In this document: piece after piece, positions 1-56,531 of the stretch
Numbering within the stretch: position 1 is the stretch's first letter
How the letters are laid out: each line of letters starts with the position of its first letter
NCBI GenBank assembly: GCA_017503645.1
Contig: JAFVSR010000034.1
Coordinates: 1 to 56,531 of the forward strand
Source of the DNA: Bacteroidaceae bacterium
GTDB lineage: Bacteria > Bacteroidota > Bacteroidia > Bacteroidales > Bacteroidaceae
Direction of reading: 5' to 3'
DNA: 56,531 bases
Notes under the pieces: generated by a model
What the model was told of the DNA's origin: nothing
Seen by the model: only the letters and a program-made list of their open reading frames with translations
The model's database searches: none
Translations under genes and position numbers: made by a program

Positions 1-3000
1 GGATAATCCAAAAGCACACTGTCGTCATCAAGCACGGTATCAATAAGACTAATGAACTTATCAGGCTCTTTAGCCACTACAGCTCTAAACAAATGGCATT
101 GTCCTGTCAACGAAGGTTTGTTCCAGTCCATCGGGTCATTCGTATAAGCCAACATAGACTTGTGCCAAGTCTTTGGGCTCATTTTCATTCCCTGCTCCTC
201 ACGTAATGATGTCCATCCCATATGTGTAGACATACTGGATGGTCTTTCGTTTTTTAGACGTGCTTCTTTGAATTTTCGTTCTATTCTTTGCTTTTCCTGA
301 TAAGCCGTCCATGATAACCTTCTCAATTCCTCTTTGGGTATTGAATAAAAAGCTTTACCTTTATGTAAATCAATATCTAGTAAAGGATGTCCCCATAGCA
401 ACCTCATTTGTACGGCATCCTTAAACAGGATATGTTCCCCCTTGTCATCAATAGCTAATATATGGTTAATTACTGTTTTCCTTTTCTCATCATCCCAAAG
501 AGGGTACGCCACTTTCAAAGCTTCAACCGCCTGATACTCCACCCAACTTGGTGCATTCGCTAAAACTGAACGCTTAACAATAATATCAAAGATGTCATCC
601 TTGAACTTGACAGGATTCTCTGTATAAACATACAAGGCTATAAATACAAAACCTTCATGATTACTTTGACTGAATTCTGATAAGTATTGACTAACCTTCT
701 CACCATCCACATCCTTCAATAAATTGTCTATAAGGATGTTTACGGCATCCTCTATAAAGTTTGATGCGAAATGTTTAGCAATGGTTCGCCGGAAGCTGAA
801 GAACTCAGTCGAATTATAAATCTCACTACCCTCAAGTTCAAATTTAGTATTATCATACACCATCGATAAGATATCCACCAAGAGTTGAATACCTTTGTCG
901 CGGTGATGCTTAAGCAATTCTTCGTATAAATGTTCTTCCTCATGGTTGATTCCAATCCTATGAATATATTTGGTATCTTTTTCCTGTAACTGCAGCCTTA
1001 TATTTTTTATCAATTCCTGACATACAAAGTCAGGATCCCCTTTCATAATATTCTGTAGAAGGTGTATATGTTCCAACGGTAGTCTGCTCTTTACAAGCTT
1101 ATTATAGAACGTAATCAGTTTATCACTGCCGCAGTCTAAATTATAATGTTGGAATATGTGACTCAGATACTTGCAGTCCTCTTCATCCCCATAATCAAGT
1201 GAAGAGTCTAACTTATCCAGCACCACATTAGCATGTCGCCAAAGAGTCCTTTCACACATTAGCATTGCTTTCTCTTTATAACCTTGGCTTAAGGCTTTCC
1301 ATCCGCCTTTACATTCTATGATTTCCCAAATGGCATCAAACCAATTAGGCATATATACTGACTCGAACAGCACATCCATATATACCTTATCATTAAATAT
1401 CTTTCTTGAGATAAGATTTTTTTCTTGTTCTAAAGGCGTTTCGAAATACGCCATATTGCTCAATGCCAGCGATTTTAGATGATATCGATATTGTTCCTTT
1501 CCATCATTGTCTTTTGCATATAGCAATTGATCAATAACATGAATATACTCTATGTGATTCTGAACTCTTAGGAATGTTAAAATACTCTTCACTGCAGCTC
1601 TAGAGAACAGACCTTGGTGTTGCCCTCTAAGCTCTTTCAGTAAATCACGTCCTTGTTCTGTGAACCTACGTGCATATACATAATCAAATAATGTTTGATG
1701 AAAGAACTGTATATGGTTGCTCTTTGTCTTTAACAATAACTCACTAGTAAACAAGTATTGTAATTCCGCACAGAACCCCGTCTCAAACTCCCTGATATGT
1801 ACAGACAGTTCTTGACGCTTATACATCGTTGTAACAAGTTTATCGAATAAAGCCAGTAGTTGTTCTTTATTCACCTTCCTTATACTGTCATCCAGCACAT
1901 ACTTCCTCCATAACTGATGGTAGAGTAAATCCGTCGATAATGGGTCTGTCAGTTGTTCCTCGGGTTTAACCTTTAAAAACAAATAAAGATGCAGCGGATT
2001 TCCTAGGAATCGCAACAAATTATCACTCATATTCTCCACACACCCATTCTCGCTGAGAATACTTTTTACCTGATCATTGGTAAATTCTTTCAGTTCCCAT
2101 TTATTTTTGATACGCAAGTTATCCAACAACGGATCATATTCCAAGTCGTATGGCCTGCAAGAGATCACAACTCTTACGTTCGATATATGTTGTATCTGCC
2201 CTATCAATTTCAATAGTGAACGTAACGGTGTACGGTTTGAAGAGAGCGACAATGATAATGCATCAATCTGATCTATCAGTAGAATTACGCGCTTGTATTT
2301 CTGGGCAATTTCTTCAACGACAGTTTCTATTGGCTTAGCTAGATGAATACTTTGTCTAAGAACTTCAGTATCCACAAACTCTACTTGGTCAGACTTCAGT
2401 CCCAGAACAAGATAATCTTGGTTGGACTGAAGTTCTTCCAATAAATCGTGCATTACAATCGATTTGCCTATACCGGCTTTTCCATACAATAGTGCCAGTC
2501 TGGAGGAACGGTCATCAGATGCCTTCTTTTCAATCCAATCTTTTATTTGGTCCACCTCATCCCTATGAATTGCCGGATGAATGGTAGGTGTGTATTCTTT
2601 CAGTTCATATGACCCTTTACTGAAAGCAGAGAAGGACTCCTCAATGTAAGCATTACCCACAAATATCTGCCCCTCATTCTTTTCTACATAAATGGATTTA
2701 TCGCCATACTGTTGCACCATTACATTGTCATACTTTGTCCAATCCATTTCGTTCTGTTTGTTGCGATGGGCTTCAAAGAAAATATAAAGTGCATAACCTA
2801 TTGTTAAAAGCGCAGCTATAATAACAGCGGCCCAATCAAAGCTAGAACCATTAAAAGTAATAGCCGCTTCGATATTATGATCCTTGTCTATCACAAATTG
2901 TATAGCGGGAAAAGCTACACATATACCAGCCATTGTAGTAAAATACGCAATTGTTACCTTCCTTACGGAGATGACAAAGAAATAGTTGAATATTGGCTGG

Positions 3001-3104
3001 GCAACATTCTTCCATAACCAAGGCATATTCTTTTCTATTCTATCACTGAAACGATAGATTAGGAACATTCCCAATACTATGATTATTACTATTAAATATC
3101 CCAT
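1..3104 (-). CDS. Membrane-anchored STAND/NACHT-like P-loop NTPase (C-terminus beyond window edge)
   Basis: An uninterrupted minus-strand frame runs from the ATG at 3104 to the left edge, so at least 1034 residues are present and the stop lies outside. Seen directly: a hydrophobic segment at residues 2-17, two more near 50-66 and 93-113, then a P-loop GKAGIGKS at 208-215 and a Walker B-like strand VILLIDQID around 273-281, followed by a long helical region with no recognised enzyme motif. This order (N-terminal membrane anchor, single NTPase module, long alpha-helical C-terminus) is typical of STAND-class signalling ATPases, many of which act in stress or phage defence; that role is inference. 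The upstream fic gene ends 68 bases before it on the same strand with no visible terminator, so co-transcription is likely. Its AT-rich codon use differs from the housekeeping genes. Family assignment is moderate, function unknown. Confidence 0.8.
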   Translation of the reverse strand, partial: MGYLIVIIIVLGMFLIYRFSDRIEKNMPWLWKNVAQPIFNYFFVISVRKVTIAYFTTMAGICVAFPAIQFVIDKDHNIEAAITFNGSSFDWAAVIIAALLTIGYALYIFFEAHRNKQNEMDWTKYDNVMVQQYGDKSIYVEKNEGQIFVGNAYIEESFSAFSKGSYELKEYTPTIHPAIHRDEVDQIKDWIEKKASDDRSSRLALLYGKAGIGKSIVMHDLLEELQSNQDYLVLGLKSDQVEFVDTEVLRQSIHLAKPIETVVEEIAQKYKRVILLIDQIDALSLSLSSNRTPLRSLLKLIGQIQHISNVRVVISCRPYDLEYDPLLDNLRIKNKWELKEFTNDQVKSILSENGCVENMSDNLLRFLGNPLHLYLFLKVKPEEQLTDPLSTDLLYHQLWRKYVLDDSIRKVNKEQLLALFDKLVTTMYKRQELSVHIREFETGFCAELQYLFTSELLLKTKSNHIQFFHQTLFDYVYARRFTEQGRDLLKELRGQHQGLFSRAAVKSILTFLRVQNHIEYIHVIDQLLYAKDNDGKEQYRYHLKSLALSNMAYFETPLEQEKNLISRKIFNDKVYMDVLFESVYMPNWFDAIWEIIECKGGWKALSQGYKEKAMLMCERTLWRHANVVLDKLDSSLDYGDEEDCKYLSHIFQHYNLDCGSDKLITFYNKLVKSRLPLEHIHLLQNIMKGDPDFVCQELIKNIRLQLQEKDTKYIHRIGINHEEEHLYEELLKHHRDKGIQLLVDILSMVYDNTKFELEGSEIYNSTEFFSFRRTIAKHFASNFIEDAVNILIDNLLKDVDGEKVSQYLSEFSQSNHEGFVFIALYVYTENPVKFKDDIFDIIVKRSVLANAPSWVEYQAVEALKVAYPLWDDEKRKTVINHILAIDDKGEHILFKDAVQMRLLWGHPLLDIDLHKGKAFYSIPKEELRRLSWTAYQEKQRIERKFKEARLKNERPSSMSTHMGWTSLREEQGMKMSPKTWHKSMLAYTNDPMDWNKPSLTGQCHLFRAVVAKEPDKFISLIDTVLDDDSVLLDY

Positions 3105-3172
3105 TTCTTTATAATTAACTTATGTAAAGTTCTGACACAATTCGTTTTAGACAATTTATATCACGAAACATT

Positions 3173-4240
3173 TCACTGCACCACAAATACTCTCCAGCTG
3201 CCATCTTTTTCACCACGCTCAACATATTTCTTTTGAATGAGTTGGTTAAGCAGTTTCTGAATGGCGGCGATGCTGATACCTGTAATCTCACGCATGTCAG
3301 CTAAAGTGAGTGTTGGCTCGGTTCGCATAGCGTTAAGGATTTTTGTATAGTTCGGAGTACGGAAGGCGATTCGTTCACCGTCGTACCACCACACATTCTC
3401 GTTATTCTCGCTTACAAACAAGACGTCATTGTATACCTCGGTAGCGACCAATTCATTGAAGTATTTCATAAATGGACGAATATCTTTGATGTCGGCATGA
3501 GCGCCATCACTTGGTACGGGGCCAACCTCAAGATCTGCCTGATGTAAGGCCACCAAATATTCACTCTTCTTGCGACTACGGACTACAATCATCGGATAAT
3601 CGTGGCGAGTAAGGATAAAGTTCACCATCAGTCGGGCAATACGGCCATTACCATCTTCAAAAGGGTGAATGCGAATATAACGATAATGGAACAAGGCGGC
3701 TAATTCTACTGGCGACAACTTGCCTTCCTGCTCTGCCTTGTTATACCAATCCACCAACTCAGCCATCAGACTGGGAGTTTCTTCAGGAGAAGCATATTCA
3801 AATCTGTCACCATGTCGTGTAATCACACTATTAGGACGAGTTTTATATTGTCCCGCATGTATCACATAGCTCGTTTGCACTCCACCTGGCAAATTACGAT
3901 ATACCATATAATCCTCACGAAGCAATGTCTGGTGTAGTGTTCTAATAAAGTTTTGCGTCAAAGGAGTCTCTTTTACCTTCGCCTCTTTTGTCATCATTCG
4001 TAAACCGACATTACTCGCTGTCATTTCTTGAACATCACGCACGCTTGCCTCTCCAATCACCTTGCCGAATAACAACAAGATTTCCGTTTGGCCATAAGTC
4101 AGCGTATTACCTTCTATATGGTTACTATTATAGTTAAAGTCAACAGTAAAACGACGGCTAAGCCTATCCTTATCCTTCTCTGATAATGGTTGTAACTCTT
4201 GCCATGCAGCCAAAGCCTTCTTTATATTTAGGTATTTCAT
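3173..4240 (-). CDS. Fic family AMP-transferase with winged-helix C-terminus
   Basis: A 355-residue Fic protein. Fic enzymes transfer AMP (or related groups) from a nucleotide to hydroxyl side chains of target proteins. The full catalytic motif HPFEDGNGR is at residues 192-200. An N-terminal inhibitory-helix motif of the S/T-x3-E-G/N type is visible as S39...E43-G44, placing it among self-inhibited class II proteins in which a glutamate blocks productive ATP binding. The last 60 or so residues look like a winged helix-turn-helix (LADMREITGISIAAIQKLL), as in many free-standing bacterial Fic proteins, and could bind DNA or a partner. The gene has its own promoter and a palindrome just upstream, and is followed by the STAND-like NTPase. 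The target is unknown. Confidence 0.93.
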   Translation of the reverse strand: MKYLNIKKALAAWQELQPLSEKDKDRLSRRFTVDFNYNSNHIEGNTLTYGQTEILLLFGKVIGEASVRDVQEMTASNVGLRMMTKEAKVKETPLTQNFIRTLHQTLLREDYMVYRNLPGGVQTSYVIHAGQYKTRPNSVITRHGDRFEYASPEETPSLMAELVDWYNKAEQEGKLSPVELAALFHYRYIRIHPFEDGNGRIARLMVNFILTRHDYPMIVVRSRKKSEYLVALHQADLEVGPVPSDGAHADIKDIRPFMKYFNELVATEVYNDVLFVSENNENVWWYDGERIAFRTPNYTKILNAMRTEPTLTLADMREITGISIAAIQKLLNQLIQKKYVERGEKDGSWRVFVVQ

Positions 4241-4268
4241 ATGATATCTTATTTGTCATTACGTATTG

Positions 4269-4276
4269 CAAATATA
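4269..4276 (-). promoter_or_regulatory. -7 box of the fic promoter
   Basis: On the minus strand this reads TATATTTG, a perfect match to the Bacteroidota -7 consensus TAnnTTTG, 29 bases upstream of the fic ATG at 4240. The -33 region falls on the palindrome at 4294-4311. Confidence 0.6.
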
Positions 4277-4293
4277 CAAAATGTTTTTAATAT

Positions 4294-4311
4294 GGTTGTA
4301 CGACTACAACC
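4294..4311. promoter_or_regulatory. Palindromic operator candidate overlapping the fic -33 region
   Basis: Perfect inverted repeat GGTTGTA-CGAC-TACAACC (7-bp arms, 4-bp centre), placed where the -33 element of the fic promoter should be. A dimeric repressor bound here would block transcription of fic and probably the NTPase behind it. The binder is unknown; the winged helix in Fic makes autoregulation possible. Confidence 0.45.
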
Positions 4312-4554
4312 TTTTTCATTGTTTACTGCAATAATTTCTGCTCAAAAGATATAAAATGACGCTCTATGAGTAAAAATGGAACACTAGATGATAGCCAATT
4401 GCAATATTTTGAACAACAAAAGAAAAAAATCTTCCTTTTCTATTCAAATATTATCAATTTTTATATTTCCCCGACGAAAAAGAGCCTCCTTTTCACATAA
4501 TCCCAACTATAAAGAGGTGATTATTTCACATTTTTCCAATTCTTTTTTTATTAA

Positions 4555-4725
4555 ATGGCAACAAACCAACGAACACAAATTCTGTTATCGGAGATAAATG
4601 GTACAAGCTACAGCTATGCCGATATTGCAGTGGCGATGTGCGTTTCGGTGAATAATGTGCGTAACTATATCCACGCGGCACGCGTGGCTCTGCGCAAGAT
4701 GCTTGGCAGATGGCAGATGAATTGA
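4555..4725 (+). CDS. Orphan sigma-70 region 4-like mini-protein (56 residues)
   Basis: An ATG-started frame of 56 codons ending in TGA, with an in-frame TAA directly upstream of the ATG. The protein resembles region 4.2 of ECF sigma factors: SYADIAVAMCVSVNNVRNYI followed by HAARVALRKML fits the helix-turn-helix and recognition helix that bind the -35/-33 element. No region 2 is encoded in the preceding sequence. It is either a decayed sigma-factor tail or a real stand-alone HTH. The gap from fic (4241-4554) holds the fic promoter and operator and AT-rich sequence with nothing else recognised. Confidence 0.45.
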   Translation: MATNQRTQILLSEINGTSYSYADIAVAMCVSVNNVRNYIHAARVALRKMLGRWQMN

Positions 4726-4775
4726 TATGCGCCACATTTTATCTATGATTATTTTCTCTAATATAATTTATACTC

Positions 4776-4783
4776 ATATCTTT
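4776..4783 (+). promoter_or_regulatory. -7 box of the flavodoxin-like operon
   Basis: TATCTTTG matches the Bacteroidota -7 consensus exactly. It lies 119 bases upstream of the first gene at 4903 on the plus strand, leaving an untranslated leader of about 110 bases in which I see no strong structure. Confidence 0.55.
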
Positions 4784-4902
4784 GTTGTGTCGCCAGAATG
4801 CAAGCAGCTCTTCTATTATGCTACCGTTGAATGGCGGGCCGGGAAGATTTGTGGAACCATTTAGGTTGAAGATAGGTTATAAAGGGGTAAATACCAAAGA
4901 CA

Positions 4903-5535
4903 ATGAAGAAGATAATAGTTATCGATGGCGGTCCTCGCAAGAGTATGAATACAGCAAAATTGTTGCAGAAATTTGTCGAAGGGGCGAAATCTGTGGGTGG
5001 TGACGTCGAGGTTAAGACCATACGACTATATGACCTTGAATATAAGGGGTGTATGTCGTGTATGGCTTGCAAGCTCAAAGGCAAGGCGTCGAACATCTGC
5101 CGTTTCAAGGATGCTCTTGCTCCCGTTCTGGAGGAGATTGCTCTGGCTGATGGTCTTGTGCTCGGTTCGCCCATCTATTTCGGCGAGGTGACGGGGCTGA
5201 TGCGTGCCTTCCTGGAACGTTTGGCATTTCCCTGGCTCTCGTATAACGATTACAGCCTGACTGCCCTAAAGCGTATGCCGGTGGTGCTTGTTGAAACGAT
5301 GAATGGCACGCCCGAGCGCAACAACAGCAACCATTTCGGCACAATGGAGTGGTGCATTGGCACAGCCCTTGGCGAGCCTGAGCGCATCGTTGCATACAAC
5401 ACCTGTCAGGTGGCAAAATATGACAACTACGAATTGGGTGGTTTCTCCGAGGAGGCAAAGCGGGCTTGGCGCGATGCTCATTGGGAGGAGGACCTGCAGA
5501 AGGCGTTCGATGCGGGAAAGAGAATGGCAGAATAA
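4903..5535 (+). CDS. Flavodoxin-fold NAD(P)H-dependent FMN reductase-like protein
   Basis: 210 residues. The N-terminus IVIDGGPRKSMNTAKLLQ is the phosphate-binding loop of the flavodoxin-like/iron-sulfur flavoprotein family, and VLGSPIYFGEVTGLMRAFLE is the second flavin-binding segment. A Cys motif (GCMSCMAC, about residues 49-56) resembles that of iron-sulfur flavoproteins, where it can hold a cluster. It probably moves electrons from NAD(P)H through FMN to a quinone, nitro compound or partner protein; the substrate cannot be read from sequence. First gene of a three-gene plus-strand operon with the flavin reductase-like gene 23 bases downstream, so the two may be redox partners. Confidence 0.85.
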   Translation: MKKIIVIDGGPRKSMNTAKLLQKFVEGAKSVGGDVEVKTIRLYDLEYKGCMSCMACKLKGKASNICRFKDALAPVLEEIALADGLVLGSPIYFGEVTGLMRAFLERLAFPWLSYNDYSLTALKRMPVVLVETMNGTPERNNSNHFGTMEWCIGTALGEPERIVAYNTCQVAKYDNYELGGFSEEAKRAWRDAHWEEDLQKAFDAGKRMAE

Positions 5536-5558
5536 TAACAAGTAACAAGAATATTCTT

Positions 5559-6122
5559 ATGAAAAGTTTTGGACAAAAAGCGTGGATGCTTCCACAACCG
5601 GTGCTCATTATCGGTACATATAATAGCGACGGTACTCCCAACGCTATGAATGCGGCCTGGGGTGGTCATTGGGACAGTAAAGAGATTATGATTAGTATGG
5701 GGGCGCACGCCACCACGGATAACCTGGCCCGTTGCGGGGAATTTACGGTAGCCTTCGCCACCAAGAATACGATGGTGGCATCGGACTTTGTGGGTATCGT
5801 AAGTGCCAAGAACTGTCCCGATAAGATACAAAAGACAGGATGGAGCGCCATAAAGGCTGAGAATGTGAACGCGCCTGTGTTCACCGATTTCCCGATGACA
5901 TTGGAGTGTCGTATCCTCCGCAAGATTGACGAGAGCGAAGAGGGCTTCAATATTGTGGCGGAGATTGTCAACATCCTTGTCGATGAAGCCTACCTTGCCG
6001 ATGATGGCAAGCCCGATGTGGAAAATATGCAGCTCATCACTTATGAGCCTGTTCATCATGGTTATGTAGAACTCGGCAAACGTGTGGGCAATGCTTTTTC
6101 AGATGGTAAGAAATTGAAATAA
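5559..6122 (+). CDS. Flavin reductase-like domain protein
   Basis: 187 residues from the ATG at 5559; the open frame extends upstream to 5466, but that would overlap the previous gene. The start MKSFGQKAWMLPQPVLIIGT and the segment NAMNAAWGGHW are typical of the flavin reductase-like (FMN-binding split barrel) family common in anaerobes. It probably binds FMN as a dimer and works as a flavin reductase or electron-transfer protein. It lies between a flavodoxin-fold protein and a DUF1294 protein whose ATG overlaps its stop (TAATG), indicating tight translational coupling. Confidence 0.88.
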   Translation: MKSFGQKAWMLPQPVLIIGTYNSDGTPNAMNAAWGGHWDSKEIMISMGAHATTDNLARCGEFTVAFATKNTMVASDFVGIVSAKNCPDKIQKTGWSAIKAENVNAPVFTDFPMTLECRILRKIDESEEGFNIVAEIVNILVDEAYLADDGKPDVENMQLITYEPVHHGYVELGKRVGNAFSDGKKLK

Positions 6123-6400
6123 TGGGTGTCTGCTTATTGTATTATTTGGCCGTGGTGAATATCATCACCTTTATGATGTATGGCATTGATAAGCTAAAGG
6201 CTAAAATGGGGAAATGGCGTATTCCTGAATATGCGTTGTTTCTGTCGGCCATCGTTGGCGGAAGTATTGGGGCGTGGTTGGGTATAAAAGTGTGGCATCA
6301 CAAGACACGGCACAATGCGTTTCGATACGGAATTCCGTTGATTCTTGCACTGCAAATCGGGCTTTTCGTTTATTTTCGGGTTTGGCCCGCCTTTGAATGA
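6122..6400 (+). CDS. DUF1294 small membrane protein
   Basis: 92 residues with hydrophobic segments near the N-terminus, in the middle (FLSAIVGGSIGAWLGI) and at the C-terminus. The pattern YGIDKLKA...R.PE near the N-terminus and HKTRHNAFRYGIP after the second helix mark the DUF1294 family of small inner-membrane proteins, whose function is unknown. The start codon overlaps the stop of the flavin reductase gene (TAATG). Its place in the operon suggests, but does not show, a membrane-linked redox role. Confidence 0.85.
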   Translation: MGVCLLYYLAVVNIITFMMYGIDKLKAKMGKWRIPEYALFLSAIVGGSIGAWLGIKVWHHKTRHNAFRYGIPLILALQIGLFVYFRVWPAFE

Positions 6401-6419
6401 TTGCCGACTTGAAACATAG

Positions 6420-6629
6420 TTACTTTATGGAGCGGTTCCTGATATCCAGAGTGATGTCCATATAATCCCGCCTACCTTCGATGTAATCGGCATAGAGTGT
6501 TTCCGCATCCCGACCTTTCAGGATGCGGCACTTGCCGCAGGCCTCGCAATCGTGCAGGCATTTCCAGGCTTCTTGTACATAGGCCCGTCTCTCTTCTGTG
6601 GTGGAGTTATCTATTCGGGGTGGTTGCAT
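6420..6629 (-). CDS. Small cysteine-motif protein, unknown function
   Basis: 69 residues, ATG start. Cysteines are clustered as C-x3-C-x2-C-x2-C (CLHDCEACGKCR, around residues 24-35), which could bind zinc or an iron-sulfur cluster; the rest is charged and helical. No signal peptide. I do not recognise a named family. It is the last gene of the minus-strand series behind the DMT transporter (43 bases after its stop), and its stop converges with the DUF1294 gene, 19 bases away. Confidence 0.6.
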   Translation of the reverse strand: MQPPRIDNSTTEERRAYVQEAWKCLHDCEACGKCRILKGRDAETLYADYIEGRRDYMDITLDIRNRSIK

Positions 6630-6672
6630 TGCTGTTCAATAATATTTTTATATAACTATTTTGATTCTTACC

Positions 6673-7563
6673 TTATCGTTTTGTTACAGAAATCATAAAG
6701 GTTACAGCTACAATGGCAATACCGATGCCCAGAATAATGTTCGTAGTCAAAGGCTCGCCAAACATCAGCGTACCGATGAGGATTGCTGTAATAGGCTCAA
6801 ACACACCTAACACAGATGCTTTGGTGGCACCGATATTTCGGGATGCAATGGCTAATGTCGCAGTTGAAATGATGGTTGGCAATAGGGCCAGGCCTACTAA
6901 ATTCAGCCAATCGCCGCCTGTTGTAATCCCTGCGGAGATTGCCGTATCCGAAAAAGAGATTTTACCCCAAAACAGGATTGCTCCTACCGTGAGAGAATAG
7001 AACGTCAACAGCGTATTGGATATCGTGGCAATAGCCTTGCTGCGGTTTATGATGACGATAAACAGAGCATATACCAATGCTGAACCCAAGGATAGGGCAA
7101 CACCTATAGGATTTATCGACTCGCCGCCACTCCCTTGTGCCATAATTATAACGCCGCCAAATGTTGCGGCAATGGCAAGCCACACGGGCCACGAAGGCAC
7201 GACACGCAGAAAGACCATAATAATTGCCACTAACACGGGATAAAGGAATATCAGTGTAGTAGCCAAGCCCGATGCTATGTAGTTGTATGCCTCAAAAAGG
7301 AATAAACTGCTCGACGTATATAGCAGACCGAGTGCAAGCAACACACCCGCCTGTTTTACCGTTATCCTGAAACTCTGTTTGGTGAGTATGAGGAACGCGC
7401 CAAGCAGAACAACTGCAAACGAGTATCTAAAGAACAGTATTGACTCAATGGCTGCACCATTATTCATAAGAGGCACTGCAAACAACGGATTGAGTCCGTA
7501 TGTGATACCGGTAATAATACCGGCAGGATAGCCTATAATGGCATTTTTACTCAATGTTTTCAT
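6673..7563 (-). CDS. EamA/DMT family transporter
   Basis: 296 residues with about ten hydrophobic segments forming two repeated halves of five, the standard layout of the drug/metabolite (EamA) superfamily. The first half begins AIIGYPAGIITGITYGLNPL and the second begins near INPIGVALSLGSALVYALFI; FEPITAILIGTLMFGE near the C-terminus is the family's typical penultimate segment. It probably exports a small metabolite. Its ATG overlaps the TGA stop of the alcohol dehydrogenase (ATGA at 7560-7563), so the two are translationally coupled. Substrate unknown. Confidence 0.9.
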   Translation of the reverse strand: MKTLSKNAIIGYPAGIITGITYGLNPLFAVPLMNNGAAIESILFFRYSFAVVLLGAFLILTKQSFRITVKQAGVLLALGLLYTSSSLFLFEAYNYIASGLATTLIFLYPVLVAIIMVFLRVVPSWPVWLAIAATFGGVIIMAQGSGGESINPIGVALSLGSALVYALFIVIINRSKAIATISNTLLTFYSLTVGAILFWGKISFSDTAISAGITTGGDWLNLVGLALLPTIISTATLAIASRNIGATKASVLGVFEPITAILIGTLMFGEPLTTNIILGIGIAIVAVTFMISVTKR

Positions 7564-8603
7564 TGTTTATTTGTCAATATTGCAACTTTAATCACCCCAT
7601 CCGATTTATTCTCAAAAATGCGATAGGCATCTTCAATCTCACTCAACGGGAAACGGTGCGTGATGAGTGGAGTGGTGTCAATCTTACCTGCCTCAATAAG
7701 GCGGAGAACCTCCTCGCAATCGCATCCATCCACTCCACCGGTTTTGAAAGTGAGGTTCTTGCCATACATTTCGGGCAAAGGAAGTACCTGAGGTCTGTCG
7801 TAGAGGGCAACCACGGTAACGATGGCATTCGCTCTGGCACACTCCCAAGCCAAACGGAAGGTGTCATCGGCACCTGCTATTTCGAGTACGCGGTCGGCAC
7901 CTCCGTGGTCGCTATTTTTCAAAACAAAACTTTTGCACTCCTCGGGAGTGGTGAGCAACACGTCGGGGTAATGTTCTTGCACGAAGCGACGTCTCTCTTC
8001 GGATTTTTCGCACACGATGATGCGTTTAGGCTGTTTCAGCATCACGCAAAGAAGGGTGCAGATGCCTGTTGGCCCGGCGCCGATAATCAGTACGGTATCA
8101 TCCTCGGTTATCTCGGAAATACGGGCAGCCCAGAAGCCTGTGGCGAGGACATCACCCACAAACAATGCCTGTTCATCGGAAACGCTGTCGGGGATGCGGT
8201 TCAATCCTTGATTTGCAAGAGGTACACGAACATATTCTGCCTGTCCGCCATCTATACGACATCCCAAAGCCCAACCACCATTCAGGTCGGTACAGTTGTT
8301 CACATAACCATTCTTGCAGAAGAAGCACTCACCGCAGAAAGTCTCCACGTTTACGGTTACTCTATCGCCCGGCTTTACATTGGTAACCTCGGAGCCGATT
8401 TCTTCCACCACACCCACCATCTCGTGCCCAACGGTAATGCCCGGAACGGCACGAGGCACGCTGCCGTGTTTTATATGCAGGTCGCTGGTGCATATGCTGC
8501 TCATCGTTACGCGAACAATGGCATCGGTGGGTTCAATGAGTGTGGGCTTCGGCTTCTCCACCAAAGCGAATTTCCCTTTTTCTATGTATGTGTATGTAAG
8601 CAT
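7560..8603 (-). CDS. Zinc-dependent alcohol dehydrogenase (MDR family)
   Basis: 347 residues, the normal length for a medium-chain dehydrogenase. Catalytic zinc ligands are visible in SSICTSDLH (Cys) and VGHEMVG (His-Glu). The structural-zinc lobe has four cysteines, CGECFFCKNGYVNNC. The Rossmann fold begins VLIIGAGPTGICTLL. It interconverts an alcohol and its aldehyde or ketone with NAD(P). It is followed, with a 4-base overlap, by a DMT exporter and preceded by an aldehyde dehydrogenase gene, so an alcohol-aldehyde-acid series is plausible. The substrate is not known. Confidence 0.92.
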   Translation of the reverse strand: MLTYTYIEKGKFALVEKPKPTLIEPTDAIVRVTMSSICTSDLHIKHGSVPRAVPGITVGHEMVGVVEEIGSEVTNVKPGDRVTVNVETFCGECFFCKNGYVNNCTDLNGGWALGCRIDGGQAEYVRVPLANQGLNRIPDSVSDEQALFVGDVLATGFWAARISEITEDDTVLIIGAGPTGICTLLCVMLKQPKRIIVCEKSEERRRFVQEHYPDVLLTTPEECKSFVLKNSDHGGADRVLEIAGADDTFRLAWECARANAIVTVVALYDRPQVLPLPEMYGKNLTFKTGGVDGCDCEEVLRLIEAGKIDTTPLITHRFPLSEIEDAYRIFENKSDGVIKVAILTNKQ

Positions 8604-8643
8604 AATTCTTTTAACTCTTTTTAGGGTTGATGTCGGTGCGATT

Positions 8644-10026
8644 TTATAGAATCTTTTTTACCAAGCTCCACATCTTGTATGGCATATAGCGGAAGGGGAG
8701 GTCGAGCAGGGTGGTTGTGGTTACCACAGAGCGTTGGTGCGAGAATGCATCGAAGCTGCGCTTGCCGTGATAGCTGCCCATTCCCGAATTACCCACACCG
8801 CCAAAGGGTATGTTTTCGTTGGCTATGTGCATAATGGTGTCGTTTATGCAGGCACCGCCCGAAGATGTGCGGCGCAGAACCTCCTCCCCGTCTTTCACTT
8901 TGCCAAAGTAGTAGAGGGCGAGGGGTTTCTCGCGTTGGCGTATGAATTGTATTGCCTCCTCGCGCTGCTCAAATGTAATCATAGGCAGCACGGGGCCGAA
9001 TATCTCCTCATGCATCACGGGCGATTCAGGGTTTACGTCGGCAAGCAGTGTGGGTTCGATGTAACGCTCCCGTGCATCGGTGGCACCACCAAGCACTATG
9101 CGCCCCTCTTTAAGGTAGCCGGCCACACGCTCAAATGCTTTGTCGCTCACCAGGCGCACATAGTGGCGGCTATGTTTGCAGTCGTCGCCGTGCAGCCTTT
9201 TGAGTTCGCGTGCAAATGCCGTAACAAACTTGTCTGCTTGCGATTTGTGTATGAGCAGGTAGTCGGGGGCTATGCAGGTTTGCCCGGCGTTAAGTGTCTT
9301 TCCCCAGGCTATGCGCCGTGCGGCAATGTCGGTGTCGGCTGCTTCATCTACAATGCAGGGGCTCTTGCCACCAAGCTCCAATATCACGGGGGTGAGGGTT
9401 TTTGCCGCCTCGCGCATCACTGTTTTACCCAATGTGGGGCTTCCGGTAAACAATATGATGTCGAAACGCTCTTGCAGCAGGGCGGTGTTGGCATCGCGGT
9501 TGCCCTGTACCACGGCGATGTACTCCTCATTGAAGGTGGTTTTTATCATCTTTTCAATGGCTGCCGAAACATTGGGCACGTAGGGCGATGGCTTGAGGAT
9601 GACTGTGCAGCCTGCCGAGATTGCACCTACCAATGGGTTTAGGAGCAACTGCACGGGGTAGTTCCACGGCGATATTATGAGCGCGTTGCCGAGCGGCTCG
9701 CTCATTATGCGGCTGCGCGATGGCATCATCTTAATGGGGGTGCAGGCACGGCGGCTTTTCATCCACCCTTTGAGGTGTGTAATGTGGTTTTTAATCTCGC
9801 CTGCAACAATGCTTATTTCAGTGATTACAGCCTCTTGGGGCGATTTATGAAGGTCGGTCCACAAGGCATCGCATAGCGGTTTTTCCCACTCTTTCAGTGC
9901 ACGTTGCAGCTTCTTCAGCTGCTCTTTGCGGAATCGGTGTTCGAGGGTGGCACCGCTGTCGAAATAGCTGCGTTGCTTCTCTATAATTCTCTTTATCTCC
10001 TCGTTGGTGGTGTTTGTTATCTTCAT
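8644..10026 (-). CDS. NAD(P)-dependent aldehyde dehydrogenase, class 3-like
   Basis: 460 residues. Key motifs: ILFTGSPTLGKTVM (cofactor loop), VILELGGKSPCIV with the general-base glutamate, and NAGQTCIAPDYLLIH with the nucleophilic cysteine. The length of about 460, the C-terminal hydrophobic tail (LDLPFRYMPYKMWSLVKKIL) and the N-terminal helical segment resemble fatty-aldehyde (class 3) dehydrogenases, which act on medium or long-chain aldehydes and often associate with membranes. It lies 25 bases behind the SDR gene and 40 bases ahead of the zinc alcohol dehydrogenase on the same strand. Substrate class is inference. Confidence 0.92.
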   Translation of the reverse strand: MKITNTTNEEIKRIIEKQRSYFDSGATLEHRFRKEQLKKLQRALKEWEKPLCDALWTDLHKSPQEAVITEISIVAGEIKNHITHLKGWMKSRRACTPIKMMPSRSRIMSEPLGNALIISPWNYPVQLLLNPLVGAISAGCTVILKPSPYVPNVSAAIEKMIKTTFNEEYIAVVQGNRDANTALLQERFDIILFTGSPTLGKTVMREAAKTLTPVILELGGKSPCIVDEAADTDIAARRIAWGKTLNAGQTCIAPDYLLIHKSQADKFVTAFARELKRLHGDDCKHSRHYVRLVSDKAFERVAGYLKEGRIVLGGATDARERYIEPTLLADVNPESPVMHEEIFGPVLPMITFEQREEAIQFIRQREKPLALYYFGKVKDGEEVLRRTSSGGACINDTIMHIANENIPFGGVGNSGMGSYHGKRSFDAFSHQRSVVTTTTLLDLPFRYMPYKMWSLVKKIL

Positions 10027-10051
10027 ACCTTATATAATAATATATATAATA

Positions 10052-10867
10052 TCAGCTCTTTTTACGCCCCGTAAAGTGGTCCATTGCGTGGAATATTCCC
10101 ACAACTTCGCCAAAGATATAATCGAAAATCGATGTAGGCAATATCGCCTGACAAAAACGTATAAAGTGGTAGCCAAAGGGTATTCCTTTGAAATTGCGGT
10201 TGCGCTCTATTGCATTCATTATTTTGCGCGCTGTGGGCTCGGGCTTGAGTATGGGGAATATGCGCGACTGCACCCCGTCGAACATACCTGTGTTTATAAA
10301 ATAGGGTGCAATTGTGGTGAAGCGCACCTTGCTACCAGCCTGCTGCAGTTCAATGCGCACCGAATCGCTCCAGCCTATAACGGCCCATTTGCTTGCGGCA
10401 TACGTTGCCATACGAGGGTTAGATATCATTCCCGCTGCCGACGCAATGTTGCACACGTGCCCTTTGCCGCGCCTAATCATCCCCGCGAGGAACTGCTGTG
10501 CAATAACCATTGGGGCTATGGAGTTTATCTTCATAGTGCGTTCAATGTCGGTGATGCTCTGCTCGTCGAATGTCTTGTTGTTTGCCACTATGCCGGCACA
10601 GTTTATGAGAATATCCACACAGCCACACTCCTTTTCGGTGAGTGCGGCAATCTTTTGCACCTGCGTGCTGTCCGATACATCAATTCTGTAGCCCTCTACA
10701 CGGCCAAGTTTCCTATATTCCTGCTTGGTGGCATTTATGCTATCCTCGTTTATGTCCCATATTACAAGGCAACGGGCGCCTCTCTCCAATGCCATACGGC
10801 CCATAATGCGACCTATGCCTGATGCTCCTCCTGTGATGAGCACGCAGCAATCTTTTATCTTTGTCAT
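10052..10867 (-). CDS. Short-chain dehydrogenase/reductase (retinol dehydrogenase-like)
   Basis: 271 residues from the ATG at 10867. A further in-frame start exists at 10906, but that lies in the promoter. The cofactor motif is VLITGGASGIGR; the catalytic serine is in CNIASAAGM and the YxxxK pair in TYAASKWAVIG. The C-terminal extension with a hydrophobic stretch (FIRFCQAILPTSIFDYIFG) resembles lipid-active members of the RDH/17-beta-HSD type. It probably oxidises or reduces a hydrophobic alcohol or ketone, in line with the fatty-aldehyde-type dehydrogenase directly downstream. First gene of the SDR-ALDH-ADH-DMT series. Confidence 0.9.
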   Translation of the reverse strand: MTKIKDCCVLITGGASGIGRIMGRMALERGARCLVIWDINEDSINATKQEYRKLGRVEGYRIDVSDSTQVQKIAALTEKECGCVDILINCAGIVANNKTFDEQSITDIERTMKINSIAPMVIAQQFLAGMIRRGKGHVCNIASAAGMISNPRMATYAASKWAVIGWSDSVRIELQQAGSKVRFTTIAPYFINTGMFDGVQSRIFPILKPEPTARKIMNAIERNRNFKGIPFGYHFIRFCQAILPTSIFDYIFGEVVGIFHAMDHFTGRKKS

Positions 10868-10903
10868 AAGGTTGTTATGCTTTAATTTGTTCTTAATATC
10901 CCG

Positions 10904-10911
10904 CAAAAGTA
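10904..10911 (-). promoter_or_regulatory. -7 box for the SDR-ALDH-ADH series
   Basis: Reads TACTTTTG on the minus strand. A start point about 7 bases downstream (near 10897) favours the ATG at 10867 as the SDR start. The space 10907-11023 otherwise holds only AT-rich sequence. Confidence 0.5.
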
Positions 10912-11023
10912 GTACTAAATGAAAAAACGTGGGTTTTCATTTTCTGCGCATTTTGGTACATAATGTGCAAAAAAAGTTAATTCGGCATTTGTTGAACAAG
11001 GGTTGTTTATTTTTTACTTGCGA

Positions 11024-12355
11024 TTAATTTCCCGTGGTCATATAAGGGAGCCCCGCAATCTGTTCCACCGGGAAGTTGCCCTCTAAAAGGCCGCTTATTA
11101 TGGTGTCGCGTGCGCCCGACGACTGGAACGGGTAGAGCCCGAAGTGGGGGAGCATAGCCGCAAAGTGTTCCATAATTTCCGATTGTATGCTCTCGTAGTC
11201 CTTCCAGTCGGTGGTAGTGGTAAAGCAATAGAACTGTAAGGGCAGGCTGGTGTCGCAGGGCGTCATAGTGCGCACCATTATCATCATATCCTTGCTCACG
11301 AGCGGGTGATTGCGTAGGTACATTTCGGCATATGCGCGGAAAAGTCCCAAATTGGTGTCTATGGTGCCGTTTATGAGCCCTGCGGGGTTTGCCGTGTTGG
11401 CGGTTTTGCCCTCCTTGCTCTGCTGCACCTTGATGTCTATAAAATTATCCAGTTGTGGAGCTATTCCTTTGAGCCGTGCAAGGAATTTGTCGTTGCACGG
11501 CTTTATGCTGTCGAGCTTTATGTTGTATCCGCGCGCAATACGACGGCCGCCGCTCTCCTGCATTCCGCGCCAGTTGATGAAACTGTTGTTTATGAGTGAG
11601 TAGGGTGGTATGGTGACGATTGTGTTATCGAAATTCTGTACTTTTACAATGGTGAGCGAAATATCGGTTACCGTGCCGTTTATGCTTGTCCCTGCTACCT
11701 CAATCCAATCGCCAAGCCTCACCATATCGTTTTCAAGCAGCAGAAAACCGCCCACAAAACCCATTATGCTGTCTTTGGTAATGAGCATAAGCACGGCGGC
11801 AAACGCACCTAAGCCGCCAATGAGGTATAGCGGCGATTTGTTTGTGAGGATGGATATGCCTATTATTACGGCAATGATATATACAATAATCTTTGTTATT
11901 TGCAGGAATCCTTTTATGGGCCTGTCGTGATACTTGCTGTTTGTGTATGCCGACTCTCCTATGGAATTGAGCAGGGCGTTGAACGACATAACCACCGCCA
12001 CAATAAAGTATATCCACACAAGGTGCTCGATGTAGTGCAGTGTTATTGGCTTGCCTATTATCGTTACGGGGAGCAACGTGTTTATTATTATTGGAGGAAT
12101 GAGGTGCGCCATCTTGTGCAGCGCGCCATACTTCACCATTTTGGCCAGCAGGGTGCGCTGCTTGCGAGCAAGCATACGTTTGGTTATCCCTGTGGTTATG
12201 CGGTATATGATAAATGTGATACTTGCTGCTATTACGACAATTACAGCGAGAGATATGATGGTGTCGAAACGGTTGAGAACATCGCCGGGTATGCCGGTGT
12301 GCGATAGCAAATCCATTATCCAACCGGTGGCTGTTTTGGTTATATTTTCGTTCAT
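11024..12355 (-). CDS. MscS-family mechanosensitive channel, YbdG-like
   Basis: 443 residues from the ATG at 12355; in-frame alternatives are an ATG at 12379 and a GTG at 12385. Five hydrophobic segments precede the pore helix LIGGLGAFAAVLMLITKDSI, and MGFVGGFLLLENDMVRLGDWIEV is the highly conserved MscS beta-domain entry. The length and the large soluble C-terminal domain match the YbdG group of small-conductance channels, which have an extended loop. It would release solutes on hypo-osmotic shock. It stands alone between ppdK and the SDR gene. Confidence 0.9.
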   Translation of the reverse strand: MNENITKTATGWIMDLLSHTGIPGDVLNRFDTIISLAVIVVIAASITFIIYRITTGITKRMLARKQRTLLAKMVKYGALHKMAHLIPPIIINTLLPVTIIGKPITLHYIEHLVWIYFIVAVVMSFNALLNSIGESAYTNSKYHDRPIKGFLQITKIIVYIIAVIIGISILTNKSPLYLIGGLGAFAAVLMLITKDSIMGFVGGFLLLENDMVRLGDWIEVAGTSINGTVTDISLTIVKVQNFDNTIVTIPPYSLINNSFINWRGMQESGGRRIARGYNIKLDSIKPCNDKFLARLKGIAPQLDNFIDIKVQQSKEGKTANTANPAGLINGTIDTNLGLFRAYAEMYLRNHPLVSKDMMIMVRTMTPCDTSLPLQFYCFTTTTDWKDYESIQSEIMEHFAAMLPHFGLYPFQSSGARDTIISGLLEGNFPVEQIAGLPYMTTGN

Positions 12356-12404
12356 AGTGCTCTGTTTATAGTAAAACATAGGCACTGCTTTTTTGTTTTA
12401 CGCA

Positions 12405-12438
12405 AAACAAAAAAGGTGGCAAGCAGTGCTTGCCACCT
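12405..12438 (-). terminator. Rho-independent terminator of ppdK
   Basis: Stem AAGGTGGCAAGCA / TGCTTGCCACCTT followed on the minus strand by a T-rich tract, just past the ppdK stop at 12462. A second weaker hairpin, TTTTGTTTT-ACGC-AAAACAAAA, follows directly. Confidence 0.8.
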
Positions 12439-12461
12439 TCGTATTTATATGTGAGCGTTTC

Positions 12462-15185
12462 TTACATCTCCTCAACAGCTGCCTGAGCAGCAGCCAAACG
12501 TGCGATAGGCACGCGGAAGGGTGAACAAGAAACATAGTTCAAACCTACTCTGTGGCAGAACTTAACCGACTCGGGCTCACCACCGTGTTCACCGCAGATA
12601 CCGCACTTGAGGTCGGGGTTCACCGAACGGCCCTTTGTAGTAGCCATCTCAACGAGCTGGCCTACACCGGTCTGGTCGAGTACCTGGAAGGGGTCGTTCT
12701 TCAAAATCTTCTTGCGCAAGTAGATGGGCAAGAATGAGTTAACGTCGTCACGAGAGTAACCGAAGGTCATCTGTGTCAAGTCGTTTGTACCGAATGAGAA
12801 GAACTGAGCCTGCTGTGCAATCTGGTCGGCTGTGAGAGCTGCGCGAGGAATCTCAATCATTGTACCGATTGTGTACTCTACGCTGTCGCCCTCAGCTGCG
12901 AACAATGCGTTGGCTGCCTCGATGATGGCGTTCTTCTGCTCCTCGAACTCGTTGATGATACCTACGAGGGGAACCATAATCTCGGGGTAGATAACCTTGC
13001 CCTCTTTCTTCAACTCGAGAGCAGCGCCCAAGATGGCTGTTGTCTGCATTCTTGTAATCTCGGGATAGGTGTTACCCAAACGGCAACCGCGGTGGCCGAG
13101 CATCGGGTTGAACTCCTCCAAAGACTTAACGCGACGCTGAACAGCCTCTACGCTCTTGCCCATAGCCTCGGCAAGCATCTGCTGGCCTTTTGCATCGTGG
13201 GGAACGAACTCGTGGAGAGGGGGATCCAAAAGACGTACGGTTACGTGCAAGCCCTCCATAGCCTTGAAGATACCAACGAAGTCGGCCTTCTGGAAGGGGA
13301 GCAGCTTGTCGAGAGCCACCTGGCGCTCCTTAACTGTCTCGGCAAGAATCATCTCGCGCATTGCCTTAATCTTCTCGCCCTCGAAGAACATATGCTCTGT
13401 ACGGCAGAGACCGATACCGATGGCACCGAAGTTGCGTGCAACCTGTGCACCGTGGGGAGTATCGGCGTTGGTGCGAACACCCAAACGTGCATATTTGTCG
13501 CAAATCTCCATCAACTCTGCGAAGTCGCCGCTGAGCTCGGGAGCCTTTGTATTTACTTTACCCTCGATAACCTGGCCTGTAGAACCGTTCAATGAGATGT
13601 AGTCGCCCTCGTTGAATACGGTGCCGTCTACTGTCAATGTACGTTTCTTGTAGTCGATAACCAATGTACCTGCACCCGATACACAGCACTTACCCATACC
13701 ACGGGCAACTACGGCTGCGTGAGAGGTCATACCACCGCGAGCGGTGAGGATACCCTCGGCTGCTGCCATACCTGCGAGGTCCTCGGGAGAGGTCTCGATA
13801 CGTACGAGAACCACTTTCTCACCGTCCTCGTGCCATTTGGCAGCGTCGTCGGCAAAGAATACGATGCGGCCAGTTGCAGCACCGGGAGATGCGGGAAGAC
13901 CATTGGCGATAACCTTAGCCTTTGCAAGAGCAGCTGTGTCGAATACGGGGTGCAAGAGCTCGTTGAGCTTCTCGGGCTCCATACGTTTCAAAACTGTCTT
14001 GTCATCGATGATACCGTCGCGGTAGAAGTCCATTGCGATTTTTACCATCGCTGCACCGGTACGTTTACCGTTACGTGTCTGCAAGAACCAGAGTTTGCCC
14101 TCCTGAACGGTGAACTCCATATCCTGCATATCTTTGTAGTGGTCCTCCAAACGTGTCTGGATGGCATCGAGCTCCTTGTAAATCTCGGGCATTGCCTCCT
14201 CCATAGAGGGGTATTTAGATGCACGCTCCTCCTCGCTGATGTTCTGCAATGCAGCCCAACGCTGAGAACCAATCTTTGTAATCTGCTGAGGTGTGCGGAT
14301 ACCTGCAACAACGTCCTCACCCTGTGCGTTGATAAGATACTCTCCGTTGAAGAGGTTCTCACCTGTAGCGGCATCGCGTGAGAAGCAAACACCGGTAGCC
14401 GATGTGTCGCCCATATTACCGAATACCATAGCCTGAACCGAAACGGCTGTTCCCCACTCATCGGGAATTTTCTCCATACGACGATAAAGGATAGCGCGCT
14501 CGTTGTTCCAAGACTCAAACACAGCGCAAACAGCACCCCAAAGCTGCTCGTAAGCGTCGGTGGGGAAGTCTTTGCCTGTCTGTGCCTTTACGGCAGCCTT
14601 GAACTTCTTAACAAGCTCCTGCAAAGCCTCTACGCTGAGGTCTTTGTCGAGAACAACACCCTGCTCCTCTTTCACCTTCTCGATGATAGCCTCAAACGGG
14701 TCGATCTCCTCTTTGCTTGTGGGTTTCATACCAAGAACCACGTCGCCGTACATCTGCACGAAACGACGATAAGAGTCCCACGCGAATTTGGGGTTACCTG
14801 TTTTTGCGGCAAGGCCCTCAACTACCGTGTCGTTAAGACCGAGGTTGAGGATTGTGTCCATCATACCGGGCATTGAAGCACGGGCACCTGAACGTACCGA
14901 AACCAACAGGGGGTTTGCAGGGTCGCCGAATGTCGAGTTCATCAATGTCTCGATGTTCTTAACTGCGGCCTGAACCTCTGTTTTCAGAAGCTCGATAACC
15001 TGCTCTCTGCCAAGTTTGTAGTACTCGTTACAAACGTCGGTTGTAATGGTAAATCCGGGAGGAACGGGAATGCCGATAAGGTTCATTTCTGCCAAGTTGG
15101 CACCTTTACCTCCTAACAAATTTCTCATTGACGCATTACCTTCAGCAAGACCGTTACCAAAGGTATAGACTCTTTTGTCTGCCAT
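12462..15185 (-). CDS. ppdK: Pyruvate, phosphate dikinase
   Basis: 907 residues from the ATG at 15185, giving the usual N-terminus MADKRVYTFGNG; the open frame extends to 15272, but that part is unrelated leader. PPDK interconverts pyruvate + ATP + Pi and phosphoenolpyruvate + AMP + PPi in the cytosol, linking glycolysis and gluconeogenesis in anaerobes. The N-terminal ATP-grasp domain begins LLGGKGANLAEMNLIGIPVP. The phosphorylated histidine is in ARGGMTSHAAVVARGMGK. The PEP/pyruvate barrel ends with FSFGTNDLTQMTFGYSRDD and the cysteine-containing KCGICGEHGGEP. It is monocistronic, with its own promoter and terminator. Confidence 0.97.
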   Translation of the reverse strand: MADKRVYTFGNGLAEGNASMRNLLGGKGANLAEMNLIGIPVPPGFTITTDVCNEYYKLGREQVIELLKTEVQAAVKNIETLMNSTFGDPANPLLVSVRSGARASMPGMMDTILNLGLNDTVVEGLAAKTGNPKFAWDSYRRFVQMYGDVVLGMKPTSKEEIDPFEAIIEKVKEEQGVVLDKDLSVEALQELVKKFKAAVKAQTGKDFPTDAYEQLWGAVCAVFESWNNERAILYRRMEKIPDEWGTAVSVQAMVFGNMGDTSATGVCFSRDAATGENLFNGEYLINAQGEDVVAGIRTPQQITKIGSQRWAALQNISEEERASKYPSMEEAMPEIYKELDAIQTRLEDHYKDMQDMEFTVQEGKLWFLQTRNGKRTGAAMVKIAMDFYRDGIIDDKTVLKRMEPEKLNELLHPVFDTAALAKAKVIANGLPASPGAATGRIVFFADDAAKWHEDGEKVVLVRIETSPEDLAGMAAAEGILTARGGMTSHAAVVARGMGKCCVSGAGTLVIDYKKRTLTVDGTVFNEGDYISLNGSTGQVIEGKVNTKAPELSGDFAELMEICDKYARLGVRTNADTPHGAQVARNFGAIGIGLCRTEHMFFEGEKIKAMREMILAETVKERQVALDKLLPFQKADFVGIFKAMEGLHVTVRLLDPPLHEFVPHDAKGQQMLAEAMGKSVEAVQRRVKSLEEFNPMLGHRGCRLGNTYPEITRMQTTAILGAALELKKEGKVIYPEIMVPLVGIINEFEEQKNAIIEAANALFAAEGDSVEYTIGTMIEIPRAALTADQIAQQAQFFSFGTNDLTQMTFGYSRDDVNSFLPIYLRKKILKNDPFQVLDQTGVGQLVEMATTKGRSVNPDLKCGICGEHGGEPESVKFCHRVGLNYVSCSPFRVPIARLAAAQAAVEEM

Positions 15186-15286
15186 AAATTTTTTGAGTTT
15201 ATTGTTTGTTGATAAATAAAAATATGTAACTGATTCACTTTCTCTGTTGGGAATGGGCTTTTGTGTCCACACTCCTAACTAATTTG

Positions 15287-15294
15287 CAAATATA
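15287..15294 (-). promoter_or_regulatory. -7 box of the ppdK promoter
   Basis: TATATTTG on the minus strand, about 100 bases upstream of the ppdK ATG at 15185. The region 15186-15430 between ppdK and the divergent rlmD gene holds both promoters and nothing else I recognise. Confidence 0.5.
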
Positions 15295-15397
15295 AGAAAA
15301 ATGTTTGTATTGCGAAATTTCTTACCTAAAATATCGCTACAGATATTAAAATTTTAAGTTATTGTGTTAAAAATGCCGATAATCGGGAAATTAGATG

Positions 15398-15405
15398 TAA
15401 TTTTG
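15398..15405 (+). promoter_or_regulatory. -7 box of the rlmD-like gene
   Basis: TAATTTTG, 26 bases upstream of the ATG at 15431, giving a very short leader. Confidence 0.45.
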
Positions 15406-15430
15406 CCGATAGTGAGAAATATGCGACAAA

Positions 15431-16849
15431 ATGGCAAGAAAGAAAAAAGAGCTCCCATTGCTGGAGCAGATAGAGATAACAGGCGTGGCAGCCGAGGGTA
15501 AAGCGCTGGCGCGTGTGAATGATATGGTGGTGTTTGTGCCCTATGTGGTACCCGGCGATGTGGTCGATTTGCAGGTAAGGCGCAAGAAACACAGTTATGC
15601 CGAGGCCGAGGCTGTGAAATTCCACACATATTCCTCCGAGCGTGCCACACCCTTCTGCAAACACTATGGTGTGTGCGGCGGTTGCAAATGGCAGTGCCTG
15701 GCCTACGAACATCAGCTTAAATACAAGCAGCAGCAGGTGGTGGATGCTCTCACCCGCATAGGCAAGGTGGAACTGCCCGATGTGATGCCGATATTGGGCT
15801 CGGAAAATACCCGTGCCTATAGAAACAAGCTCGAATTTACATTTAGCAACAAGCGTTGGCTCACCTGGGAAGAGGTGGCGCAGGGCGTGTCGTATGATAA
15901 TATGGATGCCCTTGGCTTCCACATCCCCGGTGCATTCGACAAGGTGCTCGACATAGAGGAGTGTGCCCTTATGGGCGACTTGAACAACCGCCTGCGCAAC
16001 GCAATAAGGAATTTCGCCCACAGCGAGGGCGTGCCTTTCTTCGACTTGCGCTCGCAGACGGGCGTGTTGCGTAACATTATGTTGCGTACCTCCACCACAG
16101 GCGAGGTTATGCTGCTCCTGCAGGCCAAGGTAACCACCGACGAGGAGATGGCGCAGCTTGAAAAAGTGCTTGCTTTCGTGGGCGATACTTTCCCCGAGGT
16201 TACCTCGTTGCTCTATGTGATAAACAACAAGTGCAACGACACATTCGGCGACCTTGAGGTGCACACCTTCAAAGGTACGGATGTCATTTACGAGGAGATG
16301 GAGGGGCTGCGTTTCAAGGTGGGCCCGAAATCTTTCTACCAGACAAACAGCGCGCAGGCATACAACCTATATAAAGTGGCACGCGACTTTGCGGCGCTCA
16401 CAGGTGAAGAGGTGGTTTACGACCTCTATACCGGCACCGGCACCATTGCCAATTTTGTGGCCGGCAAGGCAAAAAAGGTGGTCGGCATAGAGTATGTCGA
16501 GGATGCCATCATAGATGCGCGTGTGAATGCGGAGCTTAACGGTTACGACAATCTCACTTTCTTTGCGGGCGATATGAAGGATATTCTCACCCGCGAGTTT
16601 ATAGACGCACACGGCCGCCCCGATGTGATAATCACCGACCCTCCGCGCGCCGGTATGCATAACGACGTGATAGATACAATACTTTTTGCGGCTCCTCGTC
16701 GCATAGTGTATGTAAGCTGCAACCCTGCAACCCAGGCACGCGACCTTTCGCTGCTCGACCGCGACTACAAGGTGACTGCCGTGCAGCCTGTGGATATGTT
16801 CCCGCATACGCACCACGTGGAGAATGTTGTTCTGCTCGAAAGAAGATAA
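15431..16849 (+). CDS. rlmD: 23S rRNA (uracil-5)-methyltransferase, RlmD/TrmA family
   Basis: 472 residues. It methylates C5 of a uridine in RNA, most likely 23S rRNA. An N-terminal TRAM domain (about 10-65) is followed by the [4Fe-4S] cysteines CKHYGVCGGCKWQC. The SAM-binding fold contains VYDLYTGTGTIANFV, the conserved DPPRAG is at the active site, and the nucleophilic cysteine is in VSCNP. A canonical C-terminal base motif follows (MFPHTHHVENVVLLER). The RluD-like pseudouridine synthase begins 29 bases downstream, so both RNA-modification genes probably share a transcript. RlmD is the best guess; RlmCD or TrmA-like specificity cannot be excluded. Confidence 0.9.
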   Translation: MARKKKELPLLEQIEITGVAAEGKALARVNDMVVFVPYVVPGDVVDLQVRRKKHSYAEAEAVKFHTYSSERATPFCKHYGVCGGCKWQCLAYEHQLKYKQQQVVDALTRIGKVELPDVMPILGSENTRAYRNKLEFTFSNKRWLTWEEVAQGVSYDNMDALGFHIPGAFDKVLDIEECALMGDLNNRLRNAIRNFAHSEGVPFFDLRSQTGVLRNIMLRTSTTGEVMLLLQAKVTTDEEMAQLEKVLAFVGDTFPEVTSLLYVINNKCNDTFGDLEVHTFKGTDVIYEEMEGLRFKVGPKSFYQTNSAQAYNLYKVARDFAALTGEEVVYDLYTGTGTIANFVAGKAKKVVGIEYVEDAIIDARVNAELNGYDNLTFFAGDMKDILTREFIDAHGRPDVIITDPPRAGMHNDVIDTILFAAPRRIVYVSCNPATQARDLSLLDRDYKVTAVQPVDMFPHTHHVENVVLLERR

Positions 16850-16878
16850 CCTGCAATCGTAAATATTCATAAATATAT

Positions 16879-17769
16879 ATGCGAAGAAATATAAAGAGCC
16901 TGCTCACTTTCAAGGTGACCGAAGAGGCTCAGCTCATAACATTTTTGATGGAGAAGATGCACGGCATAAGCCGTAACCGTGCAAAGGCGCTTTTGACCAA
17001 CCGCGTGGTGCTGGTCGACAATATAATCACCACCCACCCGCTCACCGAGTTGAAACCGGGGCAGGTGGTGCAACTCGACCGTTCCAAGCATAAGATGTCA
17101 TTCCATAGCAACAGCCTCGACATTGTATATGAGGACCCCTATCTGCTTATCATCGACAAGCACGCAGGCTTGCTCTCAATGAGCAACAATACCCGTCAGG
17201 AGACGGTGCAGACAGTGCTCAACCGCTACCTGGAAAAGGGTGGTGGCCGCAATACGTCGCATCTTGTACACCGCCTCGACCGCGACACGTCGGGCCTTAT
17301 GGTCTATGCCAAGGATATAAAGACGCAGCAGAACCTCGTTGAGGGTTGGCAGCAGCTTGTTACCGACCGCCGCTATGTGGCGCTGGTGCAGGGCACGTTC
17401 GAAAACAAGCAGGGCAAAATAGAGTCCTGGCTCACCGAGGACAAGCGCTTTGTCACACACTCAAGCCCCGTGGATAATGGCGGTAAATTTGCCGTTACCA
17501 AGTACAATGTGCTGGAGGAGGGCGGTGGTTACTCTCTTGTGGAGTGCGAATTGCTCACCGGCCGTAAAAACCAGATTCGCGTGCATATGGCAGAACTCGG
17601 ACACCCTGTGGTGGGCGACCATAAATATGGAAGCACCGACGATCCCATACGCCGCCTTGGTCTGCACGCATATATGCTCTGTTTTCGTCATCCCGTGAAT
17701 GGCAAACATATGCGTTTTGAAACACCCGTGCCTGCCTGCTTCGAAAAATGCTTGAATGGTAAAAAATAA
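16879..17769 (+). CDS. RluD-like RNA pseudouridine synthase
   Basis: 296 residues. An N-terminal S4 RNA-binding domain (about 18-75; RNRAKALLTNRVVLVDN) precedes the RluA/RluD catalytic domain with HLVHRLDRDTSGLMVYAK, which carries the catalytic aspartate. LLTGRKNQIRVHMAELGHPV is the second family signature. It isomerises uridine to pseudouridine in rRNA or tRNA. It follows the methyltransferase closely and overlaps the next gene by 14 bases. Confidence 0.93.
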   Translation: MRRNIKSLLTFKVTEEAQLITFLMEKMHGISRNRAKALLTNRVVLVDNIITTHPLTELKPGQVVQLDRSKHKMSFHSNSLDIVYEDPYLLIIDKHAGLLSMSNNTRQETVQTVLNRYLEKGGGRNTSHLVHRLDRDTSGLMVYAKDIKTQQNLVEGWQQLVTDRRYVALVQGTFENKQGKIESWLTEDKRFVTHSSPVDNGGKFAVTKYNVLEEGGGYSLVECELLTGRKNQIRVHMAELGHPVVGDHKYGSTDDPIRRLGLHAYMLCFRHPVNGKHMRFETPVPACFEKCLNGKK

Positions 17770-18304
17770 TCATAGATATCTGCTTCTGCCCGCATTGCTG
17801 CTGTCGGTCACTCTATTGTCGGCAGCCGAGACGCGTGAGCCAGTGCTTGCCGATACCGTTTTTGTGTTTAAGAAGATGCCTGCCGACACGGTTGTGGCAA
17901 AAAAGCAGTCAAAACCATTGCCAAAGAAAAAACGGGCAGCTGCAAAGAGTGGTAATGCCAAGAAAAAGGTTGTAAAAAAAGGTGTTAAGCCCAAACAGGT
18001 AAAGCAGAAGAATGACTCTGTGAAATATACCCCGATACGCTATTCGCTGGGCGACCGCGTGCTGATGCGTGGCGATTCCGGTGCCGATGTCAAGAAACTC
18101 GCCGAGATAATGGTGAGGCATCTTTATATGGAAGAGACCGCGGTGCCATATACCAAAAGCGGCCAGGTGCTTTACGACGGCGAACTGCTGCGCGCTGTAA
18201 AACTTTTTCAAAAAGTGTCGGGCCTGTACGATGATGGTATAGTAGGGGAGACCACCATCAAGGCTCTGCGAAAAATACATAGGTGGCGACGTACATCGCA
18301 TTGA
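17756..18304 (+). CDS. Exported protein with C-terminal peptidoglycan-binding domain
   Basis: 182 residues. A signal-peptide-like start (RYLLLPALLLSVTLLSAAE) is followed by a basic Lys/Ala-rich linker (about 45-85), then a PG_binding_1-like domain from about residue 100: LMRGDSGADVKKLAEIM ... LLRAVKLFQKVSGLYDDGIV ... TTIKALRKIH. It probably sits in the periplasm bound to peptidoglycan; no catalytic domain is visible. The start overlaps the pseudouridine synthase gene by 14 bases, and a strong hairpin follows its stop. Confidence 0.8.
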   Translation: MVKNNHRYLLLPALLLSVTLLSAAETREPVLADTVFVFKKMPADTVVAKKQSKPLPKKKRAAAKSGNAKKKVVKKGVKPKQVKQKNDSVKYTPIRYSLGDRVLMRGDSGADVKKLAEIMVRHLYMEETAVPYTKSGQVLYDGELLRAVKLFQKVSGLYDDGIVGETTIKALRKIHRWRRTSH

Positions 18305-18350
18305 AACAATGAGGCTGACTAAAAAGTATTTTTTTAGCAGCCTCATTGTT
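18305..18350. terminator. Hairpin terminator
   Basis: Arms AACAATGAGGCTGACTAAAAA and the near-complementary TTTTTTTAGCAGCCTCATTG flank a short loop directly after the stop at 18304. The stem core GACTAAAAAGT recurs at 18445-18473 and 33909-33962. Confidence 0.7.
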
Positions 18351-18354
18351 AGGG

Positions 18355-18473
18355 AGATGAATAAAAAGATGTAGTTTAAGGCTTGCGCAGCCTGAAAAAC
18401 CGCAGTTTACTTGGCGTAAATGAGGATTTTGAAGGCAAGCGTAACGCAAAAATACACTTTTTAGTCATCTTCT
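18355..18473. repeat. Degenerate palindromic intergenic repeat
   Basis: The left end GATGAATAAAAAGATGTA is an imperfect inverted match to the right end TACACTTTTTAGTCATC, with smaller hairpins (GGCTTGCGCAGCC) between them. The right end shares about 20 bases with the terminator at 33909-33962. Looks like a dispersed repeat between two convergent genes; it may also terminate the minus-strand nuclease gene. Confidence 0.5.
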
Positions 18474-18510
18474 TTTGTTTTAGCAGATGGATATCTTTTC
18501 TTTCATTCCC

Positions 18511-19389
18511 TTAATATAAATTCCAGGTCTTTTTGTCTATGGTGCTCTCCACGGCATTCTCTAAATTGTCCTTCAGGTTGCAGAAGAAATCTATGCCTGT
18601 GCGCTCCTCAAGATCGTCTATCGTAATTGCATAGTCCATTACCGTGCCGGGCAGGCTGCTTTTGTGCTCCATCCAGAATGCTATGCCATAGTAGTTGTTG
18701 CCTTTCAGGCGCAGAAGTGCCATAAAGTAGTATTTGGGCACTGTGGGGCAGGTACCTTTGCTTGTGTATTGCCCCTCGGCAATGGTGCCGCCCTTTACCA
18801 CGTATAGCGTGTCGGCAAAATTGGGGTTGCAGCCCCAACCGCTTCCCTTTTCGTTAATTTTGTATTCAAGGTCGTTCCAAAGCCCTGTGTTGAATCTGCC
18901 TATTTGCGGCGACATATTTGACATGTAGAACGTTTGTTCATTGGCCTCGCGCGAATATACACGGTCGTACGATGCTACAAGGTGCCCGCGCTGGTAGCCG
19001 TTGCCGTTTATCTGTTGCTTTGTCATTGTATACTCGCCCAAGAAGTCGGGGTCGGCTTGGAAATTATCGCTGCGGCCTACGTTCTTTGCGCGGTTGCTTT
19101 CGTTGAACGTAAATGCCACCCAGCGGGAGTGTTGGCGCTCGCTGTTGAACGATATGCTGTAGGTGATGTTCTCTTCGCCATTTACCGTTGTGGTGCGCGA
19201 CAAAAAGTAGTCGTCGTCGTTCAGGCGTGGCATCTCTATGCGGTATGCATATCTTTCGCCGCCGGTGTTGGCGTTTATATTGGTGTAGTCGGGGCTGGTT
19301 TCGCTCCCGCCCGGGGTTGCATCGTCGCTGCCGCAGCCTGCTATGATTGCAGCCAATAGTATGCCGAATAGTATCTTTGTTATCTTCAT
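18511..19389 (-). CDS. DNA/RNA non-specific endonuclease (NUC1 family), putative lipoprotein
   Basis: 292 residues. The signal sequence ends in a lipobox (LLAAIIAGCGSDD, Cys19), so the protein is probably a lipoprotein. The catalytic region has QRGHLVAS with the general-base histidine (most relatives have DRGH) and NTGLWNDLEYKI with the metal-binding asparagine, as in the betabetaalpha-Me nucleases. It would degrade DNA and RNA outside the cytoplasm for nutrients or defence. Single gene, convergent with the peptidoglycan-binding protein. Confidence 0.88.
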   Translation of the reverse strand: MKITKILFGILLAAIIAGCGSDDATPGGSETSPDYTNINANTGGERYAYRIEMPRLNDDDYFLSRTTTVNGEENITYSISFNSERQHSRWVAFTFNESNRAKNVGRSDNFQADPDFLGEYTMTKQQINGNGYQRGHLVASYDRVYSREANEQTFYMSNMSPQIGRFNTGLWNDLEYKINEKGSGWGCNPNFADTLYVVKGGTIAEGQYTSKGTCPTVPKYYFMALLRLKGNNYYGIAFWMEHKSSLPGTVMDYAITIDDLEERTGIDFFCNLKDNLENAVESTIDKKTWNLY

Positions 19390-19453
19390 TCTTTATAGTG
19401 ACGCACGCGGTGGCCGGTGTTGCCCTTTGTATGCGGCTATTTTGTTTTTACAT

Positions 19454-19489
19454 TAAAAAAGGTGTATCAATGCAAGCATCAATACACCT
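19454..19489 (-). terminator. Terminator of rpmE
   Basis: On the minus strand AGGTGTAT ... ATACACCT followed by TTTTTT, 23 bases after the rpmE stop at 19513. Confidence 0.7.
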
Positions 19490-19512
19490 ATATTATATTT
19501 GTAATCCCTTAA

Positions 19513-19764
19513 TTACTTCTTGATTTTAGCGTAGCGGCTCATAAACTTATCTACGCGACCTGCTGTATCCACAAGTTTGGCTTTACCTGTGTAGAAGGGG
19601 TGAGAAGTGTTAGAAATCTCAAGTTTAACAAGGGGATAGGTCTCGCCCTCGAACTCGATAGTCTCCTTGGTGTTGCAAGTTGACTGTGAAAGGAAACAAT
19701 CGCCGTTTGACATATCTTTGAATACTACGGGGCGATATCCTGCGGGATGAATGTCTTTTTTCAT
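19513..19764 (-). CDS. rpmE2: 50S ribosomal protein L31 type B
   Basis: 83 residues with the conserved start [17 protein letters not shown] and the segment [20 protein letters not shown]. The zinc-binding CxxC pair of type A L31 is absent, and the length fits type B. It is monocistronic with its own promoter and terminator. In other bacteria type B L31 replaces the zinc form when zinc is scarce; whether a zinc-form paralogue exists here cannot be seen. Confidence 0.95.
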
Positions 19765-19831
19765 TATCGTAATTGTTTTAATTTTTTTAATTTGCTGGTA
19801 ACAAAAAATGTGTGTAATGGCTTTCGAGGTG

Positions 19832-19839
19832 CAAAGGTA
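19832..19839 (-). promoter_or_regulatory. -7 box of rpmE
   Basis: TACCTTTG on the minus strand, 68 bases upstream of the rpmE ATG at 19764. Confidence 0.55.
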
Positions 19840-19952
19840 GTATATTTGCTTTAATTAGCAAAATTTTTGTACCTCTTTTTTGTGGGTTTTATTTATGATA
19901 ATATTATTGATTCGTTTTTCTTTGCAACTCACGTAGGCCAATGTCCAACGTT

Positions 19953-21134
19953 TTACTCTACATAAAGCACCAAGCCTTTCAGATACTCACCCTCGGGGTG
20001 ATATATATTCACGGGGTGGTCGGCGGGCTGTGTCAACTGGTGCAGAATGCGCACGTTGCGTTTTGCCATAGCTGCGGCGGTGAACACGGCGGTGCGGAAA
20101 TTCTCCTTGCTCACCACCTGTGAACAGGAGAATGTGAACAATATGCCGCCGGGTTGAATCTTTTCAAGCGCCTTTGCGTTGAGGCGGCGGTAGCCTATGA
20201 GGGCGTTGCGCAGCGAGTCGCGGTGCTTGGCAAATGCCGGGGGGTCCAGGATTATGAGGTCGTAGTTGCTGCCCATACGCTCAAGGTAATCGAATGCGTC
20301 TTCGGCAAATGCGGCGTGGCGTGTGTCGTCGGGGAAATTGATTGCCACGTTGGCGTTTGTGAGGTCTATGGCTTTGGCCGAGCTGTCAACCGAGTGCACA
20401 ACCTCGGCGCCGCCACGCAGGGCATATATGCTGAAACCGCCTGTGTAGCAGAACATATTAAGCAGTTTGCGGCCTTTGGCATATTTTTCGAGCAGCGAAC
20501 GGTTCTCGCGCTGGTCCACAAAAAAACCGGTCTTTTGTCCGCGCACCCAGTCGATGTGGAATTTAAGCCCATATTCGGTTGATATGTTGCTTGCGTTGCC
20601 ACCCATTATGTAGCCGTTCTCCTTGCTTATGTCGGCCTTGTAGGGTAGTGTGGTTTCCGATTTGTAGTAGATGTTCTTGAGCTTGTCGCCAAGTACGCTC
20701 TTGAGCGCTTCGGCAACATCGTGGCGGTTCACGTGCATACCCACGCTGTGTGCCTGCATCACGGCTGTTTCCCCATAGATGTCTATGATGAGGCCGGGGA
20801 GGCAGTCGCCCTCGCCGTGTACAAGACGGTAGGTGTCGTTGTCGGGGCGCGATGCCACTCCCGTGCTGCGGCGCAGGTCGTATGCGGTGGCTATGCGGCG
20901 GTGCCAAAAGGCTTGGTCTATCGGTTCATCCTCAAATGTGAGTACGCGCACTGCTATGCTGCCCACCTGCACGTGTCCGCGTGCAATGAATTCGCCGTCG
21001 TTGGTATAAACGGTTACTATTTCGCCCTCTTCGGGCTTGCCGTTTATGCGTTGGATGGCTCCCGAGAATATCCACGGGTGAAAGCGTTTGAGCGACTCTT
21101 CTTTGCCGCGTTTGAGAATTACCGATTTTTCCAT
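19953..21134 (-). CDS. rlmI: 23S rRNA (cytosine-5)-methyltransferase RlmI-like
   Basis: 393 residues. An N-terminal PUA-like domain (LKRGKEESLKRFHPWIFSGA) is followed by a linker and a class I SAM methyltransferase with LLNMFCYTGGFSIYALRGGA and the active-site ILDPPAFAK. The full-length match indicates RlmI/YccW, which methylates C5 of a cytosine in 23S rRNA. It is the third gene of a short minus-strand run (DUF5063, exonuclease, rlmI), starting 9 bases after the exonuclease stop. Confidence 0.93.
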   Translation of the reverse strand: MEKSVILKRGKEESLKRFHPWIFSGAIQRINGKPEEGEIVTVYTNDGEFIARGHVQVGSIAVRVLTFEDEPIDQAFWHRRIATAYDLRRSTGVASRPDNDTYRLVHGEGDCLPGLIIDIYGETAVMQAHSVGMHVNRHDVAEALKSVLGDKLKNIYYKSETTLPYKADISKENGYIMGGNASNISTEYGLKFHIDWVRGQKTGFFVDQRENRSLLEKYAKGRKLLNMFCYTGGFSIYALRGGAEVVHSVDSSAKAIDLTNANVAINFPDDTRHAAFAEDAFDYLERMGSNYDLIILDPPAFAKHRDSLRNALIGYRRLNAKALEKIQPGGILFTFSCSQVVSKENFRTAVFTAAAMAKRNVRILHQLTQPADHPVNIYHPEGEYLKGLVLYVE

Positions 21135-21143
21135 TTTAATGCT

Positions 21144-21731
21144 TTATCTTGTTCTTGTCTGTTCTAATTTTTCGTATATCTTTAGGCAGGCCCACGCATC
21201 GGTGGCTGCATATAGTTTCTGCTTGTCGGTGAGCACGTCTTTTTCCCAATTGGTGAGTTGCTGGCTCTTGGAAATCTTTTCGCCAAAGATTATCGCATAT
21301 ATCTTTTGCAGGCTCATCTCCTCTATACCAAAACGGCCTACGTGCTTTTGCAGGTCGAAAAAACCACCTGCCTTGAAGCGGCGACGGCGTGCGAGTGCCT
21401 GGTAATCGTCGTGCAACGATACACCCACCTTGGTTATTTCGGGGTTTTCGAGAAAAGCAATCAGTGAGTCGGGCAGCCCTGTGCGGCACAGCCTTATCAG
21501 AAAGCAGGTGTCGGCAGTGGATAGCTGCAGCAGTGACACGTTGTACTGCACCCCCTTGCGGAACGAAGGGCGTGTTTCGGTGTCTATTCCCACAATACAC
21601 TCCTTGCCAAGTGCCTTCATAGCCTTGTCTACATCGGCTGCTGTGTCAATCGTTATGATGCGGCCGGGGTATAGCACTATGGGCATCTGGTTTATTTCGC
21701 TCTTCTCTATGTGTGAATTAAAAATTGTCAT
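21144..21731 (-). CDS. RNase D-like 3'-5' exonuclease (DEDDy)
   Basis: 195 residues. The four acidic residues of the DEDDy fold are visible: GIDTETRPSF (D, E), SLHDDYQAL (D) and YAATDAWACLKIY (D with its tyrosine-type spacing). There is no HRDC domain, so it is a stand-alone catalytic domain of the kind common in Bacteroidota. It probably trims RNA 3' ends, though single-stranded DNA is possible. Its start overlaps the DUF5063 gene by 14 bases. Confidence 0.9.
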   Translation of the reverse strand: MTIFNSHIEKSEINQMPIVLYPGRIITIDTAADVDKAMKALGKECIVGIDTETRPSFRKGVQYNVSLLQLSTADTCFLIRLCRTGLPDSLIAFLENPEITKVGVSLHDDYQALARRRRFKAGGFFDLQKHVGRFGIEEMSLQKIYAIIFGEKISKSQQLTNWEKDVLTDKQKLYAATDAWACLKIYEKLEQTRTR

Positions 21732-22272
21732 CCTCGCTGTAATCGTCGTCGGGGTTTATGTTGTATGCAATGTCGTGCAGGGCACGCTGAGTGTTTACCA
21801 GGCGCTGCCCCCAATATCGACGGAAATTCTCTTTGCAGTCGATGATGGCATCGTGCATCGTTTCATTTATTCCCACCCTGAAAAGGCATACAAAATTCTT
21901 TACATCCTGATAGATGTCGGCAAGGTCCTCCGATATGTTTTTTGTAATAGGGGTGTCGCTGTATTTCATCTCCTCGACAAATACATCGAGATAGGTGTCC
22001 TTTTCGGCCAGGAGGTCGCTGAGCGATATGCGCAGAACCTCGTAGCTGTCCTCCGATACGAAGTCCTCGAGCTCCTCTTCGCTGAAGCGTTCCTCCTCTG
22101 CGGGAAGCATCTGCGCCTTAAGGTACAGCAGTGGCAGAATTTTTAACATTGTGTCAACGAATTCTTTACGGCTGTGCTCGCCTGCACGCTCAAGGTAACT
22201 GCAAAATTCTGCGGCCACGGTTACAAACTCCACCGTGTTGCGCATAAATACTATATCTCTGCTCTCTTCCAT
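21718..22272 (-). CDS. DUF5063 domain protein
   Basis: 184 residues, acidic and helical, with no signal peptide or membrane segment. Pattern as in the DUF5063 family of Bacteroidota: VEFVTVAAEFCSYLE near the start, LLYLKAQMLP, and NFRRYWGQRLVNTQRALHD near the end. The C-terminal tail is strongly acidic (NPDDDYSEDDNF). Function unknown. The 14-base overlap with the RNase D-like gene and the shared strand with rlmI suggest a link to RNA metabolism, which is inference. Confidence 0.85.
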   Translation of the reverse strand: MEESRDIVFMRNTVEFVTVAAEFCSYLERAGEHSRKEFVDTMLKILPLLYLKAQMLPAEEERFSEEELEDFVSEDSYEVLRISLSDLLAEKDTYLDVFVEEMKYSDTPITKNISEDLADIYQDVKNFVCLFRVGINETMHDAIIDCKENFRRYWGQRLVNTQRALHDIAYNINPDDDYSEDDNF

Positions 22273-22347
22273 TTCTGTTTTTGTGAATTTGCCGCGAAGT
22301 TACAAAAAAATAGTGTAGCAGAGGGATAAGGGTATCTATTTTTTTTA

Positions 22348-22355
22348 TATCTTCG
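22348..22355 (+). promoter_or_regulatory. Likely -7 box of ftsK
   Basis: TATCTTCG, a one-base variant of the consensus, 62 bases before the ftsK ATG in the gap between divergent genes. Confidence 0.4.
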
Positions 22356-22416
22356 CAAAGTTTACGCACGTATAGTATATAGCAATTATTTTTTTCAGTT
22401 TCTACCGCATAAATTT

Positions 22417-24906
22417 ATGGCCAAGAAAAATAACACACAAAATAAGAAACCATCGTTCCTGCAAAGAGTGAAGTTTATTGCAGCCAATCCCACGCTGCGT
22501 TTTATGTTGGGGCTGCTTATGGGAGCAGTGGCAATTTTCCTCTGCAGTTCGTTCCTGTCGTTCTTTTCGTCGGGTGGTGCCGACCAAAGCACCATAGATG
22601 CCGCCGCTGCTGCTGTGGCCGATGCCGATGCGAGCGTGCAGAATACGTCGGGCAGGGGTGGCGCCATAGTTGCAGACTATTTAGTGAACGGCTGCTTCGG
22701 TTGGTCGTCGGTGCTGCTGATACCCCTGTTTGTGGGTGCTATGCTGCGCCTTATGGATATATATCGCCCCAATCTGCTCAAATGGTTCTTTATGGCAGTC
22801 TTTGGCATTGTGTGGGGTTCGGTGTTCTTTGCGTTCGCGCTTGGCTCTCTCTTCGAGGGTAGTTTTATGTCGCCCGGCGGCCGTCACGGCGAAACGGTGG
22901 CTGCTTGGTTGCAGGCGCAGATAGGTGTTGTTGGGGCGGTGCTTGTGCTTGCGCTCACCCTGATAGCCTTTATGACCTATGTCACCCGCGATACCATCAC
23001 TTGGTTGCAAAAATTCTTCTCGTTCAGTTTTATTCCCAAACCCAATGCTTCCGTTGCGGGTGAGGATGATGGCGACGAAGAGGATGACACTATGGTTGAA
23101 GAGGAGCCTGCTCCCAAGGTTATAGAATTTGCCGGTGAGGATGCTGCCGATAAATCGCCCGAGTATCCTGCCGAAGGCGACGATTTTAGTGTGGATGTGG
23201 CCGCTGATGAAGATGTAGTGGATGATGAAACTGTGGAGCCGGCCGAGGAACTCGCAAATGAGGATGATGCGGCTGCTGCCTTTGACAAAATGTCGGCTAA
23301 AATAGCGGCAGAGGCAGGTGGCAACGAATTGACAATGGAGGTGCAGAGTGCCGAGGGCGACGATGATATGGGTGGCAAAATGTTGCGCCCCATAAATCCC
23401 AAAGACGAACTAAGCTACTATAAACCGCCCACCATAGATTTGCTCGATAAATATGAGCAGGCTGCCCAATCGATAGATATGAACGAGCAGCAGGCCAATA
23501 AAAATAAAATCGTAGAGGTGCTACGCAATTTCGATATAGAGATAAGCTCCATTAAAGCAACCGTAGGCCCCACAATCACGCTTTACGAGATTACCCCTGC
23601 CCCGGGCGTGCGCATTGGCAAGATAAAGAATCTCGAGGATGATATAGCAATGAGCCTTGCTGCGCTCTGTATTCGTATCATTGCACCTATCCCCGGTAAG
23701 GGTACCGTGGGTATCGAGGTGCCCAATGCTCACAAGCAGATTGTGCCTATGGCATCGCTGCTCAACAGCCGCAAATACAAAGAGACAGATATGGCACTGC
23801 CACTTGCGCTCGGAAAGACCATATCCAATGAGGTGTTTATGGTGGATATGGCAAAAATGCCCCACCTGCTTGTTGCAGGTGCCACAGGTATGGGTAAATC
23901 GGTGGGCTTGAATGCTATCATCACATCGCTGCTCTACAAGATGCACCCCGCCTATTTGAAATTTGTGATGGTGGACCCCAAGATGGTGGAACTTAGCCTT
24001 TACAACGTGCTCGAGAAGCACTTCCTTGCAAAATTAGAGGGCGAGGACGAGCCCATTATCACCGATGTGAACAAAGTGGTGCGCACGCTCAAGTCGCTCT
24101 GCGTGGAGATGGACAGCCGCTACCGCCTGTTGCAGATGGCTATGGTACGCTCGGTAAAGGAGTATAACGAGAAATTTTTGAATAAAGAGTTATTACCAAC
24201 CAAAGGCCACCGCTTTATGCCCTACATTGTGGTTATCATAGACGAGTATGGCGACCTTATGATGACTGCGGGCCGCGAGGTGGAGCAACCCATTGCCCGC
24301 ATTGCCCAAAAGGCGCGCGCCGTGGGTATTCATATGATTATAGCCACACAGCGCCCCACAACAAATATCATTACAGGTACCATTAAGGCGAACTTCCCTG
24401 CCCGTATGGCTTTCCGCGTGATATCGGTAATCGACTCCCGTACCATACTCGACCGTCAGGGTGCCAACCAGCTGCAGGGGCGCGGCGATATGCTCTTCCT
24501 TGCCGGCAACGACCCCGTGCGTGTGCAGTGCGCACTTGTTGAAACAAAGGAGGTGGAGCGCGTTTGTGCCCATATAGCAAAACAGCAGGGCTATCCCACG
24601 GCATACATCCTGCCCGAACCCGACGAGGTTCCTGCCGATGGCGGTGGCGGTTCGCGTGGCGAATTGTCGTCGGACAAACTCGACCCGCTCTTTGCCGATG
24701 CGGCGCGCATTGTGGTTATTCACCAACAGGGCTCAACATCGCTCATACAGCGTAAACTCAACGTGGGCTTCAACCGTGCAGGTCGTATAATGGACCAGCT
24801 GTGCCAAACAGGGCTTGTGGGTGAGCAGGAGGGTAGTAAACCCCGTCAGGTGCTATGCGCCGACGAGGCCGATTTGGAGTTCCGCCTTAAGCAATTGATG
24901 CACTAA
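22417..24906 (+). CDS. ftsK: DNA translocase FtsK/SpoIIIE
   Basis: 829 residues. An N-terminal membrane domain with about four hydrophobic segments (residues 25-205) is followed by a short acidic linker (about 210-320) and the hexameric motor. The P-loop GATGMGKS is at 488-495, the Walker B is IVVIIDEYGDLMM, and the C-terminal gamma winged helix (SSDKLDPLFADAARIV ... RAGRIMDQLCQTGLVG) recognises orienting chromosome sequences. It pumps DNA at the division septum to resolve chromosome dimers. Followed by a lolA-like gene 21 bases downstream, the usual neighbour in Bacteroidales. Confidence 0.96.
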   Translation: MAKKNNTQNKKPSFLQRVKFIAANPTLRFMLGLLMGAVAIFLCSSFLSFFSSGGADQSTIDAAAAAVADADASVQNTSGRGGAIVADYLVNGCFGWSSVLLIPLFVGAMLRLMDIYRPNLLKWFFMAVFGIVWGSVFFAFALGSLFEGSFMSPGGRHGETVAAWLQAQIGVVGAVLVLALTLIAFMTYVTRDTITWLQKFFSFSFIPKPNASVAGEDDGDEEDDTMVEEEPAPKVIEFAGEDAADKSPEYPAEGDDFSVDVAADEDVVDDETVEPAEELANEDDAAAAFDKMSAKIAAEAGGNELTMEVQSAEGDDDMGGKMLRPINPKDELSYYKPPTIDLLDKYEQAAQSIDMNEQQANKNKIVEVLRNFDIEISSIKATVGPTITLYEITPAPGVRIGKIKNLEDDIAMSLAALCIRIIAPIPGKGTVGIEVPNAHKQIVPMASLLNSRKYKETDMALPLALGKTISNEVFMVDMAKMPHLLVAGATGMGKSVGLNAIITSLLYKMHPAYLKFVMVDPKMVELSLYNVLEKHFLAKLEGEDEPIITDVNKVVRTLKSLCVEMDSRYRLLQMAMVRSVKEYNEKFLNKELLPTKGHRFMPYIVVIIDEYGDLMMTAGREVEQPIARIAQKARAVGIHMIIATQRPTTNIITGTIKANFPARMAFRVISVIDSRTILDRQGANQLQGRGDMLFLAGNDPVRVQCALVETKEVERVCAHIAKQQGYPTAYILPEPDEVPADGGGGSRGELSSDKLDPLFADAARIVVIHQQGSTSLIQRKLNVGFNRAGRIMDQLCQTGLVGEQEGSKPRQVLCADEADLEFRLKQLMH

Positions 24907-24927
24907 TATATTTAAGGAATTTGTAGT

Positions 24928-25548
24928 ATGAAAAAAACAATATTATCGTTTCTGCTCTTTCTCCCCTTGCTGCTGTGCGCGCAGGGTAACAATGCAGTGG
25001 CATTACTCGAAAATGCAATAAAGAAGATAGAGGCCGATGCCGCTGTGCAGATGACCTTCTCATATAGCGTGTATGACGCGGGTGGCACTGAACAATTTTC
25101 CGACGATGGCAGCCTCAAACTCGATGGCGGACGCTACGCTCTTTTGCTCTCGCCTATGAAGCTGTGGTGCGATGGTCAAACGCAGTGGAGTTATATGGCA
25201 CAGGTTAATGAGGTATATATTACCGATGCCGACAGCCAGGAGGCGCAGATTTACAACCCCGTATATCTTATGGGGCTGTATAAAAAAGGTTACACCTGCT
25301 CGGTGGAAAGTGTGGGCGGCAAAAATGTTATAACCTTGCAGGCTTGTGAAGAGCAGGACTTTGACAAGGTGATATTGTCGTTGGATGCAAAGACATCGCA
25401 GCCCGTTGCAATGTGCATTTTTGTAGATGGGCAGGGATATACAACGGTGGATGTTACAAGCTATAAGAGCGGTTATGATTTTGATAGTCGCGTTTATACC
25501 TGCCCGTTGGAGGACTTTCCCACAGCCGAAATTGTTGATATGAGATAA
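24928..25548 (+). CDS. LolA-like outer-membrane lipoprotein carrier
   Basis: 206 residues with a clear signal peptide (KKTILSFLLFLPLLLCAQG). The mature part has the LolA-type half-barrel pattern: MTFSYSVYDAGG, DGGRYALLLSPMKLWCDGQT and a strand-rich C-terminus ending FPTAEIVDMR. It probably shuttles lipoproteins across the periplasm. It lies between ftsK and trxB on one strand, as in many Bacteroidales. Confidence 0.85.
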   Translation: MKKTILSFLLFLPLLLCAQGNNAVALLENAIKKIEADAAVQMTFSYSVYDAGGTEQFSDDGSLKLDGGRYALLLSPMKLWCDGQTQWSYMAQVNEVYITDADSQEAQIYNPVYLMGLYKKGYTCSVESVGGKNVITLQACEEQDFDKVILSLDAKTSQPVAMCIFVDGQGYTTVDVTSYKSGYDFDSRVYTCPLEDFPTAEIVDMR

Positions 25549-25564
25549 ACTAAATTATATAATT

Positions 25565-26506
25565 ATGGAAAAAACTAAATGCTTGGTTATTGGTTCCGGT
25601 CCTGCCGGATACACAGCGGCTATCTATGCGTCGCGTGCTAATTTGTCGCCCGTGCTCATCGAGGGCATTCAGCCCGGTGGTCAGCTCACACAGACAACTG
25701 TTATTGAAAACTTCCCCGGCTTCCCTCAGGGAATCACCGGCCCCGAACTTATGGATAATATGCGCAAGCAGGCTGTGAACGTGGGGGCCGACGTGCGCTC
25801 GGGCAGCGTGGTGGATGTGGATTTCGAAACAATGCCCTACAAGGTGACACTTGATAATGGTACCGAAATTGAGGCCGAAACCGTAATCATTGCCACAGGT
25901 GCTGCGGCAAAATATCTTGGATTATCCGACGAAATAAAATATCAGGGTATGGGTGTGAGCGCCTGTGCCACTTGCGACGGTTTCTTCTATCGCAAGAAGG
26001 TGGTAGCCGTTGTGGGCGGTGGCGACACTGCTTGCGAAGAGGCCAACTATCTTGCTTCGCTTGCAGCTAAGGTCTATCTTATTGTTCGCAAACCCTATCT
26101 GCGCGCTTCAAAGGCAATGCAGGACAGAACGCTTGCCAACCCCAAAATCGAGGTGCTCTTTGAGCATAACACCGTTGGCCTCTTTGGTGAGGATGGTGTT
26201 GAAGGTGTACACCTTGTAAAGCGCAAGGGTCAGCCCGACGAGAAATATTACGACATTGCCATCGACGGCTTCTTCCTTGCCATAGGTCACAAGCCTAACA
26301 GCGACATCTTCAAGAAGTATCTCAAAACCGACGAAACAGGCTATTTCGTGCCTGCCGATTGCAGTGGTGTGAAAACTCTTGTACCCGGTGTATTTGTGGC
26401 AGGCGATGTTGCCGATCCTCATTACCGTCAGGCAATAAACGCTGCGGCAAGTGGTTGCCGTGCGGCTATGGAGGCCGAGCGCTATCTGTCCAACAAAGAG
26501 GCTTGA
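25565..26506 (+). CDS. trxB: Thioredoxin-disulfide reductase
   Basis: 313 residues. The FAD-binding start is CLVIGSGPAGYTAAIYASRA, the redox pair is C134-A-T-C137 (SACATCDGFF), and the NADPH motif is VAVVGGGDTACEEANYLAS. The C-terminal FAD motif is GVFVAGDVADPHYRQ. It reduces thioredoxin with NADPH in the cytosol. It is 16 bases downstream of lolA-like. Confidence 0.96.
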   Translation: MEKTKCLVIGSGPAGYTAAIYASRANLSPVLIEGIQPGGQLTQTTVIENFPGFPQGITGPELMDNMRKQAVNVGADVRSGSVVDVDFETMPYKVTLDNGTEIEAETVIIATGAAAKYLGLSDEIKYQGMGVSACATCDGFFYRKKVVAVVGGGDTACEEANYLASLAAKVYLIVRKPYLRASKAMQDRTLANPKIEVLFEHNTVGLFGEDGVEGVHLVKRKGQPDEKYYDIAIDGFFLAIGHKPNSDIFKKYLKTDETGYFVPADCSGVKTLVPGVFVAGDVADPHYRQAINAAASGCRAAMEAERYLSNKEA

Positions 26507-26527
26507 TGCTTAAATCGCTGCATTGTA

Positions 26528-27580
26528 ATGTGTGAGCTTTCGCCCTTGTATCCGCTTCTCTTTGAGAATAATTTCCGCACGGTGGTGTGGGGCGGTAATC
26601 GACTGAAGCCTATGAAAGGGCTTCAGTCCGATGATGAATGCATAGGAGAGAGCTGGGAGGTGAGTGCTGTGTCCGGGATGGAGTCCGTGGTGAAGAACGG
26701 GCCGTTGGCGGGTGTTTCGTTGGCTGCTATAGTGGAGCGCTACAAAGAACTTCTGCTTGGCAATGCTGTGTATGAAAAGTATGGTACTCTCTTTCCTGTA
26801 CTTGTGAAATATATAGATGCCGTGCAAGACCTTTCGGTTCAAGTGCATCCCGACGACGCGCTTGCGGGGGAACGCCACGGCTGTTTTGGCAAGAGCGAAA
26901 TGTGGTATGTGATAAGCGCCACTGCCGGCGCTTATCTCTATTCCGGTTTCAACCAGCCTATTTCGCGTTACGAATATGAAAAGCGGGTGGAGGATGGTAG
27001 TATATGCGAGGTCCTCCAACAGCACGAGGTTAAGGCCGGCGATTGCTTCTACATACCTTCGGGGCGTGTTCACGCAATATGCGGCGGTATTCTTATTGCC
27101 GAAATACAACAAAGCTCCGATATAACATACCGCATATTCGATTACAACCGCCCCGGGCTCGACGGCAAGTTGCGCCGCCTGCATATACAGGAGGCGAAAG
27201 ATGCAATAGATTTCAAGGTGTACGACCAATACAGGGTGTGCTACGAGAACCGCATAAATAAGCCTGTACCGCTTGTGGTGAACCGCTTCTTTGTGGTGAA
27301 GATTCTTGAGGTGGATAGGGCATTCCATCGCAAACTCTACAAATACGACTCCTTTATAATATATATGTGCGTGGAGGGCGATTGTACCATAAGAATAAGA
27401 AGCACCGAGGGGTATGAAAAGGGTGCAATGCCTGCAGAGCAGCACAGAGTGGTGCGCCTTACGCAAGGCAACAGCTGCCTGGTACCCGCTTCGTGTGCCG
27501 ACTTTGATGTTACACCCAACAACGAGGCGGGAATCACCAAACTGCTCGAGGTGTATATCGACAATAAGAATTTTGAGTAA
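26528..27580 (+). CDS. manA: Mannose-6-phosphate isomerase, class I
   Basis: 350 residues. It converts mannose 6-phosphate and fructose 6-phosphate, feeding glycan and GDP-sugar synthesis. Zinc ligands are seen in LSVQVHPDD and GKSEMWYV, plus the histidine of YIPSGRVHAICGG; GESWEVS is the conserved N-terminal segment. The length fits the short (Bacillus-type) class I enzymes. It starts 21 bases after trxB. Confidence 0.9.
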   Translation: MCELSPLYPLLFENNFRTVVWGGNRLKPMKGLQSDDECIGESWEVSAVSGMESVVKNGPLAGVSLAAIVERYKELLLGNAVYEKYGTLFPVLVKYIDAVQDLSVQVHPDDALAGERHGCFGKSEMWYVISATAGAYLYSGFNQPISRYEYEKRVEDGSICEVLQQHEVKAGDCFYIPSGRVHAICGGILIAEIQQSSDITYRIFDYNRPGLDGKLRRLHIQEAKDAIDFKVYDQYRVCYENRINKPVPLVVNRFFVVKILEVDRAFHRKLYKYDSFIIYMCVEGDCTIRIRSTEGYEKGAMPAEQHRVVRLTQGNSCLVPASCADFDVTPNNEAGITKLLEVYIDNKNFE

Positions 27581-27599
27581 AAAATAGGCAAAAAGTTTC

Positions 27600-27627
27600 T
27601 TGCAGATAAAAATTATTGCTATCTTTG
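27600..27627 (+). promoter_or_regulatory. rplU-rpmA promoter
   Basis: TTG at 27600-27602 and TATCTTTG at 27620-27627 with 17 bases between, giving a leader of about 80 bases before the rplU ATG at 27714. Confidence 0.6.
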
Positions 27628-27713
27628 CAGCCGATTTAGTCCGCAGGGGTTGAAGAAGATGGGCTCACGAAGAGCACACACCTCACGGAAATCACAATAA
27701 AAGCTATAATTTA

Positions 27714-28103
27714 ATGTACGCAATTGTTGAGATTAACGGACAGCAGTTCAAGGCAGAGGCCGGCAAGAAGCTGTACGTGCACCACATCAAGGGTGCTCAG
27801 AATGACACAACAGTGGAGTTTGACCGCGTGTTGTTGTTGGATAATGAAGGCGCAATCACAGTGGGTGCTCCTACTGTAGAGGGTGCAAAAGTGGTTTGCT
27901 ATATTGGCAATGTTCGTGAGATGAAGCAGACTCGTAAGTCAAAAGACGGTCAGAACATCGTTACTACACGCACTATCGACCCCACTTTGGTTAAGGGTGA
28001 TAAGGTGTTGGTATTCCACAAACGTCGCCGCAAAGGTTACCGTAAATTGAACGGTCATCGTCAGCAGTTCACAGAGTTAGTTGTTAAAGAAATTATCGGT
28101 TAA
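27714..28103 (+). CDS. rplU: 50S ribosomal protein L21
   Basis: 129 residues, beginning [20 protein letters not shown]. It is longer than the usual 100-105 because of an insertion after [15 protein letters not shown] and a longer C-terminal half; the conserved basic motif is [21 protein letters not shown]21 binds 23S rRNA domain I near L20. It is followed 19 bases later by rpmA, the universal partner. Confidence 0.95.
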
Positions 28104-28122
28104 TTTTTAAAAGAAAAGTATT

Positions 28123-28389
28123 ATGGCACATAAGAAAGGTGTTGGTAGTTCAAAGAACGGCCGCGAGTCAGCAAGCCAGAGATTAGGTGTTAAAATCTGG
28201 GGTGGCCAGGTATGCAAAGCCGGTAATATCATCGTTCGTCAGCGTGGTACAGTACACAATCCCGGTGCAAACATCGGTATGGGTAGCGACCACACTCTTT
28301 ACGCGTTGGTTGACGGCGTAGTTACTTTCAAGCGTGGCAAGAACGACAAGAGCTATGTTTCTGTTGTTCCCGTAGCTGAGAATAACTAA
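28123..28389 (+). CDS. rpmA: 50S ribosomal protein L27
   Basis: 88 residues: [20 protein letters not shown] followed by [21 protein letters not shown]27 reaches toward the peptidyl-transferase centre. The N-terminus lacks the processed leader of Firmicutes L27. Ends 19 bases before a strong terminator whose T-tract is the insertion site of the element at 28445-29884. Confidence 0.97.
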
Positions 28390-28408
28390 TAAATCATTTA
28401 TCCAAGAT

Positions 28409-28444
28409 AAAATGGAGATAACCGCGGTTATCTCCATTTTTTTT
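28409..28444 (+). terminator. Rho-independent terminator of rplU-rpmA
   Basis: Perfect 16-bp stem (AAAATGGAGATAACCG and its complement, 28409-28440) with almost no loop, followed by T residues up to 28444, where the inverted-repeat element begins. Confidence 0.9.
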
Positions 28445-28469
28445 AGGCAATAATATAGCAGTTGACCCA
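28445..28469 (+). repeat. Left terminal inverted repeat
   Basis: 25 bases, the exact reverse complement of 29860-29884. Just inside it, GTTGAC recurs in AGGGTTGACTGCTC (28477-28490), a possible sub-terminal binding site. Confidence 0.9.
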
Positions 28470-28508
28470 CAATTTAAGGGTTGACTGCTCTTTTTATCTA
28501 GTAATCAA

Positions 28509-29291
28509 TCAAAATTCATCGGAAATTGATGTGTACTCTTTTCTAAGACCTTTTGCTTCAAGGTGTATGCTACCACGTTCTGTTCTCATCAAGTTGGCAT
28601 GTAAGAAATTATCATAATCAAGTGGTATGTTTATTATAACAGAACCTTTGGTTTGTAATTCATTTGCAGCAGCCCTCCATTTATTGACATTATTCCAACC
28701 TTCTTTGTTGTTATTGGTAAGGTTTATCTGAAAATCTTCCTTTAATATCTTATTGACAGACTCCTTGATGATTTGATGTAAATCACTTTCAGTTAGTCTT
28801 ATTACTTGCTTTTTCATATCCTTTTTTGTTTTATATTCTTTATTTTCATTAATTGGATTTCTAGAAATACGAACTTGTGGCGGACTACATTTATTTGTTG
28901 TATCTTTATATTGTCCTTCATTTATGTCCTTAATTGATTGTATTATTAACTTTTCATATTGAGGTGTTAGAAATTGTGGATTACCTTGAAGATTATACAC
29001 ATATTCATTAACCTTGATTGGTTTTTTACGTAACCTTTTTAACGTAAGACATTCCACTTCATTAAAAGTAACTTCGGTATCTTCAAATACAATACTCACA
29101 ATTGGTAATCCTTTCCTTTTAGGATTCTTTTCTAATATATCATCTCATACATATAGTCTTGTACAGTGATTAGACAATCTCACTAATGTGTCACCTATCT
29201 GAGTGTAATATGAATCCTTTTCTTCCGTTGCTGGTACTCTGAATTGTACATACTGCAAAACTTTCTTAATTATCTCTCTTGAAAATGCCAT
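28509..29291 (-). pseudogene. Unknown element-borne protein interrupted by an in-frame TGA
   Basis: From the ATG at 29291 the frame encodes 48 residues (MAFSREIIKKVLQYVQF ... HCTRLYV), then TGA at 29147-29145, then continues open for 211 codons to a TGA at 28511-28509. The part after the stop can restart at GTG 29099 (196 residues) or ATG 28817 (102 residues). The last fragment begins MKKQVIRLTESDLHQIIKES, a basic helical motif I associate with small proteins of gut Bacteroidota phages and islands. Reading the TGA as Trp gives a smooth protein of about 260 residues, so a recent TGG-to-TGA change is the simplest explanation. Function unknown. Confidence 0.6.
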
Positions 29292-29313
29292 ATATTTCAT
29301 TTATTTATTATAA

Positions 29314-29344
29314 ATATTTCTATTTTTGCAAAAAATAGAAATAT
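29314..29344. promoter_or_regulatory. Perfect palindrome spanning promoter and start codon of the divergent element genes
   Basis: Two 14-base arms (ATATTTCTATTTTT and its complement) flank GCA. The plus-strand -7 box TATTTTTG (29321-29328) lies within it, and the right arm ends in the AT of the ATG at 29343. The minus strand carries a similar TATTTTTTG facing the gene that starts at 29291. This is a good candidate for a shared operator/promoter controlling both genes. Confidence 0.6.
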
Positions 29345-29828
29345 GGAAATAAAACGTGATAATTTTAGATTTAATAGGATTATTAATCCAAGCAATGTCA
29401 TTGAAGAATCAACATTGTTTTATATGGAACAAAACGATATAGACGATGATGATATTGTTTGTGGTGAACAAATTGAGGGTGGTGATAATATAATTGTACT
29501 TCAAAATATAACAGAACCGTACCAAGGTGAACGTTATTGTTATTTAAAAACTAATACTATTATTGGTGGTGATGGACACACAAAATTGATTACTATAAAC
29601 AAAATTATCGTTGATAAGAATTTAATTAATCAGAGCTTATTTTTTAATATTTTCAAAATCTTATTACAACAAGAAGAAAACGAATATAATAATAGAATAA
29701 TGTTAACAACAAGGTTTAACGAATGCTTCAAAAACAGAGTGGTTGATATTGCCAATTCAATTTCAAATCGCATTTGTGAAATGTACTCCTTTACATCTGA
29801 TTTGAATCCAAGTTTTATTATACCATAA
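29343..29828 (+). CDS. Element-borne protein of unknown function
   Basis: 161 residues, rich in Asn, Ile and acidic residues, with no tryptophan, signal peptide or membrane segment. I do not recognise a domain. Notable segments are the acidic NDIDDDDIVCGEQIEGGDN, a strand-rich middle and a helical C-terminal part (NLINQSLFFNIFKILLQQEE). It is transcribed divergently from the broken minus-strand gene, and the leader would be only about 8 bases from the -7 box in the palindrome. It is the only intact gene of the element. Confidence 0.65.
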   Translation: MEIKRDNFRFNRIINPSNVIEESTLFYMEQNDIDDDDIVCGEQIEGGDNIIVLQNITEPYQGERYCYLKTNTIIGGDGHTKLITINKIIVDKNLINQSLFFNIFKILLQQEENEYNNRIMLTTRFNECFKNRVVDIANSISNRICEMYSFTSDLNPSFIIP

Positions 29829-29859
29829 ATACAACTATTTCTGACTATAGTTTTTATTT

Positions 29860-29884
29860 TGGGTCAACTGCTATATTATTGCCT
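29860..29884 (-). repeat. Right terminal inverted repeat
   Basis: 25 bases, the exact reverse complement of 28445-28469, followed by a TTTTTTA tract and then the serS promoter region. Confidence 0.9.
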
Positions 29885-29921
29885 TTTTTTATTTTGTGAC
29901 GGCTAATTTTTTCTTCATAAC

Positions 29922-29954
29922 TTGTTAAAAACCGCAAAATTAGTTGTATCTTTG
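29922..29954 (+). promoter_or_regulatory. serS promoter
   Basis: TTG at 29922-29924 and TATCTTTG at 29947-29954, giving a leader of about 55 bases before the serS ATG. It lies just outside the inserted element, so serS keeps its own promoter. Confidence 0.55.
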
Positions 29955-30013
29955 TGAGATAGCATAGCGCCGGCCTGCGGCGCGCACACAAGGATATTTA
30001 ATAAAACATATAT

Positions 30014-31288
30014 ATGCTTACACTTAAAGTAATTGCCCAGGACACCGAAAAGGTGATAAAGGGCTTGGAGAAAAAGCATTTCAAGAATGCAAAAGAGGTT
30101 GTGGATAAGGTGCTTGCACACGACAAAGAGCGTCGTGCGGCACAGTCGGAACTCGATAACATACTTGCGCAGAACAAGCAGCTTGCAGCGCAAATAGGCA
30201 AGTTGATGAAGGAGAAGAATGTCGAAGAGGCCGAAAAGGTAAAGGCACAGGTGGCTGCTCTTAAAGAGACGGCAAAGGAGTTGCAGGAGAAGATGGACAC
30301 CGCTGCTGCCGATGTTCAGCAGTTGCTCTACACAATCCCTAATCTGCCTTATGACGAGGTACCCGAGGGCGTTTCGGCCGAGGACAACGTAGTTGAAAAG
30401 ACAGGCGGAATGGAAACTCCCCTGCCCGAGAATGCTCTCCCTCACTGGGAACTCGCAAAGAAATATGACCTCATAGATTTTGATCTCGGTGTTAAAATCA
30501 CAGGCGCAGGCTTCCCTGTTTACAAAGGCAAGGGTGCGCAGTTGCAGCGTGCACTCATCAATTTCTTCCTCGACGAGGCTCGCAAATCGGGCTACACCGA
30601 GGTGATGCCCCCCACCGTGGTGAATGCAGCATCGGGTTATGGTACAGGCCAGTTGCCCGACAAGGAGGGCCAGATGTATCATTGCGGCCTCGACGACCTC
30701 TATCTCATTCCCACAGCCGAGGTTCCTGTTACAAATATCTATCGCGATGTTATTCTCGACGAGAAACAGCTCCCCATAAAGAACTGCGCATACACACAAT
30801 GCTTCCGTCGCGAGGCCGGTTCATACGGTAAAGATGTTCGTGGCCTTAACCGCCTGCACGAATTCTCAAAGATTGAGATTGTGCGCATTGATACTCCCGA
30901 GCATAGTAAGGAGTCGCACAAAGAGATGCTCGAGCACGTTGAGGGCCTCTTGAAGAAACTGGAACTCCCTTATCGCATACTGCGCCTTTGCGGTGGCGAT
31001 ATGAGTTTTACCGCAGCCCTCTGCTTCGACTTTGAAGTCTATTCCGAGGCGCAGAAACGTTGGCTCGAGGTAAGCTCGGTATCTAACTTCGACAACTACC
31101 AGGCCAACCGCCTTAAATGCCGTTACCGCACAGCCGACAAAAAGACCGAGCTTTGCCACACACTCAACGGCTCGGCGCTTGCCCTGCCCCGTATAGTGGC
31201 GGCCCTGCTCGAGAATAACCAGACTCCCGAGGGTATAAGGATTCCTGCGGTGTTGGTTCCTTATTGTGGTTTCGAAATTATAAATTAA
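30014..31288 (+). CDS. serS: Seryl-tRNA synthetase
   Basis: 424 residues. An N-terminal coiled-coil arm (about 25-105) binds the long variable arm of tRNA-Ser. The class II core has motif 2 AYTQCFRREAGSYGKDVRGL and motif 3 NGSALALPRIVAALLENNQ; YLIPTAEVPVTNIY is the serine-binding TxE region. Charges tRNA-Ser in the cytosol. Monocistronic. Confidence 0.97.
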   Translation: MLTLKVIAQDTEKVIKGLEKKHFKNAKEVVDKVLAHDKERRAAQSELDNILAQNKQLAAQIGKLMKEKNVEEAEKVKAQVAALKETAKELQEKMDTAAADVQQLLYTIPNLPYDEVPEGVSAEDNVVEKTGGMETPLPENALPHWELAKKYDLIDFDLGVKITGAGFPVYKGKGAQLQRALINFFLDEARKSGYTEVMPPTVVNAASGYGTGQLPDKEGQMYHCGLDDLYLIPTAEVPVTNIYRDVILDEKQLPIKNCAYTQCFRREAGSYGKDVRGLNRLHEFSKIEIVRIDTPEHSKESHKEMLEHVEGLLKKLELPYRILRLCGGDMSFTAALCFDFEVYSEAQKRWLEVSSVSNFDNYQANRLKCRYRTADKKTELCHTLNGSALALPRIVAALLENNQTPEGIRIPAVLVPYCGFEIIN

Positions 31289-31297
31289 CTAAAAAGG

Positions 31298-31381
31298 CAT
31301 CTGCTGCGTTACGCTCGTTTTTGTAAACGGTCATTTAGGTTCACTAAACTCCCGTTTTCAAAAACATCGCAGGCCCTAAGA
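31298..31381. repeat. Hairpin-forming intergenic repeat after serS
   Basis: Imperfect inverted arms: CTGCTGCGTTACGCTCG and GTTTTTGTAAACGG on the left, CCGTTTTCAAAAAC and CGCAGG on the right. It could act as the serS terminator. The whole gap 31289-31587 contains only this and the repeat at 31382-31516. Confidence 0.5.
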
Positions 31382-31516
31382 TGTCATTCCGATGGAGTGC
31401 AGCGACGAGGAATCTCAAAAACAGTGCAAAAAAAAGAGATCTCTCACATACGTTATTCGCATAGCTCATCGAAAACCTCTTTTGATTTTTTTCATTAAGG
31501 TATGGTCGAGATGACA
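31382..31516. repeat. MITE-like Bacteroidota repeat
   Basis: The ends are imperfect inverted repeats: TGTCATTCCGATGGAGTG on the left and GGTATGGTCGAGATGACA on the right (outer TGTCATnnCGA on both). The interior holds GAGGAATCTC and GAGATCTCTC. A shorter relative in opposite orientation lies at 43470-43553. Confidence 0.55.
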
Positions 31517-31587
31517 ATTTGTATTTAGTGTAAAATTGTATATAGGCGCCATTATTTGTTTATTAAGAGATAACAAACACAAATATT

Positions 31588-33888
31588 ATGTATAAAATAG
31601 TTTCAAAAGAACAATTCTCGGAAAAGGTATTCCGTTTGAGGGTTGAAGCTCCGTTGATTGCGAAAGCATACAGAGCAGGTAACTTTGTAATTGTGAGAGT
31701 GGGCGAGAAGGGTGAGCGCATCCCCTTGACAATTGCTCACGCCGACACAGAAAAAGGGCTCATAACACTTGTGATACAGAAAGTGGGCTTGAGCTCGTCG
31801 CGTTTGTGCGACCTCAACGAGGGCGATTACATAACCGATGTTGTGGGCCCTCTTGGCCAGGCAACCGAGATTGAGAATTTCGGTACCGTGGTATGCGCCG
31901 GCGGTGGTGTGGGTGTGGCACCAATGTTGCCCATCGCAACCGCTCTCAAGAAGGCGGGCAACCGAGTTATTTCGGTGCTTGCAGGCCGTTCGAAAGACCT
32001 CATCATCCTTGAAAAAGAGGTGCGCGAGGTGTCCGATGAGGTTATCATAATGACCGACGACGGCTCGTATGGCGATAAGGGCCTTGTTACCGAGGGTATC
32101 GAGCGTGTAATAAAGCGCGAGAAGGTTGACCACTGCGTTGCCATCGGTCCCGCAATTATGATGAAATTTGTGTGCAAGCTCACAAAGCAGTACGAAATTC
32201 CCACCGTTGTGTCGCTCAACACCATTATGGTGGATGGAACAGGTATGTGCGGTGCCTGCCGTGTAACTGTTGGCGGAAAGACAAAGTTCGTTTGTGTCGA
32301 TGGCCCCGAGTTCGATGGTCATCAGGTCGATTTCGACGGTATGATGCAGCGTCTTGGCAGTTTCCGCAGCGAGGAGGCCGAGGAGATTCACAAACTCGAC
32401 AAATGCGAGGCTACAGGCGAGCCCGCAGGCGAGGTGTGTGACCTCACAAGCCGCGATGCCGAGTGGCGTGTGGCCCTGCGCAACAAGATGAAGCCCAAAG
32501 AGCGCACAACAATAGAGCGTTGCGAAATGCCCGAGTTGGACCCCGTCTACCGTGCTACAAAATTGCGCGAGGAGGTGAACACCGGCCTCACAAAGGAGAT
32601 GGCAATGGTGGAGGCACAGCGCTGCCTCGACTGCCCCAACCCTGCCTGTATGGAGGGTTGCCCCGTGAACATCAAGATTCCTTCGTTCATCAAGAATATA
32701 GAGCGTGGCGAGTTCGGCAAGGCTGCACAGGTGCTTAAAATGACAAGCTCGTTGCCCGCAGTTTGCGGTCGTGTATGTCCCCAAGAGAAACAGTGCGAGA
32801 GCAAGTGTATCCACCTGAAGATGGGGCACAAGGCTGTTGCTATTGGTGCTCTTGAGCGCTTTGCTGCCGACTATGCACGCGAGAATGGCGAAATGGCTGT
32901 TCCCGCAGTGGCCCCCTCAAACGGCAAGAAGGTTGCTGTTGTGGGTTCGGGCCCCGCAGGCCTCTCGTTTGCCGGCGATATGGCAAAGCTCGGATATAGT
33001 GTAACCGTGTTCGAGGCATTGCACGAAATTGGCGGCGTGCTTAAATATGGTATTCCCGAATTCCGCTTGCCCAATTCAATCGTGGATGTGGAGATAGATA
33101 CATTGCGCGCAATGGGCGTGGAGTTTGTAAAGGACTGCGTTATTGGTAAAACAATCTCCATTGCACAGTTGCAGGAAGATGGCTATCAGGGTGTCTTTGT
33201 GGCATCGGGTGCCGGCCTTCCCAACTTTATGAACATCCCCGGTGAGAACTCCATAAACATTCTCTCGTCTAACGAATACCTCACACGCGTGAACCTTATG
33301 GACGCATCGAACCCCGACACCGATACTCCTATGCACATAGGTAAGAGAGTGGCTGTCGTTGGTGGCGGTAACACTGCTATGGACTCTGTGCGCACAGCGT
33401 TGCGCTTGGGTGCCGAGCGTGCGATGATTATCTATCGCCGTTCCGAGGCCGAGATGCCTGCCCGTCTTGAGGAGGTTAAGCACGCCAAGGAGGAGGGTGT
33501 TGAGTTCCTCACACTGCATAACCCCATCGAGTATATCGCCGATGAGAAGGGTTGCGTGAAGCAGATTGTTCTGCAGAAGATGGAGCTTGGCGAGCCCGAC
33601 GCTTCGGGCCGTCGTTCGCCTGTACCCATCGAGGGTGCCATTGAGACAATAGACATTGATATGGCTGTTGTTTCGGTAGGTGTGTCGCCCAACCCCCTTG
33701 TTCCCACATCGGTTGAGGGCTTGGAGCTTGGTCGAAAGAACACAATTGCAGTTAATGAAAATATGCAGTCGTCTATCCCCTATATCTATGCGGGTGGCGA
33801 TATTGTTCGCGGCGGTGCCACCGTTATCCTCGCAATGGGTGATGGCCGTCACGCGGCTGCCTCTATGCACGAGATGTTGAGTAAGTAA
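31588..33888 (+). CDS. Fused NfnA-like FAD/NAD reductase and GltD-like NADPH oxidoreductase
   Basis: 766 residues in two parts. Residues 1-280 are a dihydroorotate dehydrogenase B/sulfide dehydrogenase beta-type reductase: FAD segment NFVIVRVGEKGERIPLTIA, NAD segment VVCAGGGVGVAPMLPIA, and cysteines in GTGMCGACRVTVGG for a [2Fe-2S] cluster. Residues 330-766 are GltD-like: two [4Fe-4S] cysteine groups (RCLDCPNPACMEGCP and CGRVCPQEKQCESKC), FAD motif VAVVGSGPAGLSFAGDMAKL and NADPH motif VAVVGGGNTAMDSVRTA. The two halves correspond to NfnA and NfnB, so electron transfer or bifurcation between NADH, ferredoxin and NADPH is likely. Such fusions are commonly annotated as dihydroorotate dehydrogenase B subunit/glutamate synthase. 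Confidence 0.92.
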   Translation: MYKIVSKEQFSEKVFRLRVEAPLIAKAYRAGNFVIVRVGEKGERIPLTIAHADTEKGLITLVIQKVGLSSSRLCDLNEGDYITDVVGPLGQATEIENFGTVVCAGGGVGVAPMLPIATALKKAGNRVISVLAGRSKDLIILEKEVREVSDEVIIMTDDGSYGDKGLVTEGIERVIKREKVDHCVAIGPAIMMKFVCKLTKQYEIPTVVSLNTIMVDGTGMCGACRVTVGGKTKFVCVDGPEFDGHQVDFDGMMQRLGSFRSEEAEEIHKLDKCEATGEPAGEVCDLTSRDAEWRVALRNKMKPKERTTIERCEMPELDPVYRATKLREEVNTGLTKEMAMVEAQRCLDCPNPACMEGCPVNIKIPSFIKNIERGEFGKAAQVLKMTSSLPAVCGRVCPQEKQCESKCIHLKMGHKAVAIGALERFAADYARENGEMAVPAVAPSNGKKVAVVGSGPAGLSFAGDMAKLGYSVTVFEALHEIGGVLKYGIPEFRLPNSIVDVEIDTLRAMGVEFVKDCVIGKTISIAQLQEDGYQGVFVASGAGLPNFMNIPGENSINILSSNEYLTRVNLMDASNPDTDTPMHIGKRVAVVGGGNTAMDSVRTALRLGAERAMIIYRRSEAEMPARLEEVKHAKEEGVEFLTLHNPIEYIADEKGCVKQIVLQKMELGEPDASGRRSPVPIEGAIETIDIDMAVVSVGVSPNPLVPTSVEGLELGRKNTIAVNENMQSSIPYIYAGGDIVRGGATVILAMGDGRHAAASMHEMLSK

Positions 33889-33908
33889 AGTATTACTTTC
33901 ATATAAAA

Positions 33909-33962
33909 GAAGATGACTAAAAGGTGTATTTGGGGAACCAAATACACTTTTTAGTCATCTTC
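33909..33962. terminator. Bidirectional hairpin terminator
   Basis: 25-bp arms with a single mismatch and a 4-base loop between convergent genes. The arms read GAAGATGACTAAAAGGTGTA on the left and TACACTTTTTAGTCATCTTC on the right. The sequence is shared with the repeat ending at 18473. Confidence 0.85.
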
Positions 33963-33965
33963 ATA

Positions 33966-34526
33966 CTACCTTTCCCACCCCTCTACGCGGTATACCTTTT
34001 CAACAAGTTTTCTCTTCTTTTTTGTCGTGGCATCCTTGTGCCACACCTCTATGCGGGCTGCATAATAGTCGCCCCACACTCCTTCGTAGATGGTGAATTT
34101 CTGCTTGTTTACCAATTTGCTAAAAGAATCGGTAGCGGCAATTTCAACCTTGCCTTTTTCAAAGATGCGCTTCTTGGAGAGTGGAATGTTCTCCGTTACC
34201 TCGTAGCACTCAAGGTATATTTCGCCGGCGGGCAGCGAAGGGTAGTGGAAATCATAGAGATATATGCCTCCTTGAAAACCATTATATATTTGCAGATAGC
34301 CGTCAGTGGTAAGGCTGTCGGCAGGTGCCGCAAGCACCGAATCGCGCAGTTCCATAGGTTGGTTATATACAAGCCCGGCAGGGATTTGGTGCCTTTTGCC
34401 AAAGTCGTCGTTGTCGGGGCCGAATGCACTGTGGAATGCTTCTCTTATGGCAAATATAAACGATACTATAAGTATGAGTATTGCAATTACGAACCCCCAA
34501 AGCAGTCTGGTTAAAAACTTTTTCAT
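33966..34526 (-). CDS. Membrane-anchored protein of unknown function
   Basis: 186 residues with one N-terminal hydrophobic segment (LLWGFVIAILILIVSFIFAI, about 8-27), so probably anchored to the inner membrane with the rest outside. The soluble part is strand-rich (GGIYLYDFHYP, KFTIYEGVWGDYYAARIEVW). No family recognised. It is the last gene of the ABC-GntR operon, 24 bases behind the regulator. Confidence 0.65.
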   Translation of the reverse strand: MKKFLTRLLWGFVIAILILIVSFIFAIREAFHSAFGPDNDDFGKRHQIPAGLVYNQPMELRDSVLAAPADSLTTDGYLQIYNGFQGGIYLYDFHYPSLPAGEIYLECYEVTENIPLSKKRIFEKGKVEIAATDSFSKLVNKQKFTIYEGVWGDYYAARIEVWHKDATTKKKRKLVEKVYRVEGWER

Positions 34527-34550
34527 TGTAAAAAATCGTCGTTATGTCTG

Positions 34551-34895
34551 TTACAGCAGCTTCAACAGCTCCTCTTTGGTAATTCCCAAAAGCTCGGCTT
34601 TTGCCTTGAACAGAGGCAGCTCGTTTTCAAGAAATTCGCGCTTCTGAGCCGCTTTTATTCTCTCGCGTGCGCCCTCTTTCACAAAGTAGCCGAGGCCGCG
34701 TTTGTTGTATATTATATCCTCGGCCTCCAACAACTGGTATGTGCGCACAATGGTATTGGGGTTCACCCCAAGCGTGGCGCCAAGTTCGCGCACCGATGGT
34801 ATGCGTGCTTCCTCCTCCCAAGTGTGGCACATAATGCGTTCCCGCATCATATCGGCTGTTTGCAGGTATATTGGTTTATGTTCACTGAATTCCAT
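34551..34895 (-). CDS. GntR family regulator, YtrA type
   Basis: 114 residues: an N-terminal winged helix (PIYLQTADMMRERIMCHTWE, RIPSVRELGATLGVNPNTIV) followed by a short helical dimerisation tail without an effector domain, the hallmark of the YtrA subfamily that usually represses a linked ABC-transporter operon. It sits inside the operon behind three membrane proteins and the ATPase. The palindrome GTGTAnTA-n6-TAnTACAC at 37796-37817 at the operon's promoter is the obvious operator. Confidence 0.9.
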   Translation of the reverse strand: MEFSEHKPIYLQTADMMRERIMCHTWEEEARIPSVRELGATLGVNPNTIVRTYQLLEAEDIIYNKRGLGYFVKEGARERIKAAQKREFLENELPLFKAKAELLGITKEELLKLL

Positions 34896-34899
34896 TCTG

Positions 34900-35598
34900 T
34901 TATGCTTTTATGCGTTTTATCATTAGGTATATGAGTGCTTGAAAAACTATGAGGTTTACAATAGATATTATGTTCATAAACAGTGCCATTGTGGTGGGTG
35001 ATATATGTTCGCCATCTACCGTACCTATCAAAATGGCGGCAAGGGCAATGTCGGCTGCGGGTAAGGCCAATGCAATGGCAAGGCCTTTCAGGTTTCTGAA
35101 CAGCACGAACACAAGCAGCAGAAACGTTGTGCAGCTTATCCACGACCAGTTCACAAGCACGTATAAAAGGTAATCGGGCTGTAAATGTATTTCGTTGCCT
35201 GTGTAATGGCCGGCTGTGTAAATGAGCGAACCTATGTGGTTTATCACCGTTGCCAATATTATGATGGTTGCGGGTGCTATCACCAATGTGTTCATAAACA
35301 TCGACAGGTATTTTTCGGTGTTCGTTGCAGGCAAGGTGGGGTAGAGTGTGCGTTTTTCTTTTCCAATTATGAGCTTATAGTAGCCAAGTATGGGTGAAAT
35401 GCAAAGCAATATCTCGACAAAGCTCTCTCCTATGATGCTGCTGTAGAGTGTGGTTTCAGTGCTGTTGAGAGCCCTTGTGAAAATACATATCACTGTGTAT
35501 ATGAGCATAGCAGCTACGATGTAAAGCAGAAATTTGCTGCTCTTGTTCTCGTATATTATGAGCCGTGCAAGGCGTTTTATGTTTAATCTATTATTCAT
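34900..35598 (-). CDS. Integral membrane protein, paralogue 1 of the ABC operon
   Basis: 232 residues with about six hydrophobic segments. N-terminal motif IKRLARLIIYENKSSKFLLY, a central motif LPATNTEKYLSMFMNT before a long helix, and C-terminal MIKRIKA. The same three landmarks recur in the next two genes, so all three are paralogues and presumably together form, or vary, the permease of the ATPase encoded first. The stop lies 4 bases before the GntR gene. Confidence 0.8.
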   Translation of the reverse strand: MNNRLNIKRLARLIIYENKSSKFLLYIVAAMLIYTVICIFTRALNSTETTLYSSIIGESFVEILLCISPILGYYKLIIGKEKRTLYPTLPATNTEKYLSMFMNTLVIAPATIIILATVINHIGSLIYTAGHYTGNEIHLQPDYLLYVLVNWSWISCTTFLLLVFVLFRNLKGLAIALALPAADIALAAILIGTVDGEHISPTTMALFMNIISIVNLIVFQALIYLMIKRIKA

Positions 35599-35645
35599 CC
35601 TTTTTCGGTTTTTGTTATTAAAATTGCAGTTGGTTGCAGGGTCTT

Positions 35646-36344
35646 TTATGCCTTAATCTTGCCTATGTTGTAATAAACAAGTATCTGGAATAGTACTATA
35701 TTTATAATGGAGGCAAGCAAATATGTTTCTGCCAAGCTGCTTGGTGTCAGGTAACCTTGGCTTGTTGTTTCGAATATCATAGCTATGCACTTTGTTTCAA
35801 TTATGGCAATGGTAACCATCAATGCTATGGCTATCCACGCTCTGTATCGGCACAGCATAATTATGAAAAACGTCGCAACGCTTATGCCGGCCCACGTAAA
35901 CAAAATGCGGTTAAGCAGCCCCGTTGTTTCCTGTAGGCTTGCAATATATGTGGTGGAAAAGCCTGTGGCAATGTAGTTCACGCATATTATGGCAAGCGTA
36001 ATTGTCAGTGGCACAATTATGAATGTATTTACGAGCATCGCTATGTATTTCTCCGCATTGCTTGCGGGTAATAAAAGGTACATCTCTTTTTTTTGCTTGC
36101 GTGGCAGCGTGCCGTAAAATATAAAAGGCGACAGCATTAAAATAAGTTGAACCGTTTCGTTATCATTGCCGAATAGAGGCCCCATACCCAATGGCTCGCC
36201 TATTGCTATAAATACCGCGCGGAAGCCGAACACCATTATCAGCAGTGCGAAAGACACCGCAGCAATGTTGTAAATATACTCGTTGCTCCTGTTCTCATAA
36301 ATTATGAGCCGTGCAAGGCGTTTAATGTTTATTGTGTTATTCAT
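35646..36344 (-). CDS. Integral membrane protein, paralogue 2 of the ABC operon
   Basis: 232 residues with about six hydrophobic segments. It shares INIKRLARLIIYENRSNEY at the N-terminus and LPASNAEKYIAMLVNTFIIV in the centre with its neighbours. The start overlaps the stop of paralogue 3 (ATGA at 36341-36344). It is 47 bases ahead of paralogue 1. ABC-2-type permease role inferred from context. Confidence 0.8.
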   Translation of the reverse strand: MNNTINIKRLARLIIYENRSNEYIYNIAAVSFALLIMVFGFRAVFIAIGEPLGMGPLFGNDNETVQLILMLSPFIFYGTLPRKQKKEMYLLLPASNAEKYIAMLVNTFIIVPLTITLAIICVNYIATGFSTTYIASLQETTGLLNRILFTWAGISVATFFIIMLCRYRAWIAIALMVTIAIIETKCIAMIFETTSQGYLTPSSLAETYLLASIINIVLFQILVYYNIGKIKA

Positions 36345-36991
36345 TGTTGGCCTATTCTTTTAATTCTTAAATATATGAGAATTTGAAATATTGCAATTAC
36401 AAGTAAACTTGTTAAGAGGTGCCCCGTTTCGTCAAATTCTCGTCGCAGTGGGCCGCTTAGCCAATATATTGCTACGATTATATTGCCTTCGACCATTTTA
36501 CTGCGGCTCATCGAGGAGAAGAACAGGTAGGTTACTATGCTTATTATTTGTATATAATGGCACAACTCATTAAGGCCGGGCTTGTAAAATTCCAACCCCG
36601 GTATCTCCCCGCCATATTTTATATATAACCCAATTAATGGAACAAGATTTAGTAATATAAAAAATGCGGGTACCACGACAACGGTGTTTGCCAGCACCGA
36701 CAAATATTTTTCGAGGTTGCTTGCAGGCTGCATCTCGTATAGTTCTCTATTCTCCTTTTTCAGTAAGGGATAATAGAAGGCTGCTGAAAGGTACCCTATA
36801 ATAAAGGTTTTTATTACAGGGAAGAACAGCGATTCTCCGTCAATGTCCGCAGATACCGTCAATGTCGTTATAATATTTACTACAATGCAGTAAAGGATAA
36901 TGAGGAGTGTTGCGTAGCGTAGAAAATTACTGCTCCTGTGCTCGTATATAAACAACTTGGCAAAACGTGCAAGGCTGAATTGTGTGTTCAT
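36341..36991 (-). CDS. Integral membrane protein, paralogue 3 of the ABC operon
   Basis: 216 residues with about six hydrophobic segments: LARFAKLFIYEHRSSNFLRY at the N-terminus, QPASNLEKYLSVLANTVVVV in the centre and LRIKRIGQQ at the end. It is the most divergent of the three. It begins 2 bases after the ATPase stop. Confidence 0.8.
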   Translation of the reverse strand: MNTQFSLARFAKLFIYEHRSSNFLRYATLLIILYCIVVNIITTLTVSADIDGESLFFPVIKTFIIGYLSAAFYYPLLKKENRELYEMQPASNLEKYLSVLANTVVVVPAFFILLNLVPLIGLYIKYGGEIPGLEFYKPGLNELCHYIQIISIVTYLFFSSMSRSKMVEGNIIVAIYWLSGPLRREFDETGHLLTSLLVIAIFQILIYLRIKRIGQQ

Positions 36992-36993
36992 TG

Positions 36994-37794
36994 TTATTTC
37001 TTCAGGTTAATGTAGTTGAAAAGCAGTTCTATGTCAATGTTGCTCTCTTGACCGTTGCTGTTGGGTGCAATGTAGTTATACCCGTTAATGCCCTCCTCGC
37101 TGTAGAGTGCATCGGCAGGCAGCTCCTTTGCTGTGCCACAACGATATTGCTGTTGCAAATCAACTATTGAGGCATCGGTTGCAATGTTCTTCTCTTTTAG
37201 AATTACAATGTGGTCGAGCAGGGTGGAAACCTCCCTTATCTGGTGTGTGGCAATTATGATGCAACGCTCGTCGTTCATATAGCGCGAAATAATCTGCCTG
37301 AACTCGTTTTTGCTTGTTACATCGAGCCCATTGGTTGGTTCATCGAGCAGCAGATAAGGGGTGTTAAGTGCCAGGGCAAAGGCTATGAATACCTTTTTGC
37401 ACTCACCGGTCGATAGTTTGTCGAACTTTGTGTTGCAGTCGAGGCGCAACTCCTTCATCAACTGCTCGAACTCCTCGTATTTGAAAGTGGGGTAGAATTG
37501 CCCATACTCGCGCACAAATGTGCTTATCTTGTTAATGGTAGCCTGTGGGTGCTCGGGCAGGTAAAAGAGGCTTTGCAGAGTCTCGGGGCTGCGCTTGGCG
37601 GGGTTGTTGCCACCTGTTTCCACATTGCCGCGTTTGCTCCTTAGTATGCCGCATATTAGCTTCATAAGCGTTGTTTTGCCGGCACCGTTGGGGCCCAACA
37701 GTCCGTATATTCTGCCTTCAACAAACTGCGTGTTTAGGCCTTTGAGCACCTCTTTACTCCCATAAGAGAAATCTAAATTCTTAATTTGTATCAT
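36994..37794 (-). CDS. ABC transporter ATP-binding protein
   Basis: 266 residues. Walker A GLLGPNGAGKTTLM, signature LSTGECKKVFIAFALAL (an STGE variant of LSGGQ), Walker B YLLLDEPTNGLD and a switch histidine in IIIATHQIREV. The Glu in the signature and the context resemble YtrB-like exporters tied to cell-envelope stress. First gene of an operon with three permease paralogues and a GntR repressor, so substrate-induced derepression is likely. Substrate unknown. Confidence 0.93.
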   Translation of the reverse strand: MIQIKNLDFSYGSKEVLKGLNTQFVEGRIYGLLGPNGAGKTTLMKLICGILRSKRGNVETGGNNPAKRSPETLQSLFYLPEHPQATINKISTFVREYGQFYPTFKYEEFEQLMKELRLDCNTKFDKLSTGECKKVFIAFALALNTPYLLLDEPTNGLDVTSKNEFRQIISRYMNDERCIIIATHQIREVSTLLDHIVILKEKNIATDASIVDLQQQYRCGTAKELPADALYSEEGINGYNYIAPNSNGQESNIDIELLFNYINLKK

Positions 37795-37795
37795 A

Positions 37796-37817
37796 GTGTA
37801 TTAGTGAATTAGTACAC
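37796..37817. promoter_or_regulatory. GntR/YtrA-type operator
   Basis: Palindrome GTGTAnTA-n6-TAnTACAC, perfect at all specified positions, lying between the -7 box (37820-37827) and the ATPase ATG (37794), over the expected transcription start. Position and symmetry fit a binding site for the dimeric GntR protein encoded in the same operon. Confidence 0.65.
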
Positions 37818-37819
37818 CG

Positions 37820-37827
37820 CAAAGATA
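37820..37827 (-). promoter_or_regulatory. -7 box of the ABC operon
   Basis: TATCTTTG on the minus strand, 26 bases upstream of the ATPase start and next to the palindromic operator. Confidence 0.6.
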
Positions 37828-37945
37828 AAGGCGTTTTTTTATTCTGCAAAACAATTATACAGTTTTTTTATCGAGGTTATGGAATAATAGAAAATTACCC
37901 ACTCAAATGAGTGGGTAAAAATTCTTGTGTTTATAAACTTTTGCG

Positions 37946-38080
37946 CCTTCTGTTCTTCTGTTCTTATGTTCTTCTGTCTTATATACCGGAGTACCCGAAG
38001 TGTGAGGATGTTTATAAACTCCTCTTCAAAGTTAGAGGAGGTGGATTTACGAGCAAAGCGAGTAAAGACGGAGGAGTATG
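37946..38080 (+). repeat. Direct repeat copy A (with 60-bp MITE-like core at 38018-38077)
   Basis: Shares with 38257-38382 the T-rich GTTCTTCTGTTCTTATG stretch, TATACCGGAGTACCCGAAG, and a 60-bp core bounded by ACTCCTC and GAGGAGT. The core includes AAAGTTAGAGGAGGTGGATT and GAGTAAAGACGGAGGAGT. No protein-coding role is evident. Confidence 0.7.
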
Positions 38081-38256
38081 TTTGGTGTGTCCTTCTAAAC
38101 ACAAATTAAATAGTGCTTCTCTTATGGTAAGAGGAACTCCCCGCAGGGGTGCGGAGATTGTAATCAAGGAACAACCTTACTTAACCCATCTCCTTCAGTC
38201 TATAGCCACTCTTTTTTTTATTTTAAGTGAGCAAAGAGTTTTGTTCGCCTCAGCGC

Positions 38257-38382
38257 CTTTTGTTCTTTTGTTCTTATGTCTCATATACCGGAGTACCCGA
38301 AGGGATGGTGTTTATATAAACTCCTCCTCAAAGTTAGAGGAGGTGGATTTACGCGCAGAGCGAGTAAAGACGGAGGAGTATG
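38257..38382 (+). repeat. Direct repeat copy B (core 38320-38379)
   Basis: Second copy of the repeat at 37946-38080, with a few substitutions and a shorter T-rich lead. The two copies are about 300 bases apart. The gap 37828-38551 holds only these repeats and low-complexity sequence; 38440-38535 contains GCACAAAGCATT twice. Confidence 0.7.
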
Positions 38383-38551
38383 TCTAAAAACAGGCCGATG
38401 TGAATAAAATTACCGAATATCTATAATAAGTGGTAAAATAACAACCTTGCCAATGGCACAAAGCATTACCTTGGCAACAGCAACCTAAAACAATACTTGC
38501 CACCGCAACGCTCTTGCACAAAGCATTGCTGCAAAAAAATACTGAAGCAAA

Positions 38552-38583
38552 TTGCATTATTCTATTTATTTGCACTACTTTTG
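38552..38583 (+). promoter_or_regulatory. Promoter ahead of the mini-ORF and HEPN/RES genes
   Basis: TTG at 38552-38554 and TACTTTTG at 38576-38583. The predicted start near 38590 leaves a leader of about 80 bases before the mini-ORF at 38670. Confidence 0.5.
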
Positions 38584-38669
38584 TAGCAATTCCACGCACC
38601 ATAGTGCTTGGAAGAACATATTTTAGAGAGCGTTTGCAATAAATCTTTGTTCAGAAAATCGCCAATTTA

Positions 38670-38813
38670 ATGAACAACTCAAAGATGACAGGCAAGGCGC
38701 TCACGTCAATGTTATATATCTACCCATTCGCGGTAGGCTATATACCGTTTGGCGTGGGCTATTGTTTATTATCTGAGTTGTGGGTGTTTGGCGATACCTC
38801 TGAACGGATATAG
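38670..38813 (+). CDS. 47-residue hydrophobic mini-ORF
   Basis: ATG-started frame ending in TAG. The peptide begins MNNSKMTGKALTSMLYIYPF and has one hydrophobic, Gly/Tyr-rich stretch (YPFAVGYIPFGVGYCLLSE). It lies between the promoter and the HEPN-like gene (73-base gap). It may be a leader peptide, a small membrane peptide or chance; I do not recognise it. Confidence 0.3.
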   Translation: MNNSKMTGKALTSMLYIYPFAVGYIPFGVGYCLLSELWVFGDTSERI

Positions 38814-38886
38814 CAATAGTTCCCACGCTTTCTTTTTTTTATTTATACTCCTGTCGGGGAATTGGGGAGAGAAAAAGCAATTTTTA

Positions 38887-39306
38887 ATGAAATACAATGG
38901 TTTGAAAGCTGATATGAGCACTTTTGCTAAACTCATTTATATTTATGAAACTCAAATTAAGTATTTTAATAAGGAAAGCGAGTTTGAATATCAATATAAA
39001 AAAGCGCATATTACATATAAGAATCTAATTAAGAAAAAAATAAGGTACGCTACAAGAGAATGTATTAAAAGTCTTGAACCAGAAATTGAAGTCCCCCACA
39101 AACTATATTTTACTAAAAGAACAGTACTTGTCTTAGACTTACTACGCCATTTAAGGAATTCATTTTCGCACGGCTTATTGACAATGGAATCTAATAAAAT
39201 TATAGTATGTGATAAATACCGTAATTTTCAAACATCAAAAGGCTACTTGGAATACAAATTATTAAAAGAATTTATTGTTGAAATAGTAAAAGAGTATGAA
39301 GGTTAA
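38887..39306 (+). CDS. HEPN-like small protein (putative RNase or partner of RES protein)
   Basis: 139 residues from the ATG at 38887; the frame is open further upstream to 38749, but the preceding stretch does not look coding. The protein is all-helical and basic. It has LLRHLRNSFSHGLL with R90-N-S-F-S-H95, exactly the Rx4H motif (polar residue after Arg) of HEPN ribonucleases, in the right place near the start of a late helix. HEPN proteins are frequent in toxin-antitoxin, abortive-infection and CRISPR ancillary systems. Its stop overlaps the start of the RES-like gene by 11 bases, so the pair is translated together. The AT-rich codon use suggests acquisition. The family call rests on one motif. 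Confidence 0.55.
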   Translation: MKYNGLKADMSTFAKLIYIYETQIKYFNKESEFEYQYKKAHITYKNLIKKKIRYATRECIKSLEPEIEVPHKLYFTKRTVLVLDLLRHLRNSFSHGLLTMESNKIIVCDKYRNFQTSKGYLEYKLLKEFIVEIVKEYEG

Positions 39307-40249
39307 AGATTTCTTGATAAAGAATTATTCGCTTGTGTTAAATAATGACAGATTTGAAGGCGAAACCTTCTATGAATTTGTAAAACATAGGCTTTATGAA
39401 TATAAGAAGGACTTGAATCTAATTGATGAAAATGAGTTTTGCATTTTGTTAGATAATTATAACTTCAAAGGTAAAAAAACAAAATTACGTTTTATTAATG
39501 CGGTGTCTGTTATAATAGACGAGTGTATTCATATTTTGCAATGTTGTTACAAAGGTGATATTTGGAGGGCGGGAGAATTACTTGAAGATTTAATATTGAC
39601 TAGGCATAAACTAAATCGTTATTTAGAAGATTACTATATAAATTGTTTTCAGCATAAATTATTGAAATGTGATGTGTTGTTTAGAATGAGGGACTGTAAA
39701 AAAGGAGAACAGCCTAAAGATTGTTGGCATGTTCCTTATGAGAAAAGAAATATTGCCTCTTCATCTCGATATAGTTTTGCAGGAGTTCCCGCACTATATT
39801 TGGCGGACTCTATTGACACTGCTAATAAAGAGGTCGGAGAGTTAGAAGAATGTAATGATAGATGGTACAGTGAATTTATATTAAATAATAAATTGTTTAT
39901 GCTTGATTTGACCATACCTTCAAAAGATACAACAGATATTGCTGATAAGACTGAAACAATTGATTATTTATTAACTTTTCCGATAAGACTATTGTGTTCT
40001 ATTCAAACCGTGAGTTCTGGAGCTTGTGAAGAATATTATTTCCCACAATTGTTTTGTCATTGGTTATCAAAGGAGAACAAAGATATATCAATAAAATTTT
40101 ATGGTATTACTTACAGTTCAACTATAGATCTTGGTGGGGTAAACTATGTTTTTCCTGCATTTTACAGTAGTAAAGAGCCTATAAAAGGACATAGTCCTAT
40201 ATTACTAGAATTGTTTGAAGCAACATCTCCTAAATTGTATAACCCATAA
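39296..40249 (+). CDS. RES-domain-like protein (putative NAD-targeting toxin)
   Basis: 317 residues. The C-terminal half matches the RES pattern: LFRMR at 128-132, then SSSRYSFAGVPALYLADS (155-172) with DTANKEV just after, and later FYGITYSSTID; RES proteins use such conserved Arg, Glu/Tyr and Ser positions in an ADP-ribosyltransferase-like fold, and studied members deplete NAD+. The N-terminal 120 residues are helical and could be a HEPN/RES-associated domain. The 11-base overlap with the HEPN-like gene suggests a functional pair. RES partners are usually Xre-type antitoxins; no Xre-type gene is visible here. Toxin role is inference. Confidence 0.65.
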   Translation: MKVKDFLIKNYSLVLNNDRFEGETFYEFVKHRLYEYKKDLNLIDENEFCILLDNYNFKGKKTKLRFINAVSVIIDECIHILQCCYKGDIWRAGELLEDLILTRHKLNRYLEDYYINCFQHKLLKCDVLFRMRDCKKGEQPKDCWHVPYEKRNIASSSRYSFAGVPALYLADSIDTANKEVGELEECNDRWYSEFILNNKLFMLDLTIPSKDTTDIADKTETIDYLLTFPIRLLCSIQTVSSGACEEYYFPQLFCHWLSKENKDISIKFYGITYSSTIDLGGVNYVFPAFYSSKEPIKGHSPILLELFEATSPKLYNP

Positions 40250-40260
40250 ATAAAATCATT

Positions 40261-43200
40261 ATGAAAACAATTAAAACTTTACTAATTGCTGTATTTGTGC
40301 TATTGTGCAGTACAATGGCAAGCGGCCACAACTTTGAGGTGGGTGGTATTTACTACAACATTATCTCTTCGAGTGATTTAACCGTGGAGGTAACTTATAA
40401 AGGAAGTTACTATAATACATACAATAATGAATATAGTGGTGCGCTTGTTATACCCCAAACAGTAACCTATAACTCAAAAACTTACAGAGTAACAACTATT
40501 GGAGAGTATGCGTTCATTTATTGCGACGGCCTTACAAGCATTACTATAGGCAACAGCGTAACAACTATTGAATATGGTGCGTTCGATGGTTGCAAACGCC
40601 TTACAAGCGTAACAATTCCCACCAGCGTAACAACTATTGAAAGCGGTGCGTTTGAGGATTGCACCGGCCTTACAAGCGTAACAATCCCCAACAGCGTAAC
40701 AACTATTGGAAGCGATGCGTTCTATAATACAGCTTGGTACAATAATCAACCCGATGGATTGGTATATGCAGGAAAGGTGTTGTATGAATATAAAGGTACA
40801 ATGCCACAAAACACATCTATCATTATAAAAGATGGTACATTGGGAATTGCAGGCTCTGCGTTCAATAATTGCACCGGCCTTACAAGCGTAAGAATCCCCA
40901 ATAGCGTAACAACTATTGGAAGCTTTGCGTTCGATGATTGCACTGGCCTTACAAGCGTAACAATACCCAATAGCGTAACAACTATTGGAGACTATGCGTT
41001 CTCTGATTGCTCCGGCCTTAAAGAGGTGCATATAAGCGACCTATCTGCTTGGTGTAAAATAGATTTTGAAGGTTATACTTCCAATCCATTATATTATGCC
41101 AATAACCTTTATTTGAATGGTGAATTAGTAACCGAACTTGCAATCCCTAATGGTGTTACAGAAATTAAGAATTATGCGTTCTATGATTGCGACGGCCTTA
41201 CAAGTGTAACAATCCCCAATAGCGTAACAAGTATTGGAGATTGGGCGTTCAGTGGTTGCACCGGCCTTACAAGCATTACAATCCCAAATAGCGTAACAAC
41301 TATAGGGAACAGTGCGTTCTATCGTTGCACCGGCCTCACAAGCGTAACAATCCCCAACAGCGTAACAACTATTGGACGCTGTGCGTTCAAGAATTGCCCA
41401 AGCCTTACAAGCATTACAATACCCAACAGCGTAACAAGTATTGGAGATTGGGCGTTCAGTGGTTGCACCGGCCTTACAAGCGTAACAATCCCCAATAGCG
41501 TAACAACGATTGGAGAGTATGCGTTCAGTGATTGTGATATAGCAAAAACAATATGGTTAACAAATACGCCACCGAGTGGTTACTCCTACGCAGCAGGTAA
41601 AATAAATTATGTAGCCAATAATCAGTACACTCAACTTAGTAATGTTGTGGTATATCCATATATAAGTTCATTGTTCGAGATAGATGGTATAAAGTATGTG
41701 CCTGTGAGCCCGGCAGAGAGAACTTGTGATGCTATAGATTGTATATATGACGCTGCAATAGAAACTGTAAATATTGGCAAAACGGTGTTGTACAAGAATA
41801 TTGCGATGAATGTTAAAAAGTTGATGCCATATACTTGTTACAAAAACAAGAATATTAAGAATCTCACAATCTCCAACGACGGTTCTATAGGTGATAAGGC
41901 CTTCTATGGCTGCACAGGGTTAAATGAAATAACAATCAGCAATAAAGGTGATATTGGTGCATCAGCCTTTGAGAGCAGTGCAACAAGCGGTTCTGCAAAA
42001 ATTGAAATCTCCAACGACGGTTCTATAGGTGATAAGGCCTTTTATGGCTGCACAGGGTTAAATGAAATAACAATCAGCAATAAAGGTGATATTAGTGCAT
42101 CAGCCTTTGAGGGCAGTGCAACAAGCGGTTCTGCAAAATTAGAAATCTCCAACGACGGTTCTATAGGTGATAAGGCCTTCTATGGTTGCACAGGGTTAAA
42201 TGAAATAACAATCAGCAATAAAGGTAATATTGGCGCATCAGCTTTTGAGGGTAGTGCAACAAGCGGTCCCGCGAAATTAGAAATCTTCAACGACGGTTCT
42301 ATAGGTAATAAGGCCTTCTATGGTTGCACAGGGTTAAATGATATAGCAATCTCCAACGATGGTTCTGTAGGTGATAATGTCTTCTGTGGTTGCACAGGGG
42401 CTTCTGAGATAACTTTGGGCGATGGTATTACATCTATTGGCAAAAGTGCTTTCTATGCCTGTTCCTCGTTGAAAGAAATAATAATACCAAACAGCGTTAC
42501 ATCATTGAATAGCTACGTTTTCTATAACTGTTCGGCATTAAACAGTGTTGTTCTGTCTGATAGTATAAAGACTATTGGTGAATATGCCTTTAGTGGTTGC
42601 AGAGTGTTGCCCGAAATCAAAATACCGCGAGCAGTAGTAAGTATTGGCAATTATGCCTTTGCGGGGTGTTCATCGCTTGCAGATGTAATTATAGAGAATA
42701 GAACAGCTGCATTGTCCTTGGGTCCCAATGGCTCATCGCCCCTGTTTGCCGATTGCCCCCTCGACTCTGTATATGTCGGTGGCAAGATAAGTTACAAGAC
42801 TTCTCCATTCTACCGTAACAGTTCGTTAAGAAGCGTTGTTATAACCGATGTTGAGGAACAAATTTATGATAACGAGTTCTATGGTTGCACGGGGCTAAAG
42901 AATGTGCAAATAGGTAACGGGGTAAAGTCCATCGGTAAGTGGGCCTTCAGTGGTTGCAGTAACCTTGATTACTTAATTGTGGGAGCAAACGTCAGCAGTA
43001 TTGGGCAAGAGGCCTTCTCCGACTGCAGCAATGTTACAACCATTTATGCACACGCTATGGTACCGCCTGTTTGCGAGGCACAAGCATTGGAGGATATAAA
43101 CAAGTGGAATTGTACGCTTATGGTGCCCAATGAGAGCATTGCAGACTACCAAGCTGCCGAGCAGTGGAAAGACTTTTTCTTCATTTCGGATATCCCTACC

Positions 43201-43335
43201 GGCGTTACAGAGATTTCTCCCGACAACATCGAGGGCTTCGATGATGGTGCGATATACGACCTTTATGGCCGCCCCGTAAACGAGCCTGCCAAGGGTGGTG
43301 TTTATATCATTGATGGTAAAAAGGTGGTGTTGTAG
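40261..43335 (+). CDS. BspA-like leucine-rich-repeat surface protein
   Basis: 1024 residues. A signal peptide (IKTLLIAVFVLLCSTMASG) is followed by many LRR_5/BspA-type repeats of about 23 residues, e.g. LTSVTIPNSVTTIGDYAFSD. From about residue 537 there are four near-identical 46-residue units (138 bp; copies begin at 41871, 42009, 42147 and 42285) with ISNDGSIGDKAFYGCTGL and ITISNKGDIGASAFEGSA. The C-terminus (DGAIYDLYGRPV ... GGVYIIDGKKVVL) resembles the short sorting tail seen on exported Bacteroidales proteins. BspA proteins mediate adhesion. It starts 11 bases after the RES gene. Confidence 0.92.
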   Translation: MKTIKTLLIAVFVLLCSTMASGHNFEVGGIYYNIISSSDLTVEVTYKGSYYNTYNNEYSGALVIPQTVTYNSKTYRVTTIGEYAFIYCDGLTSITIGNSVTTIEYGAFDGCKRLTSVTIPTSVTTIESGAFEDCTGLTSVTIPNSVTTIGSDAFYNTAWYNNQPDGLVYAGKVLYEYKGTMPQNTSIIIKDGTLGIAGSAFNNCTGLTSVRIPNSVTTIGSFAFDDCTGLTSVTIPNSVTTIGDYAFSDCSGLKEVHISDLSAWCKIDFEGYTSNPLYYANNLYLNGELVTELAIPNGVTEIKNYAFYDCDGLTSVTIPNSVTSIGDWAFSGCTGLTSITIPNSVTTIGNSAFYRCTGLTSVTIPNSVTTIGRCAFKNCPSLTSITIPNSVTSIGDWAFSGCTGLTSVTIPNSVTTIGEYAFSDCDIAKTIWLTNTPPSGYSYAAGKINYVANNQYTQLSNVVVYPYISSLFEIDGIKYVPVSPAERTCDAIDCIYDAAIETVNIGKTVLYKNIAMNVKKLMPYTCYKNKNIKNLTISNDGSIGDKAFYGCTGLNEITISNKGDIGASAFESSATSGSAKIEISNDGSIGDKAFYGCTGLNEITISNKGDISASAFEGSATSGSAKLEISNDGSIGDKAFYGCTGLNEITISNKGNIGASAFEGSATSGPAKLEIFNDGSIGNKAFYGCTGLNDIAISNDGSVGDNVFCGCTGASEITLGDGITSIGKSAFYACSSLKEIIIPNSVTSLNSYVFYNCSALNSVVLSDSIKTIGEYAFSGCRVLPEIKIPRAVVSIGNYAFAGCSSLADVIIENRTAALSLGPNGSSPLFADCPLDSVYVGGKISYKTSPFYRNSSLRSVVITDVEEQIYDNEFYGCTGLKNVQIGNGVKSIGKWAFSGCSNLDYLIVGANVSSIGQEAFSDCSNVTTIYAHAMVPPVCEAQALEDINKWNCTLMVPNESIADYQAAEQWKDFFFISDIPTGVTEISPDNIEGFDDGAIYDLYGRPVNEPAKGGVYIIDGKKVVL
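41871..42422 (+). repeat. Intragenic 138-bp tandem repeat
   Basis: Four copies beginning at 41871, 42009, 42147 and 42285, exactly 138 bases apart, the last one diverging after its first half. The copies differ at only a few positions, implying recent expansion or homogenisation by recombination. Confidence 0.85.
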
Positions 43336-43343
43336 AGTTATAA

Positions 43344-43456
43344 ACTCCTCCACCTCGGGGCGGTCGGCCTTCGGCACTCCTTTGGGGGCCTAAAGGTCCC
43401 GTCGTCGCAAGCAGTGCTGTGGCTCCGCACTGCCCTCTTAAAGCAAGAGGAGGAGT
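43344..43456. repeat. ACTCCTC/GAGGAGT-bounded interspersed element
   Basis: Begins ACTCCTCC and ends GGAGGAGT, like the 60-bp cores at 38018-38077 and 38320-38379, but with a different GC-rich interior containing short hairpins (GGGGCGGTCGGCC, GCAGTGCTGTGGCTCCGCACTGC). Sits directly behind the BspA-like gene. Confidence 0.5.
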
Positions 43457-43469
43457 ATTCAAAGAATTT

Positions 43470-43553
43470 AGTTACAATACGTAACATACTGAACGAATGT
43501 GAAGTATCTCCGGTGTGTATGCTGAGATTTCTCCACTATGTGTTCGAAATGAC
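43470..43553 (-). repeat. Relic of the TGTCATnnCGA MITE-like repeat
   Basis: On the minus strand it begins GTCATTTCGAACACATAGTG and contains GAGAAATCTC, matching the left half of the repeat at 31382-31516. Confidence 0.5.
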
Positions 43554-43563
43554 AAAAAAACCT

Positions 43564-43595
43564 ATAATCCCGAGTGGCACGCAACTCGGGATTAT
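43564..43595. terminator. Hairpin terminator between convergent genes
   Basis: Perfect 12-bp stem ATAATCCCGAGT / ACTCGGGATTAT with an 8-base loop, 11 bases from the mtgA stop. Confidence 0.75.
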
Positions 43596-43605
43596 TAGTC
43601 TTTGT

Positions 43606-44274
43606 CTATTTATCATACTCCACCTTCCAGATGTTCTTCATATTCTTTAGTATTGCTTTTTGGCGTTGAAGCATATATTTCGAAGGTTTCTTGGAACTGA
43701 AACGGCGGGGGTTGGGCAGGGTGGCGGCTATGAGGGCGCATTGTGCGCGGGTGAGCTTTGCGGGGGTGGTTTTGAAATGGTGCTTAGCCACTGCGGCGGC
43801 GCCATAGATGCCGTTGCCCATCTCTATGCAGTTGAGGTACACCTCCATTATGCGCTCCTTGCCCCATATTAGTTCTATGAGCACGGTGAAGTAGGCCTCC
43901 AATCCTTTGCGCAGCCAGGAGCGGCCGTTCCACAAGAATACGTTCTTGGCTGTCTGTTGGCTTATGGTGCTTGCTCCGCGCAGTTTCTTTCCCTTTTCGG
44001 CCTCCTCGCGTGCTATCTTTATCTGCTCGAAGTCGAACCCGTTGTGGGTGGTGAAGAGGTTGTCCTCCGATGCCACCACGGCGAGTGCAAGGTCGGGGGT
44101 GATTTCCTTCAGCGGTCTCCAGTAGTAGTGTATGGGGGCGTTGTCGCTGCTTTGGCGCTCCAGCATAAGCGGTGTGACGGGTGGTGGCACAAACTTGTAC
44201 AAAACAACTATTGCTATGCTTGCAACAAAGAGTGCAAGCATAGCAATACCTATTATTTTGAGCAAGCGTTTCAC
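43606..44274 (-). CDS. mtgA: Monofunctional biosynthetic peptidoglycan glycosyltransferase
   Basis: 222 residues starting with GTG at 44274. One N-terminal transmembrane helix ([20 protein letters not shown]) precedes the GT51 domain: [16 protein letters not shown] with the catalytic glutamate, [16 protein letters not shown], and [20 protein letters not shown]. It polymerises lipid II into glycan strands at the inner membrane. The GTG follows the TAA of the DUF4919 gene with no gap, indicating coupling. Confidence 0.94.
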
Positions 44275-44937
44275 TTACTTTATGCTTTTGGCTGTGTGCG
44301 AGAGGTAGCGGCTCACATCGATATATACGCGGCGCGATGTGAATTTCTCGGTGGGTTCAACGGTGATGATGTTGCACAGTGTTTGTGTGTCGAGGTTGCG
44401 CGAAACCACCTTCTCGATATCTAATTTGCCATAGAGTATGTGGTCCTGGTCGTCGGGGCTTATCACGCGGAACGGGGTGCTGCTGCTTTTGCCGTCGCCC
44501 ATTGTGGTAATCATATCCAGGATGCCGAGGTATTTTTTAAGGTATGAATTTGTCTCTTCCTGGGGCTTTATAAGCTCCTCCGATGCACGCCAGGCATAGA
44601 ACAGGGCATTGAGGCTCACGGGGTTGTACTCGAGAATCTTTTTTGCCGTTTCGTATTGCTCAAGCAACTTGCCCTCGGCTGCGTAGCTCTTGAGCGCCTC
44701 CTCGTTCTTGTCGTTGCCGCCGTTGTAGGCAGGGAGGAACGACTGGCCGTAATATACAAGTGCATAATCGTCCACGCGTATATAGGGGTCGTCGTTCAAA
44801 TAGACATTAAGGATATCGTTGTAGTACTGTTTCTCGTTCTCCACAATATCTTTTATTGTCTTGTAGTCGAGCTGTGCCTGTGCACTTGCAAATAGGGTGG
44901 CTACAAGCAGTGCCGCCATTGTTACAATCTTTCTCAT
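44275..44937 (-). CDS. DUF4919 exported protein
   Basis: 220 residues with a signal peptide (IVTMAALLVATLFASAQAQ). The mature part is helical, TPR-like in spacing: DYKTIKDIVENEKQYYNDI, DDYALVYYGQSFLPAYNG, EYNPVSLNALFYAW. Full-length similarity to the Bacteroidota DUF4919 family; function unknown. It lies between the GH13 gene (12-base gap) and mtgA (adjacent), so periplasmic envelope work is plausible. Confidence 0.85.
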   Translation of the reverse strand: MRKIVTMAALLVATLFASAQAQLDYKTIKDIVENEKQYYNDILNVYLNDDPYIRVDDYALVYYGQSFLPAYNGGNDKNEEALKSYAAEGKLLEQYETAKKILEYNPVSLNALFYAWRASEELIKPQEETNSYLKKYLGILDMITTMGDGKSSSTPFRVISPDDQDHILYGKLDIEKVVSRNLDTQTLCNIITVEPTEKFTSRRVYIDVSRYLSHTAKSIK

Positions 44938-44949
44938 TATCGTAAAAGG

Positions 44950-46635
44950 TTATTTGTTCATCTTTATAATAACACCGCTGTTGGCAGGAACGTTTACCGA
45001 AATCTTTTCGGCCGAGTTGAGCACGATGCTCATCTTCTCGCCTGTGAGCAGTTCGGTGGCTTTTACCGTGTTGCTGCTGCTCGAGAGACCAAAGTATGCG
45101 TATGCCTCTTCGGGTATTGTCACACGGCAGTCGCGTGCCGTGTCGCTGAAGTTGGTTACAATGAGCAACAGCTCGTTTTCGCTGCCGCGCAGGAAGGAGT
45201 AGATGTGGTTGCTGTCGTATGTGTCGCTCCAGGGGTTGGCATACTGCAGGTCGTAGAACTCGCCTTGCTGCAACGCCTCGCTGCTGTTGCATAGCTTAAG
45301 CAGTTTGGCATAAAAGGCCTGCAACTCCTTCTCCTCTGCGGTGAGCAGGGTAGTGTCGTAATTGCCATCGCCCTTCCATCGGCGCAGGGTATCCACGCTC
45401 CAATAGTCGAATATGGTGGTGCGGCCATCGACACCGCTGTAGCCCTCTTTGTCCATTCCGCGCTCGCCAAGCTCCTGGCCCGCATACAGCATAAAGGGCT
45501 GCTTGCCTATGGCCACCGAAACAATGAGCGCTGCAAGGGCACGCTCGGCCTTTGTGGCAAAGAAATCCGATGCTATGCGCTGTTCGTCGTGGTTCTCCAA
45601 GAATGTGAGCATATTGCCGCGTATGTCGGCTGTCTGCTGCAGGGCGTATGTGATGTTGCTTGCCGATGTCTGCCCGCTCATAACCGCTTTGAGCATATCG
45701 TAGAGGCCCACTTTGTCGTAAAGATAGTCGAAACAGCCATCTTTTATGAAGGTGCGGTAGATGTGGGGCTGGTATATCTCGCCTATGAAAATCATTTCGG
45801 GGTACTCGGCCTTTATTTTGGGGAGTGCCCACTGCCAGAATTCCACGGGAGTCATCTCAATCATATCGCAACGGAAGCCATCCACCCCCTGTGCTGCCCA
45901 GTATTGAAGAATCTTGAGCATCTTCACCCAGGTGTTGGGCACGGGTGAGAACTGGCGGTTGCCGCTGCGGTAGTCTATTCCGTAGTTTAGCTTCACGGTG
46001 TCGTACCAGTCGTTGCGCGAGGGGCTGCCAAAGCAGTCGTTGCCGGTGGCACGAAGGGGGTTCTCGCTGTAGGGCTCGGGGGCGCCGTCCTGTGCATCGA
46101 TGTTGCAGCCATAGGATTGCTCGCCTAAATAATAGAAATTGTTGTGCCCCATAAAGAAGGCTCCCTTGTCGTCGAACTCGCCAAAGTCGTATGTGCCGGC
46201 GGGGCGGTTGTCGCTCTTGTAGTGGCGTGCCACGTGGTTGGGTATGAAGTCCATAATAACCTTCATCCCTGCCTTGTGTGTGCGGACAACAAGGTCGCGG
46301 AACTCCTCGCGGCGTTTCTCCACGTTTACAGCAAGGTCGGGGTCGCAGTCGTAGTAGTCCTTGATTGCGTATGGCGAGCCGGCCTCGCCCTTCACTGTGG
46401 CGGGGTGGGTGCTCTCGATGCCATATTTGCTGTAATCGCTGCGGGTGGTGTGTTCTATTATTCCGGTGTACCACACGTGGGTGACGCCCAACTCGCGTAT
46501 TGCGCGCAGCGCCTTTGTGGTGATGTCGTTGAATTTACCGCAACCGTTTTGCTCTATTGTGCCGCCCGCAACGCAGCCTGCGTTGCTGTTACCGAAAAGG
46601 CGGGGTAGTAACTGGTATATTATTATGCGTGACAT
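44950..46635 (-). CDS. GH13 alpha-amylase family glycoside hydrolase
   Basis: 561 residues without a signal peptide, so cytosolic. The (beta/alpha)8 barrel motifs are present: VIMDFIPNHVA, VDGFRCDMIE with the nucleophile Asp, IFIGEIYQP with the acid Glu, and LENHDEQRIA with the third Asp. It probably cleaves stored or imported alpha-glucans. Its start overlaps the fabD stop by 13 bases, an unusual pairing of starch and fatty-acid genes that could place amylase under the fabD promoter array. Confidence 0.93.
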   Translation of the reverse strand: MSRIIIYQLLPRLFGNSNAGCVAGGTIEQNGCGKFNDITTKALRAIRELGVTHVWYTGIIEHTTRSDYSKYGIESTHPATVKGEAGSPYAIKDYYDCDPDLAVNVEKRREEFRDLVVRTHKAGMKVIMDFIPNHVARHYKSDNRPAGTYDFGEFDDKGAFFMGHNNFYYLGEQSYGCNIDAQDGAPEPYSENPLRATGNDCFGSPSRNDWYDTVKLNYGIDYRSGNRQFSPVPNTWVKMLKILQYWAAQGVDGFRCDMIEMTPVEFWQWALPKIKAEYPEMIFIGEIYQPHIYRTFIKDGCFDYLYDKVGLYDMLKAVMSGQTSASNITYALQQTADIRGNMLTFLENHDEQRIASDFFATKAERALAALIVSVAIGKQPFMLYAGQELGERGMDKEGYSGVDGRTTIFDYWSVDTLRRWKGDGNYDTTLLTAEEKELQAFYAKLLKLCNSSEALQQGEFYDLQYANPWSDTYDSNHIYSFLRGSENELLLIVTNFSDTARDCRVTIPEEAYAYFGLSSSSNTVKATELLTGEKMSIVLNSAEKISVNVPANSGVIIKMNK

Positions 46636-47522
46636 AGTTCTATGTTTTCGGCACCTGTAGCAGGTGCAATTTTCTTAATCATTCCTTGTAATACAGCTCC
46701 GGGGCCACATTCAGTGAACGATGTGGCACCGTCGGCTATCATCTGCTGCACCGATGCTGTCCAGCGTACGGGCGATGTGAGTTGCGCAATGAGGTTCTGC
46801 TTAATCTCTTGGGGGCAGGTGTGGGGTTTTGCATCCACGTTCTGATATACGGGGCACTTGGGTGCGCTGAATGTGGTAGCAACGATTGCTGCCTCTAATT
46901 CCTCTTTAGCGGGCTGCATAAGGGGTGAGTGGAACGCTCCGCTCACGGCAAGGGGCAGTGCGCGCTTGGCGCCCGCAGCCTTCATTGCCTCGCAGGCCTT
47001 TGCAATGCCCTCGGCGTCGCCGCTGATTACCACCTGCCCCGGGCAGTTGTAGTTGGCGGCAACCACGGTGTGGCCGCTTGCGCTCACTTGGGCACAGATA
47101 CTCTCAACCTGTTCATCGGTGAGGGCAAGGATGGCTGCCATTGTCGATTTCTGCATTTCGCAAGCCTTTTGCATAGCGAGTGCGCGTTTATACACAAGTT
47201 TAAGGCCATCTTCGAATGATAGCGCTCCTGCGGCTGTGAGTGCCGAGAACTCGCCAAGCGAATGGCCTGCCACCATTTCGGGGGCGAACTCTTCGCCCAA
47301 AGCAAGCGCCGACACAACAGAGTGTATAAAAACGGCGGGTTGTGTCACCTTGGTCTGCTTCAGCTCCTCGTCGCTGCCCTCGAACATAATATCGGTGATT
47401 CTGAATCCTAAAATTTCGTTTGCTTTTTCAAAAAGCTCTTTTGCAACGGGATTGCAGTCGTACAGCTCCTTTCCCATTCCTGTGAATTGCGCTCCCTGTC
47501 CGGGAAATACAAATGCTTTCAT
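46623..47522 (-). CDS. fabD: Malonyl-CoA:ACP transacylase
   Basis: 299 residues: FPGQGAQFTGMGKELYD at the N-terminus, the catalytic serine in VAGHSLGEFSALTAAGAL, the active-site histidine in AVSGAFHSPLMQPA, and SFTECGPGAVLQGMIKK near the end. It loads malonyl groups onto ACP for fatty-acid elongation. It is the first gene of the run fabD, GH13, DUF4919, mtgA. Thirty-one bases upstream begins a tandem array whose nearest unit supplies a perfect -7 box. Confidence 0.96.
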   Translation of the reverse strand: MKAFVFPGQGAQFTGMGKELYDCNPVAKELFEKANEILGFRITDIMFEGSDEELKQTKVTQPAVFIHSVVSALALGEEFAPEMVAGHSLGEFSALTAAGALSFEDGLKLVYKRALAMQKACEMQKSTMAAILALTDEQVESICAQVSASGHTVVAANYNCPGQVVISGDAEGIAKACEAMKAAGAKRALPLAVSGAFHSPLMQPAKEELEAAIVATTFSAPKCPVYQNVDAKPHTCPQEIKQNLIAQLTSPVRWTASVQQMIADGATSFTECGPGAVLQGMIKKIAPATGAENIELCHA

Positions 47523-47553
47523 ATTATATAATAATTCTTTTCATTGTTTATGG

Positions 47554-48057
47554 TGCAAAGATAGTGCCAACGAGCAAATAGCAAAGTTTACTTTGGCTAT
47601 TTACTGCGAGTGCAGCCTATTTTCGCAGTCGCAGTTTTGCAAAGATAGTGCCAACGAGCAAATAGCAAAGTTTACTTTGGCTATTTACCGCGAGTGCAGC
47701 CTATTTTCGCAGTCGCAGTTTTGCAAAGATAGTGCCAACGAGCAAATAGCAAAGTTTACTTTGGCTATTTACCGCGAGTGCAGCCTATTTTCGCAGTCGT
47801 TGTTTTGCAAAGATAGTGCCAACGAGCAAATAGCAAAGTTTACTTTGGCTATTTACCGCGAGTGCAGCCTATTTTCGCGGTCGCAGTTTTGCAAAGATAG
47901 TGCCAACGAGCAAATAGCAAAGTTTACTTTGGCTATTTACTGCGAGTGCAGCCTATTTTCGCAGTCGTTGTTTTGCAAAGATAGTGCCAACGAGCAAATA
48001 GCAAAGTTTACTTTAGCTATTTACCGCGAGTGCAGCCTATTTTCGCAGTCGTAGACT
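47554..48057. repeat. Six tandem 84-bp repeats, each with a minus-strand promoter toward fabD
   Basis: Units begin at 47554, 47638, 47722, 47806, 47890 and 47974, exactly 84 bases apart, nearly identical, and a seventh truncated start (TGCAAAGATA) follows at 48058. On the minus strand every unit reads TTTGCTATTTG...GGCACTATCTTTGCA, a good -33/-7 pair, and each contains the imperfect palindrome AAATAGCAAAG-TTTA-CTTTGGCTATTT. The unit nearest fabD puts the -7 box at 47563-47556, about 35 bases before the ATG. As 84 is divisible by 3, a meaningless long plus-strand frame crosses the array. Confidence 0.92.
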
Positions 48058-48203
48058 GCAAAGATACTAATAATATATATTATAGTGGGCTCTTTTTAGC
48101 GTTTTTTAGCAATCAACGCCTGTTTGTTTCGATTTATCGGTAATTTCTATAGCTGCAATAGAAAAAAATGAATACAATAAATGCAAAAAGAATGAAAAGA
48201 GTG

Positions 48204-48211
48204 TTATTTTT
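48204..48211 (+). promoter_or_regulatory. Likely -7 box of the DASS transporter gene
   Basis: TATTTTTG within GTGTTATTTTTGCAAAATAG, about 100 bases upstream of the ATG at 48309. The gap 48070-48308 shows nothing else recognisable. Confidence 0.4.
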
Positions 48212-48308
48212 GCAAAATAGTTTGTGGAAACACTTGCCTGTTTTTTGGAGGCACAGGCCCTGCGGCTTTTGTGATGAAAATTATTAACTAATCAAATAAT
48301 TATAATTT

Positions 48309-49805
48309 ATGTTTAAAAATTTTCAGGGATTTAACGTCTTGGAGAAAATCCAGAAAGATAAATCCCATAAAAGAGAAAGAAAGTTGCCTCTGGCAACGCT
48401 GAAGCTCATTCTCATCGTAGCAGTTACAATGGTGGTGGCGTTGATACCCACCGAAACCTACCACGAGATTGGGCTCGAGGGCCTCACAGTTATTCACAAG
48501 CGTATTATTGCTTTGTTCGTGTTTGCCGCTCTTATGTGGCTCACCGAAACAATGCCTTCGTGGGTGACATCTATGATTGTGGTTACAATTATGTTGTTCA
48601 CCGTCTCCACGAGTACGTTCAGTTTCTTGCGCCCCGAGGATACATCGGGCCTTGTTCCCTTCAAGAGCATCTTCGCCTGTTTCTCGAACCCCACCATTAT
48701 GCTCTTCATCGGTGGATTCGTGCTTGCGATTGGTCTCACTAAAGTGAAACTCGATGTGGCGCTTGCCCGTGTATTGTTGAAACCCTTTGGTACAAGGTCC
48801 GAGGTTGTGCTTCTTGGTTTTATGCTCGTTACAGCCATCTTCTCGGCATTTGTGAGCAATACCGCAACAGCAGCTATGATGCTTGCATTCCTCACCCCCG
48901 TATTGCGCTCACTTCCTGCCGATGGTAAGGGCCGCATTGCTCTTGCGCTGGCTATTCCCGTGGGTGCCAACCTTGGCGGTATGATGACCCCCATTGGTAC
49001 ACCTCCCAATATGATTGCGCTCGACTATCTTGCATCGCAGGGTATGGGCATCAGTTTTGTGGATTGGACCATAAAGATGGCTCCCTTTGTTATTCTGCTC
49101 CTTTTCCTTGCCTGGGTGTTGTTGCGCGTTCTCTTCCCTTTCAAGCAGAAGAATATCAAGATTGAGATTGAGGGCGAAATTAAGTGGAATTACCAGACCT
49201 GGTCGGTAGTAATAGCATTTGCTCTCACAATATTTATGTGGATGTTCGGTACCGATATGTGGGGTATTGATACAAACGTGGTAGCGATGATTCCTATTGC
49301 CATATTCTGTGCAACAGGCGTTCTCACACGTCGCGACCTCGAGGAAATCAACTGGAGCGTGCTGTGGATGGTAGCCGGTGGTTTTGCCCTCGGTGTAGCG
49401 CTCAACTATGGTGGCGATGCTTCGTTGAGCAGCCTCATTGTTAAGTCGGTTCCCTTCGACAACTTCTCGCCCATTATGGTTATGATTCTTGCCGGTGTCA
49501 TCTGCTTCGGCTTCTCTAACTTCATTTCGCACTCTGCGGCAACATCGTTGTTGGTGCCCGTGCTTGGTGTGGTAGCAAGCGGTCTTGGCAGCGCACTCGA
49601 CGGCGTTGGCGGTCCTCAGGCTATGTTGGTGGGTATTGCCATTGCATCGTCGGTGTCTATGATTCTCCCCATCAGTACACCTCCCAATGCCATTGCTCAC
49701 TCAACCGGTTTCATAGAGCAGAAGGATATGATGAAGGTGGGTATAACCATTGGTCTCCTTGGCCTTGTACTTGGTTACGGTATGCTCATTTTCATAGGCT
49801 TCTAA
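48309..49805 (+). CDS. DASS family sodium-coupled anion (dicarboxylate/phosphate/sulfate) symporter
   Basis: 498 residues with about eleven to twelve hydrophobic segments. The two SNT-type sodium/anion motifs are present: SAFVSNTATAAMMLAF in the first half and FSNFISHSAATSLLVPVLG in the second; IPVGANLGGMMTPIGTPPNM and ILPISTPPNAIAHSTG are the paired re-entrant loops. It probably imports C4-dicarboxylates or a similar anion with sodium. A strong hairpin follows, then a divergently unrelated LysR gene. Confidence 0.9.
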   Translation: MFKNFQGFNVLEKIQKDKSHKRERKLPLATLKLILIVAVTMVVALIPTETYHEIGLEGLTVIHKRIIALFVFAALMWLTETMPSWVTSMIVVTIMLFTVSTSTFSFLRPEDTSGLVPFKSIFACFSNPTIMLFIGGFVLAIGLTKVKLDVALARVLLKPFGTRSEVVLLGFMLVTAIFSAFVSNTATAAMMLAFLTPVLRSLPADGKGRIALALAIPVGANLGGMMTPIGTPPNMIALDYLASQGMGISFVDWTIKMAPFVILLLFLAWVLLRVLFPFKQKNIKIEIEGEIKWNYQTWSVVIAFALTIFMWMFGTDMWGIDTNVVAMIPIAIFCATGVLTRRDLEEINWSVLWMVAGGFALGVALNYGGDASLSSLIVKSVPFDNFSPIMVMILAGVICFGFSNFISHSAATSLLVPVLGVVASGLGSALDGVGGPQAMLVGIAIASSVSMILPISTPPNAIAHSTGFIEQKDMMKVGITIGLLGLVLGYGMLIFIGF

Positions 49806-49854
49806 GTAGCTGTTTAGTTGCATAAAGAACAAGATTTATTCTTAAATAACGGCT

Positions 49855-49907
49855 CCGGCCTGCAAAACGGTTAAATTTTTGAACAACTTAACCGTTTTGT
49901 GGGCCGG
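49855..49907. terminator. Hairpin terminator after the DASS gene
   Basis: Stem CAAAACGGTTAA / TTAACCGTTTTG with outer arms CCGGCC / GGCCGG, between two plus-strand genes. Confidence 0.7.
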
Positions 49908-49913
49908 ATTTCT

Positions 49914-49921
49914 TATCTTCG
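49914..49921 (+). promoter_or_regulatory. Likely -7 box of the LysR gene
   Basis: TATCTTCG, 24 bases before the ATG at 49945. Confidence 0.4.
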
Positions 49922-49944
49922 CGTGTGTCAATGAAAAGAGCATA

Positions 49945-50847
49945 ATGGAACTACGACAACTGAAATATTTTGTAAAGAGCGCCGAGTATCTCAACTTTTC
50001 CGAGGCGGCAAAACATTTGTTCATCACGCAGAGCACGCTGTCGCAGCAGATTAAGCAATTGGAATGTGAGCTTGGGTTTACACTCTTTCTGCGCAACAGC
50101 CGTCATATATCGCTCACCGAGGCGGGCGAAGAGTTCCTCCCCTTTGCACAGCGCACAATACAGGATGCCGAGGATAGTGTGCAACGCCTCAACGACCTGC
50201 AAAACGTAAAGACAGGCACACTGCGTGTGGGTGTCACGTACAGCTTGAGCACGGTGCTCACCGAGGGGCTTATGCGTTTTATGCACGAGTACCCAGGAAT
50301 AAAATTGGAGATTTGTTATAAGACTATGGCCGAACTGCTTGAGTTGCTGCACGCGCGCAAACTCGATTTCGTGCTCTCTTACAAGCCGCTTAAGGACTCT
50401 ACCGAGATAGAGGCTATGCCTCTGTTCGATAACACCCTTGCCGTGGTGGTGGATAACGAACACCCGCTTGCCCGTTGCTCAAAGGTGACTCTCGATGCAT
50501 TGCAAAACTGTAATTTGGTGCTGCCGTCGGTGGGCCTGCAGGCACGCAGTATGCTCGACAGGCTTATGGAGGGTAAGGATTTTGCGCTATCCTCCAAACT
50601 TGAACTCAACGAAACAAACATATTGTTGCAGGTGGTGGCCACGGGCAACTATGCCACAATCCTTTCCACGTCGGCAGTGTTTGGCAACACGCGCTTCAAG
50701 GCAGTTCCCATAGATGAGCCGGGCAATGTGATGCAGGCATCGCTGCTGAGCCTGCGTGGCGCATACCAGAAGGCTTCGGCACGCGAGTTTATAAAAATAT
50801 TACTCGACACCGAGGCTGTTAAACGCCGCTTGATGAATTGTCTTTGA
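49945..50847 (+). CDS. LysR family transcriptional regulator
   Basis: 300 residues from the ATG at 49945, giving the typical start MELRQLKYFVKSAEYLNFSE; the frame is open upstream to 49879 but that part overlaps the terminator. HTH: AKHLFITQSTLSQQIKQLE. The C-terminal effector domain begins GTLRVGVTYSLSTVLTEGLM. It binds a small co-inducer and regulates nearby or distant genes. The thioesterase gene begins 26 bases downstream on the same strand, so they are probably co-transcribed; the DASS gene upstream is another candidate target. Confidence 0.93.
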   Translation: MELRQLKYFVKSAEYLNFSEAAKHLFITQSTLSQQIKQLECELGFTLFLRNSRHISLTEAGEEFLPFAQRTIQDAEDSVQRLNDLQNVKTGTLRVGVTYSLSTVLTEGLMRFMHEYPGIKLEICYKTMAELLELLHARKLDFVLSYKPLKDSTEIEAMPLFDNTLAVVVDNEHPLARCSKVTLDALQNCNLVLPSVGLQARSMLDRLMEGKDFALSSKLELNETNILLQVVATGNYATILSTSAVFGNTRFKAVPIDEPGNVMQASLLSLRGAYQKASAREFIKILLDTEAVKRRLMNCL

Positions 50848-50873
50848 TAATTGTAATACCTAAAAATATAATT

Positions 50874-51620
50874 ATGGTTGAAAAATATAATGCAATAAAA
50901 CGAATACCGAGTTTCGATGTGGATTCCTCATCTACAATGAAGGCTACGTCGTTCCTAAACTATGCACAAGAGGCTGCAAACATACACGCCGATTACCTGG
51001 GTGTGGGGTACGACTCTATGCAGGTTACCCGCAAGGCTTGGGTGCTTGCCCGTATGCACGTTCAATTTCACCGCCTGCCCAAGTGGAGGGAGAATGTGTG
51101 TATGCAGTCGTGGCATAAAGGAGCAGTGGGCTTCCAATATCTGCGTGATTTTGAAATGTTCGACAAGGAGTGCAACGAAAAACTTGTTTCGGCAACCACA
51201 TCGTGGCTTGTTATTGACATAGATACACGCAGGCTTGCAAAATATTCCGAACTTGCCGAGGATGAGGGCAAATGCATAACCGACAATGCCATAGCCGAAC
51301 CTGCTCCCAAGATTACAATGCCCCGTGGTGTGGAGCCTGTTCACGTAGTGAGCCACAAGGTAGATTATTCCGACCTCGATATGATAGGTCACGTGAACAA
51401 TGTGAAATATACCGAGTGGGCAATGAACGCAGTGGAGCTCGATGTCACCACTTCGCGTCACCTCAAGGAACTTGTGATAAATTTCAACAATGAGGTAAAG
51501 GCCGGCGACACGGTGGAGATTTTCCGTCACTGCGACGCGGCCGAGGATGGCTCGCTTGTATATTACATAGAGGGGCGCGTGGCCGACAAATCCTCGTTTG
51601 TGGAGAAGTTGGTGTTTTAA
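50874..51620 (+). CDS. Acyl-ACP thioesterase, FatA/FatB-like
   Basis: 248 residues from the ATG at 50874. Two hotdog folds: the first with SFLNYAQEAANIHADYLG and KAWVLARMHVQFHRLP, the second with HKVDYSDLDMIGHVNNVKY, where Asp and His-Asn are the catalytic residues of the plant FatA/FatB type. It hydrolyses acyl-ACP to free fatty acids, ending chain elongation. Co-transcription with the LysR gene is likely. Confidence 0.9.
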   Translation: MVEKYNAIKRIPSFDVDSSSTMKATSFLNYAQEAANIHADYLGVGYDSMQVTRKAWVLARMHVQFHRLPKWRENVCMQSWHKGAVGFQYLRDFEMFDKECNEKLVSATTSWLVIDIDTRRLAKYSELAEDEGKCITDNAIAEPAPKITMPRGVEPVHVVSHKVDYSDLDMIGHVNNVKYTEWAMNAVELDVTTSRHLKELVINFNNEVKAGDTVEIFRHCDAAEDGSLVYYIEGRVADKSSFVEKLVF

Positions 51621-51644
51621 TATATGAATAACAAAACAAGTTTT

Positions 51645-51740
51645 GTTATCGGCGAGCTTTGCAGTGAACGTCGCAGGAAGCATCCCTGAATGTGATGCCC
51701 TGCGGTGCACGAAAAGCAAAGCGAGCCAATGCAGGTAATA
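51645..51740. repeat. Structured intergenic repeat-like segment
   Basis: Contains opposed GGCGAGCTTTGC and GCAAAGCGAGCC arms and inner GCAGGAAGCAT / CCTGCGGTGC pairs, so it can fold on itself. I associate this kind of sequence with Bacteroidales intergenic repeats; only one copy lies in the window. Confidence 0.35.
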
Positions 51741-51742
51741 CC

Positions 51743-51778
51743 AAAAAATAACCGAGGCGCGCCTCGGTTATTTTTTTG
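51743..51778. terminator. Bidirectional terminator
   Basis: Perfect palindrome AATAACCGAGGC|GCCTCGGTTATT with A- and T-tracts on either side, between the thioesterase and the convergent DUF1573 gene. Confidence 0.85.
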
Positions 51779-52210
51779 CTATTTAATTTCCACTATTTCT
51801 TCTACTTCCGGAATCTCCACCACCTTGGCGGGTAGCATCTTGCCAAAAATCTTGAGCCTTACAATCTCGTCGGTGGCATTGCTGTGCACCGGTATGCTCT
51901 TGCGCACATAGCCCGGCGACTTGTTTGTGCCGTTGTAGGTTATGAAGATGGTGTCGTTGCCGCCCGGTGCCACGGGCGATGTGGGGAAACGCACATTTGT
52001 GCATCCGCAAGTGGGTATCACGCGGTGTATGTAGAGCGGAGCCTCACCTGTGTTTTTATATACAAAGGCGCACTCTATTACGGCCGAATCGGCCTCGAAG
52101 GTGCCCATATTTATCTCGGTGGTTTCAAATTCTATTTCGGCTCTCTTTTTTTGCGCCATAACAGCAGTGCTCATAGTTATGGCAAGTATGATAAAAAGTA
52201 TGTTTCTCAT
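51779..52210 (-). CDS. DUF1573 exported protein
   Basis: 143 residues with a signal peptide (NILFIILAITMSTAVMAQ). One immunoglobulin-like DUF1573 domain: INMGTFEADSAVIECAFVYK, TGEAPLYIHRVIPTCGCTNV, and GNDTIFITYNGTNKSPGYVR. Its role is unknown; such domains are thought to aid periplasmic or surface assembly. Single gene. Confidence 0.9.
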   Translation of the reverse strand: MRNILFIILAITMSTAVMAQKKRAEIEFETTEINMGTFEADSAVIECAFVYKNTGEAPLYIHRVIPTCGCTNVRFPTSPVAPGGNDTIFITYNGTNKSPGYVRKSIPVHSNATDEIVRLKIFGKMLPAKVVEIPEVEEIVEIK

Positions 52211-52289
52211 ATAACTTTTTCCTAATGGGATGTTTTTCCTCTTGCAAAGGTATTTTAATTTTTCCGTTTGCAGCCCCTTTATACTTTTT

Positions 52290-54500
52290 TTAACCTCTCT
52301 TCACCTGTTTCACGCCTTTCACGGCCTCTATCTTGTCGCTGAGCTTGCGCAACTTGGCATTGTCGTCTATGAGCAGCGACAGAGTACCCGAAAATAGTGT
52401 GTCGTGCGACTCTATGTTTATTCCGCGCAGAATGACTCCCTTCTCTTGTGAGATTATAGAGGTTATGTTGTTTACTATGCCTATGTCGTCGTGCCCCAGG
52501 ATGCGCAACGTAACAGGATAGAGGGCATTGTTCTTGTCTATCTCGCTCCAGCGGGCGTCTATTATGCGGTAGGGGTAACGCTCGTGCAGTTGCTTGGCGT
52601 TGGCGCAATCCTTGCGGTGGATTGATATGCCGTCGTGTATGGTTACGAAGCCGAAAATCTCGTCGCCGAATATGGGGTTGCAGCATTTTGCAAGTTTGTA
52701 ATCTACCCCTTTGAGGTTGCGCTCTATCACAAGCACGTCGCCGCCGATGCCGGCCTCCTTGTCGGCCGAGAATACATAGCCGCCTGCACTATGGCTCACC
52801 TCGTTGCCGTCGTTCTGCGGTGTGGTGAGCTCCTGGTATTTTTTGAATACATCGCTCACATCTATGCCCCCCTCGGCTATGCATTGGTAGAAGTCGGTGA
52901 GGCGTTTATATCCCATTTTGCGTATGAGGTGGTCCATCATCGCCTCGTCGTACTCAATCTTGTGGTTCTTGAATTTGCGTATGAGCATTTCGCGGGCAAT
53001 GTCGGCCTGGCGGGCGGTAATCTCCTTAAGTGCCTGGCGTATCTTGGCGCGGGCACGTCCTGTTTTGGCAATGGATAACCACGCCTGTTTGGGTGTTTGG
53101 CTGTTCGACGTTATAATCTCCACCTGGTCGCCGTTGCTCAGTGCGTGGCGCATAGGTACGTTGCGTCCGTTCACAAGCGCACCGGTGCATTTGCAACCAA
53201 GCCCTGTGTGTATGCTGAAGGCGAAATCCAGTATTGTGGCTCCCTTCGGAAGGCGGTAGAGGTCGCCTTTGGGTGTGAAGATGAAGATTTCGTCTTTGTA
53301 CAACTCCATCTTGAACTTGTTGTCGCTCACATCCTCCTCGCTCAGGTTCTCCAGAGTGTCGCGGATGGAAGCGAGCAGGTTGTCGAGCCCTTTTTCGCTC
53401 TTTATTCCCTTGTAACGCCAGTGTGCGGCAAGGCCGTGCTCGGCAATGGCATCCATACGCTCGGTACGTATCTGCACCTCAACCCAACGGCCTTCGGGGC
53501 CCATCACCGTTGTGTGCAACGACTCGTAACCGTTGCTCTTGGGTACCGACAGCCAGTCGCGCAAGCGGTGGGGGTTGGGGGTGTACATATCGGCTATTAT
53601 GGAATATGCCTGCCAGCACTCGCTCTTTTCGTTCTGCGGTTCGCTGTCTATAATTATGCGTATGGCAAACAGGTCGTATATCTGCTCAAACGGGCGCTGC
53701 TGGCGTTTCATCTTCTGCCAAATGGAGTTTATGCTCTTGGTGCGCCCTTTTATGCGGTATTTCAGGTGGGGCAGTGCGCGCAGTTTGCTGTCTATGGGTT
53801 TTATAAAGCCTGCAATGTAGTCCTCGCGCGATGCGGCAGTCTCCTCGAGCTTGCGGCTGAGCTCGGCATATATCTCGCTCTCGGTGTATCGCAGTGCAAG
53901 GTCCTCCATCTCCGATTTCAGTTTGTAGAAACCGAGCTTGTGGGCCAGCGGTATGTATAGTTTCGAAGCCTCGCCGGCCACCTGCTTGCGTGCCTCGGTG
54001 TCGGTCGATGTGCGCAGACGGCGCAGCAGCACCAGGCGGCTTGCTATCATTATGAGGATGATGCGCATATCGTTGGCAAACGAGAGGAGCAGGTTGCGGA
54101 AATTCTCCGTTTCAATGGTGGGGCTCTTGGTGTAGAGGCTGTTTATCTGCGTGAGGTTGGTGAGTATCTTGGTCACTCCCTCGCCATAATGCTCGTTAAT
54201 CTCGTCTATGGTTGTTACACCCAACTGCACGCAGCGGTTGAGCATTATGCTTATGATTATTTCGCGGTGGTGTCCAATCTCCTGCCCCACAAGCGCTGCG
54301 GTGTGCATATCCACCACCACGGGGTGAAAACCAAAATTGTCGCGCACCATCTTGCCTTGGGCAATGGCTTTTTCAATTTGGTTTTTAATGAACCTATAGT
54401 CGGTGGGTAACAGCTTTCCTTCGATACTTTTTCTAAGTACCTTGTTCAGTTCGAATATCTCTGATTTTTCCTCTTGTGTAAATGCGCTCGTCTTCTCCAT
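52290..54500 (-). CDS. RelA/SpoT family (p)ppGpp synthetase with degenerate hydrolase domain
   Basis: 736 residues from the ATG at 54500; the frame is open to 54554 but that includes the promoter. The N-terminal HD region is present in outline but lacks the HDxxED metal motif (the site reads SIMLNRCVQLG), so hydrolase activity is probably lost. The synthetase domain is intact: RIKGRTKSINSIWQKM, FAIRIIID, PKSNGYESLHTTV, EVQIRT and EHGLAAHWRYK. TGS (IFTPKGDLYRLPKGATILDF) and C-terminal ACT-like regulatory domains follow. It makes (p)ppGpp in starvation. Confidence 0.93.
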   Translation of the reverse strand: MEKTSAFTQEEKSEIFELNKVLRKSIEGKLLPTDYRFIKNQIEKAIAQGKMVRDNFGFHPVVVDMHTAALVGQEIGHHREIIISIMLNRCVQLGVTTIDEINEHYGEGVTKILTNLTQINSLYTKSPTIETENFRNLLLSFANDMRIILIMIASRLVLLRRLRTSTDTEARKQVAGEASKLYIPLAHKLGFYKLKSEMEDLALRYTESEIYAELSRKLEETAASREDYIAGFIKPIDSKLRALPHLKYRIKGRTKSINSIWQKMKRQQRPFEQIYDLFAIRIIIDSEPQNEKSECWQAYSIIADMYTPNPHRLRDWLSVPKSNGYESLHTTVMGPEGRWVEVQIRTERMDAIAEHGLAAHWRYKGIKSEKGLDNLLASIRDTLENLSEEDVSDNKFKMELYKDEIFIFTPKGDLYRLPKGATILDFAFSIHTGLGCKCTGALVNGRNVPMRHALSNGDQVEIITSNSQTPKQAWLSIAKTGRARAKIRQALKEITARQADIAREMLIRKFKNHKIEYDEAMMDHLIRKMGYKRLTDFYQCIAEGGIDVSDVFKKYQELTTPQNDGNEVSHSAGGYVFSADKEAGIGGDVLVIERNLKGVDYKLAKCCNPIFGDEIFGFVTIHDGISIHRKDCANAKQLHERYPYRIIDARWSEIDKNNALYPVTLRILGHDDIGIVNNITSIISQEKGVILRGINIESHDTLFSGTLSLLIDDNAKLRKLSDKIEAVKGVKQVKRG

Positions 54501-54520
54501 ACTCTTTTCGCTGTTTATTG

Positions 54521-54528
54521 CAAATATA
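54521..54528 (-). promoter_or_regulatory. -7 box of the RelA/SpoT gene
   Basis: TATATTTG on the minus strand, 21 bases before the ATG at 54500, giving a very short leader and fixing the start choice. Confidence 0.5.
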
Positions 54529-54569
54529 GCCAAATTTCTTATAATTGGAACCAACTTTTATTGTAATAA

Positions 54570-54600
54570 TTGTATTTTCTCAAAAAATGGTTTATCTTCG
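54570..54600 (+). promoter_or_regulatory. Promoter of the DUF4301 gene
   Basis: TTG at 54570-54572 and TATCTTCG at 54593-54600 with 20 bases between, 57 bases ahead of the ATG at 54657. Confidence 0.5.
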
Positions 54601-54656
54601 CATTTGTACAATGCTTTATTGTGCGCGAACTTAAGAAACTACTAATTCTAACCACT

Positions 54657-56171
54657 ATGATAAGTAAAGCAGACCAGGCTCTTTTGAGCAAAAAAGGAAT
54701 TTCGGCACAGCAGGTTGCCGAGCAGTTGGAAAAATTCAAAATCGGTTTCCCTTTCCTGCCTATTGAGGCAGCGGCAACAATAGGGGAGGGTATCTGTTCT
54801 CCCTCGCAGAGCGAGATTGATGCTGCGCTTGCAGCGTGGGATGGCTATTGCGCATCGGGCAAGGAGATTCTTAAGTTTGTTCCCGCATCGGGTGCTGCCA
54901 GCCGTATGTTCAAGGACCTCTTCTCGTTCCTCAGTGCCGACTACGATGTACCCACAACCGATTTCGAGAAGAATTTCTTTGCCAACATCGAAAAGTTTGC
55001 TTTCTATGGCGACCTCGATGCTGCCTGCTCAAAGAACAATGGTGCAACAATTAAGGAACTTGTAGCCGCAGGCAAGTATAAAGAGGTGGTTTTCAACCTG
55101 CTCGATTTCACAGGTATGAACTACGGCTCCCTGCCCAAGGGCCTGCTCAAATTCCATACATATGAAGCCGGCGCACGCACAGCAGCCGAGGAACACTTTG
55201 TAGAGGGCGCTCTTTATGCTGCCACCGATGGCAAAGTGAAATTGCACTTTACCGTGTCGCCCAACCACAAGGCGCTCTTCCAGGAACTTGTTGCCGAGCG
55301 CAAGGAGTACTATGAGCAACTGTTCGGTGTAACATATGACATCTGTTTCTCGGAGCAGAAGCAGAGCACCGATACCATTGCTGCAGATGCCGACAACCAA
55401 CCCTTCCGCGAGAACGGTGCTCTTGTGTTCCGCCCGGGTGGTCACGGAGCGCTCATTGAAAACCTCAACGATATTGACGCCGATGTAATCTTCATAAAGA
55501 ACATCGATAACGTGGTGCCCGACCGTTTGAAGCCCGACACCGTTACATATAAGAAACTGCTTGCGGGCATCTTGGTGCAGAAGCAGCAGCAGGCATTCGA
55601 ATATTTGAACCTCATAGACAGCGGCAAATATACACACGAGCAGGTGATGGAGATTGTACGCTTCCTGCAACAGGATTTAATGTGCCGCCACCTTGAAATA
55701 AAGGATATGGAGGATTGCGACCTTGTTCTCTATCTTCGCAAGAAACTTAACCGTCCGATGCGTGTTTGCGGTATGGTGAAGAATGTGGGTGAGCCCGGTG
55801 GTGGCCCGTTCCTCGCATATAACCAGGATGGCACGGTGTCGTTGCAGATTCTCGAGAGCTCGCAGATTGATATGAACAACGCCGAGTCGAAGGCAATGTT
55901 TGAGAATGGTACACACTTCAACCCCGTTGACCTTGTATGTGCCGTGAAGAACTACAAGGGCGAGAAATTCGATCTTCCCACATATGTTGACAAGAACACC
56001 GGCTTTATCTCTCACAAATCGAAGAATGGCCGCGAGCTCAAGGCTATGGAACTTCCCGGTTTGTGGAACGGTGCTATGAGCGACTGGAACACAATTTTCG
56101 TGGAGGTGCCTTTGGTTACCTTCAACCCGGTAAAGACTGTAAACGACCTGTTGCGCGACGTGCATCAATAA
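54657..56171 (+). CDS. DUF4301 family protein
   Basis: 504 residues from the ATG at 54657; the open frame reaches back to 54570 through the promoter. Typical DUF4301 features: ILKFVPASGAASRMFKDLF near residue 75, LPKGLLKFHTYEAGARTAAE, FRPGGHGALIENLNDIDADV, and GGGPFLAYNQDG. The VPASGAASRMFK loop and RPGGHGALI recall sugar nucleotidyltransferase-type nucleotide binding, but the reaction is unknown. Cytosolic, single gene with its own terminator. Confidence 0.92.
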   Translation: MISKADQALLSKKGISAQQVAEQLEKFKIGFPFLPIEAAATIGEGICSPSQSEIDAALAAWDGYCASGKEILKFVPASGAASRMFKDLFSFLSADYDVPTTDFEKNFFANIEKFAFYGDLDAACSKNNGATIKELVAAGKYKEVVFNLLDFTGMNYGSLPKGLLKFHTYEAGARTAAEEHFVEGALYAATDGKVKLHFTVSPNHKALFQELVAERKEYYEQLFGVTYDICFSEQKQSTDTIAADADNQPFRENGALVFRPGGHGALIENLNDIDADVIFIKNIDNVVPDRLKPDTVTYKKLLAGILVQKQQQAFEYLNLIDSGKYTHEQVMEIVRFLQQDLMCRHLEIKDMEDCDLVLYLRKKLNRPMRVCGMVKNVGEPGGGPFLAYNQDGTVSLQILESSQIDMNNAESKAMFENGTHFNPVDLVCAVKNYKGEKFDLPTYVDKNTGFISHKSKNGRELKAMELPGLWNGAMSDWNTIFVEVPLVTFNPVKTVNDLLRDVHQ

Positions 56172-56191
56172 ATAAAGGTATATGAAAATTG

Positions 56192-56229
56192 AATTTCGGG
56201 CGGCTGCTAACGGCCGCCCGAAATTGTTT
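56192..56229 (+). terminator. Terminator of the DUF4301 gene
   Basis: Perfect 13-bp stem AATTTCGGGCGGC / GCCGCCCGAAATT with an 8-base loop and a following T-tract. Confidence 0.85.
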
Positions 56230-56531
56230 TTATACCTATTCGCGGCCTGCGCAAGGCAAGGAAAGGGGCACCTGCAAATTATGGGTGATACCCTAATAAA
56301 TAGCATTGATAGACAAGTATAGAAACAATTAAGTTTTCTTTAATATCCTCGGTGGCCCGTGAGCCTTTCTTTGTTTAATTCTTTTTATCCTTTCTTTTCA
56401 TAACTGAAAAGATACTGTGTTAAAATCCAAAGAAAAATCAATATATTTTATAACTTTACACACGTTAAGGAAGACAATTGATTTTTGCAATCATTGCCTA
56501 TCTTGTGTTAGCAATCCAAAGGGTTGCTAAC
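56230..56531. other. Right-edge intergenic segment
   Basis: No coding frame recognised. The last 25 bases form a hairpin (GTTAGCAA ... TTGCTAAC, 56507-56531) that could be part of the leader of a gene beyond the window. Confidence 0.4.

Follow-up and report, generated by a model that had tools for sequence, protein, structure and literature searches.

The window examined here, a stretch of 56,531 nucleotides from a Bacteroidaceae genome (G000), contains a short block of DNA with inverted ends and two divergent genes, lying between the genes named rpmA and serS in the first-pass annotation. The question it raises is what kind of element this is and how it came to be there. The reading favoured here, with a probability of roughly 0.85, is a mobile insertion cassette, derived by deletion from an IS1595-family transposon with passenger genes whose close relatives are found mostly in phage contigs.

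The block was at first described as 1.44 kb long with perfect 25-bp ends. The segment at 28445-28469 is the exact reverse complement of 29860-29884, and complementarity is still 97% when they are widened to 29 nt, but the twenty-fifth base belongs to the target duplication. The element proper is 28446-29883, a total of 1438 bp with 24-bp inverted ends, and the sequence GGCAAT marks its start at 28446. It is inserted in a T-tract after rpmA, of which 8 bp are duplicated. Duplications of 8 bp are typical of the IS1595 family. The interior is AT-rich, as had been noticed from the outset, with a GC content of 0.25-0.30 against about 0.45-0.54 in the flanks. The element has the following features.

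28438..28445, no strand: left copy of the target duplication, TTTTTTTA (8 bp), an exact match to 29884-29891; one copy is present in the empty site of G013
28446..28469, plus strand: left terminal inverted repeat, 24 bp, with the same ends in G013 and G020 and altered ends in viral contigs
28457..28489, plus strand: hairpin followed by a T-run within the left end, resembling a terminator (putative role), with a fold of -18.1 kcal/mol
28505..28511, no strand: deletion scar; the sibling copy is about 94 nt longer here, including the last 19 codons of an IS1595 transposase
28509..29300, minus strand: left gene (cargo 1), disrupted, a phage gene X fused to a labelled gene; stop at codon 52, 13 end codons lost
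28737..28817, minus strand: the label MKKQVIRLTESDLHQIIKESVNKILKE within cargo 1, from comparison of labels
29314..29344, no strand: palindrome between the divergent genes, with perfect 14-nt arms, presumed promoter region
29343..29828, plus strand: right gene (cargo 2), 161 aa, intact, identical to that of the sibling, of no known family
29860..29883, minus strand: right terminal inverted repeat, 24 bp, the reverse complement of the left end
29884..29891, no strand: right copy of the target duplication, TTTTTTTA (8 bp), an exact match to 28438-28445

Evidence that the element has moved is provided by a BLAST comparison with G000 and 60 relatives. Some match is found in 23 of these 61 genomes; outside the genus, nothing but the palindrome between the genes or a short stretch rich in A and T is matched. 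The exact cargo combination is confined to G000 and G013, and G013 holds one full sibling at a different genomic position. Between rpmA and serS, G013 has an empty site, in which the flanks are directly joined and the 8-bp repeat is present once. This site was called from the aligned junction by eye and by BLAST; joining the flanks by script gave no exact string match to the congener at any offset, because the congener is one T shorter downstream. The sibling and the window copy are 99.5% identical across 1383 nt; for the genes on either side of the site, identity between G013 and G000 is 96.6% and 97.8%. For the sibling's own site, the match in G000 consists of 190 nt of the left flank, distant from the junction, at 92% identity.

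The ends themselves are widespread. Of the 44 genomes of the genus, 18 contain a 17-bp end piece, with at most one mismatch allowed; since the reversed pattern used as a control is found in none of the 44, the end sequence is not a chance occurrence. Five pairs of ends that were fetched from sister genomes are spaced only 55-248 bp apart and are MITEs, four of them flanked by exact 8-bp repeats. They share ends and 8-bp duplications with the window element and, unlike it, contain no genes. Altogether, exact 8-bp repeats flank 11 of the 16 same-ended elements checked (the window copy counted among them), and the targets are AT-rich 8-bp sites.

Some further observations concern the insertion sites. 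Another lone end-like sequence, with one mismatch in 17, lies in the window genome at G000:C23:1204-1220. The sibling (L025:919-3496, G013:C53) sits inside a CRISPR spacer, which it splits, with the 8-bp duplication TTGATTTT. The array has 47-nt repeats and 29-30-nt spacers; three of its repeats are interrupted midway by one and the same insert, about 70 nt long (L025:924-1040, 2611-2727, 2758-2874), giving units of 117 nt. The split spacer has no exact match in the viral contigs.

Within 28446-29883 no transposase was found among the open frames or with Pfam. Nor was a transposase of the clade described below found in G000, a genome that is 86% complete, so that movement is demonstrated for the past only. 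Full relatives can be seen in G020, where there are two elements, 2.47 kb and 2.73 kb long; one of them (C69) has the exact ends of the window element. Each encodes a 325-aa transposase with a DDE_Tnp_IS1595 domain and a zinc ribbon; in G020, PF12762 is matched at 3.6e-45 and, for one of the two, the NCBIfam model transpos_IS1595 at 4.5e-57. Between the ends, the order is transposase (plus strand), a leftward gene (minus strand) containing a short conserved peptide, here called the label, and at least one divergent rightward gene (plus strand).

A trace of the transposase survives in the sibling. Between its left end and its left gene lies an open stretch, MSIGLVRRWTDIKQGLMAA followed by a stop, which corresponds to the last 19 transposase codons, with 67 of 67 nt matching the last part of the transposase gene in G020. 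The first 64 nt of the sibling are 92% identical to the G020 left end. Because the transposase tail and a G020-like left end are both retained, the sibling can be recognized as an internal-deletion derivative. The window copy matches six more bases of the G020 left end than the sibling does, and it lacks the transposase tail and, at the end of the left gene, 13 codons. The window copy is read here as the product of its own deletion, in a parent shared with the sibling that still had the transposase.

Thus the ends are those of a transposase-bearing insertion sequence, exactly so in G020 C69 and by way of the remnant in the sibling, and passengers are carried without a transposase, one of the two being broken. 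This is the arrangement of a mobile insertion cassette; compared with an autonomous IS1595 element, the window copy has the 8-bp duplication and lacks the transposase. The original proposal of a transposase-less mobile unit with clean ends, movable in trans, agrees with the empty site, the sibling, the duplications, the MITEs and the transposase-bearing relatives. Searching with the ends recovered both same-ended copies and relatives with a transposase; the boundaries recur elsewhere, and the ends are not part of a longer locus shared by all relatives. Mobility and origin of the element are well supported.

Both of the divergent genes first reported are present, but the left one is not a single open frame, as it contains an in-frame TGA at codon 52. 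Right of the scar, the window copy differs from the sibling by five substitutions, all within the left gene; four of the five change the protein, and one is the stop. Because of the stop, the lost 3' end and the protein-changing substitutions, the left gene of the window is taken to be decaying, and cargo 1 is probably inert in this copy. The idea that the cargo, rather than a transposase, is what is kept is not borne out in this copy, where a premature stop and the loss of 13 terminal residues in the left gene leave the right gene as the one intact passenger. An alternative code in which TGA is read through is not favoured; the sibling gene is open under table 11, and the end of the window gene is also lost.

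The two genes had been said to match no family. Nothing significant was indeed found in Pfam, PHROGs, NCBIfam or PADLOC, the best sub-significant matches being 0.0041 in PHROGs (a family of unknown function) and 0.11 in Pfam. Viral contigs do contain relatives of the left gene; no match to the right gene was found there or in GenBank phages. Among solved structures, nothing significant was found for a profile of gene X (best E 0.47) or for the right gene.

The origin of the left gene can be seen from gene X (169 aa), which lies in the 387-kb viral contig L155 and is 72% identical to residues 4-155 of the sibling's left protein. In L155, X stands alone, overlaps a separate labelled gene by four bases and has no matching inverted ends around it. 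A second stand-alone X (148 aa, 73%) occurs in a 211-kb viral contig, next to a gene with what was judged by eye to be a diverged label. By these comparisons, the left gene of the window element is an in-frame fusion of X and a labelled gene. An N-terminal part resembling X is probably also present in L106 (28.6% across 91 non-label residues, E 0.004) and, less surely, in L110; a second type of N-terminal part is common to L028, L108 and L109. When seven right-hand genes were compared, the sole mutual match was that of L028 with L108. Beside X in L155, at L155:2238-3929, a gene resembling a homing endonuclease (3.7e-106) lies between a tail sheath gene and the X gene.

Relatives of the G020 transposase are likewise found in viral contigs. 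There are nine encoded relatives in this collection, six of which show 69-82% identity over at least 319 residues. The contigs concerned span 16-335 kb, and the samples behind the viral contigs are, as we take from the sample numbers, mostly rumen. "Viral" is the designation of the collection, which phage genes back for some contigs. For instance, in L106 a tail tube gene (1.2e-31) lies about 1.4 kb from the element, and in L155 a tail sheath gene (6.8e-45) lies near the X gene.

Three of the six elements (L106, L108 and L109) contain a transposase (plus strand), a labelled gene (minus strand) and a divergent third gene (plus strand) between like inverted ends. L107 and L110 contain a transposase and a labelled gene, with no third gene visible, and L111 contains two rightward genes and no label inside. 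The exact end of the window element has no match in the viral contigs, the phage copies being off by a few bases.

Relatives without a transposase also occur there. One in L138 is 609 bp long, has an 8-bp repeat and encodes a 170-aa labelled protein; one in L108 is 679 bp long and encodes a 155-aa labelled protein, with no exact repeat. A third (L099:4060-5806, 1747 bp) has more diverged ends, an 8-bp repeat and a single long gene. The 457-aa protein of L099 has, by eye, a repeated leucine-rich look and is perhaps a surface or fibre protein.

A transposase tree was built from 13 rows, with G333_L160 included and G065_L040, G009_L044, G011_L041 and the partial L113 and L114 left out. Both G020 transposases are nested in a clade with the six viral ones (support 100/99), the inner fork with L106-L108 having support of 98/98. 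Close full copies occur in one of the 44 genomes of the genus, compared with nine viral loci. Across the order, one of 393 genomes (G333) has a match beyond E 1e-80, at 58% identity, and the 50,697 GenBank phage records contain three transposase matches, all at 40% identity or less. Members of the close transposase clade are found chiefly in contigs of very large phages with contractile tails; chromosomes of one gut Bacteroidaceae genus contain the clade as well. Tree and cargo together suggest a direction from phage to host.

The label has a consensus of 22 residues in the left gene, IRLTESDL..I[IV]KESVN.[IV]L.E. A degenerate pattern, [IV]IRLTESDL..I[IV].ESV, matches 50 stretches in the viral contigs and four in genome contigs of 84,980 species, two of these four being the G020 and G013 elements. 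A shorter pattern gives 84 matches across 14 viral records, with 1-13 in each and none for the reversed control; the records were preselected for holding a label or a transposase, and one of them counts one label twice, at both ends. In 295 genomes of the order, the only label found was that of the window itself, in a search where so short a query may lose sensitivity. In GenBank phages, tblastn gave no label at E up to 1. Two of the viral loci, L053 and L069, are the same 401,138-bp contig, in which the same start of a labelled gene is found at both ends, as would be the case with repeated ends.

Among 94 distinct labels, part of which come from related genomes and are not independent, positions 1-16 are partly set by the search pattern, and positions 19-22 are free of it. 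L or I occupies position 20 in 90 of 93 labels, and E occupies position 22, likewise in 90 of 93. The residue between them varies freely, and conservation stops after position 22. When the label is removed, 86 labelled proteins fall into 47 groups. The label is N-terminal in 80 of the 94 cases and internal in 14, including most of the long cargo genes of transposons; it lies in the middle of the protein in six transposon genes (L025, L028, L106, L108, L109 and L110). A box with the sequence ATATTTAT precedes 43 of the 80 N-terminal labels, where shuffling predicts 2.4, and none of the 14 internal ones. Two native phage proteins show the same order of domain and label as transposon cargo: one has a Dps-like domain followed by the label (L087:3292-3831), and the other a DUF3008 domain followed by the label (L065:4079-4594).

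The phage records also contain a prohead protease of the T4 type (Peptidase_S77), which is above cut-off in 8 of the 14 viral records, several of the records being fragments. In T4, head-core genes are kept beside the prohead protease. Among the eight genomes with a clear protease, a labelled gene lies within 1.5 kb of it in six, directly adjoining in four and about 1 kb off in two, and is not near it in the other two. The chance of such adjacency is 2.2e-6 if the eight genomes are independent and about 0.04 if they are counted as four lineages, a grouping made by judgement. When 14 different labelled proteins were scanned against protein families, none matched a head protein.

According to the consulted part of PMC9026906, the cleavage motif of the T4 protease gp21 is L/I-x-E. 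The label ends in this motif, as T4-type capsid targeting sequences do. We consider it somewhat better than an even chance that the label acts as a propeptide for capsid targeting, which the T4-type prohead protease of the phage would cleave behind [L/I]-x-E, and that the passenger is head-packed; this reading comes from sequence comparison. If the label is a capsid address, the passenger would be a protein packed into the phage head.

Three other explanations have to be set against these readings. The divergent genes had suggested a toxin-antitoxin or regulator-effector module, that is, a novel pair of cargo genes with mutual regulation from the shared palindrome. The perfect 14-nt arms between the genes are in keeping with this, as is the right gene, which is intact and identical in both copies. 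However, no toxin, antitoxin or defence family is matched (Pfam, NCBIfam, PADLOC), and in the window copy the left gene is broken and the right one persists. The partner of the labelled gene also varies from element to element, with only L028 and L108 agreeing among seven; in relatives, the transposase is accompanied by a labelled gene of phage type and often by a divergent third gene, which varies. A toxin-antitoxin or regulator-effector module is very improbable, and membership of a known toxin-antitoxin or defence family was rejected after nothing significant was found in Pfam, PHROGs, NCBIfam and PADLOC. The spread of ends and MITEs through many chromosomes of the genus (18/44), which makes residence in hosts not rare, could instead point to an ordinary chromosomal IS1595 group of Bacteroidaceae that rarely enters phages, with a label of unknown use and an incidental tie to phages. 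Such a group is unlikely, given that close full copies are found in one of 44 genomes of the genus and one of 393 of the order (at 58%) against nine viral loci, that the bacterial transposases of G020 are nested within viral ones and that the cargo is phage-type.

For the label, the balance is closer. It may be some other signal shared by phage proteins, such as a helix that docks onto a common partner or serves a compartment. Internal labels in 14 of 94 cases, including the native phage proteins of L087 and L065, speak for such a signal, and the association with the protease is weak once lineages are collapsed. On the other side are the sharp end of conservation after [L/I]-x-E, the T4 gp21 motif, at positions outside the search pattern, and the labelled gene directly beside the protease in four of eight genomes and about 1 kb away in two more. 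A signal of another kind is a serious contender, given somewhat less than an even chance, and the capsid-targeting propeptide is kept as the working interpretation of the label.

A mechanism can be proposed on this basis. In full elements, the IS1595 transposase would act on the 24-bp ends and drive movement into AT-rich 8-bp targets. The window element would have been moved by a cognate IS1595 transposase from a full copy outside the sequenced part of G000, and the source of the transposase may have been an infecting phage. The terminator-like hairpin in the left end may shield the interior from outside transcription. In phages, the elements would carry labelled genes, probably of the head-packed type. 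From time to time a copy would enter a host chromosome and, after losing the transposase, persist there as a cassette or MITE that becomes mobile again only if a transposase returns, for example with a phage. The window element would be such a stranded copy.

Passenger-bearing transporter IS and transposase-less mobile insertion cassettes are already known in the IS1595 family, from the part of PMC3129680 consulted. The window element resembles them in having IS ends and passengers and no transposase in the cassette, with full relatives that combine a transposase and passengers. It differs from those described in that part of PMC3129680 in that the full relatives are mostly in contigs of huge phages and the passengers bear a phage label. 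Likewise, the label resembles the T4 capsid targeting sequences, as presented in the consulted sections of PMC9026906, in being a short peptide common to diverse proteins, with an L/I-x-E end. A prohead protease of the T4 type is above cut-off in 8 of the 14 viral records, some of them fragmentary. The label is unlike the T4 sequences in its 22 residues, compared with 10-19 in T4, in its many more protein groups, in being carried by transposons and in a cleavage that is so far predicted. The label is also sometimes internal, whereas the sequences of T4 are N-terminal.

In listings of the open-access literature, no paper was found that contains the label string, and no description was found of a phage-based IS1595 clade or of capsid targeting in Bacteroides jumbo phages. 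The main text of a survey of jumbo phages, the part consulted of PMC13037316, has no mention of a transposase or insertion sequence. The element itself is an IS derivative of a known kind, and it is the phage-based clade and the label that lead to apparently undescribed ground.

A wider picture may tentatively be drawn, less probable than the origin of the element itself. Huge gut phages would load dozens of unrelated proteins into their heads by means of one label, and IS1595 transposons would have specialized in carrying and reshuffling the genes of such injected proteins, jumping between phages and the chromosomes of Bacteroidales, which would hold a stock of capsid-addressed proteins. If the label is a capsid address, it provides a direct list of proteins that these uncultured huge viruses of the gut may be injecting into host cells. 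A lineage of transposons connecting huge phages with host chromosomes is a concrete route for gene exchange between them.
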